Source: Zingiber officinale
Lineage: Eukaryota; Streptophyta; Magnoliopsida; Zingiberales; Zingiberaceae
Length of the DNA: 64,000 nt
Direction of reading: 5' to 3'
Assembly: GCF_018446385.1 (NCBI RefSeq)
Contig: NC_055991.1
Span: 119,951,794 to 120,015,793, forward strand
Shown here in pieces: positions 1 to 64,000 of this stretch. How positions within the stretch are numbered: position 1 is the first letter of the stretch; every line of letters starts with the position of its first letter. The notes beneath the pieces are model-generated. The model ran no database searches. It saw only the letters and a program-made list of their open reading frames with translations, and had not been told where the DNA came from. The translations under genes and the position numbers were made by a program.

Positions 1-589
1 AATGGAATCAATTATAAGGGTTGTTGTGAACCATGGGACCAGGGCTGTATTTATAGCCATAGTAGGGGCGTCTGGAAGGGTTCCAGGTGCCTCTAGGGGG
101 ATAAAACTTTATCCCCATCGCAATGTAACGCGCCACGTTGCATTTGGTCCCGGACTGGGTCGGAGTGCTCTAGACTAAAAAGTCAATATTTTGTTGACTT
201 TTGGTCCCGATTTTCCGCTTCAGTTCTACTCGCATTGGTCCGGGTCTTCCACTTTGGCTTGACTCATTTGGGTGATCTTGGCCATCCGAAATAGGGCTCG
301 CCCGAACCCATCTTCCAGCTTTCTTGAGCAAACTTCTGCTCTAGCTTTTCGTCCCTCAGAAACGTCACGCGCCTCCTTCTCGTTTGCTCGTGCACTCTTC
401 TACAACATCTCATACCTCGGATGCACCGAGCCCGTCGGCTCACTCCCGTGTCATCCTTCTCATTAGCTATGTCTTTCGTTCGACTTCCTGTGCTCCTAAG
501 TTCCTGTACACTTAGACACAGGGGTTAAATACCAACAGGACATAACCTAACTTGGTTTATCACATTAAAACTACCTTAGGATACTAACA
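1..589 (-). mobile_element. LTR of a copia-type element (family A-like), cut by window edge
   Basis: Read on the minus strand this matches, with many substitutions, the family A LTRs at 31038-31906 and 34114-34975: an A-type start at the right end (ATACTAACA, the complement of TGTTAGTAT), the stretch containing GAGCTTAGGAGCAC-like sequence, the GGGGATAAA/TTTATCCCC palindrome (97-116), GGCGCC-like motifs and a TATA region near 45-55. The left part lies outside the window. It appears inserted in an older LTR, because sequence of another LTR family resumes at 590. Confidence 0.8.
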
Positions 590-1651
590 GATAGCTGGTG
601 GGAAGTCCAGATTGGTTGAAATCTGGCAGAAGGAAGTCCAATTGGGTTGACAACTGGCCAAAGTCTAGATTGGTTGAGATTTGGTAGGAAGTCCTAGTAG
701 GTTAGGGAAGCTAACATCAAGAAAGTCTGCCATTAGTAAGTAAGGTAAGCACTAGAGGAGAGTGATCCAGTGAGGATGAGCCTCATTTGGGGACATTAGG
801 CGTAGGTCTAATTTATGTCCATTTCAGAAATGTAAATTTAAATCATGACTAGATCTTGGTCTCGGGGAGACATAAGTTAATTAATATTGCTATCTTATTA
901 TTGTGTTAACTTTATTTTACAGGATGAACATATTATAATTACCTGGACTACCTCTTTTTTTGTAAGAAAGACAAAGGTGAAAAAGAGTGGTCCGGGAGCC
1001 AAGAAGTGATCCTGGTGGCTGGAACAACTTAGATGAGGCTGGGCAGGCTCCTTGCCAGGCACCCAGGTAGTCCGGGCACTTGGAGTTACTCCAGGCACCT
1101 GGATCAGTAAAGTTCATCCAGAAGCTGAGTTTGAGCGCAATGGCTGGCTGACCCACGTTAATGGCCCGAGCACCCAGAGGTAGATAAACTTCGAGGATGA
1201 AGTTTCGATGAGAGCTCGCCACGTTAGCATAGTCCAGACACTCGGGAGGGGATGCATGTGTCTGGATGAGGCTATAAAAGGAGGTTTTGAAAAAACATTA
1301 ATTGCTACAACTTTAATACTCACGCGCTGCATCAAAAAAATCTCCGAGATACCGAAAGGCTGCTCCGACAGACTGCACTCAAATATGTAATTTTGTATTA
1401 TCGGTATAATTTAATTCCTGCAATTGTACTTAAGCTCTATAATTGGTTCGTGATTATAATGATTATCCAACGAAAGCACTCAACGAGTATGTGCCTTGGA
1501 GTAGGAGTCGTCGAAGACTCTGAACCAAGTAAAACCACCTGTGTTAGCTTCACTTTTCTTCTCTGTTTTTTTCTGCTGCGTTTATCTTAACTCGTGATTT
1601 TCAAAAAAGCAAAGAACGTTCTTCACCCCCTGGTATCTTTACAATCCAACA
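590..1651 (+). mobile_element. LTR remnant related to family D, 3' part
   Basis: Plus-strand sequence with the same order of landmarks as the solo LTR at 11692-12951: a 'ctggtgggaagtcc' segment, a 'gtaagtaaggtaag' segment, a TATA box (GCTATAAAAG at 1271-1280), then 'ttggagtaggagtcgtcg..ctctgaaccaa' and an end in ATCCAACA near 1651. Its 5' part is replaced by the LTR at 1-589. No coding content is credible. Confidence 0.65.
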
Positions 1652-2589
1652 AAACTATTCAACCTCAACCTGATCGATTTATTTGCACTTGACCTGAACT
1701 CGCAATTTGACTCATTTAACCCAGTTGACCCGTTCAACATCGACGGTCACCGTGTCGGGTCATCGACATCGAGGGTGTCCACACGCTTAGGGGCAACTTC
1801 TAGGGTTGTTGCGTCAGGGACTCGGGGCTAGGGCATTGCGACATTGGAGCGTCGATTCAATTCTCTAAAGAAGGATGAAGAACTGAAGAAGAATTGAAGA
1901 TGAAAATGTATTTGATTTTCAGAAACAAAAATTTGGCCGCTAATGAAGTATAGGCCACCGGTTGGAAGATGCAAAAGAGTTCCAAACTTCCAATTTCCTA
2001 AGGACTTATGTGAAAATTAGTAAAATACATATATATAAGGATAGGGTTTTTAAATTTTTTAAATTTACAATTTAGGTTTAAATTTATAATTATTTATAAA
2101 CAGATTAACGAATTGTAATTGGGCCACTTCAGGTTGATCCAAACTCAATCTATTTATTAATTGGGTCAACCCGATTTTGACTCGAACCCGAAACTACCTG
2201 ATCGTAATCTGATTTTTTCATGTTCATTTCGAGTTGTATTTTCATATCAGGTCAAAAATTATCACCCCTAATAAAAGGTGGTATAAAAAGGAGTACTCTC
2301 CATTGGCCAAGGACGTAGAGGCACGCATACGTATCCATACTACTATTCTACTGTTCATCTTCTTATCTATTTTCGACTGGTTACTGTTCTGACTTGAGCA
2401 TCAGAGTGTCTACACCAAGGCATCCATCCTGGTTCTCGCTCTAACATTCTCATTGACTCTATCTATAACATACGTAGGTTCATAACATCCAACTCAACAT
2501 CCGCAACTCCCAACTTAAAGTCTTTCTTCCATCAATATTCCTACTAATTTATCGACCGCTCAACTACTCAATTTCCCAACGGATCAACA
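1652..2589. other. No gene; degenerate repeat sequence
   Basis: I see no coding region. The segment ending near 2272 (AAAATTATCACCCCTAAT) looks like the right terminus of a short non-autonomous DNA transposon of the AGGGGTGATAAT type, but its left end was not found. A TATA-like GTATAAAAAGG at 2280-2290, followed by the 'gagcatcagagtg' type sequence at 2398-2412, resembles the 3' part of a plant gypsy LTR. Confidence 0.35.
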
Positions 2590-3365
2590 CATACCTACCA
2601 CCATGAGATTATTCTTGACTCAAACACTTCCACAACACATACATCGTACCCCTAGCACGCACTGTTCTGATGGCATAAGGCAACCAAGTGTCAAACTCTG
2701 ACATTTCCATCTCTACCACACGACCATAGTTAACCCAAGTCAATCTTCTTCCTCCACTAGCACGTGTCACCCCTTGTCCAAGTATGTTTATTATGGGCAA
2801 TTTTCATATGTGGAACCTGAGACTTATGAGCAAGCAATATTGATCTAAAATGATAGGAAGCTCCACATGAAAAATTAACTACCCTTGAACACAATAATAT
2901 TTAGACACTTATGTCACTTCCCTTCGGTAATCGCCCAATCAAATGCAAATGGATGTATAAGATTAAACATAACTCAAATAGCACAATTGACCAATACAAA
3001 ACCCGATTGGTAACAAAGGGCTTCAGTCAACTGGAAGGGATTGATTATAAAAAAAAATTTGCACCTATATCCAAGTTGACCATAGTTCATTCTTTACTTG
3101 CTGTTGTTGTTGTTCATAATTGATCATTTCATTAAATGGATGTTCAGAATGTTTTTCTTCATGATTTACTTGAAAAAGTTTATATGCAATTACCTCTCGG
3201 TTTCATAGACATGAGGAGACACCTATAGTATATCAGCTCAACAAATTATTATACGGTCTTAAACAAGTTTCACGGAGTTGATTTCATAAATTTTTTGAAT
3301 GCATACAACAAATTGATTTTCTTCAATTCAAGGCTGACTGCTCACTTTTCACAAAGGTTCTGGTA
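2590..3365 (+). pseudogene. Copia reverse-transcriptase fragment, degenerate
   Basis: The clearest part is an open segment at 2911-3123, with PIKCKWMYKIK, YKTRLVTKGFSQ and GIDYKKKFAPISKLT, the N-terminal start of the Ty1/copia reverse transcriptase. The homology continues past a stop at 3121 as MDVQNVFLHDLLEKVYMQLP (3137-3196), in another frame with further stops to about 3360. The catalytic YVDD region is missing because a minus-strand LTR begins at 3371. This is an old pol fragment with no coding capacity. Confidence 0.85.
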
Positions 3366-3370
3366 ATTAT

Positions 3371-5436
3371 TGTAGGATCGATGCGCACGTGAAAGGGTGA
3401 GTAAATCACGTGTTTTAAAAAAACTCTTCTTTTCTTACTTTTAAAAACAAAGTGTGCAGTAGAATAAAACAAAATAGAAACGAAAAGAAAACATAAGAAC
3501 AAGATTAGTTTACTTGATTCGGAGCCTTAGACGACTCCTACTCTAAGGCCCAAGTCTCTCAGACTTATCGATTAGCAATCCACTAAATTCTCTTCCGGAA
3601 CCACTGGAAGAGTAACCAAATATAAAGAAACAAATAGGAAAGTGTAACAATTCTACACTTTCCTTTTGCAAGTATGTAAAGTAAGCACAAATTGAAAAGT
3701 CATTACCAACACAAATATGTTAAAATGAAAGTGCTCGTGTGTTGGTGTCGGTTTGTCTGTAGTTTTCGAGCATAGCCGTGTCGTAGTAGAGCAGCAACAC
3801 GAAGTCAAAGCAGTCGGAACATCGAATGATCGCGTAGAAGAGTTGTATGGAAGTTGTACTTGAATGCTTGGCCAAACCTTCCTTTTATAAGGCATTGGAG
3901 ATGCCTCCAATTCCACTCGAGGCACCTCCAATAGGAAGAAGCTAATCACTCCTGGATCAAATGTCGGAGGCATGAAAAGAGTGGGGGAGATCGGCAAGAG
4001 CGAGGCCAGCACAGGTGACAAGATCCCGGGGAAGGAGGCGGTCTGGTCGAGGGTCAGCCCACCCTCGATATCCCACTAACCCAAAACCCCAGACTGCTCC
4101 CTGGCCTCCCTCATGCTTGGTGATGACGCTGATGTCGATCTCTTGAAGGAGGTGATGCGGGCGGTGGGGAAGATCACCCTGGCCGGGGGTAGAGGAAGCG
4201 GCGCAACCAGGAAGGGCGGATCGACAGAGGAGGAGAGGGAGTTTAGGTTTGCTGCAGAATGATTTTGGAGGAGGGTAGAGGAGGGTTTCACGGAGGAGGG
4301 TGGAGGATGGAAGATGAGGTTTCTCGTGGAGAAGAGGTGGAGAAGAGGTTTTCACCCACGCGGAGAGAAAGGGTGCGAAGACTTTTCGACGAAGGAACCA
4401 GGAGGTTGAGAGTTACTGTAGGTGGCGCAGATGAAGAAGATGCTGGTAGTTTCTTCTCACCGCTCCACTAGGTTAGAGAAAAGAACGACGCGCGTTGATT
4501 GTTTGGACACTTATTTTTGGGATTTTATTCAACTGCAAGGGTAAATTATCATGTTCATCTTTTTACTTCATAAATTACTTTTTTACTCCATCAAATACAT
4601 TCTGCCGAAGTAATAGACTACCAAAAATAGGGAGTGAAGCCCGCATTTTTTAAAATGCAAAGTAAAACATGCTTTTTTACTTCTCCAATGTTATTATCGA
4701 AGTCGTTTATTATAAACTACTTCGAAATCCCTAATTATCGAAGTAATTAGTGCCGAAGTAAAAAATGATTTTTCTACTAGTGAATTGGGTACCATCTAAG
4801 GCACCTTCATCACCCTCTAAGGCGCCTCCCTGCAGCTCTAAGGTGCTTTGGATACTGTTCATCCGAGGCTAATTTTGGCACTTAACTCCTACAATATTTG
4901 TTAGTCCAAACAACAAATATACCTATAAAACGGAGGTAGCACATTTATAAAATAGTATTATTAATTAGATCCTGTCTTCCATGTCAGGATCTAGTCTTGG
5001 TTTCAACTTAGACTTCCAAAATGGATCTAAGCTGGACCAGTGCCTAAAGTCTCTAATTGGACTCGTTCTCACAAGATCACTCTCCTTGAATGAATTACCT
5101 CACTTACCATGTATAGTCGCTTGACTCTCCTTTGACCTGCTAGGTTTTCCTATCAGTTGTCAGGTCCACAGATCTAACTAGATTTCAGCCAACTGTCAAG
5201 TCCCATGGACCCAATCGCACTTTCCGCCAGATATCAGGTCACTCCATGACCTATCTGGACTTCCCACCAACTATCAGATCCAATAGACCTAGGTGGATTT
5301 TAGCCTGGTGTTAGGTCTTCCAGACCCATTAAGTCTTGCACATTAATAATAAGGTTAGATAACACAACATCTAACTTTAATCTATTTATCATTCATTAAA
5401 ACCTAAGTTTGACAATTGGTGCTAACTACACTAACA
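3371..5436 (-). mobile_element. 3' LTR of family D on the minus strand, split by a CACTA fragment
   Basis: The left edge starts TGTAGGATCG (complement of ..CCTACA) and the right edge is ..CACTAACA (complement of TGTTAGTG). Two halves, 3371-3938 and 4783-5436, align in order with the plus-strand solo LTR at 11692-12951; they are separated by the CACTA-derived segment 3939-4782. To the right, the purine-rich tract AAAAAGGAAGAAAT (minus strand) directly adjoins the LTR start and serves as polypurine tract, showing that this was a 3' LTR. Confidence 0.8.
3939..4782 (-). mobile_element. CACTA transposon terminal fragment inside a D LTR
   Basis: Its right boundary reads TTTTTCTACTAGTG, the complement of CACTAGTAGAAAAA, the standard CACTA terminus. 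Subterminal repeats follow with the core ACTTCG or CGAAGT, seen about eight times between 4600 and 4770. The remainder (3960-4480) is GC-rich and open in several frames, with a 132-codon minus-strand frame at 3957-4355. It may be the leader or first exon of the element. No opposite CACTA terminus was found, so it is truncated. Confidence 0.7.
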
Positions 5437-6370
5437 ATTTCTTCCTTTTTGATACAATTAAAACCAGAGTTAATGTTAAAAGAATTTACAAGAATAAAGT
5501 ATATGATTATGATTTTAAGAGAATAAAATTAATTTAACCTTTTGTTTATTTTCTTGATCATTTTATGGTTAAGATTTTCATAGAATTTTTATTTTTATTT
5601 TTAACTTAAACTCTTATCCTCCTCCTTTGACATTCATAAAAAATGGATATGTAAATAAATTCCACAAAAGGTATAAAAGGTGTAAATAAGTAAGCTATTA
5701 ATAAATATTTTCAAGTCTATTGCAGGGAGAGTTTCAAAAAGATTTCAAAAGAATATCCCAAAACATTTTATTGGTTAAAAAATTAATTTCAAAATGATTT
5801 ATAAGGGGTTTCAAAAATATTTCCCAAAAAATTTGAAAATGTTTCAAAAAAATTTAAAAATAATTATTTTGCAAGTATAAACTTTTTAGAATTTTTATAA
5901 AAATTTATAAGCACTTTTCAAATATAATAAATTTTCCAGTTTTTCTTACAACATTTTTCAAACAAAATAAAAAGTAATTTTTAAAGTAATTCTTCAACCT
6001 ATTTTGAAAAAAAATCTAAGTGTTTTTCAAAAACATTTTACACATATTTTTCACAAAAAAAAATTCAAACATAAAATTTTGCAAGAGTTTTGTAAAATAT
6101 TTTTCAAAGTGTTTTTAAAGAAGTGTTTCAAAGCAATATTCAGCATATAAACAAAAACTAAGAGTTTTGCAAAAGATTTTAAGAATATTTCTCAAAAGAT
6201 TTCAAGTAATTTTTGTAAATTCTTGGAAAATAATTTTTAATTTTTTTTTTCAAAATAAGTAAATTTTAAAGTAATGGTTTTCCAAGGAAACACCTTTCAA
6301 AAGTCTCCAAATATTTTCAAAGTAATTTTTAAAAATATCTTTTAAAAAATTTCAAAGTAATTTTTAATCA
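5437..6370 (-). mobile_element. AT-rich internal remnant of the family D element
   Basis: Sequence adjoining the 3' LTR of D on its inner side, extremely A/T-rich with endless variants of TTTTCAAAA and AATTTTT. No coding frame. It ends abruptly at about 6370, where gypsy LTR sequence begins. The same stretch follows the second LTR copy at 10462. Confidence 0.6.
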
Positions 6371-7460
6371 GTTTTGCCTTCCCCGGAGCCTTTTGGGATC
6401 TCATGAGCCAATTTCTATATTTCTGACCAAAGATCAAGCTTTAATTTGTTCATTCTAAAAACAAAATCGTGATCGTGATCCCTGTTGCTACTCCGATCAC
6501 CCGCTAACCTTCGCGTTTCCAGTTCACAAGGGTTTGAAATTTGTTCATTCTTTCTCATTTTCTATATGCTCGTCTCCCAATGTTGTGTTCTTTGTTCTAA
6601 AATTGTCAAAATCCTCATTGATCCTGTCCGAACACTGAATCGATGGACACTGGGCACGTGGCGCTATCTGAATCGATGACGTGACTCTCTGACCGACCGT
6701 ATGGAGTTCCGGTGAACCTGCAAAGAAGTCAGGCCGGGAAGGGGTTCCCGGCGACGACCCTCCGACGCTCAAGTCAGGCAAGAGGAAACTAAGGAAGTGA
6801 CTTCGAAGATCCAAGATTGCGTACCTCCGGCGAAGTATGAGGACCCTTATATAGAGCTATGAGGAGGCTGATGCACACATACCGAGGCGAATACGTGTCC
6901 TCTTACCATACCTCAGTATGGGCTTGTCAGAGGAGCTTGCCTGACACCATACCGCTACAGTCCGAGCATCTCTCTGATGGGACGTCAGAACCTTCTGTCG
7001 TAAGGTTCAGCATAGGGCTTGATCACTGGACATGCTTGTTGTCAGAAGATGTTTCCTGATGTCGCCCTTGCCCTTTTGTCTCTTCTGCTCCTGCGCCGAG
7101 CGTCCGACCGCTCGGCAGTCCCATTGCGTCCGACCGGACGTAAGTACTGATCCGCTCGGGAGATTCCAGGTCGGGTGCTCGGGTGCCCGGATGAAACTAT
7201 TCACGACATCACTGCTTTATGCCTCGGCCAAGCGGGCTACTTATACCCGCTCGGCCCGGCGACCTAGCTTACCATGAGCGTCGGAGACCCGACTCCCCGT
7301 CGGGTTATCTTCGCTTCTGCTTATACCCTGTTCGGCCGGTCGGCCCCCCCTTTTCCGGCCGGCCTTTTGACTTTTGACCTCCACGTGACGTTGACTTCCC
7401 TCAAAGGGGGGGGGGGGGGGGGGGCCCCCGTCCTTACTGCCGGATCACTCATGAAATAAT
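6371..7460 (-). mobile_element. Gypsy-type LTR fragment
   Basis: A GC-rich block abutting AT-rich sequence. On the minus strand it has a TATA box (CTCTATATAAGGG, around 6845-6857) preceded by CGGCCGG, TCGGCCG and GACCGCTCGG motifs typical of plant Ty3/gypsy LTRs. A run of 19 G at 7406-7424 sits near the presumed LTR start (CCGGCAGTAAGGACGG on the minus strand). No partner LTR or coding domain is present. Confidence 0.5.
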
Positions 7461-8962
7461 TTTTTTTTTATAAAATTGTCTAACATTCTAAACATTGTTT
7501 CCATATTCATGTTTAGTGTTCAGGTATGTATTTACTCCTACATCGGTATGCCCACACCTTATTTTACATAAGCTTCTGCACATGAACTTGGAGCCAAAGC
7601 ATTGGCCTAAAAGAGTTGAATCTCCAACATAGGTATGGTGGGCTAGATGAAGCATCACAGTTGGTCAACCATGTTTGCTTTATCCTTTTTACGACACTTT
7701 ATTTCCTTGTAAGATCAAAGTCATATCCTAGGGTCTCATTCTTTTTAGGAAAAATCATATTTAGTGCTTGCTGTCTTGTTTATAGCACATATGTAGCGAG
7801 AGCTTTATTACCTGGGTTTTCTAAACATGACATGAAGCTTCTGTTCTTGACTATCAAAAATAAAGTTGAGCAAGCTACTTATGTCTTGCTTACATTTGCT
7901 GCAAGACAATTAATGAATAATTGAATGTCTTTACTTTATTATTTCATTAATTTTGTTCTTAAAATTCCTAGTGGAGTTGTTATTAGCATCCTGTAAATTA
8001 TTTATTGATAAGAAAACTTCCAATATGAATAGAAAAAACATGCACTTAATTCCCTCGTAGATGTTCAGCATTCCAAAGAGATTTTTGGTCTTATCAAGAA
8101 CATGAATGCTTCAGGAGGTCTTATCAAGAACATGAATGCTGCTCCTGAAGCAAAAAAAAAAAAAAAAGAGATTAAAACCAACATGTATGAATAAAAATTA
8201 CCTTTTTGGCTTTTGTATTCAGAGTTTTCGTGTCATTACTTTTATACACTAATTTTGTTCTTTTTAATGCTTTCACTCATGCTTGCAGCTTACTTTGGTT
8301 TGCTTATGACAGAAAGCAAAAGCTCTTCCAAGGTGCGATGTGATTCTTTTGCAATAGATCTTAAGCTTTTGATATTCATATTTGTGACTTTTTGGTAACC
8401 TGTAGACAAATTAAGATTTTATACACAAATAATTTCAAGTTTGCTAGCCCCCATTGTCAGCTTCCTATAAGTTCAAAAGTATAAGATTTAGGAGAAAAAG
8501 GCTCTCTTTCTGATAGTCAACATATATCTTTTGGCCATGCATGTAGGATTTTATAATTGCATTCAAGTTATCATTATCCTATCAGATCTAGTGTTAATTT
8601 TGCTAGCACATGAGTGATAATGCTAACTCTAGTTGATTTGCTAAATCTACAAGCTCAATTTTTTTTTGCAGTATGCTAATTTTGATTTGTGATTTTTATC
8701 ATGCAGTCTTCTTTTCTTAGTCGAAGTACACGTTCTTCAATGTAATCTCAATATGATGAAGTCAAAAATGGAGCAAATTTGTCTACTCGTATGTATAGGT
8801 CGTGTATATTGGGATAAATATTTAGGATCATTATGGATTTTTTTTCATGTACTTGTGGATATACTTTTTGGCTATATATACTTAGGGATTTGTGGATATA
8901 TACTTGTGGATTGTGCTGTAATAAAATTGTGTTGCAATAAAATTTGATTATGTACTTCAATA
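7461..8962 (+). pseudogene. Unidentified gene remnant with intron-like structure
   Basis: Not recognised. Between 7500 and 8750 there are short open segments bounded by plausible splice signals. One runs from after ..TTGCAG (about 8288) to AAG/GTGCGA (about 8331) and encodes TYFGLLMTESKSSSK. Another is a short terminal segment after ATGCAG at about 8707 encoding SSFLSRSTRSSM then a stop. A segment at 8050-8150 contains a 23-bp direct repeat (TCTTATCAAGAACATGAATG twice) followed by poly(A). It adjoins the CACTA fragment at 8963, so it could be host gene sequence captured by that element. No domain could be assigned. Confidence 0.3.
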
Positions 8963-9807
8963 CTAATCACTCCTGGATCAAACGCCGGAGGCATGAAAAG
9001 AGTGGGGGAGATCGGCAAGAGCGAGGCCAGCACAGGCGACAAGATCCCGGGGAAGGAGGCGGTCTGGTCGAGGGTCAGCCCACCCTCGATATCCCACTAA
9101 CCCGAAACCCCAGACTGTGCCCTGGCCTCCCTCATGCTTGGTGATGACGATCTCTTGAAGGAGGCGATGCGGGCGGTGGGGAAGATCACCCTGGCCGGGG
9201 GTAGAGGAAGCGGCGCAACCAGGAAGGGCGGATCGACAGAGGAGGAGAGGGAGTTTAGGTTTGCTGCAGAATGATTTTGGAGGAGGGTAGAGGAGGGTTT
9301 CACGGAGGAGGGTGGAGGATGGAAGATGAGGGTTCTCGTGGAGAAGAGGTCGGAGAAGAGGTGGAGAAGAGGTTTTCACCCATGCGGAGAGAAAGGGTGC
9401 GAAGACTTTTCGACGAAGGAACCAGGAGGTTGAGAGTTACTGTAGATGGCGCAGATGAAGAAGATGCTGGTGGTTTCTTCTCGCCGGTCCACTAGGTTAG
9501 AGAAAAGAACGACGCACGTTGATTGTTTGGACACTTATTTTTGGGATTTTATTCAGCTGCAAGGGTAAATTATCATGTTCATCTTTTTACTTCATAAATT
9601 ACTTTTTTACTCCATCAAATACATTCTGCCGAAGTAATAGACTACCAAAAATAGGGAATGAAGTCCGCATTTTTTAAAATGCAAAGTAAAACATGCTTTT
9701 TTTACTTCTCCAATGTTATTATCGAAGTCGTTTATTATAAACTACTTCGAAATCCCTAATTATCGAAGTAATTAGTGCCGAAGTAAAAAACGATTTTTCT
9801 ACTAGTG
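8963..9807 (-). mobile_element. CACTA terminal fragment, copy 2
   Basis: Second copy of the segment at 3939-4782, ending in TTTTTCTACTAGTG at 9807 with the same CGAAGT subterminal repeats. The GC-rich part keeps a 133-codon minus-strand frame (8978-9379). Relative to copy 1 it lacks 9 bases and has 12 extra, both multiples of three. The upstream sequence (7461-8962) is absent from copy 1. Confidence 0.7.
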
Positions 9808-10461
9808 AATTGGGTACCATCTAAGGCACCTTCATCACCCTCTAAGGCGCCTCCCTGCAGCTCTAAGGTGCTTTGGATACTGTTCATCCGAGGCTAATTT
9901 TGGCACTTAACTCCTACAATATTTGTTAGTCCAAACAACAAATATACCTATAAAATGGAGGTAGCACATTTATAAAATAGTATTATTAATTAGATCATGT
10001 CTTCCATGTCAGGATCTAGTCTTGGTTTCAACTTAGACTTCCAAAATGGATCTAAGCTGGACCAGTGCCTAAAGTCTCTAATTGGACACATCCTCACAAG
10101 ATCACTCTCCTTGAATGAATTACCTCACTTACCATGTATAGTCGCTTGACTCTCCTTTGACCTGCTAGGTTTTCCTATCAGTTGTCAGGTTCACAGATCT
10201 AACTAGATTTCAGCCAACTGTCAAGTCCCATGGACCCAACCGCACTTTCCGCCAGATATCAGGTCACTCCATGACCTATCTGGACTTCCCACCAACTATC
10301 AGATCCAATAGACCTAGCTGGATTTTAGCTTGGTGTCAAGTCTTCCAGACCCGTTAAGTCTTGCACATTGATAATAAGGTTAGATAACACAACAACTAAC
10401 TTTAATCCATTTATCATTCATTAAAACCTAAGTTTGACAATTGGTGCTAACTACACTAACA
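9808..10461 (-). mobile_element. Family D 3' LTR, copy 2 (5' portion of the LTR only)
   Basis: Matches 4783-5436. It ends at 10461 in ..ACTAACA, followed by the polypurine tract on the minus strand. The other half of the LTR is missing, replaced by the CACTA segment, exactly as in copy 1. This indicates that both copies derive from one CACTA-interrupted LTR. Confidence 0.75.
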
Positions 10462-11686
10462 ATTTCTTCCTTTTTGATACAATTAAAACCAGAGTTAATG
10501 TTAAAAGAATTTACAAGAATAAAGTATATGATTATGATTTTAAGAGAATAAAATTAATTTAACCTTTTGTTTATTTTCTTGATCATTTTATGGTTAAGAT
10601 TTTCATAGAATTTTTATTTTTATTTTTAACTTAAACTCTTATCCTCCTCCTTTGACATTCATAAAAAATGGATATGTAAATAAATTCCATGAAAGGTATA
10701 AAAGATGTAAATAAGTAAGCTATTAATAAAGATTTTCAAGTCTATTGCAGGGAGAGTTTCAAAAAGATTTCAAAAGAATATCCCAAAACATTTTATTGGT
10801 TAAAAAATTAATTTCAAAATGATTTATAAGGGGTTTCAAAAATATTTCCCAAAAAATTTGAAAATGTTTCAAAAAAATTTAAAAATAATTATTTTGCAAG
10901 TATAAACTTTTTAGAATTTTTATAAAAATTTATAAGCACTTTTCAAATATAATAAATTTTCCAGTATTTCTTACAACATTTTTCAAACAAAATAAAAAGT
11001 AATTTTTCAACCTATTTTGAAAAAAATCTAAGTGTTTTTCAAAAACATTTTACACATATTTTTCACAAAAAAAATTCAAACATAAAATTTTGCAAGAGTT
11101 TTGTAAAATATTTTTCAAAGTGTTTTTAAAAAAGTGTTTCAAAGCAATATTCAGCATATAAACAAAAACTAAGAGTTTTGCAAAAGATTTTAAGAATATT
11201 TCTCAAAAGATTTCAAGTAATTTTTGTAAATTCTTGGAAAATAATTTTTTTTTTTCAAAATAAGTAATTTTTAAAATAATGGTTTTCCAAGGAAACACTT
11301 TTCAAAAGTCTCCAAGTATTTTCAAAGTAATTTTTAAAAATATCTTTTAAAATTTTAAAGTAATTTTTAATCCATTTTCAAAACAGACCCTCCCCCCTGA
11401 ACCTGATATTATTTTGAAAATAATCATCTAAAAATTTATTATTGAATATCTAACCTTTAGTTTTTAGCTAACTATCAGATAATAGTAACATTCACTTGGT
11501 TAGTCAAGTTAAATACATATATCCAGCTAGTTATTCACTAAGAATGACTACTTAACTTGATTAATATATTTTGGTATTTAATGCTCAAACTTATATTGAT
11601 ACATTGAAATAATCATCTGAAGTCCCAGCAATACCCTATGTATCTTATACATTTCTATATTTTTGAATACACAAGAAAGGTAGTCC
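10462..11686 (-). mobile_element. AT-rich internal remnant of family D, no gene
   Basis: Non-coding, A/T-rich internal sequence adjoining the LTR copy 2. The part from 11374 to 11686 has no counterpart in copy 1 and looks like further element-internal sequence. No open frame resembles a retroelement domain. Confidence 0.5.
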
Positions 11687-11691
11687 TAATG

Positions 11692-12951
11692 TATCGGTAT
11701 AGTTGGCACCAATAATCAAACTTAAGTTTTGATGAATGACAAATGGATTAAAGTTAGGTGTGGTATGATCTAACCTTTCTACTAAGTGTGCAGGACTTGA
11801 TTACTCTGAAGGACCTAAGACTAGGCTGAAATTCAGCTGGATCGGGAGGACCTGATAGCTAGTGTAGAAGTTTAGATAGGTCAAGAAGTGATCTGATATA
11901 TGGTGGAAAGTCCGTCTGAGTCTGCGAAACTTGATAGCTAGTTAAAATCCAGCTAGGTATGCAGACCTGATAACTCGAGAGAAGACCTGGTGGGTCAAAG
12001 GTAAGTCAAGTGATTCTACATGGTAAGTAAGGTAAGTTATTCAAGGAGAGTGTTCCAATGAGGATGAGTCCCAGTGGGACTATAGGTGCTGGTCCAACTT
12101 ATTCTATTTTAAAAATCTAGGTTAAGATCGAGACTAGATCTTAGTTTTGGTAAGACAGGATCTAACTCATAAATATATATAAATTGTTCATGCATATATT
12201 TTTCTAACTCTGTATTATAGAGACAAGCGTAGATCTTTGAATTCTAGATATGTGACCACTAATAGAGCCCGATTCCAAGTCCAGAGTCAAAAGATATGAC
12301 CTTCAGAAGATTGCTATGTCGGACCATGGATTAGAGGAACCTTAGATGGATTGGAAGCACCTCGGATGGATTCAAGGCACCTTGAACTAGAAGTTTTTAT
12401 CTCTTTTACATTGGATAAGGCCTATTGGAGGCGCCTTAGGTCATTGGAGGTGCCTCCAATGACCTATATAAGGAGGATTCTTCTAGCTTTCAAGAGACAA
12501 CACTAATACGAGCTCCTAAGATCGTTCTGCTACTCCGACTATACTGTGCTATTATATTCCAAGCTCTGAATGACTCAAGAATTACATAACGTCGCTACAT
12601 GCTCAAACGAGCCTAGACTTAGGTAACGTGCAGTTTTTGGTTTTTTGTTACTCCTGCTTTCTTTACTGTACTTGATATTCTAAAGTTGGTAGTTCTGTAC
12701 TTCTGGTAAAGAACTGATTGTTTAGTGGATTACATATCAAAAAGGTCCAAAGGACCTGGGTCTTTGGACCTGGGTCTTGGAGTAGGAATCATCACAGGCT
12801 CCGAACCAAATAAAAATTGAACGTGTGCCTTTTTATTTGTTTTCTCGTTATTCCACTACATTCCTACTTAGTTTTAAAATGTATAAAAGAATAAAGTTTT
12901 TTTAAAGACACGTGATTCATTCTCCGCTCCCTCATGTGTAACGATCCTACA
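11692..12951 (+). mobile_element. Solo LTR of family D
   Basis: It is bounded by the 5-bp target duplication TAATG (11687-11691 and 12952-12956). The LTR starts TATCGGTATAGTTGGCACC, the expected TG having mutated to TA, and ends ..GATCCTACA. It includes a TTGGAGGCGCC..TTGGAGGTGCC motif pair, a TATA (CCTATATAAGG, about 12462-12472) and the 'gagtaggaatcatcacaggctc' region shared with 3371-3938 in reverse. A single LTR between target duplications is the product of LTR-LTR recombination. Confidence 0.9.
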
Positions 12952-12956
12952 TAATG

Positions 12957-15900
12957 CTCTTGTGAGATGCTGGCTGCCTAAAACTATAGGAACATGTTGT
13001 CTAAGTGTTGTACAACCCGCAAGTACACAGTTATCGTCAAGTAATAAAATATCAATCTCATAAGAGCTGTTGATTATGCACTAGTTAACTTCACACAGCG
13101 AATTATCTAGACAATCGGAAGGTGATTTATAGTCATGTACACAAGAAGAGAAAGAGAAAGGAAAAGAGAGAGAGGGAAAGAATAAGAGTAGGTGAGTGAA
13201 AGATGATAGATTTTAGGATTTTGGTTTCACTATGATGTTAGTTAATGTCCCTATGCATTGTTCATCTCCTTATCTCAATGCTTACACTTTGTAGGATTTC
13301 TAACTAAAGTTTGGCTCAATCTTGTGAAGATTATACCAGAGAGTTTAACTAAGTTCTAACACCATCAGGTAAAGAAGCAACTCTAGAAATCCAATTGAAG
13401 GGTTACCCTAAGGCCCCCCGGGTATACAATCTCTAGAGTTATCCAATTTACTTTTAAACAATAAATTAATGCAACTAAATAGAAGAGCTAACCTAAAATG
13501 TCTAGTTAAAGGGATACCCTTTATCATAGGCCCTCCGGTTATACAATAGCTAGATTACATAAATCACTTCGTAACATTAATTTAGGAGAAACCCTTTAAA
13601 CTCTAATTATCTTTCCTTGCAGGGAATTGCCCTCCATTTTAAGGGTAATACCTTAGAAAGTAAGGGATACCCTCTGTCATAGGGTGTCCGATTAAACAAA
13701 CTAGAGTATCTCCTCCATACAGTGAACAAAATTCTACATCTACATATATTGACCTCACACACATTTTGTCAAACACATACAACGCACAACACACATAGAA
13801 CATAGCATAAATACTTCATTGAATAAGGAAATGATATATACATAGTTTATACATCAATATCACATCACAAATACCCCCTACATCCTAAGAATCAAAGAAT
13901 CTACTCTATTATAAGGGATTACAACTAAAGGATAAAGAAAATAACAAACTACAACTCAATATATGGAAATAGAGATAATAGAATGCTTATCCTTGAAGCC
14001 CGACATCTTTGGAGGCGTTCCATTGCTCCGAAAGTGGATGGATGATGTAGATCGGTAAAGATGAAAGCTCTAGGGTTCCCCTAAAGGGGAAGGACCCTTC
14101 TCTAAGGAAATGGACAAAGTCCTAAATCCAAGATGAGTCAAAGAATGAGTTTCTTGACCCTTTTATACCTCTAAACTATCCAGATATGTCAGATTTATAG
14201 GACTCACCAAAATGAGTTTTCACACCTTAAAATTAGTTTTCTCATATTTCACTTTGAATCAAAGTTGTATCCCTTGAAATTATCTAGATTTTGATATTTG
14301 GATTGAGCTCTAGCTCCAACCGAGCCAAAAGTTATGGTGGTTCAAAGTTTATTCTGCAGTTTGAACGGAGGACCAGATGCAGTTGCGCCTAGGAGTTACG
14401 GCTATGCCTTTTAGAATGTCTAGACCATACTTGCTCTCTATTGAACCTGATGCAAAGTTATAGATCTTGAAGTTAGCTATATTTTGATATCTAGAACAAC
14501 CTATAACTCCAATCGAACATAAAGTTATGGTCGTTTCAAAACTAGTCTACAGTTTGTCTAGATTTGACACAACCCTATTTTTGTACGACATGACCTCGAC
14601 TCCATGGCACACGGCATGGAGAGGCATGATCGTGCCAAAAGGCACGATCCCTCTATGATTCAACTTTGGAAATATGGCACGACCAAACCATAATTTAGCT
14701 TTGGAAGTGGGCACAACCGTGTGATTTCACATGCCCCCCCCCCCCCCAGTTGGCCTTTGGTGGGAGGCACGACTGGCTCCGAGAAGAGACATGGTCGTTC
14801 CCTTGGGGTATGACCATGCCATGGCTACTCTTTGGTGGGGGACACGACCATGTCAAGGGGCATGAATAGACTCTATTTTGCTTCGGGAAAGCCACATGCT
14901 CATGCCTCATGGCATGCCCCTTATTGATGATCTTCACAAGTTACTTCAATATGTGCATTTGCTTCATTTTCACTCCAATTTGCATGATCAAAACATGCGA
15001 AGAGCAAATCTCCAAATAAACTAGGATGAAAGTATGGTATAATAATAAAATATGATGGAATAAACATAGATTATATTCATGAACTACAAGTAAATGCATA
15101 TCAAATAATGCCTAAAAATATATATAATCTACGCACATCACTAAGGGAAAACATAGACTAATCCATAACAAATTTTGAAAAACTAGAAAAATAGGGATTT
15201 TAAAGTAAAAGTAAAAAAATAGGAATAACCTAAAATTTGAAAAGTATTTGAAGAAAGACACATCCTATCCTTTAATTATATGTTCAAGGACAATTAAAAG
15301 TCTACTGGATTATCAAAAGAAAGTAAATAAAAAAAATATCTATCAAGCATATATACTCAATAAGTTAAGTAGGTAGATAAGTCAAGCAAACAACATGTAC
15401 AAGTGCACTCATAAAACATAATAATGTCTAATGATCATTAACAAGTGGAGGTGGGGGATGGTCAATCACATGTAAAGCCTGCAGAATGACCTGCATCTGC
15501 TAGTCTATCCTCTAAAATCCAGTAGTCATCTCATCACGAAGAGTGGTGAAACCCTCAGAGACTCATCACTCGGTCCGGGTGGAAGATTCCTCCAATCTAG
15601 CAAGGCACTCATCTATAGAAAGTGAGGTCGAAGGCTAGGTTGAGGTCGGAAGAGGTACAAAGAAATCATCCTGAAATGTGAATTCCGGTATCTTCTCCTC
15701 CGTGATCACAGTTGTCTCATTGACCTTGATTGAAATGACTAGAGGAATACTCTCATCGGCCTTGTCCGGAATGGCTGGCGGAATACCCGCTCTCCAAGCC
15801 AGTCCCCCCTGAGCAGTAACCTCTATATGCACTAACACCAACCGGAGTTGACCAACCTCATCATACTCACTAAGGAGAGTGAGTGTACCCTAGGTCATAT

Positions 15901-16260
15901 CTACTCCTAAACAATCATACAGTAGGGTAGGTGAGAAACTAAAGTCTTTACCAGTTACTCTAGTAGAGTATGTCACATCATCTATCTTAACTAAATTGTT
16001 ATAGAATTGTGTCATAAGTCTAGGTTGACCGAATGACTACAGTAAACCAGTCAATCTAACTTATAGTAGTCCATGATTTCTATGATAGAGGTTGAATACG
16101 GGTAAAAAATATCCTACTTAAGTACCTAGTCTTAAGTCCAACATATGTGCGGTATAGAAAATCTTACTTAAGCCGCTCAGTGGAGAATATGTTATTAGCA
16201 GAGGGGACAATACTAGAACTAGCATGGGACAGATTAAGGTTTTGTCATTTCCTAAAATGA
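12957..16260 (-). mobile_element. Decayed gypsy-type element, LTR and internal pieces
   Basis: The start (GTTGTACAACCCGCAAGTACACAG then CAAGTAATAAA) is typical of a class of plant gypsy LTRs read backwards. 14570-14900 repeats GGCACGAC and CATGGC words in both orientations around a C14 tract (14734-14747). A degenerate coding block lies at 15440-16080 (listed separately). Between these parts the sequence is AT-rich without frames. Boundaries are not defined by target duplications. Confidence 0.5.
15440..16080 (-). pseudogene. Degenerate retroelement protein, plant-transposon-protein-like
   Basis: On the minus strand one frame can be followed with few stops from about 16060 to 15440. It contains LMTQFYNNLVKIDDVTYSTR, VTGKDFSFSPTLLYDCLGVD, then a stop, LLSEYDEVGQLRLVLVHIEV, and a continuous part at 15635-15841. 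The pattern of a strand-like motif, then 'fsP..l...lg', recalls the plant-specific transposon protein domain found in the gag-side ORFs of large gypsy elements. The assignment is from memory of that family and tentative. Several stops make it non-functional. Confidence 0.4.
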
Positions 16261-16640
16261 TAAATATGTGTAAATATTCAAGAAAAACTTGTAAATATAA
16301 AGAAATGAATATATAGATAGAGTTATAAGGTATATAGGAGCCATATTGAGGATTTAATATGTGAAAAAAGGGAGAAAGAGTGAGAGGGAATTGGCTAAAG
16401 GGCGTCTAGAAGAGAAATAGAAATCGATGAGTAAGTCTTCTATTCAGTGTTAAAATACTGGTTGGAGGTAGGGATGGCAACAAGGCGAGTTCAGGCTAGA
16501 TTTAGCCAATCCCAAAACCGCACCACAAGAAAAAATGGACCCGAATCTAAACTCACCTCACCTAGCCTAATTTTTCAACCCGCTTTGCCCTGACCCCGCT
16601 CAAAATCCTGTGAATCCATTGTAAAATACGGTGCTCAAAT
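16261..16640. other. Non-coding, with a possible short DNA transposon end
   Basis: No gene. Sequence from about 16474 (TAGGGATGGCAACAAGGCG) resembles the terminus of the common plant AGGGATGGCAAC non-autonomous transposons, but I could not find a matching right end. Confidence 0.3.
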
Positions 16641-18336
16641 AATAATTAAATAATAAAATTATTTGAGAAATAGTCTTATTAGAATTTTTAGGAATTTATA
16701 AAAATTTTCTGAGAATTAATTGGAGCTCGTATGACGTATTTTAGAGAGATTAATTATTGGGCTATAAGAAAACTTGTTTAGAATATCCCTTATGAGGGGG
16801 TTGATTGAGAAAATAACTTAGTCCTTAATTAAAAAGACCTAAGTTATAAACTAACCTTTTTAATTCTTCTTGTGCCCTAGCCATCACCTTCGCCGAATCC
16901 CTCTCCCTCCCGCGCCGAATCCTCTTTCTCCCTCTCTTCCGCACGATCGACGCCGACGACCCTCTCATCACCGATGCTGATCCGCCCTCTTCGGTCACAA
17001 GCAAGAAGTGGTCCCTCTTCGAGCTTCCTTGCGCTGTCGCAGGACCCGATTCTGGCCTTCCCTCTGCCCTAGCGTCGGCCGCCCGATCCACTGCCACCTC
17101 TGGCCACGACAAGAGCTAGCCAGCAAGTGCATTCCTTTATGTTGGTATGGATTGGATGAGGTAAGGGTTAAAGGTCTTGGAAGGGTTGGAATGTTTGGTG
17201 CTATGATGTCTGGAAGTAGGAATAAGTTGCAAGTTGTTTTCCTTTGACGTTATTGCTTCACCTGGTGAGTTTTTCGGTTTTCAACTACGGATTTGAGGTA
17301 TTTGTAATCGAGTTCGGTGTTGCCCTGTCTCCCTTGGTTGGTTTGAGTTATGGACAGGATTCTTGTGAATTCGTTTGGGTTTGGGAAGACGATATTTTTC
17401 TTTCCTATTGCCTGTGTGATTGTAGTCCGATTTTGGTAGATTAAGCTTGATTGATGATGCTTTTGCTCCTCTTTATGGCTTCCAGAATTTCTGTACAGAT
17501 TATACGTAGATTAAGCTTCGATGGTTGGAGGTTTTGTTCTTTTGGTACCTTCCAAAATCTTGGATAGATTCTATCAGTGGATTTAGCTTGATGATTGGTA
17601 TTTTTCTTCTCCCTGATCCTTCGCTAAATTTTTGGGCATATTAGTTTTGATAGGTTGGGCTTCGATTGATAACACTCATACTTCTCCCTGTCGTGTTTCT
17701 AAAAATTCTAGTCAGATTATTGGTACATTAATCTATGGATGATAGTGTTCTTGCTTCTCCACGTTGTTTCAAAATTTTGGGCAGATTTGATGAATTGGGT
17801 GTATATCGTTGTGGTTCTTGTTTCTTCAAGATTTTTGTGGGTTTTGGGATCGGGGTTCTTTGCTTTCTCAATTCTCATAATGGTTTTCAATTTCTTAAAT
17901 CAGATTTGGGATTGAGAGTAGTTTAAGTGGTTGTCTTCTTTTGGTATTTCTCCAGGTATGCAGGATTAGAGTACGAAGTGACTTCTATTTCTCATGATAT
18001 GCATATGATGATAGGTTAAATTGGGTATGCTGGATTGTTAGTTCATGTCCTTCTTGGATTAGATTGAAGCATGTGAAGGAAGAGTTTGAAATGGTTTAGA
18101 TTGATTAACAGTTGATACATTGATTATAGATTCTTAGTTTTGTCCTGTATCTTGTATTTGTAGGATTTGAGTTGGATGTGATCTTTTGGATCTTGTTGAA
18201 GATGGTTGACACGAGCTACGAATAAAGGCGGATACTTCTTGCTTTGTTTCTTTTAGTACTTTGACCTTGGTGCATGAGCTATTTTTGGATAAGGACTGCT
18301 TTATCTTGACTCCACTCATATTTTTCTTGTGCTTGA
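16641..18336 (+). mobile_element. Probable gypsy LTR or leader sequence
   Basis: The block 16660-16860 (AATTTTTAGGAATTTATAAAA, GGAGCTCGTATGACGTATTT, GATTAATTATTGGGCTATAA) resembles plant chromovirus-type LTRs. It is followed by a GC-rich stretch with a CCCTAGCC leader (16874-17110) and then by T-rich sequence with repeated TAGATT and TTGATGATTGG phrases. Short open frames exist on both strands, but none has recognisable protein features or conserved splice structure. Confidence 0.3.
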
Positions 18337-20640
18337 TGTAAGAATGTATACTAAAAGCCTAGCTTTTTATATAAACATTTATTTTGAAATGAGAATCACA
18401 TTGGTCAAATGTCTGTATTTAGTTAAATGAAGTTGTCGATTTAATTTATATTATAGATAACATGGTGTGTGGTGTCACACAGAAGATCATGTTATCAGTT
18501 CCTTATAAATTATAAATAGTAGCTCATAACTAAGATGGATTGGGACAAACCATTGGAATGGTTGTAGTGTAATTTGATATTAGTTTATCTTGATTATAAA
18601 ATTACACTAGTACACTATGTGTGTATTGAGCATGACCATTTGAGGTTCTTCCTTTTATATTTACTGCATAAAAGAACAGAATCTCTGTTATTATGGATGT
18701 GCGTACTCTTAATCCCGATATAATAACAAACACATGTACTTAGTATTTATTTTTTTAATTTATCAAAGGGAGAGATTTACTCGTTAAATCAATAGGCCCG
18801 ATAAGCTAGAAAATAATATTATTTATATGGTGCGTTGTTAATTATAGAAGGAAACTGTGTACTATTTATTAGGATGATGATGCCCCCTTAAGGAGCTCAT
18901 AAGGATTGTCATGTAAACTCTGCAGGTTGTATTAGTTTTGACATGACAATGAAGTTGAGTGATACTACTCTTGGAGCTAGATGTTAATTAAGTGAGTTGC
19001 CAGTAACTCATTTAATTAATGGGCATTTGATATCTTAAACATAGGGAAATTAGCACACTTATGATAAGAAGGAGCCCATAATGTAATATGAGATTGGACC
19101 GGTAGTTCAATAATAACTCTTTAGTGGTATGAATTATTATTGATGAATTTGAGTTAAGTGTTCAGGTCGAACACAGGAAGCTCAAGCTCATCAGGAGGTC
19201 AAAGCCAATTCCTCCTCTAGATCCTTGTTGTAGCCTCTATGTATAAAGCCTCGTATCTAACCAAGTCCACTTCTTACCCAAGTAATGGGCTGACCACATC
19301 CTTGCTTGGTGCCCAAGCAAGGGCTGGCCAAGATTTGCTTGGAGCCCAAGAGGTGGCCGACCAAGCCTTGCTTGGTGCCTAAGCAAGGGGTCGACCACAA
19401 GGGAATTAAAAGGGAGTTTTAATTTTTTAAAAAAATCTTTTCTTTTATAGCCATCCTCCAAGGGATTTAAAAGAGATATTTTAATTTTAAAATCTTTTCT
19501 TTTATACCTATTCTAAAAGGGATTTAAAAGAGAGATTTTAATTTTTTAAAACTTTTCTTTTATAGGCATCCACAAAGGGATTTAAAAGAAATATTTTAAT
19601 TTTAAAATCTTTCCTTTTATAGCTATCCTCCAAGGGATTTAAAAGAGAGATTTTAATTTTTAAAATTTTCCTTTTATAGCCATCCACAAAGGGATTTAAA
19701 AGAGATATTTTAATTTTAAAATCTTTCCTTTATTGTAGTCATCCACAATGGTTTAAAAGAGAGATTTTAATTTAAAAATTTTCCTTAATTGTTTCCCAAA
19801 TAAGGGTCGGCCACACATAATAGGAAGGTTTTAATTTAAAATTTTTCCTTTTTTGCATTCACCAAGGATTATAAAAGAGAGGTAGATGGTGCCTTATGGT
19901 AAAAAAAAAAACTAAGTCTCTTCTTTTAATCCTTGTTGTGGCCAGCCCTCTTCTCTTTCAATTCTCCTCTTGTTTCCTTTACCAAGGGCCGGCGACATCA
20001 AGAGGCTCCATCTTCTTGTGGCCGACTATTAGGAGGAGAAGAAGAGAAGAAGACTCTCTATTCTAGCATCCCTTGGTGGTCGAAAGTCTTGGAGGCAAAG
20101 AAGTGGTTTGGATGTTGTTGTCTTGGTAGATCGTCGCTCACACGACGTCCAAGAGGAGGAGAGGAATACAGATCAAGAGGTCTTTAAGATACAAAGAAAG
20201 GTATAACTAGTTAATTGTTTCCGATGTGTACTAGTTTAGTTTTTCTTTGTATGGATCCTGAAATACCAACACAAGATGCTAGCGATTTTGTGCTTCGATT
20301 GAGGTCTCTGTAGTTAAACCTAGGGTTTATTGTAAGGAGTTTAAATATTCAATTTCTTTGAAAGGTTTTGTTTAGGAAGTGTGGATGATCCCATATCCAA
20401 GAAGGCTGAGTGCCTCGTCAATGACCTGGAAGCCAATCCTTAAAATAGATATTTAATCAACTTCTGTAATATGGTTTAACTTCTGACGAACACATGGGTT
20501 GAACTTGGATTAATAATGTTAAGTTTCGTTTGCAATCCAAGTTTAACTTCTGAAAAGCACATGGGTTGCTAGGAAAAGTTCTGCACTTGTACAAATTTTT
20601 ATACAGGGGAAACAAAACAAAATTCCGGCAGCATCCAACA
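18337..20640 (+). mobile_element. 5' LTR of copia element E (2304 bp)
   Basis: Begins TGTAAGAATGTATACTAAAA and ends GCATCCAACA, followed two bases later by a methionine-initiator tRNA primer site. It aligns with the LTRs at 22723-25313 and 56099-58709. About 19380-19860 is an array of roughly 60-70 bp imperfect tandem units. Just before the array are phrases built on CTTGCTTGG and GCCCAAGCAAGG. Confidence 0.9.
19380..19860 (+). repeat. Tandem repeats inside the E LTR
   Basis: About seven imperfect units of roughly 60-70 bp. Each has GGGATTTAAAAGAGA, then TTTTAATTTT(A), then a CTTTTCTTTTATAG-like tract and a short spacer such as CCATCC(A)CAA. The units alternate between versions with GATATT and GAGATT. 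The same kind of array, more diverged, is in the other two E LTRs. Confidence 0.85.
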
Positions 20641-20642
20641 AT

Positions 20643-20655
20643 TGGTATCAGAGAT
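20643..20655 (+). promoter_or_regulatory. Primer-binding site of element E
   Basis: TGGTATCAGAGAT lies two bases inside the 5' LTR end. It is complementary to the 3' end of initiator methionine tRNA (canonical TGGTATCAGAGC). Confidence 0.85.
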
Positions 20656-21749
20656 AGTTTTCTGCCTCTGTGTGTTTAGGTTTTCAGTTAAATTATGCAC
20701 TTTTCATACATAAATTTAGGCAAGATAATAGTAGGATGTGCAAATAGATTAACTCTGTGGTTGTAGACATCCTAGTTCCAACTATTATGACCCTATTGTG
20801 TTTGTATGTGATTTGGACCCTCGGGCATGTCGAGGGCATTTTATGTGTATGCATGATTGTAATTATTAAATACAACAGAAGCTGTATTAGTTTTAGGATT
20901 TTATATTCTGTTCGATCTAGATTACATGTACATTTCCTTGTGGAATATAGGATCGATAAATGTAAAATTTTATTTTAGTTGCGGATCGTATCTTTGCGAG
21001 GCGTGGTGATATTTGAGGACTAGAGGCGCAGCGAAAAAGGAAGCAAGATAGACACGACGACATGACCCGTTGGCAGCGGCTAGGGTTGGTGGCACACGGA
21101 GGACAACTATGGATGAGGTCATAATAGTTAGAAAATTATTTTTTATATTTATTACCTTTTATGCTGTTTATATGTGTTGTGTGTGTGTGTGTTAAAATTC
21201 CTCATTTTAAATAACTAAGTAGGAGAGAAATTATTTAAATTCCACGGTCTCCATTACTGGTTGTAAGTGATGCATTCAAACTTGCGCGTTGGCTTTGAGT
21301 GCCTTCCTCCACATCGGATGAGTTTGTTTGTGGATTACTAGATCAAACTCCCTTTATGGATGATTATAGGAAATTATTTAGGTTTGTGTGATCTTCTCCA
21401 TCTTAAGGGGCACAATCCTATTTAATGGACTAAGTATCAAGTAATGGTATACACTTAGGCGCATTTAATAGTATCCTCCCCATCGGAGTCACTGCTATTA
21501 TTTGTGTGACCGAAGAAAAACCAACTATTAATTTTATTTGTCATAAAGTTAGGTTGACAAGATAATAAAATTAATGGGTAAATCCCCCCTCTTACAAATG
21601 TTTAAATTTGTATACGTCCACACTATCATGACATACAAAATTCACGGTATTTTGAGGTGTTAGTGAATTTAAATGATATTGTTTGAGGAATCAATATTAT
21701 TTTAAATTCTAAAATTTTAACCAAATATTTTGTGATTCTTAGGATTTCA
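20656..21749 (+). mobile_element. Leader region of element E
   Basis: Untranslated leader between primer site and gag. Contains a (GT)n tract at 21175-21192 and no convincing frame. Confidence 0.6.
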
Positions 21750-22722
21750 AATGGCTTTCAATTCTCTTGTTGTTATATTGAAAGAAAAAAAAACTTACTG
21801 GTCCTAATTACATTGATTGAAACGAAACTTGGACATTGTCTTAACTGCTGAGGGATACAAGTTCGTACTTCTTGAGGTCTATCCTAGCGTGCTTGATAAG
21901 GATTCTAGTGAAGAGGAGATGGAGAGACATTGGAAATGAGTCAAGGCAGATGAGATGGCGCGGTGTTACATTTTGACTTCTATGTCAAATGTGCTGCAAA
22001 ATCAGCATCAAACCATACCCACTACCTATGATATGATGCTCAATCTCAAGGAACTCTTCGGATACCAGAATCGGATTGCCAGGTAGGAGGTCATGAGAAA
22101 CTTAATGACGACCATCATGACTGAGGGGACACCCCTAAGGGATCATATCCTCATGATGATGGCTCATTTGACGAACTGTCCTCGCAGAAACGAGAACAAT
22201 GAAGGTGTATCTTATTTATTAGTCGTCGAAACATGTTTAGCAATGTTATCTACCGATACCTGGTGTGTAGATACGGGAGCCATTGATCATGTCTGCAATT
22301 CATTGCAGGGGTTCCAGGAAACCCGACGACTACATGAAGGGGAAATTATCGTCTACATGGGCAATGCTACAAAAGTGGCGACTGTTGTAGTGGGAGATGT
22401 TTATTTATCTTTTGATAGAAATAAAATATTGATTCTGAGAAATTGTCTTTACGTACCATGTTTTAGAAAGAACTTGATTTCAGTTTCTAAACTATTTATG
22501 GATGAATATTCTGTTTCTTTTGATGACAAAGTAGTTGTCAAGAAAAATAGGGTAGTTATCTGTTCTGGTACGTTGGTTGACAATTTGTTTACTCTAAATC
22601 CATAACTCCCACGATATAACAAATGGAAATTAATAACACATCTTCTAATTCTAATAAGAGAAAGCAACCTTCGGAAATAAACCAAACATATCTTTGGCAT
22701 CTAAGGTTTGATCATATTACCT
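21750..22722 (+). pseudogene. Copia gag and protease remnant of element E
   Basis: A gag start at 21750 (MAFNSLVVILK) is followed, with stops and a frameshift, by the copia gag core: NLDIVLTAEGYKFVLLE, then ADEMARCYILTSMSNVLQNQ. From 22093 an open frame of 170 codons continues gag, lacks the expected zinc-knuckle stretch, and runs into the aspartic protease with WCVDTGAIDHVCN (active site DTGA at 22270-22281) and NCLYVPCFRKNLISVSKL. After a stop at 22603-22605 the GAG-pre-integrase start (QTYLWHLRFDHI) is visible. It then stops exactly where the next LTR begins. Integrase, reverse transcriptase and RNase H are absent, so the element could not move by itself. Confidence 0.85.
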
Positions 22723-25313
22723 CATTAGAATATATACTAAAAGCCTAGCTTTTTGTATAAACATAAGAATCATATTGGTCAAATATCTACAAGTTAAGTG
22801 TAGTTGTTTGATTAATTTATATTGTAGATAACTTGGTGTGTGGCGTCACACACAGAAGATCATGTTATCAGTTCTTTATAAATTATAAACAGTTGCTCAC
22901 GACAAGATAAAAAGGAACAAACCATTGGAATAGTCGTAGTGTAATTAGGTATTAGTTTATCTTGATTGATAAATTACACTAGTACACTCTGAGTGTATTG
23001 AGCAGGACCATTTAAGGTAAGTTCTTTTTATACTGACTTAATAAAAGAACAAGACCTTAGTTATTATGGAAGTGTGTCTTAATCCTAATATAATAATAAG
23101 CACATATATTTAGTATTTATTTCTTTGACTTATCAAAGGGTGAGATTTAGCTCGATAAATCAATAGACCCGATAAGTTGGGAAATGATATTACTTATAGT
23201 GTGTGTTGTTGATTATAGAAGGAAACCGTGTCCTAGTAATCTAGGTTGATAATGTCTCCAAGAGGAGCTCATAAGAATTGTCATGTTAAACCCTGCAGGT
23301 GGACTTAGTCTGACACAACAATAAGGTTGAGTGGTACTACTCTTGGACTAAGGTATTAATTAAAGTGAGTTGTCAGTAACTCAATTAATTAGTGGACATC
23401 CGACATCATAAACACGGGGAGATTAACACACTCATGATAAGAAGGAGCCCAAAATATAATTTGGGATTGGTGCGGTAGTTCAGTAATAATTCTTTAGTGG
23501 AATGAATTATTATTGATGAAATTAAATTGGGTGTTCGGGGCGAACACGAGAAGCTTAATTTCATCGGGAGACCAAAACCAATTCCTCCTCTCGGTCCCTA
23601 TCGTAGCCTCTTATTTATAAAATATTATACCCACCCTTACCCACCTTCTTACCTATCCTAAGGTGGTCGGCTAAGCCTTGCTTGGAGCCCAAGCAAGGGG
23701 TCGACCAAGTTAATCCTTGGATGAACCAAGTGGTGGCCGGCCCTAGCTTGAATCCAAGCTTAGGTGGCCATCCACAATAAAATTAAAAGGATTTTATTTT
23801 TTTAAAAAAATTTCCTATGTGGATTCCATGGTTTTAAAAGAGAGTTTAAAATTTAAATATTTCCTTTTATAGCTTTCTACAAAAGATTAAGAGAATATTT
23901 GATATCTTTCCTTATTTGTAGATTGAAAGGAAGATTTTAATTTTGATAAAACTTTCCTTTTTTTGTAACCATGTTCATGATTTAAAAAGAGAGTTTAAAA
24001 TTAAATATTTTCTTTTATAAATTTCTACAAAAAATTAAAAAAAGATTTGATATCTTTTCTTATTTGTGATTGTAAGGAGATTTTAATTTTAAAGATAACT
24101 TTCCTTTTTGGAAATCATCCACATGTTTTAATAGAAAATTTTTAATTTATATATTTCCTTTTATAACCAACCATGAAGGGATAAATTATTAGAGAAATTT
24201 TTACTTTAAAATTTCCGGAAACAAATTAGGAAATTTTAATTCTTGTTAAAACTTTCGTTGTTTGGATTAGAAGGTGGCCGACCATATTGTTTTAAGAAAA
24301 GAAAATAAGTTTTAATTAATTAAAATTTTATTTTCATGGCAAAGTAATAAGGAAGTTTTTTATTTAAATTTTCCTTATTTGCCAAGACCAAGGATTATAA
24401 AAGAGGGGGTAGGGGTGCCTTCATGGCTAATACTCTATTCTATTTTTCCTCCCTCTCTTCCTTGGTGGTGTGGCCGACCCTTCTAGTTTTCCCTTCTCTT
24501 TTTTCTTTCTTCTCCTTGGCCGAAACTCTTCATCCTTTAGAGCTTGGAAGGTGGCCGGATATTGCTTGGAGAATGAGAGAAAGGAGGCTTTGTTTCTTGC
24601 ATCCCTTGGAGCTTGGTGGTGGTGGCCGAACCTCTACATCCTTGGAGGAGTCTTGGTGGCCGAAACTTGGTGAGGAAGAAGAAGGGCTTGGGTGGTTCTC
24701 ATCTCGGTAGATCATTGCCCATACAACGTCCGAGATAAGAAGAGGAATACGATAGAAGATCAAGAGGTCGTTGCATACAAAGAAAGGTATAACTAGTAAT
24801 TATTTTCCGCATCATGCTAGTTTTTCTTTGTATGAATTCTAAACACAAGAGGCATATGATTCTAGAGTTTCGAATTTGTGATTCGAGTTTGTGTTTTTTT
24901 TTGTTTTTCAAATTTGTGATTTGATTGTTCTTTTTGGTTAAACCTAATGTTATTTTAGGAAATTAAATATTGAATTTCGTTAAGAGGCTTTGTCGAGGTA
25001 GTGGTGGATGCTCCCATACTCAAGAAGGCCATGTGCCTCGCCATGTTTGACCTGGGAGCCAATTTCCAAAATTAATATTTAATAGAATTTATAACATAGG
25101 TGGATTTGGATCAATAGTGTTAAGTTCCGCTTGCGATCCAAGTCTAAACCATTAAGAACAGATAAGTTAAATTTGGAATCAATAATGTTAAGTTCCGTTT
25201 GCGATTCCGAATTTAATTTCTAAAGAACACAATAGGTTGTTAGGAAAGGTTCGACACTTGTACAAAATTTTTGTACAGTGGAACCGGTACGATATTCCTA
25301 GAACCAACCAACA
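22723..25313 (+). mobile_element. 3' LTR of element E (2591 bp)
   Basis: Starts CATTAGAATATATACTAAAA (the first base of TG has changed) and ends CCAACCAACA. It is collinear with the 5' LTR, with a longer and more diverged repeat array (about 23760-24400). Flanking pentamers (CTTGA before 18337, ACGTG after 25313) do not match, so the two LTRs may not come from one insertion. The segment 24423-24710 is open in two frames but lies in the LTR and is not a host gene. Confidence 0.85.
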
Positions 25314-25934
25314 ACGTGGCATCCTCCTGTAGACTAAAGGAAGGTTCCATTCGCAAATGACCGCAGACCGTTGAAATATTCCCTGACACTCAGCAGTTAT
25401 TCTCTGACAGGCGGTTACGATTCCCTGACTTTGTTCTCGTGTAGCACCTTCTGTCCCAACCTTCTGTCCCGACCGAGTATGAATAAGGCAACTCAGGATG
25501 ATCTGTCGGGTATAACACCTGGACTAAACCCTAGGGTGTCGGGAGCTATGGTGAGATCGTCCAACAGTCGACCAGGAGTTGGCTGACTGGGAGTTAGTTT
25601 ACTGAGAGAACCAGGCCTGGATATAACCGAGCCGTAAGAACCCGACCAGTCAGATCCAGGTCAGGTATCACCCCGACTGCCTACCATGTCTTAGACCAGG
25701 GTGTTTCAAATCTGGGGTCCTGGTCTGTGAGAACTCGATCGGGAACCATATTGCTGACGTTGTCACACGGCCCTACTTCCTCTTTCCCTACCTGCTGACT
25801 ACCACGTCACCTGGGCCTCTGACTGCCATGTCTCTTGGACTTCTGACTGCCACATCCTCTTAATTTCTGACTATCACGTCCCTTTGATTTCTGACTGTCT
25901 GACTTTACCGGATTCCACTATTATGTACCGTATC
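25314..25934. mobile_element. Gypsy-LTR-like fragment with short tandem repeats
   Basis: Moderately GC-rich sequence with CCCTGACT, CGACCGAG and GTCGGG words. 25795-25905 repeats CTGACT(G/A)CCA(T/C)GTC...TTGGACTT about four times with a period near 30 bp. No coding content. It ends exactly where the duplicated PSY sequence begins. Confidence 0.4.
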
Positions 25935-26471
25935 AAATATTTAAATTCGCACGTTCTAACACCTAAATCACTAACGTCATTATTACAAACACAACATACT
26001 TGATGCTGACTTATTTCTTTTACAAACAACGTAAGAATCATATAAAGAAAGTCCGAGGACATACATTTTTCTCTTCTTACAGCTCTCTCACATGTTAGTT
26101 TGTAGTAGAGAAGATGGCCTAACCAGAGATTTTCCATATGCAATAGGCAAGGCCATGAGCTTTTTCGCTTTGCTAACATAAGCTCGCTTCGTGAAGTTAT
26201 CATAGTCGTTTGCTTCAATCTCATTGAGGATTTGCCTATACAACTTTAATGAAGCCCAAACCTACAAGCTGCACTAGTTTAGCACAGTAGCTATCGTTTT
26301 TTCGATCCAAATCGAGATTCCTAAAGCACAATTAGTTGGTAGCGAATTAGTTTCTCTTATGTTGGGTTGTCGACGAATCTTACCGGCCAACGACTAGCTG
26401 GATTGAGTTCGGTTATACCAATCTGTCTCTCGGAAGAACATCCTCGGCCTCTCGATTTGGTTCTTCATGAA
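25935..26471 (-). pseudogene. Partial duplicate of the PSY 3' end
   Basis: This copy matches 28265-28810 of the intact gene: 3' UTR, all of exon 6 (26088-26261, 174 bp, same length and still open to its stop), the last intron and the 3' end of exon 5 up to TTCTTCATGAA. In the exon 5 part a 2-bp deletion relative to the gene (AATCTGTCTC against GATCTCTGCCTC) shifts the frame. The other exons and the promoter are absent. It breaks off at 26471, at the edge of the TRIM-like element. Orientation is the same as PSY, 2.33 kb downstream, so it arose by local tandem duplication. Confidence 0.95.
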
Positions 26472-26955
26472 AACCAAGAGTAAAATCATAAGGGCTTAGG
26501 TCTAAAGTGGACACATACCATTGTAGAGATATCTAAATTCTTTTCGATTCTACAATTGATATCAGAACGAGATTGCTTTTCACCAGACTAACCACCGAAA
26601 GAAGCATGAGTCAGAGCCATGATCCAAGATCGAATCATATGGGTGAAACCTTGAATGAAGTAGGAGAGACCCCGAGCAGGTCAGTGACCCGATGCTCGAG
26701 GGGATGTCTTGAGTAGGTTAAGAGTGACTCAATACTTGAGGGGGAGATTACTGGGGTTGCAATGTTGTAAACATAGTCTCACATTAAAAACACATAGGAA
26801 AAATCATGAAGTTATAAGAAAAAGATATATCTATTGGTATAAGGCCTTTTGGGTAAAGTTCAAGAGCAAAATCATGATGACTTAGGCTTAAAGTGGATAA
26901 TATCATATTATTGTGGAGATATCTAAATTCTTTTTTATCTTACAATTCATTGGTC
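26472..26955 (+). mobile_element. TRIM-like miniature LTR element, 5' end truncated
   Basis: Two direct copies of a short LTR are visible. One is truncated, 26472-26560, ending ..GATTCTACAAT; the other is at about 26750-26950. Both contain AGTAAAATCAT(A/G)A-like sequence, CTTAGG(T/C)(C/T)TAAAGTGGA, and ATTGTAGAGATATCTAAATTC or a close variant. Between them are a degenerate primer site (TTGATATCAGAACGAG at 26557-26572) and a polypurine tract (GAGGGGGAGATT, 26737-26748). There is no coding sequence, as expected for a TRIM. Confidence 0.7.
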
Positions 26956-28264
26956 GGTCTATTTATGTTAGGTAAAGAAATAATTGTGGATATTGAATAT
27001 GGAACATGCTTTTGATATAATAGTTATGATAAAGGATTAAAGATGTTTATATTGATATAAATGAAGATTATTTCATCTGTTAGTTGTGTGCCACCGGGAG
27101 ATTGGATGTTTTCTGGATAATGGATATATACCATTAGGAAAGAGGTTATGTACTATGATGAGTACGTCTCTAATTCATTTGGAAGAGCGGCTAAGTACAA
27201 CTTTGTTAGCATTGTGTAACATTTTTCTTAGCAACTATCGCTCAGGGTATTTGCTGTCGTACGAACCATTTTCTCTAAGTATGGATTAGATGTTCTGATA
27301 TAGTCTTTGTGATTAAACTCTTATATATTTTATGTGACTTATTTAGTTTTTGTGACTAATCAATCTTAGTGATTTACCTTGGACGAGTGAGAGATATTAG
27401 AAATGGAAACGTGGGCATGCCCACGTTGCTCATTTTCTTTTGTGGAAAAGTCTCTTTTACCCCTGGAATAATTCACATTATAAAGGGTGCATCCAAAGGT
27501 GGTTCATGGGGGAAGAGGAGTGGTGAACGTGAGATTCATTTTTCATGTAGAAGAAAAACATTCGAGACTACAGGATTTCATTTGTGAAATTACGGAGAGT
27601 TTTCCGATTCTATGATCGCTCTTCCAATAATAAAAGGTATCTTCTTCCATTCAGCATTTTCTCTTCTCCGAATTTCATCGTAATGAAATATGATTTATTA
27701 TTTTATATAATAAATTTCTATTATAATTCCATCAAATTATCATATAGTCGACAATAAATCTAATCAGATACTATAGAAACTACCCATGTGTCATGGAATT
27801 CCCAACTTATGGACTTGTTTACTAAAGATATTAAGTTCATCAAATTCCCATTCGCTACTTAGTAAATTTGGCATTCTTGGGGAAGTATTATGGGAAAAGA
27901 ATTAAAAAAGAAAATCTTATAATTAAGGAAAGGAATATGCTTATGTTTAAAAAGAATTTGCGACAGTCTGACCGGAGCCCACGGGAATTTTTTTAAAATT
28001 TTTTTAAATAAGAAGAATTAATATTTTATGAAAGAAGTATTTTTTTTATAGAATATAAACTCATGGTGAATTTCAAAGTTCATGTGCGTCATTTGATAAA
28101 ATGTCTATAAAAAAAAGATGTTTTGAAAATTTCACGTGCGAGTGGTGAATGTCGACATCCTCAATGATATTTAAGATTTGTTTTTTCATTTCGCACCTCC
28201 TCCCAAAATTTATAGTTATTTACTTTTGGGGAAAAATAACTTTAAAATTTTGAAAATGCCCCTT
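26956..28264. other. Mostly unassigned AT-rich sequence downstream of PSY
   Basis: No host gene recognised. It contains a 20-bp perfect palindrome (27408-27427, half-site AACGTGGGCA) and a copia pol end (separate entry). Short open segments at 27086-27289 and 27369-27587 have no recognisable features. Confidence 0.5.
27790..27902 (+). pseudogene. Copia pol C-terminal stub
   Basis: SQLMDLFTKDIKFIKF, then after a frameshift LLSKFGILGE and a stop. This is the invariant tail of the copia RNase H region ('QLADLFTK', then 'LLSKLGI'). Nothing upstream continues it, so it is an isolated fragment. Confidence 0.75.
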
Positions 28265-28420
28265 AAATATTTAAATTCACACGTACTAACACCTAAATCA
28301 CTAACGTCATTATTACAAACACAACATACTTGATGCTGACTTATTTCTTTTACAAACAATGTAGAATCATATAAATAAAGTCTGAGGACATACATTTTTC
28401 TCTTCTTCGAGACAGCTCTC
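28265..28420 (-). other. PSY: PSY 3' untranslated region (minimum extent)
   Basis: Downstream of the PSY stop on the minus strand. The stretch was copied along with exon 6 into the duplicate at 25935-26087, which suggests that it belongs to the ancestral gene. No unambiguous AATAAA on the minus strand was seen, so the poly(A) site is unknown. Confidence 0.5.
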
Positions 28421-30058
28421 TCACATGTTAGTTTGCAGCAGAGAAGATGGCCTAACTAGAGATTTTCCATATGCAATAGGCAAGGCCATGAGCTTTTTCG
28501 CCTTGCTAACATAAGCTCGCTTCGTGAAGTTATCGTAGTCGTTTGCTTCAATCTCATCGAGGATTTGCCTATACAACTTCAATGAAGCCCAAACCTACAA
28601 GACGCACTAGTTTAGCACATTAGCTATCGTTTTCCGATCCAAATCGAGATTGCTAAAGCACAATTAGTTGGTAGCGAGTTTAATTAGTTTCTCTTATGTT
28701 GAGTTGTCGATGAATCTTACCGGCCAACGACTAGCTTGATTGAGTTCGGTTACACCGATCTCTGCCTCTCGGAAGAACATCCTCGCCCTCTCGATTTGGT
28801 TCTTCATGAAGCTCCGCCACCGATCGGTCACCTTGCCTTCGAAAATGTCCTCATCGGACAGCCCAGCCCGAGCTAGCTCATCCTGAGGCAGGTAAATCCT
28901 CCCTCTACTAGCACTGAACACAACAAAGTGGCACCACCTCAAAACATAAGCACAAGATTGATCAAGTCGATCGAGCAACTGATTGAACCAATCAAGACTT
29001 ACTCTTCGCCGACATCTCTAAGTATATTGGTAAGTTGGTTAGCAATTCCTAAGGCCAAAGCCGCGCTGTACACGCTCTCGGTGCTAGCCCTCGACTCGGG
29101 TGCGATGCCCATTACAGGAACACTCATCAACCCGACAGTTCCAGCCACGTAATAGCAGTACAGATAGAGTTCATCGAAGTTCTTGTATCTGGATTTCCTC
29201 AGGTCCATGCGCATTCCTTCAATCATGTCGCGAAATGGCTGAAACCCCCAAAGATCGAAGCTTCCATTATATTAGGTGAACAGCAAGTATATATATATGT
29301 AGGTTGATTCAGTTAAAGTTTGGATGCACACCTGGATATCGACAGGGAACTCTGAGACAGTATCAGACAGAGCTGCGTCGAACATGTCGTATGGCCTGCC
29401 TGAAAACACATCGTCCAGCCTCGACCCCCATCGATCTAAAGCAGTTGGTGTGATTTGCGATGCATTGGGTCCGTCCACAAGCTCGTCTGTCCTTCTGCAC
29501 CAAACTGAACAAGGAAAGCTCATCATTCAGCATGTATTCACAGATACAGAGCTCAAATGGATTCGATCAGTGTTGAGATTGTTCACCATAGATTGCCCAG
29601 ATGGCCTTTCTCCTCTCGGGGGTCATTAGCAGTGTTCCTGAAATTGAGGAGGAAATTCAGTGAGACAGAAGCAAGAAATGTTTCATGAACGTGGATTGCT
29701 CACCCAAGTAAAAGGTCTTGGCGTACTCTGCGCAAACTTCGCCACAGCGATCGTACGCCTCCTTCAGCAAGCTCGGCGATCCCGGAAATGCCGTCTCCGG
29801 CTTCTGGTCGATGGAGGTATTCGAGCTCAGTTGCTTCCTCACCAGAGCGGCCTGCTTGACGACGACGTCGTAGACCTTCTGCTCGGAGGAAACCGCCACC
29901 TGCCCTGCGGCGAGACTCGCCGCGCGAGGAATAATCGCGCTCTTTTCGGGCTTCGATTCGGCGTGAAGGGAGTGGACGCGCCACGTCCTTCTTCTCCTCC
30001 TCCTCTGAGAAGCTTCTGTTAAGCCAAGAACTCCAGAGGCTAGCAGCAAAGTTGACAT
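28421..30058 (-). CDS. PSY: Phytoene synthase, six exons
   Basis: Condenses two geranylgeranyl diphosphates into 15-cis-phytoene, the first committed step of carotenoid synthesis, in plastids. Exons on the minus strand are 30058-29704, 29637-29587, 29504-29332, 29238-29003, 28913-28721 and 28594-28421. All introns are GT-AG, and the internal exon sizes 51, 173, 236 and 193 bp are those usual for plant PSY. The spliced frame is 1182 nt, 393 residues. The N-terminus (residues 1 to about 60) is a plausible plastid transit peptide with a run of six arginines. The conserved synthase core follows. Both Asp-rich Mg-diphosphate sites are intact: DELVD (142-146) and DVGED (268-272). The start is the first in-frame ATG; an in-frame stop lies 13 codons upstream of it. 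No break was seen. Which PSY paralogue this is cannot be decided here. Confidence 0.97.
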
Positions 30059-30084
30059 CTTGATCGTAGTCAGTAATGCTTCGA

Positions 30085-30101
30085 TCACTTCATGTCATCA
30101 T
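30085..30101 (-). promoter_or_regulatory. Two overlapping micro-uORFs in the PSY leader
   Basis: Upstream of the PSY start on the minus strand lie ATG ATG ACA TGA (30101-30090) and, overlapping it in another frame, ATG AAG TGA (30093-30085). They end about 26 nt before the PSY ATG. If they are in the mature leader they could reduce initiation at PSY. A possible splice acceptor (AAACTTCTCAG at about 30116-30126) just upstream suggests a leader intron that would keep them in the mRNA. Confidence 0.6.
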
Positions 30102-30147
30102 TCTTCTTCTTTTATCCTGAGAAGTTTGAGATCGAGTGGCATTAAAT

Positions 30148-30430
30148 CTATGGAAAGTTGCAGAACCTGAACTAAAATAGAGATCCGCACAGAAGAAAAG
30201 GAGATGTATAGCAGAAAAGGTTAACAAGTCGAAGAGGATGAGTTGGCTACAACTTCCATGGGGAAACTTGCAGAACCAGAACTCGATTAGTCAAGGCATA
30301 ATCCAGACAGAAAGAAAAGGCGATTACTCGTGAAACATAATGCATAAGTTGGAGCTGAAGCTTCATGGAAACTTGCAGAAGATGAACTCCATTGATGAAG
30401 ACGTAACCGAATTAAAGAAAGAGAGGAAGA
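30148..30430. repeat. Three imperfect tandem repeats upstream of PSY
   Basis: Units starting near 30148, 30256 and 30363 share ATGG(GG)AAA(C/G)TTGCAGAA(C/G) followed by GAACT, and then in the first two AGAAAAGGA or similar. The period is 105-110 bp. They lie 90-370 bp upstream of the PSY start, in leader or proximal promoter. Confidence 0.75.
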
Positions 30431-31037
30431 CACTCTTTTAGAAGTGTAATGGCTGTGATGGTCCACTGATGAGAAAAAGGGCCTCCGTGTTGACCTCGGT
30501 CTGCCACCGTAGAGTTCTGCTAAAGCGCTCAACGGAGATGGACGAATCTCTCTGTTCCAGTCTCGGTGGACGAGTTGGTGGAGCGTTTGCTGCCGCGAAG
30601 AAGGACGACACGTAGTGGGGAAGCGGGGTGACGGCAGGAGAGGGGATAGGGTTATCACCATGATAGTGTGGCAGCGAATGGACCAGTGACGCGTGGAGTA
30701 CGGTGGAAGGGGTGGGGGCCGGTGTATGATGATGGAAACGACTGTAACGCGACTTTAGGCGCCAAGGCGACTGTTGTCGTTGCCAACTCAACCTTCAACC
30801 TAGTCTACATCCATGCTCCACTGATTAATATTGGGGCGCCCCTGCTTTATTAGTGAGACGTCCCATTTTAATATTCAATCGTGTATAGTTATTAATTAAC
30901 TCAAACTGTTTAATACTATTATGCTCGTCTAAAATTTCCATTTAGTTTTGAATTGATTAGGTTTATTATAATAACTATAAAATTATAATGAATACACATG
31001 CCGCATATAATTTTATAGTTGCTATATCTGTAGTAGT
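30431..31037 (-). promoter_or_regulatory. Upstream region of PSY, no other gene
   Basis: The presumed PSY promoter. A GC-richer part (30460-30840) is open in several frames without recognisable protein. The AT-rich part from 30850 reaches the LTR element at 31038. I could not assign a TATA box. ACGT cores are present at 30607 (CACGTAG) and 30850 (GACGTC), but no perfect G-box was seen. Confidence 0.4.
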
Positions 31038-31906
31038 TATTGGAACCCTAAGATTATTTTGATGTGATTAATAAGTTAAATTAGGTTCTATCGTGTTTTA
31101 ACTTTGTGTAAGTGTGCAAGAGCTTAGGAGCACATGGAGTCGAGCAAAAGACGCAGCTAACGAGAAGGACGACACGGGAAGGAGCCGACATGCTCGGTAC
31201 GTTTGAGGTACGAGGCGCTGTGGAAGAGTACGCGGGCGAACGAGAAGGAGGCGCACGACGTTTCTGAGGGACGAGAAGCCGGAGCAAAAGGTTGCTCGAG
31301 AAGGCCAAAATTGGGTTCAGGTGAGCCTTATTTCGGTTGGCTAAAATCACCCAAGCGAACGGAGCTGGAGCGGAATACCCGGACCGAGACGAGCAGCACC
31401 GGAGCAGAGGGCCCGGGTCAAAAGTAAACTTGGTTGACTTTAGTGGTTCGGGCGCCCGGAACCATTCCGGGGGCCCGAGATTGACTTTTGACCAGGATCG
31501 CGTCAAACGCGATCCGTTGCGAAGGGGATAAAAGTTTATCCCCTCCCAGGCGCCTGGAACCCTTCCAGGCGCCCCGATCAAGTCTATAAATACAACCTTG
31601 GTCTAGAAGCTTCAGATGAACTCAAGAATTCTGTATTCCAACACTTGTGTGCTTCCTTGTTAGTTTAGCTTCTGTGTTTTGCGTTTTTACTGCTGTAAAA
31701 AGCTTCTCTGCCTGAAGGAGATATTAGTGTGACATTTTCCTTAGATTAACAACCTCTCCGGTTGTAACTAAGTAAAAACCCTTTGTCTCTTCTTTTATTG
31801 TCTGTTTATTTTTATGCAAGTGTTTATTTGAAAGATTAAGAAGGATTAGTGTTTTATTTTTGTAGGACTATTCAACCCCTTTCTAGCCTGCCGCTACGGT
31901 CCAACA
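31038..31906 (+). repeat. 5' LTR of family A
   Basis: Ends ..ACGGTCCAACA. Carries a near-perfect palindrome (31524-31543, arms GGGGATAAA and TTTATCCCC), then two GGCGCC sites (31549-31554, 31569-31574) and a TATA box (CTATAAATAC at 31583-31592). Confidence 0.95.
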
Positions 31907-31908
31907 AG

Positions 31909-31921
31909 TGGTATCAGACCC
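31909..31921 (+). promoter_or_regulatory. Primer-binding site of family A element
   Basis: TGGTATCAGACCC, two bases downstream of the LTR end, complementary to the initiator methionine tRNA 3' end with small mismatches. Confidence 0.85.
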
Positions 31922-31963
31922 AGGATGCTTCAGGAGGACTAACCACCGATCGAAGCAAAGACG

Positions 31964-33135
31964 ATGGCCGGACCGAGCATATACCCGCTGAAATTCGAAG
32001 GGGAATTCGCTACCTGGAAAAAGCAAATGCAGGTATTTTTCAAAACTGACTTTGAATTACTTCTTATAATGGAATTTGGTTTTGTAGCATCGGAGGGCAA
32101 AGAAAAATATCAATGAACAAAAAAGGGCATGCCGACTACGTGGCAAATGGCAAAGTAAAGTACCATCTGCTGAGTGTTCTTCTGCTACAAGAAGTCAACT
32201 GAATCGGCAACTACGACTCCACGAAGGAATTTTGGGAGAAGTTCCTTGAGCTGCACAAAGGGGCGTCCGAAGCCAAGATCGCAAGACATGATCTACTTCG
32301 TAACCAGCTCACCAACCTGCGACTTGGAGAAGATGAAACAACTGCGCATCTGCACTCGAGAGTTAAAGAGCTTATCACCGAGCTTTCGAATCTCAGATAA
32401 AAGTTATGTAACCGAAATTCGCTAAGATATGCACTAAATTCTTTTCCTAGAAATACGAAATAGGCATCACTAGTAGATGATTTTTATATTTCTAAATATT
32501 TAGAAAAAATTACTTTAGAAGAATTATTCTCGACATTTGAAGTGCATGAATTGAGATGTGCAGGTACAAAGGAGCCCAAGCACAACGTTGCCTTCAAGGC
32601 ATCAAGAGATGAACCTGAGTCAGAGTCCTCTCTCGACGACGAGGAAATGACTATGATGGTAAGACGTTTCAAGAAACTTTGTAAATCTAAAAATAGTAAC
32701 CATCCGCAGGGTAGAAAGAAAAGGGTGATCCGCTGCTACCACTGCAATGAAGAAGGGCATGTCAAGGACAACTACCCCAAGCTGAGGAATAAGGACAAGG
32801 ACAAAGGTAAGAAGCCTATCCAAAAACGCAAGGTCTTAAAGGCGACGTGGGACAATATGTCATCTGAATAGAAAGTCAAGGCCTTCTTTGGACTTGCACT
32901 AATGGCAAGTCATCAAGACGACGACTTCGAGTCAAGCTCTTCCGAAATGAGCATCGAGAGCATCGATGAAGGGGAAGCTACGTCGGAAGATAGTAGTAGT
33001 TCAGGGGGAGACACGAACAACGAGATCGACAAGATAAGTCAGGTACGACCTCTTCCTCTCGATAAATTATTTAAGTTTATTAAACTGTTAACTAAGGACT
33101 GTTGTAAATTAGAAAAAAAAAAATTAAAATTTTAA
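31964..33135 (+). pseudogene. Degenerate copia-type gag of family A element
   Basis: Starts MAGPSIYPLKFEGEFATWKK at 31964, close to the primer site as usual for copia gag, and continues VFFKTDFELLLIMEFGFVAS. Frameshifts and stops follow from 32115. The frame at 32542-32871 contains a basic linker and a zinc knuckle at 32734-32775, CYHCNEEGHVKDNY, in which the last cysteine is tyrosine. A second open part, 32902-33135, is acidic (SSSEMSIESIDEGE) and then Lys-rich, like the C-terminal coiled-coil part of SIRE-type gag. It cannot give a full-length protein. Confidence 0.85.
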
Positions 33136-34113
33136 AAATAATACTAGCTAAATCTTTCCCTTTAGAAGAGTTAGACAAATTAAAATTAGAAAATGATAAT
33201 TTAAAAATACACGTAAATAACTTGAAAATTCGTGCATGCTCATCTAATACAAATGTTAAAAAAATTTAATAATCTAAATTGATATTTTAGATACCATAAG
33301 GGACAAATTAGGAATATCTCAAAAAGGAATACCCTTAAAAAATTTTTAGTCAATCCAGTAGGTTGGAACCTATATTGGCCAGTCTTGTTTAACTTGAACT
33401 ATTAATTAGATTTAGAGCTTTCAACGAGAAAATTAGACATTAAATTTCTTTACGAGGCTTTGTCAAAGAAAGTGGTTATTGTTCCAATAACCAAGAAGGT
33501 CTAGTGTCTCGCCACTACTTGGAAGTCAAAATATTGAAATAAAATGTTTAATTAATTTTCTGATAAAACATTAAGATTGAAATTTAATAATGCTTTTAAA
33601 AAAAATTCAAACATTTTTTTTTGGAAAATTTTCAAAAATATTTTTTTTTGCTTAGAAATTTTTTTTTCTTGCGTAAAATTTTTACTTAGAAAAATTCTCG
33701 AAAATTATTGCCTAAGTTAAAATTTCTTCTGAAATTCTTGCTTAAATTTTTTACATAGAAAATTCTCAAAGATTTAAGTTAGAATTTTTTTTTTCAAAAA
33801 TATTTCTTTTGCAAATTATCTAACTTAGAATTTTGTTTAACTTAGAATTTTTTTTAGAAACTTTGCTGAAAATTATTGCAAAATTTTAAGTAAAATCAAA
33901 ATAATTTTTCAAAATTTTAAAATTATTACCCTTAGAGTTTTCTTTGACCCCAATTTTTTTTGTGATCAAAGGGGGAGAAGGAAAAATATAAGTCTGGGAG
34001 GAGGTAGACCAAAATTTTCTATCTTTTTACACTCTATTGCAAAATTAGTTATTTCATTTTTATGTCTATTTACCCTAGCTTAACTTGGGTTGCTCACATC
34101 AAAAAGGGGAGAT
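33136..34113 (+). mobile_element. Non-coding interior of family A, ending in polypurine tract
   Basis: AT-rich, with many AAATTTT words at 33580-33930. A pol region would be expected here but none is present in any frame. The polypurine tract AAAAAGGGGAGAT (34101-34113) directly precedes the 3' LTR. Confidence 0.8.
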
Positions 34114-34975
34114 TGTTGGAACCCCAAGGTTGTTTTGATGTGATCAACAAGTTAAGTTAGGTCATGTCATGTTTTAACCTTGTGTATAAGTGTGCAGGAG
34201 CTTAGGAGCACAAGGAGTAGAGCAAAAGACACAACTAACGAGAAGGACAGCATGGGAGGGAGCCGACGGGCTCGGTGCGTCTAAGGTATGAGGCGCTGCG
34301 GAAGAATACGCGGGCGGACGAGAAGGAGGCACGCAGCGTTTTCGAGGGACGAGAAGCCGGAGCGGAAGGTTGCTCGAGAAGGCCGAAATTGAGTTCGGGT
34401 GAGCCTTATTTCGGTTGGCTGAGAACGGAGCTAGAGTGGAAGACCCGGACCGAGGTGAGCAGCACCGGAGTAGAGGGCCCGGACCAAAAGTCAACTTGGT
34501 TGACTTTAATCGTTCGGGCGCCCGGAACCATTCCGGGCGCTCGGGATTGACTTTTGACTAGAATCGCGTCAAACGCGATTCGTTGCGAAGGGGATAAAAG
34601 TTTATCCCCTCCCAGGCGCCCCGACCAAGGCTATATGTGCCCCGACCAAGGCTATAAATACAGCCTTGGTCCAGAAGCTTAGATGAACTCAAGAATTCTG
34701 TATTATAACACTTGTGCGCTTCCTTGTTAGTTTAGCTTCTGTTTTTTGCACTTTCACTGCTGTAAGAGGCTTCTCCCCCTAAAGGAGATATTAGTGCGAT
34801 ATTTTTCCTTGGATTAACAACCTCCCCGGTTGTAACCAAGTAAAACCCCTTTGCCTCTTCTTTTAATTTTTGTTTATTTTTATGCAAGTGTTCTATTGAA
34901 AGTTCGAGAAGGGTTTGTGTTCTATTTTCGCAGGGCTATTCAACCCCCCTTCTAGCCGGTCGCTGCGATCCAACA
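34114..34975 (+). repeat. 3' LTR of family A
   Basis: Starts TGTTGGAACCCC and ends TGCGATCCAACA. It keeps the palindrome (34590-34609) and the TATA region (CTATAAATAC near 34651). It has lost one GGCGCC copy relative to the 5' LTR and gained a short duplication of CCCCGACCAAGGCTATA around 34619-34655. Confidence 0.95.
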
Positions 34976-35049
34976 GTAGTTTGATCTACACCTATGATAA
35001 ATTTATAAAAAAAAAATCAAATAGGAAGGAACCAAAGGACGTTAGACTT

Positions 35050-35515
35050 CGGTATTTACCGACGGGATCCCCGACTGAATATTATTCAGTCGGTATTTAT
35101 CGGAAAATTTTAATTCAGTCAGTAATCACCGACTAAAACAACTGCAGTCGTTGATTACCGATTGAATAACTATTTCCGTCGGTAAATACTGACGAATTTA
35201 AAATATCAATCGGAAAGTACCAACTGAATTTGTTTTAGTCGAGAAATTGGCCTTTGGGTTAACAGGTTTAGAAGTTTCGGGTTAATGGGTTTAACACATT
35301 ACCGACGGAATGAATTTTCCGTCGATAATTTCCTTAGGTTAACGATTTTTTTGAGTAACGAGTTTGAGTCAATAGGTTCTCGACGGAATTTCCGTCGGTA
35401 GATCCCGACGGAATATTTATTCCGTCGGTAATTACCTTTAGTTAACAGGTTTTGGAGTTAACGAGTTTGGGTGAATAGGTTACCGACGAAATACGAATTC
35501 CGTCGGTAATCTAGA
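35050..35515 (+). repeat. Left subterminal repeat array of the CACTA element
   Basis: About a dozen copies of the decamer (T)ACCGACGGAA and its complement TTCCGTCGGTA, often paired as short inverted repeats. In the CACTA family such repeats bind the TNPA-type protein. Confidence 0.85.
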
Positions 35516-35529
35516 TTAGAATTAGTTCA

Positions 35530-36035
35530 TGTGACCTCCCTTTCCTCTCCGCGTGAACTTTGCTCTCTCGGCGATTTTCTCAACTTTCTCTCTCGACGAT
35601 CTCCTCTCCGTGTCCAGGAGCCTCGTGTCCTCTCCCGTTCTCCGCGATCGGCAACCGGTGACTCAAGTATGCTCCTCTCCTCCCTCATCTCTTTTATTTC
35701 ACATGCACGGCGACCACCGCAGCCTGCTTGCGGCCGGGGGCCCGCCCCAGGCGGCTTCTCGCGGTAGGCCGGCTGCCGCAGGCACCTGGTCGCGGCAGGC
35801 CGACCTCCGCAGGTGCTTGCTCGCAGCAGGCCGGTCGCCGCATGCCAGCCGCCGCAAGGCGACCATCGCAGGTCCGCCGTTGTAGGGGCCTGCTCGCTGC
35901 TGGCCACTGTGGCCTACTCGCGGTTGGCCGCAGGGGCCTGCTCGTGGCCGGTCGGCAGCCCCAGGCGCTTGCTCGTGGCTGGCCACGACCGACCACTGTA
36001 GGCGTTGCTCGTGGCCATTTGTAGGCGCTTTGTGA
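35530..36035 (+). repeat. GC-rich leader with imperfect minisatellite
   Basis: After a CT-rich leader (35530-35690), the sequence to about 36025 is strongly GC-rich against an AT-rich background. It repeats GGCC(G/T)GC(T/A)CGC(G/A)GC(A/T)GGCC units of roughly 35-40 bp. Both strands stay open over long stretches in several frames because of composition. I do not call a protein here. Confidence 0.6.
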
Positions 36036-36492
36036 CTAATATCTGTTTGTTTGAACCTATTTAAACACATGTAGAGGATCTCAAATATCTGAGACAAACA
36101 AAACTTAGATTTGATGTTCAGGTGGATTTGATAGTTTGCATGTCCATTGTTTTATACATTGGATTTGTTTTACTTGCATTATATTTTATTTATTATAGTT
36201 AGTTTCATTATATGTATTGTTATTTTATTTAATGATACTCTAAGCAACAACATATGTTTATTAAAAAGTCTAAGTTTATAATGATTCCTTAAGCAATACC
36301 ATTATATTCTAAGTTTATAATTATACCATGATATTCTATGTTTATCATTCATTTGCTTTAGTGTAGAGGAGATTTTCGGTAATATGATACGAAGATTGTG
36401 AGATGAGTTTGTTGCTCATAATGCTTTATTTATGCTTATTTCAAGTGATACAAGTTTAATAATGTTTCAATTTATATTCTCATTAGGTAACA

Positions 36493-36968
36493 GTGTATAT
36501 GAACAAAGCTAGGATGTACAATCGATTAGAAAATGGATTTATCATAAATGATTTTATTGTTGAAGTTGAACAGTTTGTGAACTTTGCTAAAAGTTATCCA
36601 GAATGTATGAATGATGCTGAGTTAAGGTGTTCGTGGAATCATAAAAAATGTCAAAATAGAGCTTTTCGTGATGAAGATACTGTAAAAATACATATATGTA
36701 GAAATAGTTTTGTGTCAAATTACTACAATTGGTACTGTCACAGAGAGCCTTATTTATATGAACTAATTGGGCCTTCTGGTGGTTCGTCTTCTAGGACTAC
36801 TGTTGCCGCTCCTGAAGCATCAAATAATATTGATATTTCAATGCAATCAATGGTTTATGATGCGATGAATGTAGTTGATTATTCGAATATAAATGAAATA
36901 CCAACACCTCAATATCGGCAACTATAAGAAATGTTAAAGGCTAGTGAAAGAGAAGTGTGGGAAGACAT
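36493..36968 (+). pseudogene. CACTA transposase-associated domain (TNPD N-terminus)
   Basis: The frame 36493-36927 shows the plant transposase-associated domain: MYNRLENGFIINDFIVEVEQ, then a spacer, LRCSWNHKKCQNRAFRDED and YYNWYCHREPY. The paired cysteines, the histidine and the YYNW motif are those of that family. A stop at 36925-36927 is followed in the same frame by EMLKASEREVWEDIP, which is interrupted by the solo LTR at 36972. The frame resumes beyond the LTR at 38021. Confidence 0.85.
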
Positions 36969-36971
36969 TCC

Positions 36972-38020
36972 TGTTGGAGCAATCTGGGTACCCTAGGTTT
37001 TGATATTTGGGTAAAGGTTTAAGTTAGGTTTATTGTTGTATTTGATATGGATTGTGAGTGTGTAGGATACAGGTACAACAAGGAAAGTCCAAGTGTGATC
37101 TTGGCAAAGGAGGAAAGTACAAGAATGAGTTTTGGTGGTGTAAGTCTAAGTGTGATTTGGTAATGGATGAATTGTCGGAGGCACGACCTCTTGGCAAAGG
37201 AAGACTCAACAATAATGACAAAGCCGATAAAAGCTCCAGAAGGCAAGACGTGAAGGATGGGGAGGCATCCGAGGGACGCAAGGCTGATGGAAAAGGTTAG
37301 AAGGCTAGGTCTAAGTTGGTCGGGAGAGGACGAGTGCTGAGTGAATGTACTCGAGAGTTAAATCCTAGGATTATAGTTTTACTATAGCGTTACTGTAGCA
37401 GCACTGCAGCAATCGACTGGTGTTTTCATCAGTCGACTAGTGCGGTCGACCAGGCAATCAACTAGGAGTGAACAGAATGCTTCTATTCGTTCAGTTAGTG
37501 TGGATCAGTCGACTGGTGTCAAGCCGTTGGGTTGTAACGGTCGAATCTCCACGGAGGGTAGTCGACTGATAGTTTTGGTAGTAGACTGGTAGACGGGGTT
37601 TTCCAACTCGTGGCCTATATAACCAAGCATTGGAAGCTTGGTTGAGGTTAACGAAATAGACTTAGTTAAAGCCTATTAGAGTCTCCCAAGCCCTCGTGTG
37701 ATCGGTGTGCTTGTATTCAAGTGTTTGTGGCGAGATTTCTCCACCGACAAGGAGCTTGAGCTAGTCGGAGGTTTTTCGAGGAGTTATCCACTGATGGATC
37801 ATGATCGTCCACTTTACTGACAATCATGGAGTAGAAGTAATCCCCGAACCACATTACATAAACATGTTATAGGTTTGATTGTTTTGGTTATTACCTCTAG
37901 GTTTAGCATTCTATTTGTTAGATTTGTTTTTGTATTTTCGCTGTGCACTAACATTATAGGAAGCGATCGATTTGGGTGAGACGCTATTCACCCCCCCTAG
38001 CGGGCGTCAAGGTCCCAACA
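36972..38020 (+). mobile_element. Solo LTR of family C inside the CACTA transposase gene
   Basis: Starts TGTTGGAGCAATC and ends GGTCCCAACA, 1049 bp, with target duplication ATTCC (36967-36971 and 38021-38025). It contains repeated GTCGACTG(G/A) words at 37410-37590 and a TATA box (CTATATAACC, 37615-37624). Deleting it and one ATTCC rejoins the transposase frame (..WEDIP then FGHSQLSPTARLLN). The same LTR family, on the other strand, is at 54359-62385. Confidence 0.95.
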
Positions 38021-38248
38021 ATTCCTTTTGGTCATTCTCAACTATCACCTACTGCAAGGTTATTGAATGTGAAAGTAGAACATCATTTTTCTGAAAGATG
38101 TTACGATAACATCTGTCAATTGATGTCAGAGTTGCTTCTTGCTGATAACATAATGACTGATAGCTTCTATGAAACAAAGAAATTGATAAGAGGTTTAGAA
38201 ATTACCTGTAGAGAAGATTTATCGAGTAGCGACATATATTACTCTTGA
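38021..38248 (+). pseudogene. Continuation of the CACTA TNPD remnant
   Basis: SPTARLLNVKVEHHFSERCY then FYETKKLIRGLEI: the segment preceding the DDE domain in CACTA transposases, where 'fYe.KK...gLgL' is invariant. It stops at 38246-38248. The several-hundred-residue DDE transposase that should follow is not present before the next domain at about 38430, so this was lost by an internal deletion. Confidence 0.8.
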
Positions 38249-38424
38249 TTATAGGGCATCTTAAACAAAGGAATTTCCTGGAGATTGTACATTTCGGGTA
38301 TTATATGGAGACATGTAGACCATGAGACAAAAGATTTTTATTATAATGAATTTGTGGTAAGTAAATTGAATATGTACAATATATTTATCCTTTATTATAC
38401 TAAATTTTCAATTTTTAATTGCAG

Positions 38425-39338
38425 AAAAAATATACGTGGGAGGATGGACACGAGGTAGTATTTGCAGCAACGTGGAATATTTATTGTGCCAAATTGTACA
38501 AAGACCTCTTATATTATATGAGAAAGGATGACACAAGGTCAGCTTATGTATCCGAGGAGATCTAGAGTGCATGGACGACCACTTGGTCTGCAGATAGATG
38601 ACAGGCAAAGGCTTTAAAAGCTCGAGAAAATAGAAATACAGAGCCAGGTGGCCCGAGTACCGGATCCGCTCGACATACATCAGAATCTCGATCCATTGTT
38701 GAACACGCTATGGATCTGGTGAGTGTAATTCAATTTTTATATAAATCAAATTTTTATTTATTAACAAACTTGCATAATTTTGGCCCAACTTATTTGTGTA
38801 TGTAGGAGCGTTCTTTAGAAAGATAACCTACTTACCTAGAGATCTTTCTCAAGACTCACAAGAGAAAAGATGACACATATGTTGATGCTCGATCAAAAAA
38901 CATTCGGGTTTGAATTATTAATTTTATTATATTTAATCATTAATATTGATTAATTATTTTTAGTAATTGTGTACAACATATAAATCGTATATTTTTTCTA
39001 CATAGGAGGAAATGATAAGTAGGGTGGCTCAGACATCTCAGCAACTAGTAGAGGGAGGGGAGTCACAAGATCTATCCACCCAGCAAATAAATGATATTTA
39101 TTATGATGTTGTGGGTGAAAGGACAAAGAACTCCTCCCTCTACGGCCTTGGCTCCCAGGCTAAGGTGATATTTGATCGCTTGAGGACTCCTAGGGGTCGT
39201 GCTAGTTCCTCTTCTTCTTCTTTTGAGGTAGAGTCATTAAGAAAAGAAAATCAAGAATTGAAGACTCAAATGACTATGATGGAGCAGAGATGGGAGGAGA
39301 GGTGGGCTGCTCAGGAGCAGGCATTGGCTCAGATGTGA
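38425..39338 (+). pseudogene. CACTA second protein remnant (plant transposase, Ptta/En/Spm family)
   Basis: Spread over exon-like pieces. 38425-38700 encodes KYTWEDGHEVVFAATWNIYC and later SARHTSESRSIVEHA. 38805-38910 encodes THKRKDDTYVDARS. 39012-39338 is open for 108 codons with QQINDIYYDVVGERTKNSSL, YGLGSQA and then a coiled coil rich in Glu and Gln (ESLRKENQELKTQM). This order is that of the plant transposase family of TNPA/TNP1-like proteins. A stop at 38562-38564 and others show decay. Confidence 0.8.
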
Positions 39339-40079
39339 GCAGTCATTGCTAGATAGGACCAGTCATAGCAGACCCAGTCACAACATGATATTGAGTCACA
39401 GAAGACTCGAGACCCATCAGACCCTGCTGATGATTAGATTTTCTGAAGTATGTTCAACTATAACTTGATTTTTTAAATTTATCATACATTAAGTAAAATA
39501 TATTTGTTCTATTTGAATATTATTAGATATTTATCTTAAATTGTATTACATTTTTTCAGGAGTCCGTATTGATACATTCACCGTCACTATCATTGCATAT
39601 CCAAAATATAATCTAGGTATTTTTTTACATGTAAAATTAGTTATATATTATAATTTTTGAGTTATATATTACATTTGTATCGATTCGTTCTAATCAGACC
39701 CCCTTGTATTTGACTTTCATAGGATTATATTTGGATATATGTAGGAGATGTATCATGGTAAGTATTTTGGATATGTTGTGTTTGTCTTTTACTTGTCATT
39801 CACTTTGGATAGTATGATTGTGAGTATGTTGTGTATTTGGATACTTATGCTTGTGTTTTGTATTGAATTTTAGACATTTGGACAATTATGATTGTGTTTC
39901 ATATTGAATTTTGGATATTTTGATTGTTTGTATGTTGTATGTTGTAGTAAATTATGATTTATGTGTGGTTTGTATTTGTGTTGTCATCGTTTGTGATGAT
40001 TTTTATTAATATGAAAATTGTATATAGGATAAGATCTAAACAAGAGAGGTGTTGTTGAAATTTTAGCAGGCATTAACGA

Positions 40080-40490
40080 CATAATCATGATTTCCGTTGA
40101 TAATTCCCGAAGGAAAAAATGATTCCGTCGGTAAAATATCGAATATGTACAGTCATGTATCGATAAATTACCTACGAAATATTATTTTCTATCGGAAATT
40201 ACTGATGGAAACAAGATTCAGTCGGTAATTTACCGACAGAAAACACGATTCAGTCGGCAAATTCCGTTATCTTCCGTCTACTATCTGTCGACAGGGCAGT
40301 TTTCTGTCGTTAAATATTACCGACGAAAATTTATATTTCGTCGACGAATACCGATTGAATATCATTTCCGTCGGTAAATTCCGTTCCCGCCGCAGTAACT
40401 TCTGATGTCACAAATTCCGTCGGTAATCTAAATTACCAACGGAATTGTGATGGAAAATTCAGTTGGTATTTGCTATAATTTTTGTAGTGA
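40080..40490 (+). repeat. Right subterminal repeats and terminus of the CACTA element
   Basis: About fourteen copies of TTCCGTCGGTAA and its complement, ending in GCTATAATTTTTGTAGTG. The final TGTAGTG is the inverted CACTACA terminus. Confidence 0.9.
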
Positions 40491-42297
40491 ATTCTTAGCC
40501 ATCCATCACGAACTCTTCCTGATTTATCTTGAAGACTGACTTTGATAGTCGGTGAAAAAATTTTATAGGATCAGATCATTCACATATAGAATTAGTCAAT
40601 AAAATTAAGTTTATTATTTTTTATATAATTTTATAATTGCTACCGCGCGAATCATGCATTCTCCAACTTTCTAATTTTTTCAATATCACTTTATGTATAT
40701 TCGATTTCATTTATTATAGTAGTTTTCATCTCTATTTTTAAAATTTTTACTAATGACGTATTTATTTGGATAAAAAGATGTAGAAAAAATATCACTTTAA
40801 TCTGTATAATTAATCTTAATCATTCATCTGTCATTTATTTTTATTATAGTAGCTATAAAATTATAACTATTATAATTATGTGACAGTTTAGTTACAGTGA
40901 CTATAATATTATAATTACAATAATTATGTAACGGTTATAAAATTATAAATATTATAATTATATAATAATTATGATTTAGTAGCTACTACAATATATCTAA
41001 TTCAAAGTTTAGATAAGAAATATAGATAAAAATAATAATGAGAATGATAATACAGTGGAGAGTAATTGAATCATTTGATAAAATAAATAAACTGGTATGA
41101 TGAGATACTCTTTTATAAAAACATTAAAATGGAGCGATCCATTTGGGAAAAAAAGGATGCTCTTCTAATTTTTTCTTCTCTTGAACGATCCCATATTTGA
41201 CATTTAAAAGATTAACTTATAATAACTTATAATTCACTTGATGAAAATAGGTCTTTATTTCAAAATTAAATGAGTAAAAAGTAAAGGAATGGTTAAAAGA
41301 GTGATTTAAAAAAATTAAAAGAGGTTTTATAGTATTTTTCATATGTAAAATATAGTGATTATTAATTATTAAAATATGTAAAAATAAATCGATTCAATTC
41401 AGATTAAAAAAATGTACACATAATATTTTTCTATAATTTTTTATCAACTTATATAAATTTAATTAAAATTGGTTCAACATGCTTAAATAATTGCAATATT
41501 AATGTTAAATATTATAATAGTTAAATAATGATTATTACAAATTTTTGTAGTAGTTATAATATTATTCTAATAATTTTAACCATATCAAATCGATTTGAAT
41601 TAAGTTTAAATATTATTTTTTAAATTGATTTTTTAGCAGCTAAAATAAATTAAATGATATTGTCAGATGAAACAACGTTAAAATTAGGACGACGTTTTGA
41701 TTTTTATCCGAATTAAATCTTTAAGTTTTTTTAACAAGCTTAAACATATTTTTAAACTTTGTAAAATTAACAACAAAAATCAAATTTATATATAGCTGAT
41801 GTGGTAAGTGATTAGAGATTTATAATTTGAGAAGAGCGGTTGAATCTTAAGATTGGGGAGTGTCCTAGCTAGTTGAGATTTTCTATCTCAAAAATAATAT
41901 GTCCTTGTGTCTCTTCATCGATCGGGCGATCAAATATTTTTATGATGTATATTACATCCTGAAGATATAATTTAACCTATCTAATCGATGAAAAAATATA
42001 GATATATATTATATTTGGGACAGAGATCTCAACTCGTCCCTGCATCCCATATAACTCTCCTCATTTACTTGTCATCTCCTCCGCGAGATGGACGTAGGGT
42101 AAAAGAAATCGTTTGATCACGTTTACCCAAATAAAGAAAATAGAAGGATATAAAAGGAATGAAGAAAATAATAGCCTTAGCTTTGTCTTGGTAATTGTAC
42201 TATTAAGACTTCATCATAACAAACACTGTCGATATTTATATTCGAGTCCACCCATGCACACGTATGACTTTATATCTTCATTTTTTTTAATAATCTA
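40491..42297. other. AT-rich intergenic sequence, no gene seen
   Basis: Very A/T-rich. 40850-40990 repeats TATAATTA(T/C) phrases on both strands (for instance GTGACTATAATATTATAATTAC). No coding or RNA feature is credible. Confidence 0.6.
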
Positions 42298-42649
42298 AGT
42301 TTTTTCGGTAATTTATTAAATGATGCACCTAAAAAATTTTAATTGGTCAAAAGACGTATGTTATTTTAGTATTTACCAAAGGATATATTTTTTCAAATAT
42401 ATTTTCCTTTTTATTCTTATGTCAAATATAACTTTTTCTGTCGTTTTTCTTTTCTCCCTCTTCTTTTTCCTATCTCTTCTCTCCTCTCTCATCTCTCTTG
42501 TACATGTAGTTTCTTTTTTTTTTTTCCTTTCTTCTCTTTCCTCTTTTTTATTTGCATGTATGCATAACATAGACCTGATATACAAATCATATCAATCCAA
42601 CGACATTTAAGATTTAGTTAATTTTTTGATAATATTTTAATACATTTAG

Positions 42650-43060
42650 AGAAACTAAAATAAATCATTAATAATAAATTTGAATTCCTTGTAATTTCAG
42701 AAATCCACAAGAATTAAAATAAGTGCAATCAGAGCTCTTTAGGTCTATCAGTGGGTTTCGGTCAAAACCCACTGATAGACCTAAAGACCTCAGATTACAC
42801 CCATTTCAGTTTCTGTGGAGTTCTGAGGTTACAAGAAGTTCAAATATGTTATCCATTGTTTATTTTGACTTATCGAATGTGTTAAAATATAATAAGAAAT
42901 AACCAATAAAAATTTTCACATTGGACCTGATATATATTATATCAGGCCCAACGCGAGCCTGATATGTATCATATCATGCCCAACATGGAGAGAATTAATG
43001 TACAATGTCTAATAATGAAAAATTCTATTTTACTTTTTTGAGGATACAACAATGAAAAGA
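42650..43060. repeat. Palindrome 1 of the foldback element
   Basis: The centre is near 42762 (GGGTTTCGGTCAAAACCC). Flanks run outward as complementary copies: CTTTAGGTCTATCAGTGGG against CCCACTGATAGACCTAAAG, then GCAATC(A)GAG against CTCAGATTAC. Confidence 0.85.
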
Positions 43061-43234
43061 GACTTGAATAAACCAACAGGTTTATCATCTAGACCAGCTA
43101 AGACCCATGATGATTTGAAGTATGGAAGGATTAAGTGCAAATATAAGGTTCTTCATTAGAGAAACAAAGACAATTAAGTGACAATGAAATGAAGAGTTCC
43201 TAAAATAGTTGAGCATTCCTAATAGTGTGAGACC

Positions 43235-43710
43235 CACATTAAGTCTGATATGGAATCATATTAGGTCTAACATGGGCTTAATATGATTCATATCAGGCTT
43301 AACGTGGAAGTTTTTTGTTGATTCTTTCTTTTTATATTTTAACACATTCTAAAAGTCAAAATAAATAATGAATAGCATATTTGAACTCTTTGCAATATCA
43401 GGAATCCACAGGAACTGAAATAGATACAATCAGAGCTCTCTAGGTCTATCAGTGGATTTTGATCGAAACCCACTAATAGACCTAAAGATCTCAGATTACA
43501 CCCATTTCAGTTTTTATGGATTTCTGAGGTTACAAAGAGTTCAAATATGCTATTCATTATTTATTTTGTCTTATCAGATGTGTTAAAATATAATAAGGAA
43601 GAACCGATAAAAATATCCACGTTGGGCCTGATATGATTCAATATCATACCCAACGTGAAGAGAATATATGTACAATGCCTATTAATGGGAAATTCTATTA
43701 TACTTCTTTG
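43235..43710. repeat. Palindrome 2 of the foldback element
   Basis: The centre is near 43460 (GGATTTTGATCGAAACCC). Complementary flanks extend about 220 bp each way, out to the words ATATGATTCATATCAGG and GGCCTGATATGATTC. This unit resembles palindromes 1 and 3 but is complete in itself, suggesting a separate insertion of the same family. Confidence 0.85.
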
Positions 43711-43713
43711 AGG

Positions 43714-44077
43714 ATTTTTGAGAATTATGCTGAATTACTAGCTAACCAAGGGGTTTTGGCAACTGCATTGGAGTATTTAAAACTTTTAGAGCCAGATGAA
43801 TCTTCATGCGAGCTTGCCATATTGAGAGATCGGATTTCTCTAACCGCAGAAGGTTTCTTTATAGATATTTTATAGCTTTTATGCTTAAATAATTTTGGTT
43901 TATTTGCATAGTTTTGTTGTTTAGTTAATACCCACCTACTTTTAACAAGTTGCTCTTATCTAAAATTTGTGCCATTAACTCTTAGTGGGTCATGAGTAAT
44001 TCTATAGTGTTTGCTTTGCATAAAATTTGCAATTTTAGCACATACCTGTTAGTTTGGTATTTTAGAGCATTTCTTTG
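43714..44077 (+). pseudogene. Captured exon and intron of a SEC31-like gene
   Basis: 43714-43852 encodes [20 protein letters not shown] then YLKLLEP, then [15 protein letters not shown]. This matches the alpha-solenoid region of plant SEC31, the outer COPII coat protein of ER-to-Golgi transport. The exon ends at GCAGAAG and a GT donor (43853), and the following 225 bp look like the intron. Only this one exon is present. It lies between the palindrome at 43235-43710 and the right arm, which points to capture by the transposon. It cannot make SEC31 function. Reading continues into transposon sequence upstream as an open frame from 43633. Confidence 0.75.
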
Positions 44078-44289
44078 TCAATTAATTGTCTTTGTTTCTC
44101 TAATGAAGAACCTTGTATTTGCACTTAATCCTTCTCTACTTCAAATTATCTTGGGTCTTAGCTGGTACAGATGATAAACCTGTTGGTTTATTCAAGTCTC
44201 TTTTCATTGTTGTATCCTCAAAAAAGTAAAATAGTTTTTTTTATTATTAGACATTGTACATTAATTCTCTCCATGTTAGGCCTGATATG

Positions 44290-44640
44290 ATATATATCAG
44301 GCTCACGTTGGGCTTGATATAATACATATCAGGTCCAACGTGAAAATTTTTACCGGTTCTTTCTTATTATATGTTAACACCTCTGATAAGTCAAAATAAA
44401 CAATAGATATCATATTTGAACTTCTTGCAATCTCAGAACTCCACAGAAACTGAAATGGATGCAATCTGAGGTCTCTAGATCCATCAATGGATTTTGATCG
44501 AAACCCACTAATGGACCTAGAGAGCTCTGATCGCACTTATTTCAATTCCTGTGGATTTCTGAGATTACAAAGAGTTTAAATTTGCTATTCATGGTTTGTA
44601 TTAGCTTCTCTAAATATATTAAAATGTTATTAAAAAATTA
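44290..44640. repeat. Palindrome 3 of the foldback element
   Basis: The centre is near 44500 (GGATTTTGATCGAAACCC), with GATCCATCAATGG against CCACTAATGGACC. It is oriented as the inverted partner of palindrome 1 at the level of the large arms. Confidence 0.8.
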
Positions 44641-45065
44641 ACTAAATCTTAAATGTCATTGGACAGATATAATTTGTATATCAAGCCTATGCTATGCATG
44701 CATGCAAATAAAAAAGAGGAAAGGAAAAATAAAAGAAGCTACATGCATAGGAGAGATGAGAGAGGAGACAGGAAAGAGAGGGCAGGGATCCTCTGGTTCA
44801 GGATCCTTGGACCAGTCGTGGTCCCCTGCTCATTCATTAGCTGGATGAACTGGAGCCAATGAATGGAGAGGGTCTCTTCTGGTCCAGAAAAATGAGAAGA
44901 GGGAGAAAAGAAAAATGACAGAAAAAGTTAGATTTGTCAGAAGGATAAAAAGGGAAGTGCACTTGAAAAAGTGTGTCCTTTGGTAAATACCAAAGTAACA
45001 TAAGTCTTTTGGTCAATTAAGATTTCTAGGTGCGTTATTTGTTAAATTGCCGAAGTATTATCGAT

Positions 45066-46254
45066 AGATTACTATTGGATAAAATAGTACAAATGATCAG
45101 AAAGAAAATAAAATTATAACTCTCAATGTAACAAAAATAAATTATTAATGTAACTAATATATATACATCTTAAATAAGATTAAATGAATATATCAAATTT
45201 ATATTTCGAGATGATCTACATAAGGTATTATAAAATATTTCGCCAACAGATGTAGGAGTGAAAAATAAGGAATACTATAGTTATGAGTTCAAAATAAGAA
45301 ATGAAAAAGAGAAACTATATTCGATTTTATGACAACATATGACCTTATATTAGTTAATATGTTTTTTAAGAAAAAAATAAATGATCACTTACAAAAGTGA
45401 GAATAATAAATAATAAATTGACTTTCTTATAATTAGAAAGAATGATAGAAAAATTTATAAAGATCACATACAAAAGTGAGAATCATAAATCATAAATTGA
45501 CTTTTTATCATTAGGAAGAATGATAGAAAGATTTGTAAAGATCACGTACAAAAGTGAGAATCATAAATCATAAATTGACTTTCTTATCGTTAAGAAGAAT
45601 GTTTGAAAGATTTGTAATGATGACATCATTCTTGAAGAAAATTTAACTTACAAATATATGTTAGTAGTATTTGATATACGTCTTAAGCATATTATCAATA
45701 GAAGAAAAATATGTATGACTCCTAAAATTAAATGAAGTAAATTAAAGGATGAGAAACAAAATATATTTAAGGATAAGATAGGATTATAAGTATTAGAAGA
45801 AATATATGACGACTCCAATATTATATGAGATAAAATTGTATAAAGTTGAAAATAATTGATAAGAAAATATGATTTCATAAAATATTTTTAAAATAGAAAT
45901 AAAATTATTTCAAATTTTAGTAAATAAAAAATGGATTTACTATGGAATTAGTAATCCATTTTACCTAAATAAAAAATAATATAAAATAAAATTTGAAAAT
46001 AAATTAGAAATAAAATTTATAAATAAAAATAAATATATACGGAATACCAACTGCATTTGACATGAGTTATATTTATCAATAAATCTGTTTTAAAAAAATT
46101 TAAATAAAAAAATAATTCGTTTGTAATTTATATAATTTTTTTAAAAAAATATTAAATCATTATAAATATATTTTATTTTGATTCAATACACAACAATCTA
46201 CAAACAAGCTTAAGTAATATTCTTATGCAATCTGCAATGTGCGCTGACTCAATA
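45066..46254. other. AT-rich sequence with a short minisatellite, no gene
   Basis: 45381-45620 holds three tandem units of about 80 bp containing ATACAAAAGTGAGAATCATAA, AAATTGACTTTCTTAT and GAAGAATGATAGAAAGATTT. The remainder is AT-rich without recognisable coding content; the open frame at 45648-45878 on the minus strand has only hydrophobic low-complexity residues. Confidence 0.7.
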
Positions 46255-46264
46255 ATAATCATAA

Positions 46265-46642
46265 GGGTTAATTCCTAATTTAGTCCCTCATTATTTGACG
46301 TAGTCCCGATTTCGTACCTAATTTTTCAATTGACCAAATTTAGTCCTCCATTTTTTGAACGTTTTCCAAAATCAATCTTTTCGTCCAAAACTCTGTTAAA
46401 ATGATAGGAAGACTTGTTTAATCGGTGGAAGTGACCTTTTCTTGCGTTATTTCCCTAATTCTGGAGTTGCCCTAGAAATCGCAGAGACTCACGCATTGTT
46501 CATCGATGTAAGGAGAGGTAGTGTATTTTTGCTACTGTTGTCATTCTTTCTCCTCTCTACTTCCATTTCACCCTCCAATAGGTCTTCCCTCCCCTCGCCT
46601 CCCACCTCCCTTTGTTATTTTGATTTTAGCTTATCATTCATA
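46265..46642 (+). repeat. Left terminal inverted repeat of the MULE
   Basis: Pairs with 51606-52008 along its whole length, with small indels. Shared landmarks are TTTTTCAATTGACCAAATTTAG, GGAAGACTTGTTTAA and the CT-rich part ending CTTATCATTCAT. Since it includes a leader-like CT-rich region, it probably contains the promoter of the transposase gene. Confidence 0.9.
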
Positions 46643-47281
46643 CAGATACAACTACGCAAGTACAACTAGATCAAAAACCCCCCCTTTGGTACTTACTGGA
46701 GATTTTGGAGCAACTCCGACAAGTTAGGGCAACTTGTGTTATGTGTTTGCTCTTCATGACATGTATGCTCCTCCAATTCTGTAACATAGAAAACAAAAGG
46801 TTTTCGAAAATGGCATTTCCAAACTTCGTTTGTTGAGATTATGTAAAATATAAACTTCATTCACTCAATTTGTATTTGAATGAAATTGAATTTGTAAATG
46901 ATTCTAGTCATACTGAATGATATGAAGGGTAATGTAATTCCATTATTTTCTTTTCTAAGCAGAATGATAAAAAGCTAGTGAAGAACTCAAGCTAAGCTTC
47001 CATACATTGTAGAGTATTTTTATCTTCCGTGAAGTAGATTTGTTGATATCACACTGGCTCTCCTCTTATTTAATGACTCAACATAGTAAAACTTGCTTGG
47101 ATCACACTCCAAATTATGGTATATATACAAATGAAGTACTTAATGATTTACTATGTCATAATTTTCATTAATTCATTGAGTTATTAATTATTAATTGTGC
47201 ATATTTTTCTAGGACTTTGTGGTGAACCAGATTTCCTTACAATTAAGTTTTATTATAATGGGGAGATGAAATCTAGTCTTC

Positions 47282-50123
47282 ATGACAAAAAAATATATCG
47301 GTGGACAATTCGAATATTTTGACTATGTTGATAGGGATATTTTAGGGATGATTGAATTATGGGGCTATGCGGAGGATATAGGCTATAAAGACAAGCAATC
47401 TATCAAATTTTGGCATAAATTTGTAGAAACATTGAAAGATGGAAGATATTTGGAAAATGACACAGATGTTTTGGATATTATCCCCCATATTCCTAGTAAT
47501 TATGAGGTTGAAATATACATTGAACAGAATGATGGTCAGTCGGGGTTGGGGAGCATACTGATTAATCTGGAGAAAGATGTCAGGGAATCTGAGATAGATA
47601 ATATCAACAAAGATGTTGATGAATTTGAAGAAAGTGATTATGATTTTGATGAAAATGATAGTTTGTTTGAAACTTTTGTGGATTATGATGCAGGAGTCAG
47701 TAAAGAGAAAGACATGACTGGTGATAAACACATTTCTGATGAGTTGCTTCATATGATGCAACAACATGAAGGGGATGTTGATTGTGTGAATGATGATGGT
47801 TTTGGAAATCCATTAACTTCTAATGATGATGATGAAATATGATATTTTCCTATTTATGATAAAAATACTGATTCTGAAAACCCACAATTGAAGCTTGGGC
47901 TGATTTTTAATTCGAAGAAAGAAGCAAAATTTGCAATTGAGAGTTATTGCATCAGAAAAGGAATGTCAGTTATGTTTGTAAAGAATGATGGCAAGAGGCT
48001 TAGAGCAAAATGTAGAAACAATGATTGTGGATGGTTAATTCATGTTTCGATGATGACCAACGACACGTGCTGGCAAGTTAAAACTTTCGAAGAGAAACAC
48101 AACAATTGTGTTTGGGCGATTGAAAATAAATGCATTACCTCAAGTTGGTTAGGGAAAACATTTTTCAAAAAATTCATGTCAAATCCCAAGTTAGGAAGCC
48201 TTGAGTTCAAGAATTAGATTCATGAATCGATGAATGCAGAGATTTCTAGGAAAGTGGCTTACTTAGCGAAGAGAAAGACATTGAGTTTGGTCGAGGGAAG
48301 TGTTGAGGAGCAATTTGGTAAAATTAGAAATTATTGTGCTGAGTTGAAACAGACTGATAGAGATTCCACTATTATTTTGAAGTTAACTGAGGATGAAGTT
48401 AGACCGATGTTTCAAAGAATGTATGTTTACTTTTCTGCATGCAAGTTAGGATTCCAGGATACATGTAGGCCTGTCATTGGTGTTGATGGTTGTTTTCTGA
48501 AATCAAAAACAGGTGGACAGTTATTGTCAGCTATTGAATTGGATCCAAATAATAATATATTTCCAATATGTTATGCCTTAGTAGAGGGAGAATCAAAAGA
48601 TACTTGGATGTGGGTTTTGCAGTTGTCAGCTGTTGACATAAACTTAGGAAATGATTGTGCATGGATATTTATGTCAGACAAATAGAAAGGATTGATTCCT
48701 GCTTTGGACAGTTTGTTTCCAAATGATGAGCATAGATTTTGTGTACGACATATGCATAGCAACATGAAAAACGATGGATATAAAAGTGTAGTCATTAAAA
48801 ATGCATTGTGGGATGCTGCAAAGGCGACAACAGTCCATGAATTTCATAAGAGGATGCAAGAGTTGAAGGAGATTGATCGTAATGCATATGAGTAGTTAGC
48901 AAAAAAGCATGAGCATCATTGGAGTAAGATATTTTTCAGCATTATCCCCAAATGTGATATATTGTTAAATAATATGTGTGAGTGCTTCAATAGTTTGATT
49001 TTGGATGCAAGGGAGAAATCAATAATTGAAATGTTTGAAGCAATCAAAAATTTGTTGATGCGGCGGTTTCAGTTAAATCGTGAGAAGGTTGAAAAATGGA
49101 ATATAAGAAACTGTCCAAGGATAAGAGCTATCTTAGTTAAAATTTCTTTGGAGGTTGCCAAACTTATTCCTATGAAATCAGATGATATGCACTTCCAAAT
49201 TAAGGCAACAAGCAGTCAAGAGCAGCACACGGTGGACCTTTCTACAAATTCTTACAGTTATAGACAATGGGATTTGACAGGTATTCCATGCAAGCATGCA
49301 TTATGTGCACTTTAGTGTAAACATGAAGACACTGAGGCTTTTGTTAGTCACTACTACAAGACTGAAGCTTACAAGAAATGTTATTCAAGATCAATAATGC
49401 CGATTAATGGGCCTGATTTGTGGCTAGATTTTGTGTTTCCACCTCCACTTCCTCCAGTTTATAATAAGAATAAAGCTAGAAGACCGGCCAAATTGAAAAG
49501 AAGAGAACCTGACGAACCTCCAGCAAAATGTCATACAAAATTGAAAGCTCCACATAGACAAAACAAATGCAAGAGATGTGGCCATTTAGGTCATAATCAA
49601 AGGACTTGTAAAAATGACAGAAACACACAACAAGAGGCAAATTCACAGCAAAGTAGTACCCAACCAACAAACATTGATTCAGTACTTAATACAAGGGAGA
49701 AATTACAAGTTAGTTTAAAACATTCTATGAAAATAGTTTCTTAAAGTTTTGTTAACAATTGTAAAATTGAATACAGGTGAAGAGACCAAATAGAATTGAG
49801 ATACAAATTGGAGGAAGCTCGAACACCTTATCTAATGTGAATGTAAGTTTACTTAATTTCATTTTATGCTTTTGCTTCCATGTATTAAACTATTAAACAT
49901 ATTGTTGAAATGAATTTAGGTGGATCAATCTACCATCATTCAAACACCAGTGTATGTCAAAGGTGGTAGAAATTACACCACAATCTCCAGACTTCGATCG
50001 ATATCAAGTGATTCAAGAAGACAAGTTCAATCAATGTCGCAACCAGTGTTAAAGACTAGGTCTGGCACAAATATCTCGAAGAAGAGAATAACTTCATCAC
50101 AGTCTTCTGTCATCAAGAAATGA
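47282..50123 (+). pseudogene. mudrA-type transposase of the MULE, broken by in-frame stops
   Basis: Exon 1 runs 47282-49708 in a single frame interrupted only by stops at 47840, 48215, 48683, 48893 and 49313. Introns of 68 and 77 bp then join exons 49777-49842 and 49920-50123 (ending ..SSVIKK). Domain order is an acidic N-terminus with IGGQFEYF, a MuDR DNA-binding zone at about 47888-48200, and the MULE transposase with D (GVDGCF, codon 48485), D (MSDK, codon 48677) and E (MCECFN, codon 48980). A SWIM-like motif follows at 49253-49300 (RQWDLTGIPCKHA), its first two cysteines being tyrosines, and then a zinc knuckle CKRCGHLGHNQRTC near 49570. An N-terminal part (FLTIKFYYNGEM, 47231-47270) is in another frame across an A7 run. 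The gene is dead, but catalytic residues survive. Confidence 0.95.
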
Positions 50124-50702
50124 TCATTGTTTGTTGTATGAATTTTGGATTTTTACTGTTGGTACTAGTGGTTGTTGTGTATTGGTACTGGTGGATACTT
50201 TGATGCTTATCGTTGTTATGTTTTGGTTAGGTACGATATTTTAGTGTTGGAGTTTATGTTTTGGAATGATGGATATATGTTTTGGTGAGTACTTTGCATG
50301 GGGAACTTGCTCATTATTAGCTTTCTTCCAACCTCTTTTGTATAAAGGTAAAATGGATCTTTTAACACACGTAGACTGCTCCTTGATTCAAGCAATAAAA
50401 TGCTAACACATTAGCTTTATACAAACCCATTTTATTTACATTCATCAAGAAGCATAATCTCACTTTTTACGTGCTATGGCAGAGAGAACCTATCGTTGCA
50501 TATTTCCTATGGTAATTAAAAGTTTTAAAAAAATCATATCACTTGCATATTTCCTAAGATAAAAGGGGCCATTAAATATGAAAACCATAACTAATAGATC
50601 ATTCAGTTTGGTAATGAGTGATACAACACAAAGGGTTAATATCTGAGAACAACATTAACTAATAACACAATTGAGTAGTAACAATAACAAGTTCCATCAT
50701 CA

Positions 50703-51181
50703 TCACAAGTGCAATGATTCAAATATTGTATCCATCTTTTCATATATCTTCGCAACTCTTGTTGCATGATCGTGATTCTCACGTTTTAACTCCAGTTGAG
50801 CATCTCGTAGCTTAGCAATTTTTTCAGATTCGTTAGGTGATGTACTTGAACTGGAATTTGAAGTTGAAGTTGAAGAATTGTTGTCACTGAAAGCAAATGA
50901 AGCAGCTGCGGGTTGTTTCGACTGTGTCTTCAAAAATGCACCATAAGCTTTCTCTGCCTCTTCTCTGCTCCAATATGATTTGTGTAAAGCACCACTAAAT
51001 TTATTCACTTCATTATGTGTTTCTGCCCAAGTATCATAAATCCCAGGTTTACCTCTAACAAATACACCATATGTTTTGCCCTACATCAGAAATATATTTA
51101 AAAGAACATTATTTCCATTGAGAAAAAGTATAAATTGCGTTAAAAGATTAAAATTTTCAAAAGGCTCACCATTTTAACCAT
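50703..51181 (-). CDS. Viroplasmin / RNase H1 N-terminal domain protein carried by the MULE
   Basis: Two exons on the minus strand: 51181-51170 (ATG GTT AAA ATG) and 51080-50703, with an 89-bp GT-AG intron. The product is 129 residues. Residues about 5-50 contain GKTYGVFVRGKPGIYDTWAE and FSGALHKSYWSREEAEKAYG. This is the small alpha/beta fold known from the N-terminus of eukaryotic RNase H1 and from caulimovirus inclusion protein, where it binds RNA-DNA hybrid or dsRNA. A Ser/Asn-rich linker and a C-terminal helix with coiled-coil character (EKIAKLRDAQLELKRENHDH) follow. There is no RNase H catalytic domain. It has no stops, unlike the neighbouring transposase gene. Start choice rests on the splice donor following MVKM; a longer 5' exon is possible. 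Function is unknown. Confidence 0.75.
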
Positions 51182-51605
51182 TCACCTTACCAAGTTCAAT
51201 TATGTTTGCATAATATAGTCAATACATAGTTAAAATTTTTAAATGTAAACACAAAAGCTACAATAAAATAATAGCCAAAATTACTTGATAGTGCTTAGTG
51301 AGGGAGTATATCTATATATGGCATCGTGATCAAACTTCCAACTGTACAAACTTTTAAAGCTTCACTTTTGCACTTCGAAAACAAAATAACATAACAAACT
51401 AGCATATTTTTTCTTTTGCAAAGTGGGGCACAGAAATTGAATCGACGTAGCCTCGTGGGAAGATTGGAAAGAGTAAATTGTTTTGAGAAAATGAGAGAAA
51501 GTGAAACTCAGTGAGATTAAATTCTATCAAGTGCTTATAACAATCAATCATTGACGAAACTCGGCGACAGATGAATGATAAGCTTGACGAAACTCTGTGA
51601 CAAAT

Positions 51606-52008
51606 GAATGATAAGCTAAAATTAAAATAACAAAGAGAAAATGGTGGAAGGAGAGGGGAGACCTGTTGAAGGGTGAAATGAAATTAGAGAGGAGAAAAAT
51701 GGCAATAGCGCAGATGGGAATATGCTACCTCTCCTGAAATCGCTGAATAAGGTGATCGTTGAACAAGGCGTGTTAGTATCTCCTTCTAGGTCATCTCCAG
51801 AATGAGGATTTGGACGCAATAATAAAAGCAACAATAGGTAAATTCCACTGGTTAAACAAGTCTTCCCGTCTATTTTAACGGGGATTTGGACGGAAGAATT
51901 AATTTGGGAAAATGTTCAAAAATTAGAGGACTAAATTTGGTCAATTGAAAAATTAGGGACGAAATCAACACCACATCAAATAATGAGAGACTAAATTGAG
52001 AATTACCC
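51606..52008 (-). repeat. Right terminal inverted repeat of the MULE
   Basis: Inverted partner of 46265-46642. It starts inside at ATGAATGATAAGCT, which is followed by a second nearby copy of that phrase, and ends GAATTACCC at 52008. Confidence 0.9.
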
Positions 52009-52018
52009 ATAATCATAA

Positions 52019-52469
52019 TTAAAATTCTAGTTAATCTCATGCATTATTTGTATGATGACATCGTAATCCCGTAGACATATTAAAAATTATTGACTTAATA
52101 ATTAAAAATATATATTAGACTATTTATACCAATGTCATTAGATAACATCTATTTTTTTCCCCCTTCAATCTTATTAATCCTAATCTTCCCTAACCATTTC
52201 TCCAAAACCTAACTCCCAGTTCTCATAACCTTTTCTCTCCTCGTCTCTCTCGCCACAGCTGCTTCCTCTCATCTGTCTCTCTCAACAAGTCGTCACGAGC
52301 CTCTCGCGCTCGAAGTAGCCGCTAGCCGCTCGCGCATGAAGCGGCCGTGAGCGTCTCACTCTCGCAGCAGCTGCAAACAACCTTGTGGCAGCCTCACACA
52401 ACCGCGAGCAACTATACGGCCTTTTGACATTTTTTGTGTGGTAGATGTCGTAATCAGTCAGGAATCGTC
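52019..52469. other. Leader-like CT-rich sequence upstream of a gene fragment
   Basis: AT-rich to 52160, then CT-rich (TCTCTCTCGCC and similar, 52220-52300) and GC-rich with CGCTCGCG words. It resembles a 5' UTR but has no independent support. Confidence 0.3.
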
Positions 52470-53160
52470 ATGGAGAGGAAGATGTTTATTGATAGGGGGC
52501 TCGACAAAGTTGGAGAAGAAGCTAACAACACGATTTTGACCTGTTTGTTATATGGCCGAAAGCAACCTCTCAAACTTCTGCTGCCTTTGGAGCCAAGGTC
52601 AGGATGATCACGATGATTATAAAAAAAAAATCTGCAATTCTATTTTACTATTTTTTTAATTATTTTTTGCATTGATTTTTTCTAGTAAAGTTAGGGTCTT
52701 ATCCTCTTGGTGGACTTATTTGTTCTACAAAAATTGGTGAATCTATGCCTTTTTCGGGTTCTTAGAGTGTGATTATGTGAATTGCCATTGCTGTGATCAC
52801 ATTGTTATCTTGGAATGAAGTTTAGTGACGAGTATTGCTATCATTGGCTATTTGTGAGATCCGCTGGTGAGCCTGATTTGAGTTATAGGCACGGGGAGAA
52901 TGCAGAGCAGGTGGCGGTGCTAGAGAACTGGAGTTGTCCAAAATGCTGTAGAGTTTGTAACTGTAGTTTCTGTGTTTGAATTGCTTTACTTCATCTAGCT
53001 GGCTATATCAAGTTTATTTTGGTAAACTGGGTTATTCTTTTTTTGTGTGACTATGGTGTCGGATTTTCTTTTACAGGAAAAAGAAGAGCCAGCAATAGAT
53101 ACGGATTCTCATCCATGCGGTAAAGCAACTCAATTCTGCAAGGCTTTCTTAAAGGTATAA
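52470..53160 (+). pseudogene. Fragment of a CDCA7-like zinc-finger gene
   Basis: 52887-52973 encodes RHGENAEQVAVLENWSC then PKCCRVCNCSFC. This cysteine pattern is the second half of the CXXC-R1 zinc finger of CDCA7-type nuclear proteins, which in animals and plants act with HELLS/DDM1 remodelers. An exon-like block 53077-53154, flanked by TTTTACAG and GTATAA, reads in one frame RKKKSQQ, a stop, IRILIHAVKQL. This resembles the segment that follows the finger in those proteins (basic residues, then 'GIL.h..k'). An upstream frame from 52470 (MERKMFIDRG) to a possible donor at about 52598 is of uncertain relation. The in-frame stop and missing parts mean that it is not functional. Confidence 0.55.
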
Positions 53161-53171
53161 TGTTACATTAA

Positions 53172-53515
53172 TCAACATACAAGAATAATATTCCTGTTAG
53201 TTGATTAAGGGTGTTTCTGGTTTGCTGTGGTATCATTTATATGTATCCTTGGTCGGTTTGTTCTTTTTGTAACATCAATTTGAATGTTTTGATCTAATAC
53301 CATTAGACGTTTGATTTGAGACATTCTATATTTCTACTTGGAAGGTTCATTTGTAGATAAAATACTAAGTGGTAAGATTTGTTTAATTACTTTATTTGTT
53401 ATTTGTTCTATACATCTATAGACTTGTGATCAAATAATGAACTTGATGACCAACTGAAAGTAAAGTTTTGTTTTCACTAGAACACCCTTAATCAACTAAC
53501 AGGAATATTATTCTT
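53172..53515. repeat. Inverted repeat pair of about 45 bp
   Basis: At 53172-53216 the sequence ACAAGAATAATATTCCTGTT then AGTTGATTAAGGGTGTT recurs as its complement at 53478-53516. The arms are separated by about 260 bp. The right arm marks the start of the LTR-like block that follows. Confidence 0.8.
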
Positions 53516-54358
53516 GTACACTTGTTCTCACAAGAACACACAAGTACAATAAGAAATGAAAGCAAATACAATGAATACACAATGTTACTTGGATCTTTCT
53601 TTTTACGCTTTCTTGTTGCTTATCATTTCCTCTTGTAGACTCAGGAATGCAGAAGCACTTCACCTTAAATCTTCCAAGAACCGGCAAAAAGTGTAGAGAG
53701 AAAATCTACTATTTGAATATTCACAAACGCCTTTAATTTATACCTTGCGATCCAGGATTTTCAATCGATTGACCTTATCTCCAATCGGTTGTCACATCAA
53801 ATTCGAGCGCATCCAGCCGTCCAAACCTCACAACAACTCTTGTTCCTTTCTCCCAATCAATCACCTGATCGATTACACGCTTCTGGATCGATCACCCAAT
53901 CGATTCAAATCGTCTCTGTGCTCTCACAAGGAAGCTACTGTGTTTCACAAAAAAAACTCCTCTTGATTGATCAACCAATCGATCAAGAAGCTCTTGTTTG
54001 TCGCAATTTTCTTGATTGGTGCAACCCACCTGAACGATTGGGAACCTTTATGTTTGTTTGTGATAATCTCTCAATTGATTTCCTGATCAATTGGGTTTTG
54101 ACCGAATCGATTCACTACTCCTCTTCGTGATGGCACTCCCAATCGATCCATTGATCGATTGACACTTGTGCTAACCGATTATCCAATTGATTGGTCTAAC
54201 CCTAACTCACTCAATTGAGTCTAGGGTTCTTTTGCCCAACTTCCGATCATTCGTGACCTATTGGGGTTTTTCACCAAGTGTCCGATCAATCCTTTGATCC
54301 ACTTGGATTTTTTTCCTCGTGCCAAGTATTCGATTTTTGATAACCCACTTGAACTTCT
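53478..54358 (-). mobile_element. LTR-like block with repeated ATCGATT motifs
   Basis: Contains some twelve CAATCGATT, GATCGAT or close variants at 53760-54180 in an arrangement like the GTCGAC array of family C LTRs. On the minus strand a TATA-like ATAAATTAAAG lies near 53735-53745. It is probably the LTR of another copia family, but its ends were not defined. Confidence 0.4.
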
Positions 54359-54372
54359 TGTTGGGACCTTGA

Positions 54373-55850
54373 TGTTAGTACCCCGGGGAAGTTTTGATGT
54401 GGTCAACAAAGTTCAGTTAGGTTCTGTTGTGTTTGATCCTTGTGTCTAAGTGTGCAGGAGCTTAGGAACACAAGAAGTCGAGCGGAAGGCGTAGCTAGCG
54501 AGAGGTATGGCACGGGAAGGGAGTTAACGGGCTCGGTGTATCCGAAGGACGAGATGCTGTGGAAGAGTACGCCTGTGGATGAGAAGGACGCGTGCAGCGG
54601 TCCGAGGGACGAGAAGCCGAGGAGGAAGGCTGCTCGAGGAGAAGGTCGGAGTTAGGGCTGTAAACAAGCCGAGCTGAGCCGAGCTTTGGGGTGTTCAACC
54701 TTGTTCGATAAGGTAACCAAGCCGAGCTAAGCTTAAAATGAATCAAGCTTTTGAAATGAGTGTTCAAGCTTGGCTTGGTTTCTTTTTTATGAGCTTGAGC
54801 TTGTTTAAAGCTTGGCTTGAGTTTGGTTCGTTTATATGTTATCAAACTCTCAATTCGAGCTTGGCTTGAACTTGGTTCGAGCTTGGTTCATTTAGATGTT
54901 ATCAAGCTCTCAATTCAAACTTTTTTGATTGTTTGAAACTTTTAGTTGTTTGATTGGTTATTGAGTTTGATAATTTAAATTTATTTATTTTATTTTATTG
55001 TTTATTTAGTATATTGAAAAGAGTTTTATTAATGAATATGGTTCGTGAATATTGTTCACAAACATTGTTCACGAATGTTAACGAGCTGAACACATATGTG
55101 TTCAAGCTTGTTTGTTTAGCTTAACGAGCTGTTCAAACTTGTTTGTTTAATTAATCTTATGTATATTGAACGAACATAAACAAGCTCTTACCAAGCCAAA
55201 TACCAAGTTTGTTTACGAACGCTTGGTTCATTTACATCCCTAGTCGGAGTTGGGTTCGAGTAAGCTCAACTCTAGTTAGCCAGAGAATCAACTACGCGAA
55301 GAACTATGCGAAGAGATCATCTTTTCAGCTGAGTTACCCTGTAGAAGGCGCATTCCATGGCTAGAAGGCGTTTTCGATGAACAGTACGAAGACGTCTTCA
55401 ATCTTCCCTAGTTGTTAGCCGAAGATAAAATTTTATCTTCGGCGATAAGTTTTACCATGCTGGAGGCGCCTTCCAGCCTATTGAAGGCGCCTTCCAGCTT
55501 TAGATAGAATTTTCCAAGGGCTATAAAAATACCCCTGGAGTTAAGAATAATTCAATAACTTGAACAACAAATATTGTACATTTTCCTAGTTTTTCTTTTG
55601 AGCTATCAATTTCTATAAGAGGTGTCTTCGATTGCGACAAAGGAGAATTCTAGTGGAGCTTTCTTCAACGCCTTAGATTAACAATTACCTAGGTTGTAAC
55701 TAAGTAAATAGAATTGTCCTCTTACTTCTTTTATTTAGTTGTTCAATTAATTCATTATTATTGTACTAGTCTAATCTAATAAAAGGATAGAGAAAGGGGT
55801 TGCTTTTTTTAGGCAATTCACCCCCTCTTGTCGGCCTCGCTGCACCAATA
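54373..55850 (+). repeat. 5' LTR of family B, with inserted MULE-like element
   Basis: Starts TGTTAGTACCCC and ends TGCACCAATA. A perfect 26-bp palindrome spans 55418-55443 (arm GCCGAAGATAAAA). GGCGCC sites follow at about 55460-55500 and a TATA box (GCTATAAAAATAC) at about 55521. The degenerate primer site TTAGTATCAGAGTC follows at 55852. Confidence 0.93.
54654..55242. mobile_element. Non-autonomous MULE-like element in the B LTR (589 bp)
   Basis: The left terminus AGGGCTGTAAACAAGCC pairs with the right terminus GGTTCATTTACATCCCTA read backwards. Target duplication GTCGGAGTT, 9 bp, perfect (54645-54653 and 55243-55251). The interior repeats GAGCTTG, CAAGCTTG and TTCGAGC words, so it is able to fold. 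It is absent from the 3' LTR, so it came after B inserted. Confidence 0.92.
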
Positions 55851-55909
55851 ATTAGTATCAGAGTCAGAACACCTTAGAATGACAAACCATTGACTAAAGT
55901 ACCGAGACG

Positions 55910-58900
55910 ATGGCTGGATCGAGCATCTACCCACTGAAGTTCGAAGGAGACTTCGTGCAATGAAAACGTCGGATGGAGGTATTCTTGAAAATGGACTTTG
56001 AGATTCTCTTAATTATAAAATATGATTTTGCAGCTCCCAAAGACCCACAAGGAAATGAAAAAGAAGAATACCAATGGACCAAGAAGGAGCAAACATACTG
56101 TTAGAGTGTATACTAAAAGTCTAGCTTTTTGTATAAACATATAAGAATCACATTGGTCAAATGCCTACATTTATGCTAAGTGTAGTTGTCCATTTAATTT
56201 ATATTGTAGATAACATGGTGTGAGGAGACACACAAAAGATCATGTTATCAGATCCTTATAAATTATAAACAGTTGCTCACAACCAAGATGGAATGAGACA
56301 ACCCATTGGAGTGGTTGTAGTGTAATTAGGTATTAATTTATCTTGACTAATAAATTACACTAGTACACTATGAGTGTATTGAGCATGACCAATTGAGGTA
56401 GTATCTTTTTATATTGACTATATAAAAGAACAATACCTCTGTTATTATGGAAGTGTGTACTCTTAATCATGATATAATAACAAGCACATATATTTAGTAT
56501 TTATTTATTTGATTTATCAAAGGGTGTGATTTAGCTCATTAAATCAATAGACCCGATAAGTTGAGAAATGATATTATTTATATGGTGTGTTGTTGATTAT
56601 AGAATGAAACTGTGTCATAGTAATCTAGGTTGATGTCCCCTTGAGGAGCTCATAAGGATTGTCATGTAAACCCTGCAGGTGAACTTAGTCCAACATGACG
56701 ATAAGGTTGAGTGGTACTACTCTTGGAGCTAGATATTAATTAAGTGAGTTGTCAGTAACTCAATTAATTAGTGGACATTCAATATCTTAAACACAGGGAG
56801 ACTAACACACTCATGATAAGAAGAAGCTCATATAGTAATATGAGATTGGTGCGGTAGTGAAATAATAACTCTTTAGTGGAATGAGATATTATTGATGAAC
56901 TTGAGTTGGGTGTTCGGGGCGAACATGGGAAGCTCAAGCTCATCGGGTGACCAAAACCAATTCCTCCTCTCGGTCCCTATTGTAGCCTCTTATTTATAAA
57001 GTCTTATATCCACCCAAACCCAACTTCTTACCCACCTTAAGGTGACCGGCCAAGCCAAGCTTGGAGCCCAAGCTAGGGCCGGCCAAACTAAGGTTAGATG
57101 AGTTCAAGTCGTGGCCAGCCCTAGCTTGGAGCCCAAGTAAGGGTGGCCGACCACATTGAATTTAAAAGGAAGTTTTATTTTGTAAAATCTTTCCTTTTAT
57201 AGAGATCCATTAAAAGGATTTAAAAGGATGATTTTAATATAAAACTTTCCTTTTTTAGATCGGTTATAAAAGGAAATAAAAGGAAGTTTTTGTTTTTTTT
57301 GAAAACTTTAATTTTATGTTGGTTTTAAAAGAGAATTTTAAAATTTTAAAATCTTTCCTTTTATAGCTTTCTACAAAGGAATAAAAGAGAGATTTGAAAT
57401 CTTTCCTTATTTGTATTTATCTATAATGTGAAAGAAAGATTTTAATTTTTTGATAAAACTTTCCTTTCTTGAAACCATGTTTTATTCTAAATCTTATCTT
57501 TTATAGATATCCATAAAAGGATTTAAAAGAGAGAGATTTTAATTTATAAGACATTCCTTTTAGAACTATCCACAAAAGGGATTTTTAAAGAGAGATTTTA
57601 ATTTTTATTTAAAATCTTTCCTTACTTGGAGAACAAGCATGTGGCCGACCATGATAAGAAGAAAAGGAAGTTTTAATTTTTTATTTTAAAACTTTCCTTT
57701 TTAGTCATTGGCAAGGAATATAAGGAAGTTTTAATTATGTTTAAAACTTTCCTTATTTGCCAAGACTAAGGAATATAAAAGAGAGGGTAGATGTGCATCA
57801 CCTCACAATGATATACATCTTCTATTCCTCTCCTCTCTTCCTTGGTGGTGGTCGACCCTTACTCTTTCTCTCTTCCCCTTTGTTTTCCCTCTTAGTGGCC
57901 GGCGGCATATTGGTGTGGAGATCCATTGATGGCCGGTTGCTTGAAGGAGAAGAAGAAGAGAAGGAGATTCTCTTGTCTAGCATCCCTTGGAAGAAAGTTG
58001 GTGGTCGAACTTCATCATCTCTTGGAGAAAGTTGGTGGCTAAAACTTGAAAAGAAGAAGAAAGCTTGGGTGGATTCTCATCTTGGTAGATTGTCGCCCAC
58101 ACGACGTCTGAGATAAGAAGAGGAATACAATAGAAGATCAAGAGGTCTATAAGTTATAAGAGGTATAACTAGTTATGAGTTTCCGCATCATAACTAGTTC
58201 ATCTTTTGTATAGATCTTGAAAAACCAAACACAAGAGGTTATCGATTTTAATTATCGTTTTTGTTAGCGATTTTCGTTTCAATTTCATGTTTCGATAATG
58301 TGTTTCTATTGAGGTCTCTATTGTTAAACCATATTTACTGTGAAAAGTTTAAATATTCGATTTCTTTGAAAGACTTTGTCTAGGCAGTGGTGGATGATCC
58401 CATACCCAAGAAGGTCTAGTGCTCGCCACGTTTGACCTGTAAGCCAATATTTGAAATAGATATTTGATCAACTTCTGTAATATGGTTTAACTTAGGAAGA
58501 TCACATCTGTTGAACTTGAAGTAAGAATGTTAAGTTTCGTTCCCAATTCAAGTTTAACTTCTAAAGGAAAATTTTGGATTAATAATGTTAAGTATCGTTT
58601 GCAATCTAAATTTAACTTTAGTAAAACACATGGGTAGCTAGGATAGTTCTATGGTTCTACAAATTTTTGTATAGGGAAACTAGGACGGTATTCCGAGTAG
58701 CAACCAACAAATACTTCGTAGCAAATAGACAAACCGAGTTCCACATGCTCAGCGTACTTCACCCCAGGAAGCCAATCGGATTGGAGATTACGAATTAGCA
58801 AAGGAACTTTAAGCGAAGTTCCTTGAACTACATGAAAGTACGTGCGAAGACAAGCTCGCAAAACGGGATCTATTTCGGAACCAACTGACGAACCTTTGGC

Positions 58901-59560
58901 TAAAAGGAGAATCAGTAGCGTAACTGCACGCTAAACTGAAGGAGTTGATCACCGAACTCACGAATCTCGGAGAAAAGATAACAAATCGAGATTCTCTAAG
59001 GTATGCATTAAATTTTTTTCCAAGGACACCTGAATGATCCTCAATTGTCGACTCCTATTATATTTCTAAAAATCTAACGGTAAGCACATTAGAAAGTTTA
59101 TTTTCCACTTTAGAACTTCATGAATCTAGATATGCAGAATAAAGGAGCCAAGTCAGACAATTGCCCTAAAGGTAAGAATCGATGATCCAAACTTCGAAGC
59201 ATCAATCGACGAAGATGAAGCAACGTTATTGATAAAAAAATTTAGTAACTTTATTAAATCTAATAAATTTAATAAGTCACAGGCGAAAAAATATTTTTGG
59301 AACAAAAGGAAGGTCTGATGCTACAACTTCTATGGAGAAGGACACATCAAGGACAATTGCCCTGAACTAAAGAAGAAGGAGAAGGATAAGGGCAAAATAC
59401 CAACAAGATCGAAGCGCAGGATCTTAAAAGCTACATGAGATGAATCGTCGTCCTCCGAGTTTGAGATCGAAGCTTACGCCGGACTAACTCTAATGGAAGA
59501 CCACCAAGGAGAAAATGAAAGCAGCTCAGAGATGAACATCGATGAAAGGAGAGGATAATT
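55910..59560 (+). pseudogene. Degenerate gag of family B, split by a solo LTR
   Basis: Begins MAGSSIYPLKFEGDF at 55910, parallel to the gag of family A, and continues KMDFEILLIIKYDFAAP to 56093, with one stop. It resumes at 58715 after the solo LTR with many stops. A zinc-knuckle remnant (CYNFYGEGHIKDNC, starting near 59319) has lost one cysteine to phenylalanine. The acidic tail (ESSSEMNIDE) follows near 59520. Not functional. Confidence 0.85.
56099..58709 (+). mobile_element. Solo LTR of family E in the B gag (2611 bp)
   Basis: Starts TGTTAGAGTGTATACTAAAAG and ends GCAACCAACA. Flanks CATAC (56094-56098) and AATAC (58710-58714) match at four of five bases, so they are probably a mutated target duplication. 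It is collinear with the E LTRs at 18337 and 22723, including the repeat array (about 57170-57780). The open frame at 57757-58116 is LTR sequence, not a gene. Confidence 0.9.
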
Positions 59561-60452
59561 AGAAGAAAGCTGCGATTAAGGAGGAGCATCAGAACACGAG
59601 GTAAGTGAGGTACATGTGCTATCTCTTAAGCAATCTTTTGGATTTATCAAAATGTTTTCTAAAAATATATGCAAATTAGAAAAAGAAAATAGTGAATTGA
59701 AAAGATAATTATCTAATGCAGACCCACTAGAATTGTTTGATAATTTAAAATTAGAAAACGAAAATTTAAAAATATAAATATAGAAATTGAAAGATTATCA
59801 TGCATGTTCTAACTACATTCAACCAAAGTTTAGAAATTATGCTAGAATCAACTAGTACATTAGAAATTACCAAGGACAAATTAAGAAAATTTCTAAAAAT
59901 TATGTACCTCCCAAATTTTTAGTAAATCCAGTAGATATGAATCTATATTGGATTCCAAAATTTTTTTTAGATTAAACTCTAATTTTTTAATTATTTGGAT
60001 AGAAATTATCCTAATTAGAAAAATATTTTTTTTTGTTGAGTTATTTTTTTATTGACGAAAATCATACTTTAAAATTTAAAATCATTTCATAGATTAAAAT
60101 TTTAAAACTCTTATTCTTGTGTAATAAAATATTATATTCCTTATTCTTTCAAATATCTTTTTCTGAAATCTATTAACTTATTGGTAATCGTTGTAATGTA
60201 CCCCTCGAAAAGTCTTTAAAATTTTTCTAACAGTTTACTTAATTTTTTCCCGATTGTTTTTATGTGATCAGAGGGGAAGATATAAGTAAAAGTAAAGGGA
60301 GATTAAGGGGGAGTTAGGATAATTCCCATAATTTTTATCCTTGTATTTATTTTTGTAATTAACTTATTTAATTCATTACTTTTCTATATTATTTCATTGT
60401 ATTTTTAACTCTAACTTGAACTTGGATTGATGCACATTAAAAAGGGAGAGAT
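59561..60452 (+). mobile_element. Non-coding 3' interior of family B
   Basis: AT-rich, no pol domain in any frame. A purine-rich AAAAAGGGAGAGAT (60439-60452) directly precedes the 3' LTR and is the polypurine tract. Confidence 0.8.
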
Positions 60453-61346
60453 TGTTAGTACCTCGGGGAAGTTTTGATGTGGTCAACTAAAGTTTAGTTA
60501 GGTTCTATTGTGTCTGATCCTTATGTCTAAGTATACAGGAGCATAGGAACATAAGAAGTTGAGCGGAAGACACAGCTAGCGAGAAAGATTGCATGGAAGG
60601 GAGTTGACGGGCTCGGTGCATTTGAAGGACGGGATGCTGCTGAGGAGTACACTTGCGGATAAGGACACGTGCAGTGGTCTGAGGGACGAGAAGTCAGGGA
60701 GGAAGGCTACTCGAGGAGAAGGTCGGAGTTGGGTTCAGGTGAGCTCAACTCCAATTAGCCGAAGAATCACCTACGCGAAGAACTATGCGAAGAGACCAAC
60801 TTTTCTACTGAGGTGCCTTGTGGAAAGCGCCTTCCATGGCTAGAAGGCGCCTTCGATGAATAGTGCGAAAGCATCTTCCAGCCTATTGAAGGCATCTTCC
60901 CTAGATGCTAACCGAAGATAAAATTTTATTTTTAGCAATAAGATTTACCATGCTGGAGACACCTTCCACCCTATTGAAGGCGCCTCCCAACTTCAGATAG
61001 AATTTTTCAGGGACTATAAAAAGAACCCTAGAGTTTGGAATAATTCAACAACTTGAACAACAAGTATTGTACACTTTCCTAGTCTTTCTTTTGAGCTATC
61101 AACTTCTATAAGAGGCTTCTCCGCCTACAACAAAGGAGAATTCTAGTGGAGCTTTCTTCAACGCCTTAAATTAACAACCACATAGGTTGTAACTAAGTAA
61201 ATAGAATTGTCCTCTTACTTTCTTTATTTAGTTGTTCAATTAATTCATTATTATTATGCTAGTCTAATCAAATCAAATGATCGAGAAAGAAGTTATTTTT
61301 TTTTGTAGGTAATTCACTTCCTCTTGTCGATCCTACTGTGCCAACA
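60453..61346 (+). repeat. 3' LTR of family B (894 bp)
   Basis: Starts TGTTAGTACCTC and ends CTGTGCCAACA. The palindrome seen in the 5' LTR is decayed in its right arm (60912-60937). TATA at about 61015 (CTATAAAAAGAACC). Confidence 0.95.
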
Positions 61347-62385
61347 CTTGATGCTCGGCTAGAGGAGGTGAATATCCGATCACCCACTTCGATCGTTTCC
61401 TTCACTTGTTAGTGCAGCAGAAATACAAACAAGCAAATAGAAAATTAATCTAAAGACAATAAAAATAAGAAGAACAAGCCGACACGTTTGTTTACGTGGT
61501 TCAGAGATAGATTACTCCTACTCTACAGTTGTCCATAAGGTAGACGATTCGAATCCATCGGTGAATGATTCCCTGGAAAGCTCCGGATAGCTCAAGCTCC
61601 TTGTCGATGGATAAACCTCGCCACAAACATTTGAACACACACTCTTGATCATCAAGAGAGCTTTAGAGACTCTAATAAAGGTTAACTACTATTGTCGTCA
61701 TCAAGGTCATCCACCTCGAGCTCTATTAAATAGAGTTCAGGAGGAAAACACCAAGTTGTTTTCTCATTACCAGTCAATTGGCCTCGTGTGGAATTCGACC
61801 ATTACATGCCAATGACTCGATACCAGTCGATTGGTGGACTAGTCGACTGGTCCACTTCAGTCGAGAGAACAAAAATATTATGTTCTCTCCCCGGTCGACT
61901 GGTACATACACCAGTCGACTGGTAAACCCTAAACCTAGAATTTACCTCAAGTACATTCTCTCAGTACTCGTCTTTGCCCGCACACCCTTTACCTTACCTT
62001 TTAGTCTCCTCCATCAGTCTTGTGCCCCTTAGATGCTTCCCCATTCTTCATGCTTTGCCTTCAAGAGCTTCCTTCGGTCTTGTCCTTGTTGTCGGGTCTT
62101 CTATTGCCATGAGACTCTCCGCTTCGGGACTTTAATCTTGCCAAGTCTCATTTGGACTTACGTTGCCAAGACTATATACGTGAACTTACATCGTCAAGAC
62201 TCCACTTGGACTTTCGCCTTTGCTAAGATCCCACTTGGACTTTACCTTTGCCAAGATCACACTTGAATTTTCCTTGTTGTGCCTACATTCTGCACACTCA
62301 CAAGTGCATATCAAATACAACAATAATCCTAACTTAAACCTTTGCACAAACATCAAAACGTAAGGTCACACAGATTGCTCCAATA

Positions 62386-63287
62386 ATCTCCCCTTTTGAT
62401 GTTTAGCAATTCATTTAAATTAGGGAAACAATATAACAGTACATATGTAAATAAATATACAAACCAATTCATGCATAAATTATGGAACCTAATCCTAGGC
62501 TCTCTCTTTACCTAAGCTCCCCCTTGACTTAGGATTTCCTGCAAAGGTAAACTTCTCCTCTTTGCTAATAAATAAGCAATCTACTCATGCTTATATCATG
62601 AAAGCTAATCCTAGGCTCCCCCTTTACCCAAACTCCCCCTTGAGCTAGGATCTCTTGCAAAGGTATTTAAATTTTTCACTTAAACCTAAACTTCTCCTCC
62701 TTTACCATACATCAAAAGAAGTTTTAAAAATATCTCAATTATTGGACTCTTTAACTTCTAATGACCATAATTATCATATATTAATCCCCTATAAGATTAC
62801 ATACATGTTTACCATCTTGTTGGTCATTTCCTATTATTGAAAAACAGTTTCAGATTGTATCAGTCGACTGCCATAGGTCCCAGTCGATTGCTCTCATCGA
62901 ATCAAACTCATAGAATCATTCTGTGCTTGATGAACACTGTTCCTAATCAACTGGTATCTAAGCCAATTGACTGGCACCCTATTTCAGCCCCGAACAACAT
63001 TCTGAACTCAATTTCAGAAATGCATCAAAAATTTGACAGACTTCTAAAAATTCTTAAATTTTGTTGAGATGTCTGTTTTACCAATGTTTACTTGGAAAAA
63101 ATATATTTATCTTAGATCCCAAGATTGGCACAAAATCTAAAACTATTTAAATGGTTCAATTGAACCTTGATCTAAAGTCATAGTTTTGATTTCCTCTTCA
63201 TGTATCTGCCTATATTAAATCATAATGTATTCCTAATATTAATTTATATGACATCTATACATCTAAAGTAAATTTTCATGCAATATG
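62386..63287 (-). mobile_element. Interior of the family C element, no coding region
   Basis: Adjoins the C 3' LTR. Two tandem units of about 105 bp (62490-62560 and 62598-62665) share CTAATCCTAGGCTC, then CCCCCTTGA and AGGAT, then TGCAAAGGTA. AGTCGACTG and AGTCGATTG recur at 62862-62892. No gag or pol frame is visible before the next LTR begins. Confidence 0.6.
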
Positions 63288-64000
63288 TGTAGGTCCTTTG
63301 TGGCCGGCAAGAGGGGGTGAATTACCTGAAAATGAAAATGTAAACCTTTCTCAATCTTATAGCTTAATTAAAACAACCACTTGTATAAAAAAGAAATAAG
63401 AAACAAATTAACTAAAGACAGAGGCACAGAAATTTACTTAGTTTGTAATCAGATGATTGCTAATCTAAGGCAAGTAAAGCTGACTATGACGATATCCTTT
63501 GGGCGGAGTAGCCTCTTACAATGTTGACAACTCACACAGTAATAGAACAGATAAAGAACTCGTTTACAATTGTTGTTCTTGAACTACTAAAATCAGGGTT
63601 GCATTTATAAGTTTGATCTGAGCACTTTGAAAGGCTCCGGGCGCCTGAGCATAGATAAAAGTTTATCCGCATAGCAACGGATCACAACAGCTCGACAAGT
63701 GTTAAGTTTTGTGGTCTGGGCATTTGGACCAGGTCCGGGCGCCTGGACTGGGTTGAACTAGCCCTCGACCGGGGCACCCTAGCTGGCCCCGGGGGTCTGG
63801 GCGCCTAGAGTCAACACAATGTTGACTTTTTGTCTGGGTCTTCCGCTCTGACTCCACTCGCCTGGGTGATTTCGGCCATCTAGAATAGGGCTCACCCAAA
63901 CTCTTTTTCCGACCTTCTTGAGCAACCTTCTGCTCCGGTTTCTCGTCCCTCGGAACCGTCGCGCATTTCCTTCTTGTCCGCTAGCATATTCTTCCGTAGC
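63288..64000 (-). mobile_element. LTR of A/B-related family, cut by window edge
   Basis: The left edge TGTAGGTCCTTTGTGG is the complement of an LTR 3' end (..CCTACA), followed by GGCAAGAGGGGGTGAATTACC, which matches the end of family B LTRs read backwards. The interior has the A-type palindrome (63654-63667, GATAAA and TTTATC), GGGCGCC motifs and AACATTGTTGACTTTT-type sequence as in 1-589. A minus-strand TATA lies near 63600-63610. Confidence 0.8.

Follow-up and report, generated by a model that had tools for sequence, protein, structure and literature searches.

What a small gene with an open reading frame is doing inside a MULE whose transposase gene is broken is the question raised by a 64,000-nucleotide stretch of the ginger (Zingiber officinale) genome, hereafter called the window. 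The initial annotation had described this gene, convergent with a mudrA-type transposase gene, as encoding the RNase H1 N-terminal domain without the nuclease, and had left it to be either an accessory protein of a MULE lineage or a captured host gene. MULEs have few second genes, and what these do is mostly an open question. In maize MuDR, the second gene, mudrB, lies convergent with mudrA before the right terminal inverted repeat (TIR); to our knowledge, its MURB protein is unrelated to the product of the present gene, which we name VP. As developed below, VP, which encodes a small protein with a predicted hybrid-binding domain, is probably best explained as a MULE accessory gene that occupies the place of mudrB and has been exchanged between MULE classes.

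The element carrying VP in the window is a 5.74-kb MULE with ends at 46265 and 52008 (Table 1). Its TIRs, about 380-400 bp long and about 76% alike over their length (arms 74-94%), are flanked by an exact 10-bp target-site duplication, within the 8-11 bp of MULEs, and the domains of the MULE superfamily, PF10551 and PF03108, are both found in its transposase gene; a weak continuation of PF10551 at 48689-48763 (E 0.035) and a weak SWIM match lie below cut-off. As had been read from the letters, mudrA contains five in-frame stops (47840, 48215, 48683, 48893 and 49313) with no frameshift between them, and the coordinates place VP convergent with it and before the right TIR. A further stop at 49742 is probably intronic, and 49920-50123 is probably the last coding stretch of mudrA. 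Between this presumed transposase end and the VP stop lie 580 bp, and between the VP start and the right element end lie 827 bp. None of the five stops is a stop in the sister copy L030 (0/5), where two other stops interrupt the mudrA pieces compared.

Table 1 Features of the VP-bearing MULE in the window
Feature	Position	Strand	Remarks
Left target-site duplication, ATAATCATAA	46255..46264	.	Exact 10-bp repeat
Left terminal inverted repeat	46265..46641	+	Inverted match to about 51604-52021
mudrA-type transposase gene	47270..50123	+	Open frames and Pfam; five in-frame stops
DBD_Tnp_Mut (PF03108) in mudrA	47885..48067	+	E 9.2e-12
MULE transposase domain, first part (PF10551)	48473..48640	+	E 4.4e-9
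VP gene (two exons)	51181-50703	-	129 aa in all
VP exon 1, ATGGTTAAAATG (MVKM)	51170..51181	-	12 nt; ATG at 51181; the second ATG is the conserved one
VP intron	51081..51169	-	89 bp, GT-AG, directly 3' of a start codon
VP exon 2	50703..51080	-	125 codons and stop
RNase H1 N-terminal (hybrid-binding) domain, PF01693	50949..51077	-	E 1.2e-11, profile 1-43 of 44
C-terminal helix, probable coiled coil	50712..50834	-	Alignment of 13 VPs and AlphaFold model
Right terminal inverted repeat	51604..52008	-	Inverted match to left TIR
Right target-site duplication, ATAATCATAA	52009..52018	.	Exact 10-bp repeat

Outside this element, the window contains exons at 28424-30094 (minus strand) reading like a phytoene synthase gene, which by their motifs we take to be phytoene synthase, with an apparent second copy of the last exon at 26091-26261 (minus strand), about 2.2 kb downstream; a Pfam search with the first exon alone gave no match. 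CACTA-type remains lie at 36487-36927 and 39006-39338 (plus strand; Transpos_assoc E 2.8e-10, with a weak Transposase_24 match below cut-off), and a retrotransposon Pol fragment at 22087-22605 (plus strand; Pol_BBD E 1.1e-16).

The gene structure proposed for VP, that is, a start codon, a short GT-AG intron and an uninterrupted second exon, is upheld (Table 1). A Pfam search returns the RNase H1 N-terminal family, as predicted, for residues 6-48 of the window VP (45.1 bits against a cut-off of 21), and the VPs at three other loci score 66.7 (L015), 54.2 (L028) and 58.6 bits (L022), all above the curated cut-off. The best match in the PDB with the window VP as a single sequence is the N-domain of yeast RNase HI (1qhk, E 7.7e-5), and a profile of 13 VPs (the window and 12 others) matches 1qhk with E 1.1e-9 and the human RNase H1 domain (3bsu) with E 2.6e-5. 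No catalytic RNase H domain was found in the window VP, the frame stopping after the 125 codons of exon 2 with no second Pfam domain above cut-off. The upstream ATG, which gives MVKM in the window, is not an ATG in L030, and the window product may therefore have 126 rather than 129 residues. The protein is divided into the domain, a Ser/Thr-rich linker and the C-terminal helix. In a single-sequence AlphaFold model of the window VP, a helix spans residues 83-123 (block pLDDT 81-86 for residues 91-120); the model is otherwise poor (mean pLDDT 62.6) and leaves the domain unfolded.

The weight that the initial annotation had put on an intact gene within a dead element is not sustained. Stop-prone codons number 6 of 130 in VP and 48 of 825 in mudrA (43 left plus the five stops), and chance alone would let all five stops miss VP in 54% of cases by stop-prone codons, or in 48% by length alone, so that the intact frame is not significant and was rejected as a sign of selection on the window copy. 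Moreover, the window VP has departed from its relatives at V5, G9 and R10 of exon 2, three positions of the domain that otherwise hardly vary. The glycine lost at G9, equivalent to human G34, is kept in all 19 other VPs and in 80 of 80 bacterial relatives, and by this loss the window copy may be impaired although open. The window holds a broken transposase together with a VP copy that is probably drifting, and the significance of VP has to be sought among other copies.

The source plant's own genome (3.09 Gb) was searched with the PF01693 profile, which gave 1421 candidates; 150 of these were scored and all 150 passed the cut-off, the counts being lower bounds. Twenty of the 150 scored rows, hand-chosen to span frame lengths, were fetched as loci and searched by tblastn, the queries being the window's transposase pieces and the two FAR1-type transposases deduced from L015 and L028, both of which contain FAR1, MULE and SWIM domains by Pfam. 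A transposase is present at 17 of the 20 loci and convergent with VP at all 17, being MuDR-type at three (L022, L030 and L032) and FAR1-type at 14, among which L018 is rearranged and L013 is a transposase tail; tblastn gave no transposase match in the fetched loci L021, L025 and L031. Within the VP family of the window, 24 of 31 rows have a mudrA match within 5 kb, convergent in 24/24 among the matches listed, and two further rows have mudrA 15-20 kb off. Counted from mudrA, again among the matches listed, every one of the 30 VP-mudrA pairs no more than 5 kb apart is convergent, and a VP row lies within 5 kb of 18 of the 23 mudrA rows with at least 80% identity. These MuDR-type counts used 113 of 150 VP rows, FAR1-type rows at 51-55% and additional fragments of copies already listed making up most of those set aside, and 89 of 150 mudrA rows, the remainder being mostly weak or second fragments. 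For the FAR1 type, 35 of 37 VP-transposase pairs within 8 kb are convergent among the rows compared, comprising 82 of 150 FAR1 rows (the best 70 and 12 picked for nearness to a VP row) and 63 VP rows, which are a part of all; because of these 12 rows, the count speaks for orientation and not for frequency. In one of the two exceptions, the transposase near the VP has a second VP, 6.2 kb away, with which it is convergent; in the other, VP and transposase are 7.3 kb apart. If all 1421 candidates are counted as VP, a randomly placed point would by chance have about 0.005 VP within 5 kb.

Wherever both TIRs were found, VP lies inside them. VP therefore shows what characterizes a mudrB-type place, namely convergent orientation, a position inside the far TIR and recurrence among copies, and six transposase lineages from two MULE classes (four MuDR-type, two FAR1/Jittery-type) have members with a convergent VP. 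The proposal of an accessory protein, together with its prediction of the same gene at the same place in other copies, thus gains support within the ginger genome, on a wider scale than one MULE lineage. Target duplications, sought in 11 elements, are exact in the window, L030 and L032 and have one mismatch in L022; L016 shows an 8-bp match, and none was found in L014, L018 and L020. Three VP-bearing FAR1-type elements (L015, L017 and L026) sit in (TA)n, where a TA run is indistinguishable from a duplication; MuTAnT elements of Medicago are likewise described in (TA)n runs in the available part of the source (PMC4486113). L022 and L032 were rejected as independent insertions, their common flanks and target duplication marking them as one insertion that was later duplicated; the two copies, about 95% alike, lie on two contigs, as after a segmental or chromosome duplication following insertion.

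The association extends to more distant transposases. At L122, L123 and L124, VP is convergent with a mudrA about 60% identical to that of the window (60% over 487 residues for L122), the VP of L124 having several stops; at L125, it is convergent with a 48% mudrA piece, and this VP groups with that of L022. L128 and L129 combine a convergent VP with a MuDR-type transposase that is much less closely related, its pieces showing 24-32% identity; in L128, this transposase has PF03108 and SWIM above and MULE below cut-off. L126 and L127 carry VP with no transposase match in the fetched stretch of about 5 kb, and it is possible that they are non-autonomous elements keeping VP alone. VP is absent from all four MuDR-type relatives of 60-66% identity inspected (L116-L119; 4.6-4.8 kb downstream), and among the matches listed a VP row lies within 5 kb of just 5 of the 48 mudrA rows with 50-66% identity, indicating that many related transposases do without VP. 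The mudrA-like gene of L118 has a frame of 707 residues, as do three relatives elsewhere; L116-L119 may be either MULEs without VP or genes that have been domesticated. For Jittery and AutoMuTAnT, the transposase gene is the single gene described in the accessible text of the source (PMC4486113), from which it follows that FAR1-type MULEs elsewhere can lack VP.

The structure of the gene is common to both classes. A start codon directly precedes the intron in nearly all copies, in the MuDR-type lineages as well as both FAR1-type groups, and the PF01693 domain begins directly or a few codons after the intron. Exceptions are L021 (upstream part missing), L018 (rearranged), L125 (ATG changed), L022 and L122 (exon 2 slightly changed in length close to its start) and a few copies with altered splice-site letters. 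The alignment of 13 VPs contains invariant residues both in the domain and in the C-terminal helix, whose first part is conserved in the lineages aligned; mean pairwise identities among six VP lineages are 63% for the domain, 37% for the linker and 44% for the helix.

VP is under purifying selection between lineages, dN/dS being 0.29-0.54 at dS 0.47-1.16 in nine pairs (bootstrap P 0.017 or less) and 0.26-0.48 in another set of 11 pairs, all pairs being hand-picked. Among recent FAR1-type copies, values of 0.40 and 0.43 (P about 0.02) were obtained for two pairs and values between 0.17 and 0.59 for others; two of these others lack synonymous change. The initial annotation had looked to dN/dS among related copies as a check, which VP passes between lineages, with values significantly below 1, and not in the comparison of the window with L030, where 0.76 (P 0.29) is indistinguishable from neutral; transposase pieces of the latter pair, taken as a yardstick, give 0.07 to 1.73. 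The VPs of L022 and L032 give 1.53 (P 0.80). This is the pattern of a gene that is maintained for as long as its elements transpose and that can drift after they have become immobile.

These data bear on whether VP is a functionless host fragment, transduplicated in the manner of Pack-MULEs and amplified by hitch-hiking. Host fragments are often captured by MULEs, many VP copies are broken (11 of 31 rows of the window's family are stop-free, some rows being fragments of one copy), and FARb elements of the FAR1 class also carry a stretch resembling DUF639 (E 7e-9, just below cut-off). A Pack-MULE cargo would be an unselected host fragment private to one family; VP, in contrast, is found in six lineages, with a gene structure and a C-terminal helix conserved over them, with the dN/dS values given above, and in the same place and orientation in the 30/30 and 35/37 pairs counted. 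A passenger status is thus very improbable, and the lone captured host fragment considered in the initial annotation finds no support, since six lineages of two classes carry VP. The FARb stretch in question, a 169-codon open stretch between VP and the transposase in L023, L024 and L029 (about 4160-4667, minus strand), is, as tested from L029, probably itself a captured host fragment.

The distribution of VP over the two classes does not follow that of the transposases. Transposases of the two FAR1-type groups, FARa and FARb, are 81% identical, and FAR1-type and MuDR-type transposases about 18-26% identical where aligned at any length. The VPs of FARa and FARb share 35% identity, whereas the VP of FARb is 65% identical to that of the MuDR-type L128, with transposases 25% identical in this pair, and 62% identical to that of the MuDR-type L122, with transposases matching over 16 residues only. 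In the VP tree, calculated from a 133-column alignment without L018, L021, L124 and L129, FARb groups with L122, L123 and L128 at 97/96, FARa groups with the VPs of the window's group at 94/94, which falls short of a star, and a single clade of FAR1-type VPs is rejected by the AU test, run after the identities had been seen (p-AU 0.013; 0.014 with fewer rows). In the transposase tree, the split between the classes has 100/100 support, and the branch of L128 is long. From this conflict, the simplest reading is that VP has apparently moved between MuDR-type and FAR1-type MULEs. Alternatively, VP may have been present, and duplicated early, in the common ancestor of both classes, the conflict then arising from hidden paralogy and loss; VPs do form one family and have the intron place in common. 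The transposases of the two classes, however, have diverged to about 18-26% identity, against up to 65% for the VPs, and ancient duplication with differential loss is the costlier alternative to exchange. The argument from identity is limited by the faster evolution of VP within the FAR1 class, where VPs are 35% and transposases 81% identical. On balance, strictly vertical descent appears quite unlikely, and exchange between the classes is the reading adopted here.

As to the source of the ancestral VP, a host origin is possible. A host RNase H1 gene was not found in the plant's own genome with the PF00075 profile and a bacterial RNase HI query. The profile gave 11680 candidates, of which 150 were scored, most in long open frames that are taken as retroelements, and the bacterial query retrieved VP-like domains, the best place being another VP-bearing MuDR-type element. 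The bacterial relatives of the domain, whose frames extend a median of 210 residues beyond the domain start, are taken as RNase HI from three sequences. PF01693 also covers the transactivator/viroplasmin of caulimoviruses, whose domain has been modelled on human RNase H1 and whose expression lowered the DNA/RNA hybrid signal of cells, according to the available part of the source (PMC7102451). VP might accordingly be thought to derive from this virus protein and to act likewise on translation or silencing. By its description, however, the virus protein has 520 residues with other domains, against about 126-129 in VP, and the presumed bacterial RNase HI sequences are up to 56% identical to the window's domain, leaving a viral origin with a slim chance. 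When viral contigs were searched, four loci were matched in one search and three in another; the match of L002, one of the four, was discarded, lying in a frame that we take to be GTP cyclohydrolase FolE, and no relative of the mudrA pieces m2 and m3, searched alongside, was found.

Referring to human RNase H1, in which we take Y29, W43, F58, K59 and K60 to be the nucleic-acid-contacting residues of the domain, the contacts were compared in 20 VPs (without L018) and 80 bacterial relatives. The equivalents of Y29 and W43 are kept in 20/20 VPs, and that of K59 is K or R in 20/20. VP differs from RNase H1 in being without the catalytic domain and at two of the contacts: the F58 equivalent is His in 20/20 VPs (Tyr in L018 and L129, outside the 20) against Tyr or Phe in 80/80 bacterial relatives, making the strength of binding uncertain, and the K60 equivalent is Ser in VPs, as it also is in 66 of the 80 bacterial relatives. 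Judged from its domain, the VP protein would bind RNA-DNA hybrids and perhaps double-stranded RNA (dsRNA), and it would probably dimerize through its C-terminal helix. We favour an anti-silencing role, in which VP may shield the element by occupying hybrids or dsRNA arising from the element's own convergent transcription; this role, put forward tentatively and at somewhat less than even odds, would achieve by a different mechanism what VANC does for VANDAL elements. Another role conceivable for such a domain is target choice, with VP steering the transposase-DNA complex to R-loops at transcribed gene starts and its domain setting the insertion preference. MULEs favour gene 5' ends, where R-loops form, the domain is of the hybrid-binding kind, and a protein retained next to transposases of the MuDR type and the FAR1 type alike would not have to recognize the DNA-binding domains of either. 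The insertion of L015, L017 and L026 in (TA)n runs looks instead like a sequence preference, and we regard target choice as rather unlikely, giving preference to anti-silencing.

VP is worth comparing with known genes of related function or place. As far as open-licence papers show in their available text, a VP-type gene in MULEs is unreported, transposon databases lying outside that scope. The mudrB gene is, like VP, the second gene of a MULE, with the RNase H1 N-terminal domain being the feature of VP; the function of the mudrB product is given as unknown, with an apparent requirement for integration, in the accessible part of one source (PMC6446971). VANC and VANB of Arabidopsis VANDAL elements are, like VP, additional MULE proteins, and VANC is an anti-silencing protein (PMC5735166; PMC10398659) that binds short DNA motifs sequence-specifically, whereas VP has a predicted hybrid-binding domain. 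The closest parallel to the distribution of VP is provided by a known gene shared between classes, the ULP1-like genes of grapevine MULEs, described for grapevine and melon as lying downstream of the transposase in MuDR-like and Jittery-like MULEs and as not monophyletic (PMC2528002, in the part available); ULP1, however, is a protease and found in both orientations, whereas VP has a nucleic-acid-binding domain and is convergent in nearly all pairs counted. Caulimovirus P6 carries the domain of VP without being RNase H1, but is, by the same partial source as above, a virus protein of 520 residues with further domains (PMC7102451). Finally, capE of a Pleurotus Helitron is, like VP, a PF01693 gene on a DNA transposon, but it is fungal, resides on a Helitron and is described as a captured gene, with no link to a transposase place reported in the available portion of the paper (PMC4289320).

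The apparent exchange between two classes implies that VP does something useful with either transposase. It may be, although we would put this at somewhat below an even chance, that VP represents an undescribed module of plant MULEs, a hybrid-binding helper for two anciently separate transposase classes that is exchanged as a cassette landing in the same place and exploits R-loops or dsRNA for anti-silencing or target choice. With a second MULE gene containing a domain of known biochemistry, the function of such second genes becomes testable, hybrid binding being assayable in vitro, and for some plants maps of R-loops and of methylation are available. Short proteins named "viroplasmin" or "RNase H1 N-terminal" occur in plant annotations, and VP may explain them.
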